DNA of 14,435 nt. Origin: Planctomycetaceae bacterium TMED10. GTDB taxonomy: Bacteria; Planctomycetota; Planctomycetia; Pirellulales; UBA7805. The stretch is taken from assembly GCA_002168195.1 (NCBI GenBank), contig NHBP01000029.1, positions 1 to 14,435 of the forward strand, read 5' to 3'. The first letter of the stretch is position 1; the number at the start of each line of letters is the position of its first letter. The position numbers and the translations under genes were made by a program. The notes under the pieces are model-generated. The model saw only the letters and a program-made list of their open reading frames with translations. It searched no databases and was not told where the DNA came from. Shown here in pieces: positions 1 to 14,435 of this stretch.

Positions 1-1281
1 AACTAATCCTGAACCACCATTTCCCGATGGGTTGGAAAAAGCTGCCCCACCACCGCCAGCGCCACTGTTTGGCTGTCCATCACCTGCGACGTTCGTAGTG
101 TAGTCATAATATTTGTTGAGTTTTCCGTTCCCGCCCCCATATTGCCCATAGCCCGACCCTGCATACATCACGCCACTGTTTTGCATACCTCCACCGCCAC
201 CACCGCCAGCAATGTAGACATTTGTTTTTCCTCCCGAACCATTACTGTGAGATAACATCTTGCCTGAGCCTCCATAGCCACCCGTAGAAGACCAGGTACT
301 CTGCGCCCCTACGGTCCCGTTGTAACCTTCGATATTTGAGCCTCCACCTCCACCGCCTGCTCTAGCCCCATATGACCAATTCTGGGCAGCTTCTCCCCCT
401 CGGAAAGCATTCACCGAGTTGGTGCCTGCATAGCCGTAATTTTGATTGATAAGCGAACCGCCACCTGATCCGAAATTCGCTGTTCCAGTCGGTGGCTGAC
501 CAGAGTTTCCTGAACCTGTTCCTCCATAACCGCCTTTGTAACCGTAAAGAACTGTTCCTGTAGCACTCGCCGTGACAGTGCTGTCACTTGCGTCAGTTGG
601 GGTTGTAGTACCTGAACTTGCGGAGCCTCCGCCTGCGCCAATGACTACTGTGAAAGTATCAATAACATCTCCTGAAGCGATTGTCGCCGGATTAAAGTCG
701 CCAGCCCCACCACCACCAGAACCATATGACCCCGAAGTCGATCCTCCAGCTCCTCCCCCTCCGATAACAGTGGAGGTCATGGTCGTAGATGCTGGGTTGC
801 TTGTCATTGTAAGAGTTCCAGCGCCCGTGAATCTCACAACAGATTTGTAGTAGCCGACACCCCCTGAGGAACTGTCTTCAAAAGTTCCCGCAACAGGAGA
901 GCCAGTAGTGCTGTATGTCGGAGCAGCTGCTGGTGCGACACTTCCAGTCAATCCTCTTTGACCTTCTTTCCAAGTCAAAGCTCTCACTGAGCAAAGGTAA
1001 GTTGTCCCGTTAGTTAAACCCGTGATTGTGTATTCTCTCAAATTAGAAGCGACGGTTGCAGAAGCAACAGTCCAATTTGAGCCACCGTCTGTTGAATAAG
1101 CAACCTCATAAAAGTTGATGATCTGCCCTTCCGAATCGGGAGCCGACCAGGTGACCCGCAGTTCTGCATCTTTACGCCAGACGACACAACCTGTTGGTGG
1201 TAGGCATTCCCTGGGTAAAAATCTTTGAGTTAGTAATCGTCTGTATCGTCTGGGGTTGTATCTACCAGAAGGAAAGGGCAT
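1..1281 (-). CDS. FN3 plus glycine-rich tail adhesin (3' partial)
   Basis: This open frame runs from ATG 1281 to the left edge, 427 codons with no stop. GGAG lies 7 nt before the ATG. The N-terminal 27 residues are basic (MPFPSGRYNPRRYRRLLTQR). A fibronectin type III domain covers about 28-121: LRVTWSAPDSEGQIINFYEV, AYSTDGGSNW, then YTITGLTNGTTYLCSVRALT. A beta segment follows (about 145-172), then a long glycine-rich region (173 to the edge). That region has runs such as GGGGAGG, GAGGGSAS, AGGGGGGS, AGGGGGGGGM and GAGGGGAAFSNP. Such domains occur in phage tip adhesins and in T-even gp38-like proteins, where glycine runs form packed polyglycine II helices carrying variable receptor loops. Here it is fused to an FN3 anchor. 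The CC-rich look of bases 1-720 on the plus strand simply reflects glycine codons. Confidence 0.85.
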   Translation of the reverse strand, partial: MPFPSGRYNPRRYRRLLTQRFLPRECLPPTGCVVWRKDAELRVTWSAPDSEGQIINFYEVAYSTDGGSNWTVASATVASNLREYTITGLTNGTTYLCSVRALTWKEGQRGLTGSVAPAAAPTYSTTGSPVAGTFEDSSSGGVGYYKSVVRFTGAGTLTMTSNPASTTMTSTVIGGGGAGGSTSGSYGSGGGGAGDFNPATIASGDVIDTFTVVIGAGGGSASSGTTTPTDASDSTVTASATGTVLYGYKGGYGGTGSGNSGQPPTGTANFGSGGGSLINQNYGYAGTNSVNAFRGGEAAQNWSYGARAGGGGGGSNIEGYNGTVGAQSTWSSTGGYGGSGKMLSHSNGSGGKTNVYIAGGGGGGGMQNSGVMYAGSGYGQYGGGNGKLNKYYDYTTNVAGDGQPNSGAGGGGAAFSNPSGNGGSGLV

Positions 1282-1285
1282 TTTT

Positions 1286-1579
1286 TTACTCCGGTGGGGT
1301 TGGCCAAACAACAGCTGAAACTCTTGTGTAAGCAGCTGGTAGATCTCTCAAATTTTGTCTATATGTTTTCCACTCATCCTGCTTCGCAGTTGTTAGTGGT
1401 GAATCGTTGCTGATCGTCCAATCTGATGTGAGAAGCAGTTGGTCACGATGGGGTCGTATGGAGCTTATGTCTTTATCATTTTCGTCTGATAACTCATTAA
1501 GTCTCGCTACTTCTTCATCGCTCATCTCAACTTCAAGCCACTCGCCTGATTCGTTCGATAATTTTGTTGGGTTTGCCAT
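1286..1579 (-). CDS. Tail fibre assembly chaperone-like protein
   Basis: This 97-residue acidic protein has AGGAG 6 nt before its ATG. Residues about 42-97 read RPHRDQLLLTSDWTISNDSP, then LTTAKQDEWKTYRQNLRDLP, and end VVWPTPPE. This is the pattern of the phage tail assembly chaperone family Phage_tail_APC (Pfam PF16778 by my recollection): 'RxxRxxLLxxSDWTxxxDsplxxxxxxxWxxYRQxLRDlPxxxxxPxxVxWPxxP'. The N-terminal half, with a MSDEEVARLNELSDENDKD stretch, is probably helical. Such proteins are encoded beside fibre genes and are thought to help fibres fold or attach. Here it lies between the six-gene array and the glycine-rich adhesin, and could serve either. It stops 4 nt before the adhesin start. 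Confidence 0.75.
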   Translation of the reverse strand: MANPTKLSNESGEWLEVEMSDEEVARLNELSDENDKDISSIRPHRDQLLLTSDWTISNDSPLTTAKQDEWKTYRQNLRDLPAAYTRVSAVVWPTPPE

Positions 1580-1587
1580 TGTGTCTC

Positions 1588-2127
1588 CTATCCGAGTCCG
1601 TACATTGTGATTGTGCTGAGTGTCGTCCAGTTTCCTGAACTTAAAGTGAACTCAACCTGGGTTACCGCAGCATTAACTGCTGGGTAGTAAGACCCTCCTC
1701 CTTGGCTTTCCATGCCATGGGTCGTCGAGTCTCTCATTGCTCCGGCATCCCATTGCATTACGTGCGAGCTTGAACTTTGTGTGTAATTAGGGATTACCAT
1801 TTCAAACCAACCCAAACACTCCTGAAAGCCGAAGGATGCGTCATCTGAAACGATTGGTTCAATCTGCCAAGAGGTTCCAGCATTAAAATTCTTAGCGGTT
1901 GCAACGCCACCGTAGTAAAAGATGCTTTTCTGAGAATAATAAGCTCCATAATCGGTGTTAATTGCTACTTGAGAAAGTTTAAAAACATCCGACGAGCTAG
2001 TCGTCTGAGTTTGACCCATGAAAATCAGACTTTTATAAGTCTGGGGAATAGACGTAAAAGAAATTGCCGGAGAGCTACCTGTTCCAGTAGCAGCATCAAT
2101 TTTGTTGTAAGGACTTGAATTGCTCAT
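1588..2127 (-). CDS. Appendage array protein 6 (probable receptor-binding family)
   Basis: This 179-residue protein is the last of the array. The start MSNSSPYNKIDAATGTGSSP leads to AISFTSIPQTYKSLIFMGQT, the family's opening strands. A middle ECLGWFEMVIPNYTQSSSSH segment corresponds to the 'VLEIxxYS' strand, and the end is VTQVEFTLSSGNWTTLSTIT followed by MYGLG. The ATG at 2127 overlaps the previous TGA in ATGA. A small gap with AGGAG leads to the chaperone-like gene. It is the shortest member and ends exactly at the YG closure, so it may represent the minimal domain shared by all six. Confidence 0.62.
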   Translation of the reverse strand: MSNSSPYNKIDAATGTGSSPAISFTSIPQTYKSLIFMGQTQTTSSSDVFKLSQVAINTDYGAYYSQKSIFYYGGVATAKNFNAGTSWQIEPIVSDDASFGFQECLGWFEMVIPNYTQSSSSHVMQWDAGAMRDSTTHGMESQGGGSYYPAVNAAVTQVEFTLSSGNWTTLSTITMYGLG

Positions 2128-2699
2128 GAGTTAAACCCGTACCAATCCCAAGTGCATCCCTGCATGAAATAGTTGCTGTTACTCCACTTGATACTCGTAA
2201 TAGCTGCTGTACTGTTCCACATTCCAGTGACGTAACCTCCGTAAACATCCGCCGAGTAGTCAGCTTGAATTGCATGGCCTCTGAAAACCTTCTTCAATGT
2301 TGTTGAGTTCCAGTTGTAGAAATCCATCATCACCATTGTCTTTGTTCCTGGTCGGGTCTCAGCTGTTCCCGTTCCGCCTGAATAGCTATATATACCGCCG
2401 AAAAAAACTGGCGAGTAATCATTAGCGACATAGTGCGTGATAGTAGATGCACCGTTTTGCGTGTAAGTGTTGTTGTGATAATAGTTCGCACTGGTTGTGT
2501 CATTGTTGAACATCATTTGCACAGAGTTACCCATCTGAGTTGTTTCCTGAGAGCCACGGATTCTCATAATCAACCGGAGATGATCGAACTCCCCAGTCGG
2601 GTCCATCCAAAAGTTTGCAATGGTGAAATCTGCTTCAGCTGCCGACCAATTAAAAACAGAGTTTGACCAAAGAGTAGTTAAAGAGTTTTTAAATCCCAT
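2124..2699 (-). CDS. Appendage array protein 5 (probable receptor-binding family)
   Basis: This is a 191-residue paralogue. I chose ATG 2699 (MGFKNSLTTLWSNSV) because it lies 1 nt after the preceding stop with GGTGG upstream; starting at 2786 would overlap the previous gene by 86 nt. Family marks are TIANFWMDPTGEFDHLRLIM followed by RIRG (about 28-51), TKTMVMMDFYNWNSTTLKKV in the middle, and AAITSIKWSNSNYFMQGCTW ending DWYGFNS. The 'WNSTAAITSIxw' phrase is widespread in this protein family. It is unusually rich in Met, Trp and Tyr compared with its neighbours. The TGA overlaps the next ATG (ATGA). Confidence 0.6.
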   Translation of the reverse strand: MGFKNSLTTLWSNSVFNWSAAEADFTIANFWMDPTGEFDHLRLIMRIRGSQETTQMGNSVQMMFNNDTTSANYYHNNTYTQNGASTITHYVANDYSPVFFGGIYSYSGGTGTAETRPGTKTMVMMDFYNWNSTTLKKVFRGHAIQADYSADVYGGYVTGMWNSTAAITSIKWSNSNYFMQGCTWDWYGFNS

Positions 2700-2700
2700 G

Positions 2701-3411
2701 TCATGCCACCAAATTGTGTGTATAGCCGTAAAGCTCGAAACTTGAACCAGCAGTCCAGGTGTCTCCTGATGAATAAGTACCCGCAATCATTGAAACGCAA
2801 TCTATTTTGTCTCCATAAATTGATGCGCCATACATGTTTGAAAAATGTCCGTCTGTACTTCCAGAAGCGGTTCGTGAATAGCGAGCCTCAAAAATCTGAT
2901 TCGAGATATTGTTCGATGAAGGTGAAGACAACCACATCTGAAACATTCCAGCATTATCTGCCGGCACGCTCGTACCGCCTCCCGAATCACTATTAAAGCC
3001 GTAAGATTCCCAGTAACGAGTTTTATTGTATGCAGCAGTTCCGTCTCCCATACCAAAAGGACCGGACATGACTACTGTCGACAGAGAGTAATAAGCACTG
3101 GAATAAACAAAGTCATTGAGATGATTCCAGTTGTACCAGGTGGAAAGCTGACCAGTTGCGCTGTCATTCTCAGTTTTAGCAATGACATAGAGCAGCCTGT
3201 AGCGTCTGAAATCGTATATCGCATCATTATCATTAGTGACAAAATCGACCCGTGTAGTTGTCGAACCTGAAACAATCGCCGAATCTATGTGAACCATTCC
3301 GTACCCAGCTTGACGGTGATTTGATGTTCTGTCCATCACCTCAGTCGGGTTATAGCGACCGACCCAGGTCCCATTGATTGATCTTTGATTCGTAAAAAAT
3401 GAATTTCCCAT
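2701..3411 (-). CDS. Appendage array protein 4 (probable receptor-binding family)
   Basis: This is a 236-residue paralogue, the longest in the array. The N-terminal part MGNSFFTNQRSINGTWVGRY is specific to this member. Then VDFVTNDNDAIYDFRRYRLL (about 55-74) matches the 'xYxxL' strand, particularly that of member 1 (WRRYEML). The C-terminal part has CVSMIAGTYSSGDTWTAGSS and ends FELYGYTHNLVA, the LYG closure with a short tail. The ATG at 3411 directly follows the previous TAA, with GAGGA a few bases upstream. Composition is rich in Ser, Tyr, Asn and Gly. It lacks recognisable enzyme motifs, so a depolymerase is not indicated. Confidence 0.6.
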   Translation of the reverse strand: MGNSFFTNQRSINGTWVGRYNPTEVMDRTSNHRQAGYGMVHIDSAIVSGSTTTRVDFVTNDNDAIYDFRRYRLLYVIAKTENDSATGQLSTWYNWNHLNDFVYSSAYYSLSTVVMSGPFGMGDGTAAYNKTRYWESYGFNSDSGGGTSVPADNAGMFQMWLSSPSSNNISNQIFEARYSRTASGSTDGHFSNMYGASIYGDKIDCVSMIAGTYSSGDTWTAGSSFELYGYTHNLVA

Positions 3412-3966
3412 TTATCCTCGCCATCCATACAGAGTTACCCATGAAGTAGTCGTCCAGTAATCTGTTGCGCTATCAGTAGCGATTGAAAGCTGAGTGATAG
3501 CAGCTGCTGCGTCGTCATGATGCCAGCCAGCCATACCTACAGGATTTAAACCGTTCGCTGAGTTGTTTTCATTGTCTGGGCTAAACCATTTATAAATCCC
3601 AGCGTTTTTAGTTGTCGCATCCGAATAATTCCCGAACCATATTTCAAGCACTGAATGACAGGCGGTACTTGCAGCTCCTCCTAGAACATTTGGACCCAAA
3701 TTGTTACCCAGGTAAGACGCTCCAGATGCGTCTCTGAAAACCCATAGATTTGCTGAGCCGTTGAAGCCAGAGTTGAATCCGCTCATAGTGTAATTAGTTG
3801 TTGAACCATTTATGAGAATCACAACAGGGTCAGTTGCAACTGTAGTTGTTGAACGAAGGAAAGCTCTCATCTCTAGATGTCTGTAATCACCGGAAATACC
3901 CGAAAAAGAAATTGTGTTTGAAGCTCCTGTCCCATTTGCTGTCGCTATAAATTCAACCGCTGCCAT
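3412..3966 (-). CDS. Appendage array protein 3 (probable receptor-binding family)
   Basis: This 184-residue protein is the clearest member of the family. The start MAAVEFIATANGTGASNTIS leads to FSGISGDYRHLEMRAFLRST (about 20-39), the standard first strands. A middle segment reads HSVLEIWFGNYSDATTKNAG, in which 'hxVLeixxYsdaxxxKt' is typical. The end is AITQLSIATDSATDYWTTTS followed by WVTLYGWRG. The pattern matches small structural proteins of aquatic phages that carry 'FSGIPxxYkhL' near the start and 'LYGI' at the end. It starts at ATG 3966, overlapping the previous stop by one base, and is followed directly by the next ATG with GAGGA upstream. Confidence 0.65.
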   Translation of the reverse strand: MAAVEFIATANGTGASNTISFSGISGDYRHLEMRAFLRSTTTVATDPVVILINGSTTNYTMSGFNSGFNGSANLWVFRDASGASYLGNNLGPNVLGGAASTACHSVLEIWFGNYSDATTKNAGIYKWFSPDNENNSANGLNPVGMAGWHHDDAAAAITQLSIATDSATDYWTTTSWVTLYGWRG

Positions 3967-4559
3967 TATGAGTTCACCATTCCATAAAGTGAAAGCCGAA
4001 CCCCTGGTTGTATCTGCCCATTGGGTCCAATCGCTATATTTGTGACTGCTTCAGCAGCTGCTTGTCCTGCCCCCACCATCGACATCATTGGCTGGGTGCT
4101 TACTCCTGAATATGAAGATCCAAAATAAATTGAGCCGTTATGAGTCGTTATGACTGTGTTTGCGTTTGGGTCTGAATAGTTGTGAAAATAGAAAACACAA
4201 GTGTTATATGTCTGATCGGATGCTGTGAAATAAGCGCTGTTGCCGATACTGCCTGTGTCATTTTGTGTCGTGTTGTAAGTGTTGGTAATGATTTCTCCAC
4301 TGTTGCCTGAGATTTTTCCCCACCCTTTATTGAAAGCAATGGTTCCTTTGGTGGAACTGTCGATGTTCCCGCTTGTATAGCTCGAAACATTGTAAGTCGC
4401 ATAATATGCATTGTCACCGCCACCTGATTGAGTGGTTGTGCAGCCCTGAACAATCACCATCAGGGTTTGATAGTCCTGGGGAATATTATCCAAGTACATC
4501 CAGCTCTGATGGCTGTCATACGTCTTTGAAAAAATGTGTTTGACTGCTTGTTCGCCCAT
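3966..4559 (-). CDS. Appendage array protein 2 (probable receptor-binding family)
   Basis: This is a 197-residue paralogue. I chose ATG 4559 (MGEQAVKHIFSKTY), which overlaps the upstream TAA and has AGGAG about 10 nt upstream, over an in-frame GTG at 4568. Family marks are SWMYLDNIPQDYQTLMVIVQ near residues 19-38, HNYSDPNANTVITTHNGSIY in the middle, and the end VRLSLYGMVNS. The NIPQDYQTL segment is close to the SIPQTYKSL of member 6, so these two may share a subfamily. It is rich in Thr, Ser, Asn, Gly and Tyr, with no signal peptide or membrane segment. It ends in TAA/TGA-type overlap with member 3 at 3966. The receptor-binding role is inferred from position and family, not seen directly. Confidence 0.6.
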   Translation of the reverse strand: MGEQAVKHIFSKTYDSHQSWMYLDNIPQDYQTLMVIVQGCTTTQSGGGDNAYYATYNVSSYTSGNIDSSTKGTIAFNKGWGKISGNSGEIITNTYNTTQNDTGSIGNSAYFTASDQTYNTCVFYFHNYSDPNANTVITTHNGSIYFGSSYSGVSTQPMMSMVGAGQAAAEAVTNIAIGPNGQIQPGVRLSLYGMVNS

Positions 4560-5248
4560 TATTCCCACTCTCCTATCCCGCCGTCATTACCGTAAAAGCC
4601 GTACAAGCTCACTGTCGTACCAGCTAGAAAATCAACAGCGCTTCCTGTTTGTATATAAGGAGTGAACTCTGCTTTCAGCGTGGGTTGCGGAGCGGTTATG
4701 GCTAAGCCACCTGTGAAATATGAACCTGCGTGATAACCGCCAGCGAAACCGACAAAAGAAGCTTGCCTGTTGCCCTGGTAACCAGTGTTGTAGTCGCAGA
4801 TCATGAAATTGCCAGATTTGGTTGTGTCTCTGCCCATCATTCCGCAAATAACTGCATCAGCGGTAAGTGAATTGACCGTTGTCTGATTCCCAGTGTTGGG
4901 ATTATTGCCGGACATCAGCTGTGAATATGCTGTTGGATGAACAGTGTAAGTTGGCCAGCTGGCTGTCTGAAGTTTTATGTAGGTGTAATCAATTCCCGTT
5001 CCGTATGGGTTGTCAATCACGGGGTACCAGATCCATCTGAGCATCTCGTACCGTCGCCAGTCTTTCTTACCGTATAAAGGGCTGGAGAAAGCAATCGATG
5101 CCGTACCCGTTGTAATATTGACGGTTTCTAACAGAGCCACACCTTCATCAATGAAGTCAGTGTCGCTGCATTGATTGGAAAAGTTGTCACTAGGTGAGAT
5201 TGAACCGCCCTGTATCGCTACAGGGTATTTGTTAGGTGGAACGTACAT
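4559..5248 (-). CDS. Appendage array protein 1 (probable receptor-binding family)
   Basis: This 229-residue protein is first of six consecutive related proteins. Shared features are an early beta part with a 'Y..L' strand (KKDWRRYEMLRWIWYPVI, about 61-78), an aromatic, Asn/Gly/Ser/Thr-rich middle, and an end in a strand closing with LYG (TTVSLYGFYG). The N-terminus MYVPPNKYPVAIQGGSISPS differs from the others and may be an anchor. The start is ATG 5248, 3 nt after the previous stop, with a poor ribosome site, so coupling is likely. Proteins of this build ('dYk.L.lrg...', ending 'f.LYGi') are frequent near the end of tail operons in aquatic phages. They are presumed appendage or host-recognition proteins. 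Its stop overlaps the next ATG (TAATG). Confidence 0.6.
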   Translation of the reverse strand: MYVPPNKYPVAIQGGSISPSDNFSNQCSDTDFIDEGVALLETVNITTGTASIAFSSPLYGKKDWRRYEMLRWIWYPVIDNPYGTGIDYTYIKLQTASWPTYTVHPTAYSQLMSGNNPNTGNQTTVNSLTADAVICGMMGRDTTKSGNFMICDYNTGYQGNRQASFVGFAGGYHAGSYFTGGLAITAPQPTLKAEFTPYIQTGSAVDFLAGTTVSLYGFYGNDGGIGEWE

Positions 5249-5251
5249 GTC

Positions 5252-5626
5252 TTATGAAATGTCTTCGTATGCAACCATGACGTGAAGGTAGCCAGAAGCA
5301 TTATCTGACTTGGCGTACAAAGTGTCACCTTCTTCCAAGTACACGGGTGTTCCATCTTTCAAAAACGCTTCATATACAGAAAGAGCTGGAATGGGTACTT
5401 CTTTAGCCAAGTAGTAGTCCACGCCTCCTCTTGTTATATAAAGATCGAAAGAGGCTGTCACAGAACTAGAACCTGAAGTGTTAGTGGCGAGAACGCCAGC
5501 TAATTTCAAGACCTTATTCGATGATGCCCCGTTTGCTAAAACGCTGCCCGCTGTAGCAGACGACAAAGCAGTCAAAGCTGTCTTGCCGTTTATGGTTGCT
5601 ACGTTGACAATGTTGGGTGCTGTCAT
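5252..5626 (-). CDS. Small fibre-associated structural protein
   Basis: This 124-residue protein begins MTAPNIVNVATINGKTALTA, a start seen in many small structural proteins of aquatic phages that lie among fibre genes. The middle shows alternating beta strands (SVTASFDLYITRGGVDYYLA, then KEVPIPALSVYEAFLKDGTP). The end is YLEEGDTLYAKSDNASGYLH followed by VMVAYEDIS, the usual closing motif of this family. There are no catalytic features, signal peptide or membrane segment. AGGAG 8 nt before the ATG overlaps the fibre gene's stop region. It is probably a small trimeric or ring-forming tail appendage subunit. The family pattern is recognised with fair confidence, but the role is not established. 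Confidence 0.7.
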   Translation of the reverse strand: MTAPNIVNVATINGKTALTALSSATAGSVLANGASSNKVLKLAGVLATNTSGSSSVTASFDLYITRGGVDYYLAKEVPIPALSVYEAFLKDGTPVYLEEGDTLYAKSDNASGYLHVMVAYEDIS

Positions 5627-5635
5627 TTTTTTCTC

Positions 5636-6325
5636 CTATCCAAAAACCATTGACATGGCTATCGCTTTGCCTGTTGTTACACCGCTCGACTGGGTTGCCC
5701 ACGCTAAACCTGAAGCTGTAGTGCTGTCAGCTGTTAGCACTTGGGTGTCTGACCCAACCGTAAGTTTTGTTGAAGTATCAGCACCAGTTCCCACTACCAA
5801 ATCACCCAGGGCATCGGTATCAATACCAATGGTCAAATCTCCACTGGTTCCGCCCCCTTGGAGTCCATTCCCCGCCGTCACGCCCGTGACATCGCCAGGG
5901 TTAGGAGCGGACCAGGCTAATCCTGAAGCTGTAGTGCTGTCAGCTGTCAAAATGTGTGTATCAGTCCCGACTCCGAGCTTTGTTGAAGTATCGGCTCCGG
6001 TACCGACCACCAGGTCACCTTTGGTATCTGTGTCAATGCCGATCGTGATTTCTCCTGCGGAACCACCACCCTGGAGACCATTCCCAGCCGTCACGCCCGT
6101 CACATCACCAACTGGCCATCCAGCCCAGACAGATCCGTCATAGTAGACCAGAGAGTTTGTGTCTTTCAGGTAGGCGTTCATTCCTTCCGTTGGACTGGTA
6201 ACAGCTGCATCTCTAGCTGTCGCATCAGCGAAAACCATCACAGTTTGTTCCATCAAATATGTGTTCACTTCAGCAGCGGTCAAAACCGAGCCATCAGTGA
6301 AATTTTTGAAACCGGCTCCTGCCAT
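5636..6325 (-). CDS. Tail fibre-like protein with 71-residue tandem duplication
   Basis: This 229-residue protein has a strong AGGAGG site 5 nt before its ATG. The N-terminus FKNFTDGSVLTAAEVNTYLM, then VMVFADATARDAAV and YDGSVWAGW, is typical of phage fibre or tail-appendage proteins. Two near-identical 71-residue units follow (73-143 and 144-214). Each runs GDVTGVTAGNGLQGGG, a TIGIDTD segment, GDLVVGTGADTSTKL and then LTADSTTASGLAW. Repeats of the kind 'KGDLLVGTxADTxxxLxVGxxxQVLTADSTTATGLxW' are common in phage fibres, where they form trimeric beta shafts. A short end (SSGVTTGKAIAMSMVFG) follows. It is probably a short shaft connecting the tip to the appendages encoded next. Confidence 0.75.
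   Translation of the reverse strand: MAGAGFKNFTDGSVLTAAEVNTYLMEQTVMVFADATARDAAVTSPTEGMNAYLKDTNSLVYYDGSVWAGWPVGDVTGVTAGNGLQGGGSAGEITIGIDTDTKGDLVVGTGADTSTKLGVGTDTHILTADSTTASGLAWSAPNPGDVTGVTAGNGLQGGGTSGDLTIGIDTDALGDLVVGTGADTSTKLTVGSDTQVLTADSTTASGLAWATQSSGVTTGKAIAMSMVFG
5684..6109 (-). repeat. Tandem in-frame repeat, 2 x 213 bp
   Basis: The unit at 5897-6109 encodes residues 73-143 and the unit at 5684-5896 encodes residues 144-214 of the fibre. They abut exactly and keep frame. The DNA is partly diverged: some stretches are almost identical (around 5705-5732 and 5918-5945), while others differ at third positions. That indicates a duplication that has been kept under selection, not a very recent copy. 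Confidence 0.85.
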
Positions 6326-6333
6326 TTTTCCTC

Positions 6334-7560
6334 CTAGTAAGCGAGAACCGAAGTTCCCAAAATGCCCTGAACTGAAGAACCAAGAATGAATCCGTCAACC
6401 AGGGGTTCTGTAGTTGTGAAAGTCGTCTTAAAAGACGAAGGGGTGATCGTGTGTTGAATCCCCTGGACTGTCAAAGTTTTCTGCGTGGTTGTTCCAGCTG
6501 GATAACTTCTGTTGACAGTTATAGGGGAATAAAAATCAAGATCCAAAGCAGCTGCGACTCTTGCTGCGTTGTCTTCCGTTGCGTCAATCTTTAATTCTCG
6601 TACTCTCAAATCTGGATCTTTCCTAGCGCCCAGGATTGCGTTTGCTTGAGAGTTTGCTTCTGAATCTGTTTGCATCAGTAGCCCTGACCGATTCAGGTTT
6701 CGTTCAAAATAGTTAGTGATAGAGGTTGCATCAGACACTACTTGTGCCGAACCACCGCTTCTTGTGACACTTATCTTGTTGCGAAGGAGTCTTTCATCAA
6801 TCTGGAGCTGAATACCCTCGTAACCGATATTGGAGCCATTGTCATTGAAAATTGTTGGTGTTCCGTCAAGAGCTTTAATTGATTCAGAGCGTGAAACGAA
6901 TTTCAAATTGCCGTCACCCGTCATGAAAACTCCACCCAGTTCAGTTTCAGCTAAGAGCTGTACTGCATCCAGGGCTGCTCTTTCAGTCGCAGAATCTGCC
7001 TGGACTGTCGTATCACCTGCGTCAATATCTCTTTGACTTGCTGGCCAATTAATCGCATCCAGAACTTCACCCAGGCGGGTTCCAGTCGTTTGTCCAGCTG
7101 CTCCACCAGTCACTGTCGTGAATTTCGCCAGGTTCAAAAGTCTGAATCCGTCCATGCATTGCAAACTCAGGAAAGCAGCTGCTGCCCCTTTCTTGAAGTT
7201 GTATGTCCAAGAGATTATGTAACCGCTGAAAAGAAATCGTTTAGACCCTCCATAACTCGCTGCCACTCTTACCTGGTGAAGTGGTTTGATGTCATAAGTC
7301 CCTGAGGATGGATCAAGGCTGCCGTCTAAATCAACAAGCTCTATCGAGCAAATACCAGCCTCAAATTTGTCTAGTACCCTGGTCCTTCCTCGACTGATTG
7401 AAACTTTCCTGGTTTTGTCTGAAAAATCAACAGGCACATTTGCAGAAGTACCCAGGACAGCTTCACCGAGTTTCCCTAAAGGGTCACCAAGCACCATTGC
7501 GTTGCCGAAAGATGGACCGCCAGCAAACCTGATTGTGGTTTCTACGGTTGGAGCTGGCAT
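6334..7560 (-). CDS. Minor tail protein / tail tip hub-like protein
   Basis: This 408-residue protein is coupled to the tape measure through a TGATG overlap. The section VDFSDKTRKVSISRGRTRVL, then DKFEAGICSIELVDLDGSLD and LFSGYIISWTYNF (residues about 44-122), is the pattern of actinobacteriophage minor tail proteins encoded right after the tape measure. These are thought to form the distal tail/hub layer to which fibres attach. A middle part has GTRLGEVLDAINWPASQRDI and a GGVFMTGDGNLKFVSR strand. The C-terminal third resembles hub beta domains, with RNKISVTRSGG and a LTVQGIQHTITPSSFKTTF strand pair. Only one protein of this size follows the tape measure, so distal-tail and hub roles may be combined here. 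The exact structural role is inferred. Confidence 0.75.
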   Translation of the reverse strand: MPAPTVETTIRFAGGPSFGNAMVLGDPLGKLGEAVLGTSANVPVDFSDKTRKVSISRGRTRVLDKFEAGICSIELVDLDGSLDPSSGTYDIKPLHQVRVAASYGGSKRFLFSGYIISWTYNFKKGAAAAFLSLQCMDGFRLLNLAKFTTVTGGAAGQTTGTRLGEVLDAINWPASQRDIDAGDTTVQADSATERAALDAVQLLAETELGGVFMTGDGNLKFVSRSESIKALDGTPTIFNDNGSNIGYEGIQLQIDERLLRNKISVTRSGGSAQVVSDATSITNYFERNLNRSGLLMQTDSEANSQANAILGARKDPDLRVRELKIDATEDNAARVAAALDLDFYSPITVNRSYPAGTTTQKTLTVQGIQHTITPSSFKTTFTTTEPLVDGFILGSSVQGILGTSVLAY

Positions 7561-9671
7561 CAGCTGGCAACTACCAGCTGGTTACCAGAATTTTGTGACT
7601 CTATTAAACCAACTCGAATTGTTTCAACCAGTTCAGTTTCTGTGACGACTGAACCTTCAATGTTGATGTTCACTCTGATCTGGTCGTTTGTCATTTTGTC
7701 AAAACCGCCAGTCCCTTGACCCATATGAACTGCATGTTCTAAACCACGAACATTTCCTGCTGTTTTTAAAGCATTAAACACATCCATGAGCCCTTTGCTC
7801 TGGAAGTGCATGATTGTCTCAGGATTATTGAACCAGTCCATTGAATCTCTGCTGAGATCAAGCTGTGAAGCGATCCCACCGAGTTGACCTGGTGCGGTTC
7901 CTCCACCTGAACCTCCGAAGGAATACTGGGTTGCACGTCCTTTTCCACTCCATTTGAATGGATTCAACTTGCCAAGTAAGCCTCCAGCTGCATCAGCTAA
8001 CCCTCCAAGAACGTCACCCAGGTCAATTTCAGAGATTAGAGCTTTAATGCCGTCAACTATCCATTGACCCAGCTGCTTGCCTATTCCTTTTATGAGGGAC
8101 ATAGTTCCAGTCAGCAAATTAGTGAGAATCGTCGGAATTGAAGTGACCAGGCTTTTGAGAGCTTCAGTGAGGTCGAGTTCAAATAATGCTTTAACTCCAG
8201 AAACAACTGTGGAAACTGTTGTGAAAATAGCCTGGAATGCGTCAGCGATTAAACCAGTTGTGCTTTTGATTATTGGCCAAACCACATCTTTGAAGAAGGA
8301 TGCAAATATGTCCATTATCGTTTTAACGGTTTCAAATTCGTTATAGGCGTAAGTAAGTCCAGCTGTAAGAGCAGCGATTGCACCAACTACCAGAGCAACA
8401 GGTGAAAGAAGCGTTCCTAGGGTCGTGATAAGTGCGATTACTGCACCAACCAGGACAGTGCCGATGACAACAGCAAGAGCAGCAAAAAGCGCTTCAGGGT
8501 TGTCTTTGAAAAAGTCTCTGACTTTCTCTGTGACCATTTTGATGACTTCACCAATTTTTCCAAGAGTCTCGACGACTACTTTCTTTATCTCCTGGAAGCG
8601 TTCAGACTGTGTGAACTCTTTAAAACCTTCAATAAGTCTTTCAACATGAGGTTCGATTTTTCTGAAGGCTTGTTCGATCGCTGCAAAAGCTCGTTCAACG
8701 ACTGGAGCAAGTGTCATCATCACTCTGTTTTTGAGAAGTGTCATCTTCTCTCCCAGAGTTTCCGTTTCAGCAGTTGCAGCGTTTATTGTGTCGCCACCAC
8801 TTTCCATTTGCTTGAAGTAATCATCAAGCTCGAAACGACCTTCACGAATAGCAGCAGCCATATCAGGACCAGCCCTGGCACCAAATAGCTCCAGAGCTTT
8901 CTTGTTTGCTTCTGAAGCATCACCTGCATCTTCAATGGCTTTAACAGTTCGCCTAAAAGTCTCGATGGCGGGTTCGCCTTCCCGTGCCATTTTGCCGAGC
9001 GCCTGGCGTAACGAACCAAGAACCAGCTCGGCGTTCACGCCCTCTTTTTCAAACTTACCGATCATCACCGCTGATTCTTCAAAAGTGAATCCGACTTGCC
9101 TCAAAGGCGCACCGTAGTTCACCAGGGAGTCTGAAAGTTTGTTGAACTCTATTCCCGTCATTTGAGCAACAGTGAACAATGTGTCAGCTGCTGTTTCAGC
9201 ATCACCAGCTCCAGCACCCCAGTCACCCAGGGCTCTTGTCACTGACGCAATGTTTGTCTGCAAGTCTGTGCCAGTAATCCTGGACAGATTCAGCATTTGA
9301 GTCGAAAAGCTCTCCAGCTCTTGTCCAGAGAATCCCAACCTGGTATTGATGTCAGCTACAGCGTTTCCAATGTCTTGAAAATCAGCTGGGACAGAAGTTG
9401 CGATTGATTTTGTTATGTCTTTTAAACCCTCAAGAGCTTCACCAGTTGCACCAGTTCCAACTCTCAGAGTTCTTTCAACTCCTTCAAACGCCGTACCCAT
9501 TTTGATGATGCCAACAGCTCCCACCGCTAGTCCAGCACCTATGGCTTTTCCAGCTGCTTTTGCTGTTTTCTGCAAGCCATTTAAAGACTTGCCAACACCT
9601 TTTACGCTCTTTTTAAAAAGAGAAGCGTCCCCGCCTATTCGTATAACTACAGGTTTTCCGTCTTTAGCCAC
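7560..9671 (-). CDS. Tape measure protein
   Basis: This 703-residue protein, the longest in the window, sets tail length and may help deliver DNA through the host envelope. The N-terminal part carries small-residue-rich helices (AAGKAIGAGLAVGAVGIIKMG, about 40-59). It is followed by the TP901-type tape measure core (roughly 65-275), including TLFTVAQMTGIEFNKLSDSL, APLRQVGFTFEESAVMIGKF and KALELFGARAGPDMAAAI. A long hydrophobic region (about 394-443) could be membrane-active. The C-terminus ends with VNINIEGSVVTETELVETIR, common in this family. At about 0.15 nm per residue the tail would be near 105 nm (family rule of thumb). The start is GTG at 9671, with AAGGAG 13 nt upstream, overlapping the chaperone frame. 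Its TGA overlaps the next ATG by one base. Confidence 0.93.
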   Translation of the reverse strand: MAKDGKPVVIRIGGDASLFKKSVKGVGKSLNGLQKTAKAAGKAIGAGLAVGAVGIIKMGTAFEGVERTLRVGTGATGEALEGLKDITKSIATSVPADFQDIGNAVADINTRLGFSGQELESFSTQMLNLSRITGTDLQTNIASVTRALGDWGAGAGDAETAADTLFTVAQMTGIEFNKLSDSLVNYGAPLRQVGFTFEESAVMIGKFEKEGVNAELVLGSLRQALGKMAREGEPAIETFRRTVKAIEDAGDASEANKKALELFGARAGPDMAAAIREGRFELDDYFKQMESGGDTINAATAETETLGEKMTLLKNRVMMTLAPVVERAFAAIEQAFRKIEPHVERLIEGFKEFTQSERFQEIKKVVVETLGKIGEVIKMVTEKVRDFFKDNPEALFAALAVVIGTVLVGAVIALITTLGTLLSPVALVVGAIAALTAGLTYAYNEFETVKTIMDIFASFFKDVVWPIIKSTTGLIADAFQAIFTTVSTVVSGVKALFELDLTEALKSLVTSIPTILTNLLTGTMSLIKGIGKQLGQWIVDGIKALISEIDLGDVLGGLADAAGGLLGKLNPFKWSGKGRATQYSFGGSGGGTAPGQLGGIASQLDLSRDSMDWFNNPETIMHFQSKGLMDVFNALKTAGNVRGLEHAVHMGQGTGGFDKMTNDQIRVNINIEGSVVTETELVETIRVGLIESQNSGNQLVVAS

Positions 9672-10049
9672 TTTGTGCTTCTGTCTCCTTGTTCAAGTGG
9701 GTCACTAAAGCATCAAATTGCCAAAGCTCCAGGTTTTGCACTTCATCCAGGGAAAGACCGAACCTGGCACCAACCAGGCACATGCCTAAGAAGGTGTCGG
9801 ATCGCTGCTTTCTTTTGGGTCAGAACTCGGTTTCAGAATAAGCTCGCCAGCCATCTCCAGAGTGAAGTCTGGGTCTTCTCGGCGTTTATAAATGTAAGCC
9901 AAAGCTCTTAAAACTTTCCCTTTTGGCGCTTCGTCACTTTCTAAAGCGTCTATCGGTAATCCAGTGATTTCTTCCAGCTCCTCGATTTCTCTGATTTTCA
10001 GTTTGTCAACATCAATCGCCATCGAGTCGAAGTATTCATCTTCTGACAT
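9664..10049 (-). CDS. Tail assembly chaperone, frameshifted long form (gpGT-like)
   Basis: Slipping -1 at CCCAAAA (9813-9819) gives a 128-residue fusion: 79 residues of the short form, then 49 from the overlapping frame, ending at TAA 9664-9666. The added part begins RKQRSDTFLGMCLVGARFGL, then SLDEVQNLELWQFDALVTHL and a short charged end. This matches the usual second chaperone domain ('xRFGLSLDEVxxLxLWxxxAL'). That frame has no good independent start near its beginning, since the first ATG is at about the level of the short-form stop, so expression by frameshift is the simplest reading. The end overlaps the tape measure start (GTG 9671) by 8 nt. Phage chaperones of this type classically make both products in a fixed ratio. 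Confidence 0.8.
9786..10049 (-). CDS. Tail assembly chaperone, short form (gpG-like)
   Basis: This 87-residue, strongly acidic protein lies directly before the tape measure, the fixed place for tail assembly chaperones. These bind the tape measure and recruit tube subunits. The sequence DVDKLKIREIEELEEITGLP followed by VLRALAYIYKRREDPDFTLE fits the actinobacteriophage chaperone pattern, in which a 'xIREIEEIE' helix precedes 'RRxDPxFTLEDA'. AGGAGG lies 6 nt before the ATG. It ends in a Ser/Pro/Asp-rich tail at TAG 9786-9788. The heptamer CCCAAAA near its 3' end allows a -1 slip into the frame that makes the long form, listed separately. Confidence 0.85.
   Translation of the reverse strand: MSEDEYFDSMAIDVDKLKIREIEELEEITGLPIDALESDEAPKGKVLRALAYIYKRREDPDFTLEMAGELILKPSSDPKESSDPTPS
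9813..9819 (-). other. Programmed -1 frameshift site CCCAAAA
   Basis: On the coding strand the heptamer reads C CCA AAA in the chaperone frame (X XXY YYZ), so both P- and A-site tRNAs can re-pair one base back. The -1 frame is open from here to 9664. Nearby downstream are a short GGCA/TGCC inverted repeat (9777-9786) and CCTGG/CCAGG with a 6-nt loop (9763-9778). They overlap each other and start more than 25 nt after the slip, further than usual for a stimulatory structure. Confidence 0.75.
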
Positions 10050-10058
10050 GTATCCCTC

Positions 10059-10553
10059 CTAATTTTTTGTTTTGATAGTTCTCTTATCTGCAAACTTTTG
10101 AACAATTTTGGGAATTTCAACTTCGTAGTGCTTAGTGAAATCCTCATATTTTGTGTTAAATGCCTGCCATACCCAAGGTCGTTTTCTACCCAGGAGCCCT
10201 TTACCAGTTCCGAAATGCACAATGCCCGAATAGGCACCCACATGACCGGCTGTTCCTCGCTTTGGTGAATATTTTTTTCCACCGACTCGCAATTCTGCCA
10301 ACCATCTGTCATTCAGTGCGTAGTAGTTTTTACGCCTGGATAGATCTCCTGCTTTTTTGTATCCGCTACCTTTAGGCGCTCTGGGAGCAGCTTCATCAGC
10401 GATCATTTCAGCAGCTTGTTTGTTCAAACTCCTGAAAGCAGCATTTACTTCTTTGCTGTCTGCACTTTCTTGAAGACTTTTAATCAAGTCCCTTATGCCT
10501 TCAACCTGCAATGGCGTGTTGAAAGCGTGATCTTGATTTCCTCCCTTATACAA
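10059..10553 (-). CDS. HK97 gp10-like head-tail joining protein
   Basis: This 164-residue protein (from the first possible start) resembles the HK97 gp10 family of head-tail joining/neck proteins. Features seen are VEGIRDLIKSLQES near the N-terminus, a helix with LNKQAAEMIADEAAPRAPKG (residues about 43-62), the beta motif HVGAYSGIVHFGTGKGLLGR (104-123), and the typical end RPWVWQAFNTKYEDFTKH. The start is unclear. In frame there is only TTG at 10553, one base after the upstream stop, with AGGA 10 nt before it. A CTG lies at 10562 and another TTG at 10511. A strong GGGAGG lies inside the apparent coding region with no usable start after it. Family members usually sit before the tube genes; here it is after them. 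Confidence 0.7.
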   Translation of the reverse strand: MYKGGNQDHAFNTPLQVEGIRDLIKSLQESADSKEVNAAFRSLNKQAAEMIADEAAPRAPKGSGYKKAGDLSRRKNYYALNDRWLAELRVGGKKYSPKRGTAGHVGAYSGIVHFGTGKGLLGRKRPWVWQAFNTKYEDFTKHYEVEIPKIVQKFADKRTIKTKN

Positions 10554-10554
10554 C

Positions 10555-10965
10555 TCAGGCAGTTCCTATTGTTTGATCTCCTGTGCATTGCAAGTTGAAA
10601 TTCAGCGTTGCTGTTCCCCCAACTGACGATCCTGGGCTCATCGAAGTGAGTAAACATTCACCACTGAGCTTTGGATTTCCACCAGTTGTTCCATCTGGGT
10701 AAAATTCATAGCTTTTAGAAGTGCTTGAACCTCTAATCGCTCCCAGGTGTGCGACCAAAGTCGCATCAAACAGCGCTGTCACAGATACTGAGCCGTCTGC
10801 CAAGGTCAAGATGTACTCTTTGGAACTGTCCCCATAGGTCGTTGTTTCCGCAGAATCGTCTCCGAAGTCGACGCTCACGTCAGTTATATATGCACTCAAG
10901 TCGGTTATTGAACCACCGCTGTTATCCAACTTGAACACAGAGTTTTTTCCAGCTACGAAAGCCAT
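10555..10965 (-). CDS. Second tail tube-like protein (single domain paralogue)
   Basis: This 136-residue protein looks like a minimal tail tube domain. It starts MAFV, like its upstream neighbour, and shares motifs at matching places: AETTTYGDSSKEYILTLADG against DTTTLADTSKSFISG, and the end LNFNLQCTGDQ against VNFTINMETTGDQ. It lacks the C-terminal decoration domain of the 245-residue protein. AGGAG precedes the ATG by 7 nt. A 52-bp gap separates it from the first tube gene. It may be a second tube component, a tube-initiating or tube-terminating ring, or the true tube protein with the larger copy as a minor form. The fold assignment is firmer than the role. Confidence 0.75.
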   Translation of the reverse strand: MAFVAGKNSVFKLDNSGGSITDLSAYITDVSVDFGDDSAETTTYGDSSKEYILTLADGSVSVTALFDATLVAHLGAIRGSSTSKSYEFYPDGTTGGNPKLSGECLLTSMSPGSSVGGTATLNFNLQCTGDQTIGTA

Positions 10966-11017
10966 ATTTATCTCCTAGTTACTATGTCCCTCGCTTCAGA
11001 CGTTTGCCTGATCGAAT

Positions 11018-11755
11018 TTAGAGTCGAGCGAACCCGACTGCGAACTTAAATGAAGGCGTTGTGCCTCCGATAGTGGCACTTACTCTCAAGTACCGATTGA
11101 TTGTGACACCTGACGCAACTGCCAGACGTTGTGAAGTCGTTCCCGTTGCCTGGGTGTATGTCAAAAGTGTTGAATAGGTCGTGTCATCAGCTGAATGCTG
11201 AACCACAACATCTAAAGTTGGGCTAGTTCCTGAAACTTCAACAACATTTAGATTTGCGACAGCTCCTGTGCTTGTAGAGCTTGAATTGTCAACAGCTGTC
11301 CCGTTTCCGGTTGCTGTTTGAGCTGTTCCAGGGTCGAAAAGACTCACGCCATAGCCCTGGTCTCCAGTTGTTTCCATATTTATGGTGAAATTAACCGTTC
11401 CAGCTACAGATGAATTATTGGACCAGGAAGTTTCTGTCGCCTGAGCAACCCAGACTTGATTCCCAGCTGCGAAACCCTCCAGGGCAATTATTGCTGGAAC
11501 TCCATCAGAGTCACCCTTTATTGCATAAAGATCTTGCCACTGACTGTTTGCCACGGTTGCACTTGCACTATCTATGAGCCCATTACAGGTCATAGTGCCA
11601 GACATCATGCCAGAAATGAAGCTCTTTGAAGTGTCAGCCAGGGTAGTTGTGTCCAGAGGATCCACAGCGCTGGATGTGTCTACGCTTGTCAAGTCGCCCG
11701 ACCATTCTCGGTCGCTGATCGCTATGCGGCTGTTGTGTGTTGGTACAAATGCCAT
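11018..11755 (-). CDS. Major tail tube protein with C-terminal extra domain
   Basis: This 245-residue protein is the probable main tail tube subunit, stacking in rings around the tape measure. The N-terminal domain (about 1-140) has features of siphovirus tube proteins: MAFVPTHNSRIAI, then AVDPLDTTTLADTSKSFISG, and the closing strand VNFTINMETTGDQ. A Ser/Thr/Gly linker (about 144-165) leads to a second beta domain (166-245) with DVVVQHSADDTTYSTLLTY and RYLRVSATIGG. This second domain resembles the surface-exposed Ig-like or carbohydrate-binding-like decorations seen on many tail tube proteins. AAGGA 8 nt before the ATG is a fair ribosome site. It shares its first four residues and several core motifs with the next gene, so the two are paralogues. 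Which of the two is the main tube protein cannot be settled from sequence alone. Confidence 0.8.
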   Translation of the reverse strand: MAFVPTHNSRIAISDREWSGDLTSVDTSSAVDPLDTTTLADTSKSFISGMMSGTMTCNGLIDSASATVANSQWQDLYAIKGDSDGVPAIIALEGFAAGNQVWVAQATETSWSNNSSVAGTVNFTINMETTGDQGYGVSLFDPGTAQTATGNGTAVDNSSSTSTGAVANLNVVEVSGTSPTLDVVVQHSADDTTYSTLLTYTQATGTTSQRLAVASGVTINRYLRVSATIGGTTPSFKFAVGFARL

Positions 11756-11758
11756 TCT

Positions 11759-11926
11759 TTATTCCTTTTTCTTATCGCCAACTCGCTCGATCGCTTCGTT
11801 GGCAGTTAAACCTTTTATCTGAGCAGCTGTTAATTCGCTGTATGTCTCACCTTTTTTGAGCTTCTTAATTGTCTTATGGTTCTTATCGACAATTTCAGAA
11901 TCGATCAGCATTTTATATTTCGTCAT
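11759..11926 (-). CDS. 55-aa coupled protein, function unknown
   Basis: This is a short gene between the tail terminator and the first tail tube gene. The ATG (11924-11926) overlaps the upstream stop in an ATGA, and a GGAGG lies 13 nt upstream. It stops with TAA at 11759-11761, and an AAGGA just inside its end serves as the Shine-Dalgarno site for the next gene. The protein is Lys-rich: MTKYKMLIDSEIVDKN, then a basic HKTIKKLKKGETYSEL segment, an ITAAQ/LTAN-like helical part and a charged tail, GDKKKE. The phrase 'KKGETYSELTAAQIKGL' resembles small phage proteins whose last part is a cap-like helix, but I cannot name a family. The tight coupling and conserved reading frame support a real gene. 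Confidence 0.7.
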   Translation of the reverse strand: MTKYKMLIDSEIVDKNHKTIKKLKKGETYSELTAAQIKGLTANEAIERVGDKKKE

Positions 11927-12333
11927 GGTTGTGAAATAACCTCCACTCTTACTGTTGCGACGGCGTATGTGACCCCTGCGAAGTCCATGCTCGTCAATGA
12001 TGAATTAACGCTTCTTACTTCGGCATAGCTGACGACTCCACCCAATGTTGGGTCACCCTCCACAGCTGCCTTGACTGAAGTTGCACCCGTCGGTTGCAAA
12101 TAAGAATCAATCTGCTCCTGAAATGATCTGTCTACTTGGCGACCCAAGAGGACAAGAACATCAAATTCATAGGTTGTTCCAGCTCCCATTACCAGGTCGT
12201 AATCGATGCTGTAACTGGCCACGATTAAAGCCGGAGCGATTGGAACATCTGGCTCATACGAATAGCAATGTGTGCCTGATATCGTGTCGAGTCTTGTTGC
12301 TAAACCTGTCCTGATTTGGCTTACAGTCGCCAT
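11923..12333 (-). CDS. Tail terminator / tail completion protein
   Basis: This 136-residue protein caps the head-proximal end of the tail tube and docks it to the head. The sequence resembles actinobacteriophage tail terminators. It begins IRTGLATRLDTISG, followed by a proline-rich EPDVPIAPALIV strand and SIDYD. The strand TYEFDVLVLLGRQVDRSFQE leads into IDSYL, then comes the motif SVKAAVEGDPTLGGVV and a final strand VATVRVEVI. The ATG at 12333 lies within the end of the 48-aa gene. Its TGA overlaps the next ATG as ATGA (11923-11926). Position between connector and tail tube agrees with the assignment. Confidence 0.8.
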   Translation of the reverse strand: MATVSQIRTGLATRLDTISGTHCYSYEPDVPIAPALIVASYSIDYDLVMGAGTTYEFDVLVLLGRQVDRSFQEQIDSYLQPTGATSVKAAVEGDPTLGGVVSYAEVRSVNSSLTSMDFAGVTYAVATVRVEVISQP

Positions 12334-12467
12334 TTGAGAATATCTTTCCGCCTCGAAGCGACAGTCTGTTTTGTAGGAGCTTCTGTAGGCTTTCTCACGG
12401 CTTCAGCAGCTGCTGTTGCTGTATCTTTATCCTCGCAGCCACAAGAGCCCTCAGATTGCGAGTACAT
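12321..12467 (-). CDS. 48-aa coupled protein with CxC motif, function unknown
   Basis: This short gene fills the only space between the connector and the tail terminator. Its ATG overlaps the connector stop (TAATG, 12465-12469), and its TAA (12321-12323) lies inside the first codons of the next gene, which starts at 12333. The protein begins MYSQSEGSCGCEDKD, with cysteines at 9 and 11. An Ala/Thr/Lys-rich middle follows, and it ends in a basic segment, ASRRKDILKWRL. I recognise no family. Overlaps at both ends, the absence of other coding in this 133-bp interval and ordinary codon choice all support a real gene. It may be a small head-completion or head-closure accessory, but that is only inferred from position. 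Confidence 0.65.
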   Translation of the reverse strand: MYSQSEGSCGCEDKDTATAAAEAVRKPTEAPTKQTVASRRKDILKWRL

Positions 12468-13081
12468 TAGGCCACCCAAATGTTTGGTCTGCGAAAAGAA
12501 TCCAAGAGCAGACGCACGTCCACATCAAGTCCTTTTCTGAGGCTCATCATCCCTGCGTCTTGTCCTTCGACAATTCCAAATGGAGCTGCACGCCGAACAA
12601 ACAGCCTGGCTGTCTGAATCAAGCAGCTTTCTTGTACAGCTGGAGGAACAGATGCCCAGCCGAAGCTCCCTGCAACCTTCACAGCTGCATCCGTGGTTGG
12701 CCATAGATCATTTACTGCATATAGCTGCCAGTAAGGATCTGCATCCGATTCGAGAGCATTGTTGACTGGTCGTAATCTGTAGCGATTAGAAGTTCCAGTC
12801 GTCGCCCAGGAAGTGTTGTAAGTGCCGTCATCATTGTCATCAGCTGTAACAGCTGTAACTGATTGAATCGGGTCAGTGTAAATGTTCACGCCATCAAGAG
12901 ATGTGAAATATCTGGTCTGTGCGCCCGCATCATAAAAAAATTGCCCTGTATATTTGTCGATTTCCCTGGATACAGCTTCGACTACCTTTTCGATAGGAGT
13001 GTCTTCTTCAGTATCTGTGGAAATGAGCCCTAGCTGATCTCTGGCTTCTGCAAGAGTGCAGTAACCGTTCGTAATTGCCAC
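12467..13081 (-). CDS. Head-tail connector (gp6-like adaptor)
   Basis: This 204-residue protein matches the phage gp6-like head-tail connector/adaptor family, whose members form a ring under the portal and join it to the tail. The N-terminal helices read CTLAEARDQLGL and then VVEAVSREIDKYTGQFF, the characteristic 'SREID..TG..F' motif. A beta region follows, and a C-terminal helical part reads FGWASVPPAVQESCLIQTAR and then LFVRRAAPFGIVEG, ending in a short LDSFRRPN tail. This arrangement is very common in actinobacteriophage adaptors. The start is GTG at 13081, 3 nt after the preceding stop. Its Shine-Dalgarno site is weak, so translation is probably coupled to the upstream gene. Its TAA stop overlaps the ATG of the next small gene by one base. 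Length is normal for the family. Confidence 0.85.
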   Translation of the reverse strand: MAITNGYCTLAEARDQLGLISTDTEEDTPIEKVVEAVSREIDKYTGQFFYDAGAQTRYFTSLDGVNIYTDPIQSVTAVTADDNDDGTYNTSWATTGTSNRYRLRPVNNALESDADPYWQLYAVNDLWPTTDAAVKVAGSFGWASVPPAVQESCLIQTARLFVRRAAPFGIVEGQDAGMMSLRKGLDVDVRLLLDSFRRPNIWVA

Positions 13082-13084
13082 CAG

Positions 13085-13249
13085 CTACTTCTTTGCTGGT
13101 GCCTTTTTAGCAGCTGGAGCTTTTTCAACTTGACCGTTTGCGATCATTTGCTCTGCTTCAGCTTTTGGAAGATCAATTTCTCCACCAACTTCAGGCCAAT
13201 CCTGGCCATCCCTGGTCCCACTGATCTTGATAAGCATTTTTACTTTCAT
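13085..13249 (-). CDS. Small post-capsid protein with Ala/Lys-rich tail
   Basis: This is a 54-residue protein. I chose the ATG at 13249 (MKVKMLIKISGTRDGQDWP) over an upstream in-frame ATG at 13270, because a GGAAGG Shine-Dalgarno site sits 7 nt before 13249 and none fits 13270. The first 45 residues look like a small beta domain with the pattern GGEIDLPKAEAEQMIANGQVE. Short proteins of this pattern are often found beside phage capsid or connector genes, where the last part reads as 'acidic helix, then xIxxGxAE'. The C-terminal tail alternates Ala, Pro and Lys (KAPAAKKAPAKK), so it is basic and probably disordered. It is the first gene after the regulatory gap and ends 3 nt before the connector start. 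Its exact role is unknown; head completion or decoration is possible. Confidence 0.75.
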   Translation of the reverse strand: MKVKMLIKISGTRDGQDWPEVGGEIDLPKAEAEQMIANGQVEKAPAAKKAPAKK

Positions 13250-13310
13250 TTTTTTCCTTCCAATTATCAAACGCTATAAGTAGTAATAATTACGCCAAAA
13301 ACCAGCATTT

Positions 13311-13343
13311 GTCAGCTGATCGTCAGCTGTCTTTCAGCTGTCG
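13311..13343. promoter_or_regulatory. Three CAGCTG palindromes at 11-bp spacing
   Basis: CAGCTG occurs at 13313-13318, 13324-13329 and 13335-13340, each start 11 bp from the next, about one helical turn, so all three would present the same DNA face. This is in the largest gap between genes, after the capsid gene and before the next start codon. Such phasing suggests a cooperative operator. In RNA, neighbouring copies can pair as two mutually exclusive 6-bp hairpins with 5-nt loops. An AT-rich stretch lies between the array and the downstream gene, but I see no convincing -35/-10 pair. The function is inferred. Confidence 0.4.
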
Positions 13344-13389
13344 AAAAAACACTGTAAGTGACACTGAAAAACTCGATTTTGGGGTTGAA

Positions 13390-13412
13390 GGAGGGACCGA
13401 AGTCCCCCCTCC
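13390..13412 (-). terminator. UUCG-loop hairpin just after the capsid gene
   Basis: On the coding (minus) strand a GGGAC / GTCCC stem closes a TTCG loop, the very stable cUUCGg tetraloop. A further GGA/TCC pairing lies below it if three unpaired G residues bulge on the 5' side. It lies 15 nt after the capsid stop codon. There is no immediate run of U after the stem; the nearest T-rich tract is about 20 nt downstream. It may therefore be a weak or partial terminator, or a 3' stabiliser of the capsid transcript, rather than a full intrinsic terminator. Confidence 0.5.
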
Positions 13413-13426
13413 AAGCGGGCAAACTG

Positions 13427-14435
13427 TTAGGAAGCCCCACCGACAAAGTGCTTTACGGCACTGGTATCGATCAAGTCGCCGTCACCACGAATGATTGACC
13501 TGAAGGTCACCAAGTCGTTAGCGAATGCGTAGTCGTCTGATCGATCGAAAGAGATATCTCCATGACGGAGGTAGTAGCTCTTAAGATCACCGAAGATGAC
13601 TGATTTAGCGCTCGTAGAAGTTGCCACCACGTCAGGGTTGCTCCAAATTGGGAAGCCCATAAGTGTGTCAGCTGTACGTGCGGTCAAACCTGGCTGGAAC
13701 AAGAACACGCCAGCACCGTCACTGGCTGAAACTGCGTCTGCACGTAGTTTTCTGACAGCTCCGATTGACGAGTCTCTCATCATCCAACCTGCGTTGCTTG
13801 TGCGGTATGCATAATCAACGCTGTAGAACAAGTCAATGAGGTTTTCAGGAGTGAATGCACCAGATACGCCTGTGCCACCAGTGACACCAGCTGTTGATCC
13901 GGTAACAATTCCACCATGCTGAGAGCTGTTTGTTCCTACAGTTGCCAGGCTGTTGACCTTACGGCCAAGAGCACGACCTGCTTGACCAGCAAGCAATCCT
14001 GTGAGATCAAGAGCAGACTCTGCAAGCATTTCTGCTGTTACCTGCATTAAGAAAGCAACCTTGTATGAATCAAATGTCACGAAGGCTCCGAATGTTGGGT
14101 CGGATTCTCCAATGGCACCTGCTTCAGAAACCAGGGCAGCTGTTGAATCAGCAGTCATTCTTGGAATCTGTAGAGGATTCTGTGAATTGCTGAAAAGTAT
14201 TGATGACGTTTCCATCATTGGACCGACAGCAACCATTGCCTCAATCACTTGATCGTAGAACGATGTTGCGATTGGAGCGCCAGTGGTACCTGTCGTAATG
14301 TCACGATGTTCAGCAGCTATAGCTTCACGCTTTGCTGTGAACTCCCGTGTCTCACCTGTGAGGAATGCACGAAGTTGTGCTATCTTCAGTGTCAGCAACG
14401 CCTGCTTCTTCAGCATGACGAGCTTCAACTGGAGT
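13427..14435 (-). CDS. Major capsid protein, HK97 fold (5' partial, frame break near 14381)
   Basis: This is the shell-forming subunit of the phage head. The body reads as an HK97-type capsid protein. An N-terminal arm is followed by the stretch around PLQIPRMTADSTAALVSEAG and then SDPTFGAFVTFDSYK, which are typical of the E-loop and P-domain start in this family. A long spine helix (EMLAESALDLTGLLAGQAG) and a conserved C-terminal segment (GDLKSYYLRHGDISFDRSDD) follow. It stops with TAA at 13427-13429. The frame is open to the right edge, so the start lies outside the window; the TTG at 14428 and ATG at 14416 are unlikely starts. From 14435 to 14382 the neighbouring frame gives an acidic sequence (EARHAEEAGVADTED) that continues naturally as AQLRAFLTGETREF if one base (A at 14381) is skipped. 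The body's own frame upstream of that point gives an odd basic, hydrophobic stretch. The family is clear; the 5' structure is uncertain. Confidence 0.9.
   Translation of the reverse strand, partial: LQLKLVMLKKQALLTLKIAQLRAFLTGETREFTAKREAIAAEHRDITTGTTGAPIATSFYDQVIEAMVAVGPMMETSSILFSNSQNPLQIPRMTADSTAALVSEAGAIGESDPTFGAFVTFDSYKVAFLMQVTAEMLAESALDLTGLLAGQAGRALGRKVNSLATVGTNSSQHGGIVTGSTAGVTGGTGVSGAFTPENLIDLFYSVDYAYRTSNAGWMMRDSSIGAVRKLRADAVSASDGAGVFLFQPGLTARTADTLMGFPIWSNPDVVATSTSAKSVIFGDLKSYYLRHGDISFDRSDDYAFANDLVTFRSIIRGDGDLIDTSAVKHFVGGAS

What the first reader, a model, noticed from the sequence alone, without database searches (positions are those of the whole stretch)
1588..5248. Six consecutive divergent paralogues form a probable receptor-binding array
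Six genes in a row (229, 197, 184, 236, 191 and 179 aa) share an early 'Y..L' strand (WRRYEML, PQDYQTL, SGDYRHL, FRRYRLL, EFDHLRL, PQTYKSL) and a closing YG motif (LYGFYG, LYGM, LYGW, LYGY, WYGF, MYGL). Their middle parts differ greatly. They take up about a quarter of the window and are joined by overlaps or near-zero gaps, so they should be made together. One or two copies of this kind of protein are common in aquatic phage genomes; six side by side suggests an expanded set for multi-receptor binding, a hetero-oligomeric tip, or repeated duplication for host-range change.
Basis: partly seen in the sequence, partly recalled or inferred. Interest (0 to 1): 0.7.

Follow-up and report, generated by a model that had tools for sequence, protein, structure and literature searches.

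The report
Phage receptor-binding heads encoded in threes
Six neighbouring genes in an aquatic phage are two sets of three related tail-tip proteins, and close relatives of these genes also come in sets of three, which suggests that three different proteins join into one lopsided receptor-binding head.

Summary
The six genes at 1588-5248 (minus strand) are real, near-contiguous and belong to one large, unnamed phage family. The unit, however, is three genes. Of 142 non-redundant arrays in IMG/VR loci, all 82 that lie 600 nt or more from either end hold a multiple of three copies (80 with 3, 2 with 6). Within each of two lineages the first, second and third genes form separate clades with 0-2 misplaced proteins. 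Marine-lineage profiles assign A-F to positions 1,2,3,1,2,3, and likewise six orthologues in a second phage, L182. Close relatives carry 0 or 3 copies in the same slot. Distant relatives are single-copy, one shown fused behind a fibre; two related bacterial proteins carry three heads in one chain. Models of C and, at low confidence, D are lectin-like beta-sandwiches. Best reading: each triplet encodes a 1:1:1 heterotrimeric receptor-binding head, so this phage makes two. Heterotrimerisation is inferred, not shown. A published precedent, virophage DSLV2 (PMC12724248), uses an unrelated domain. Main rival: three homotrimers stacked in a chain. New variant of a known kind.

The parts
4559..5248 (-). 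gene A, first triplet, position 1 (229 aa, N-terminal extension)
   Evidence: position profile M1 15.2 bits vs best of 500 shuffles 10.0; L182 orthologue (56% identical) 29.1; hhalign best to position 1
3966..4559 (-). gene B, first triplet, position 2 (197 aa)
   Evidence: M2 16.3 bits vs 10.9; L182 orthologue (39%) 29.2
3412..3966 (-). gene C, first triplet, position 3 (184 aa); modelled as beta-sandwich
   Evidence: M3 53.4 bits, M2 45.3; AlphaFold2 pLDDT 77.8, pTM 0.78
2701..3411 (-). gene D, second triplet, position 1 (236 aa, N-terminal extension)
   Evidence: M1 15.4 bits vs best shuffle 7.1, but M3 14.6; L182 orthologue M1 23.4, M3 18.7; relatives P0126, P0127 18.7 and 22.5 bits with position 1; AlphaFold2 pLDDT 59.7, pTM 0.63
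2124..2699 (-). gene E, second triplet, position 2 (191 aa)
   Evidence: M2 47.6 bits, M3 42.2, M1 40.7
1588..2127 (-). gene F, second triplet, position 3 (179 aa)
   Evidence: M3 54.2 bits, M2 51.4; best pairwise partner is C
5252..5626 (-). 124-aa gene directly upstream of the array, kept in L182 in the same place; unknown function, possible adaptor
   Evidence: near-identical ends in L182 6806-7180, by eye
5636..6325 (-). short tail fibre (phrog_38058)
   Evidence: E 2.6e-16
6334..7560 (-). distal tail / hub-like protein (phrog_5313, itself of unknown function); 78-81% identical in relatives
1286..1579 (-). tail assembly chaperone-like protein (PF16778, phrog_4912) directly downstream of the array
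1..1311 (-). fn3 + glycine-rich fibre protein (PF00041, phrog_2295), cut by the contig end

Best explanation
The array is two tandem triplets (A-B-C and D-E-F) of one lectin-like head-domain family at the tail tip of a siphovirus-like phage. Each triplet is translated together and its three different products assemble 1:1:1 into one asymmetric, pseudo-threefold head; the first subunit (A, D) carries an N-terminal extension that tethers the head to the fibre or hub. The phage thus displays two different heads, each with three different loop faces, for binding cell-surface glycans. Shown: family membership, sets of three, position-specific subfamilies, tail-gene neighbourhood, predicted fold. 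Inferred: heterotrimer, 1:1:1 ratio, tether, glycan binding.
For: 82 of 82 non-redundant arrays lying 600 nt or more from either end hold 3n copies; the 60 nearer an end are 43x3, 14x2, 2x1, 1x9. For 330 proteins of position-labelled arrays the best hit in another locus has the same position in 330 with identity capped at 50%, 255 at 40%, 140 at 35%; 5-fold cross-validation of position profiles 305 of 305, folds mixing both lineages; within lineage F (68 triplets) positions form clades with 0, 0 and 1 errors, within M (62) with 2, 2 and 0; branch supports 0.38 to 1.0, and the F position-2 clade defines the split. Window and L182 arrays both read 1,2,3,1,2,3. N-terminal extensions over 60 aa only in position 1 (5 of 130); C-terminal extensions over 40 aa only in position 2 (2 of 130) and 3 (4 of 130) (starts are the first start codon of the frame). 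The extensions of L104, L111 and L148 match fn3 (above Pfam's cut-off only in L111), those of L156 (position 3), L112 and L163 match Gly_rich_2. Mean identity is alike in the three positions (0.367, 0.369, 0.375). P0016 is one frame with a position-2 and a position-3 head, a natural fusion or a lost stop. Two related bacterial proteins hold three heads in one chain. One actinobacterial bin holds two triplets on two contigs. Virophage DSLV2 shows that three consecutive paralogous tail genes with position-specific clades can form a purified heterotrimer (PMC12724248, parts 1-4 of 7 read).
Against: No assembly was measured or modelled. Position order is not the same in the two lineages: cross-lineage position calls agree for 130 of 204 and 115 of 186; F position 1 matches M position 2 (68 of 68; reverse 61 of 62), and positions are not monophyletic over the whole tree. 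With lineage F profiles the window does not read 1,2,3,1,2,3; with M profiles D and F win by only 0.8 and 2.8 bits. Distant relatives occur as single copies: 11 Streptomyces phage records with one place each and one bacterial genome, G502, with one 213-aa head. In the three-head bacterial chains the order of best matches is not 1,2,3 and the three heads hardly match each other. Sets of three alone do not exclude three separate homotrimers.
Confidence: 0.6

Rival explanations
1. Each gene makes its own homotrimer and the three homotrimers stack head to tail into a short chain, with position 1 tail-proximal and position 3 distal.
For: Anabaena phage A-1(L) gp82, gp81 and gp80, from one operon, form such a bead chain of trimers (PMC10966104, section 8 read; other passages). 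Position 1 alone has long N-terminal extensions, as a base would.
Against: A chain does not demand exactly three paralogues, or 3n; A-1(L) uses about 14 gp81 trimers. Glycine-rich extensions occur on position 2 and on position 3, in L156 on both (position 2 by sequence; position 3 scanned), not only on a distal tip. The three positions are equally variable. Three-head single chains and a 2+3 fusion fit side-by-side packing more simply, though a string of heads is possible too.
Confidence: 0.17
2. Six independent homotrimeric receptor-binding proteins, an expanded toolkit for several receptors.
For: Middle parts diverge strongly; copy number differs between relatives; single-copy distant relatives exist.
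Against: Copy number moves in threes and positions keep their identity within a lineage; free choice of receptors would give 1, 2, 4 or 5 copies and shuffled order.
Confidence: 0.1
3. The array products are chaperones, caps or decoration proteins of the glycine-rich fibre encoded next door rather than the receptor-binding head itself.
For: A chaperone-like gene (PF16778) and a glycine-rich fibre follow the array; chaperone caps on tail fibres are known in Alteromonas phages (PMC10579305, abstract and section list read).
Against: The head domain is fused to fn3 in position 1 and to Gly_rich_2 in positions 2 and 3 in a few loci, and names among its listed structural neighbours include side tail fibre and collagen triple helix repeat: it looks like part of the fibre. 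How many triplets have a separate glycine-rich gene beside them was not counted.
Confidence: 0.08

Closest known systems
Tripartite heterotrimeric tail proteins of virophage DSLV2 (PMC12724248)
   Same: Three consecutive, co-oriented paralogous genes of about 200 aa; position-specific clades; receptor-binding role
   Different: PF07484 collar / T4 gp37-like needle fold in a virophage; here no Pfam match, a lectin-like beta-sandwich in tailed phages, and arrays of 3 and 6 (one of 9 near a locus end)
Single-gene fibres with the same head, e.g. Streptomyces phage LazerLemon gp30 (398 aa); 10 further Streptomyces phage records match
   Same: Same head domain, at the C-terminus of LazerLemon gp30
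   Different: One copy; in LazerLemon fused behind a stalk. Pooled position profiles score it alike (66, 70, 66 bits), but lineage profiles prefer M2 (73 bits; M3 59, F1 52, F3 51, F2 45, M1 33). Homotrimer is my inference
Anabaena phage A-1(L) neck fibre gp82-gp81-gp80 (PMC10966104)
   Same: Three neighbouring fibre genes, trimeric beads
   Different: Homotrimers stacked, gp81:gp82:gp80 about 14:1:1; homology to this family not tested
phrog_31512 (PHROGs, unknown function)
   Same: One L009 member matches (E 3.4e-4)
   Different: None of the six window proteins matches it at E 1
Concanavalin A-like lectins and galectins
   Same: Beta-sandwich; many of the 50 best solved structures listed are lectins or beta-sandwich domains of sugar-active enzymes

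Membership tests
free-standing LYG head family of aquatic phages (unnamed, defined here) | profile match over most of the length, ending in aromatic/aliphatic-YG | tested here: met
   six of six above 500 shuffles with lineage M profiles; A and D weak, supported by L182 orthologues and by D's relatives P0126/P0127
free-standing LYG head family of aquatic phages (unnamed, defined here) | copies in multiples of three, in position order | tested here: met
   six copies, best positions 1,2,3,1,2,3 in the window and in L182 with lineage M profiles, narrow for D and F; not reproduced with lineage F profiles
DSLV2-type heterotrimeric tail proteins | PF07484 tail collar domain in each subunit | tested here: not met
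   Pfam scan of the six at E 1: only PF05906 at E 0.23 for A
DSLV2-type heterotrimeric tail proteins | three consecutive paralogues with position-specific clades | tested here: met
   within a lineage
DSLV2-type heterotrimeric tail proteins | co-purifying 1:1:1 complex | not testable with these tools
   no complex modelling or bench work here
ConA-like lectin / glucanase fold | clear structural match well above unrelated folds | tested here: inconclusive
A-1(L)-type bead-chain neck fibre | sequence homology to gp80-82 | not tested
   sequences not fetched

The most novel reading that the evidence does not exclude
Tailed phages of fresh and salt water widely carry an obligate hetero-trimeric receptor-binding head: a single-gene homotrimeric fibre head was triplicated, the copies specialised so that each head needs one of each, and whole triplets are now gained, lost and doubled as cassettes, so that arrays of 3, 6 and 9 genes give one, two or three different asymmetric heads per virion. 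Each head then has three unlike loop faces that can evolve separately.
Probability: 0.5. Interest if true: 0.85.

Novelty: new variant of a known kind. Interest (0 to 1): 0.72.

Why it matters
Phage receptor-binding fibres are generally taught as homotrimers (my knowledge, not a call). A large unannotated family whose free-standing members come in threes would mean that many aquatic phages build their adhesin from three specialised subunits, the phage counterpart of paralogue hetero-oligomers elsewhere. It would explain a thousand or more 'hypothetical proteins' (1047 matches), give a rule for annotating them, and make subunit specialisation, cassette exchange and multi-receptor binding testable with three small proteins.

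Tried and rejected
Pfam and PHROGs scans of the six gave no useful match. Direct pairwise comparison failed to connect most of the six. tblastn against cultured phages: no match for C or for the L182 orthologue of C; for D 25 records, the 15 listed with E of 2 or more. Scans for close relatives of C in IMG/VR and for relatives of the hub in named genomes gave nothing. The last IMG/VR scan, with D relatives, found one locus (L182), the best single confirmation.

Census history: the first count grouped genes less than 400 nt apart and gave, of 74 untruncated arrays, 67 with 3, 2 with 6 and five others. Four of the five (L142, L153, L164, L175) proved to be triplets split by an HNH_3 gene; the fifth is the window, of which the pooled profiles find only C, E and F. 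I then raised the gap to 900 nt, changed the rule for removing duplicates and lowered the flank rule from 700 to 600 nt; the 82 of 82 comes from that second, post hoc setting and leaves the window out.

A tree over all sequences did not make positions monophyletic; splitting by lineage explained it. That tree held 125 of 130 triplets because equal names overwrote five in my script; one search repeats it with all 130 and its numbers are used. LazerLemon gp30 first looked position-neutral; lineage profiles prefer M2, so I dropped that argument. In the bin's class (397 genomes) the family was found only in the window's own contig, but that profile found only one of the window's six genes and at most 8 candidates per genome were scored, so I name no host; an endolysin of L182 was not found in the bin, which by the tool's own word shows nothing. 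PDB sequence searches found no relative; two hits at E 0.11 and 0.22 are taken as chance. Paper searches for heterotrimeric phage fibres (lists capped at 8-15 rows) listed, for three consecutive tail genes, only the virophage paper; the library lacks most subscription journals and all bioRxiv preprints.
Full report
What is there. The window is a whole 14,435-base contig (C78) of a 3.76 Mb metagenome bin. All genes of interest are on the minus strand and read as the late region of a tailed phage: major head protein, adaptor, tail terminator, two major tail proteins, neck protein, tail chaperone-like protein, a short tape measure protein, a hub-like protein (phrog_5313), a short fibre, a 124-aa gene, the six array genes, a tail assembly chaperone-like protein (PF16778) and an fn3 plus glycine-rich fibre cut by the contig end. 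The array genes A to F (4559-5248, 3966-4559, 3412-3966, 2701-3411, 2124-2699, 1588-2127) are joined by gaps of -1, -1, 0, +1 and -4 nt.

One family. By direct comparison only C and F are clearly related (local z 11.6). Starting from C, its hits P0001-P0004, F and three genes of a related phage (L009), an alignment search found 1047 proteins at E 0.01 or better; none of the 120 listed has a Pfam domain and the named ones are called hypothetical or uncharacterized. A profile from these places C, E and F firmly and B weakly (it contained a 63% relative of C, P0002, and a close relative of F, P0034). A and D needed better tools: position profiles of the marine lineage without L009 give A 15.2 and D 15.4 bits against best shuffles of 10.0 and 7.1, and their orthologues in L182 give 29.1 and 23.4. 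D's relatives P0126 and P0127 (70% and 45% identical) score 18.7 and 22.5 bits with position 1 against best shuffles of 6.5 and 5.3.

The unit is three. I collected IMG/VR loci with two alignments of the family (80 loci kept from each) and found members by profile in the 179 sequences then held. After removing near-duplicates, 82 arrays lie at least 600 nt from either end of their locus: 80 have three genes and 2 have six. The 60 arrays nearer an end have 3 (43), 2 (14), 1 (2) or 9 (1). L159, the array of nine, shows three sets in a row, each long-short-short: 197/171/167, 194/164/172, 191/160/167 aa. The window's lengths 229/197/184, 236/191/179 repeat this pattern. The settings were chosen after the first count, as told under Tried and rejected.

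Positions are different proteins. For 330 position-labelled proteins the best hit in another locus was at the same position in all cases with identity capped at 100, 60 or 50%; at 40% it was 255, at 35% 140 and at 30% 118 of 330. Position profiles classified 305 of 305 in 5-fold cross-validation. The data fall into two lineages, F (68 triplets) and M (62; L009 is of the M type); within each, positions are clades with 0, 0, 1 and 2, 2, 0 misplaced proteins, with branch supports from 0.38 to 1.0 (which repeats with all 130 triplets). Between lineages the third positions match each other (67 of 68, 57 of 62), but F position 1 matches M position 2 (68 of 68 and 61 of 62), F position 2 also matches M position 2 (63 of 68) and M position 1 matches F position 1 (57 of 62). 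So at least two roles look older than the split, while the order changed or copies were remade (inference). The window and L182 follow lineage M: both read 1,2,3,1,2,3, D and F by narrow margins. With lineage F profiles they do not.

The window's relatives. Phages with a hub 78-81% identical to the window's carry different cassettes in the slot after the fibre: L003, L005 and L018 have glycine-rich proteins there (by eye) and no member of the family (no ORF at E 1 or better in the three), L009 has one triplet, the window two. L004, L008 and L017 show no member either, but their contigs stop before the slot and are not counted. L182, on a 56 kb contig, carries all six orthologues (39-56% identical) in the same order between a matching 124-aa gene and chaperone-like and fn3/glycine-rich genes. 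So the double triplet is an old, kept arrangement, not a fresh duplication.

One gene, three genes, one chain. In cultured phages the head occurs once in each of 11 Streptomyces phage records; LazerLemon gp30 (398 aa) carries it at the C-terminus. It scores alike with the three pooled position profiles but prefers M2 among lineage profiles. The unannotated record ct2KA10 holds a triplet in order 1,2,3. Of 394 sampled genomes of the class of an actinobacterial bin, four match (at most 8 candidates per genome were scored): that bin with two triplets on two contigs, in order 1,2,3; one genome (G502) with a single 213-aa head next to a fibre-like gene (by eye); and two with related proteins of 519 and 548 aa in which three successive segments, cut by me, each match the family profile above 500 shuffles (39.4, 12.6, 55.0 and 15.7, 10.0, 48.1 bits; best shuffles 2.3, 3.3, 3.4 and 4.5, 8.1, 1.6). 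The middle segments are weak (with the position-2 profile that of the 519-aa protein is not above shuffles), the segments hardly match each other, their best positions are not in order 1,2,3, and the two proteins are one case, being 50% identical. P0016 (347 aa) joins a position-2 and a position-3 head.

Mechanism. The simplest account of strict threes, specialised positions, one subunit with an N-terminal addition and three-head chains is a 1:1:1 head, perhaps derived from a single-gene homotrimer like LazerLemon gp30. The published case of virophage DSLV2 shows that such a heterotrimer can exist and can be purified. The stack of homotrimers known from phage A-1(L) is the main rival. No result here measures the assembly.

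Novelty. Searches of an open-access library listed heterotrimeric tails made by three consecutive genes only in the virophage paper; subscription journals are mostly not covered and the lists were capped. The domain, the viruses (tailed phages) and the 3n arrays differ, so I call it a new variant of a known kind.

Noticed in passing
L142 2468-2890, L153 2961-3521, L164 6566-6985, L175 5013-5483: HNH_3 endonuclease genes sit between members of a triplet without breaking it, as homing endonucleases do in tail genes.
   Followed up: partly
L191 406-1965 and L192 274-1920: Bacterial proteins of 519 and 548 aa with three head domains in one chain; neighbours do not look like phage genes by eye (not scanned).
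   Followed up: partly
L003 15915-16577; L005 7917-9112; L018 14002-15239: Where the window's relatives lack the array, genes like 2OG-Fe(II) oxygenases lie after the glycine-rich protein (PF13640 scanned in L003 only; the others by eye).
   Followed up: no
L005 11660-12853, L009 8059-9450, L018 17796-18989: Integrase-like genes downstream suggest that the window's phage group is temperate (read from the ORF lists; not scanned).
   Followed up: no
window 10555-10965 and 11018-11755: Two different major tail protein genes in a row (phrog_10528 and phrog_9522).
   Followed up: no
whole contig C78 of G000: In 397 genomes of the bin's class the head family was found only in the window's own contig, by a profile that found one of its six genes; the contig may be a phage binned by chance.
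   Followed up: partly
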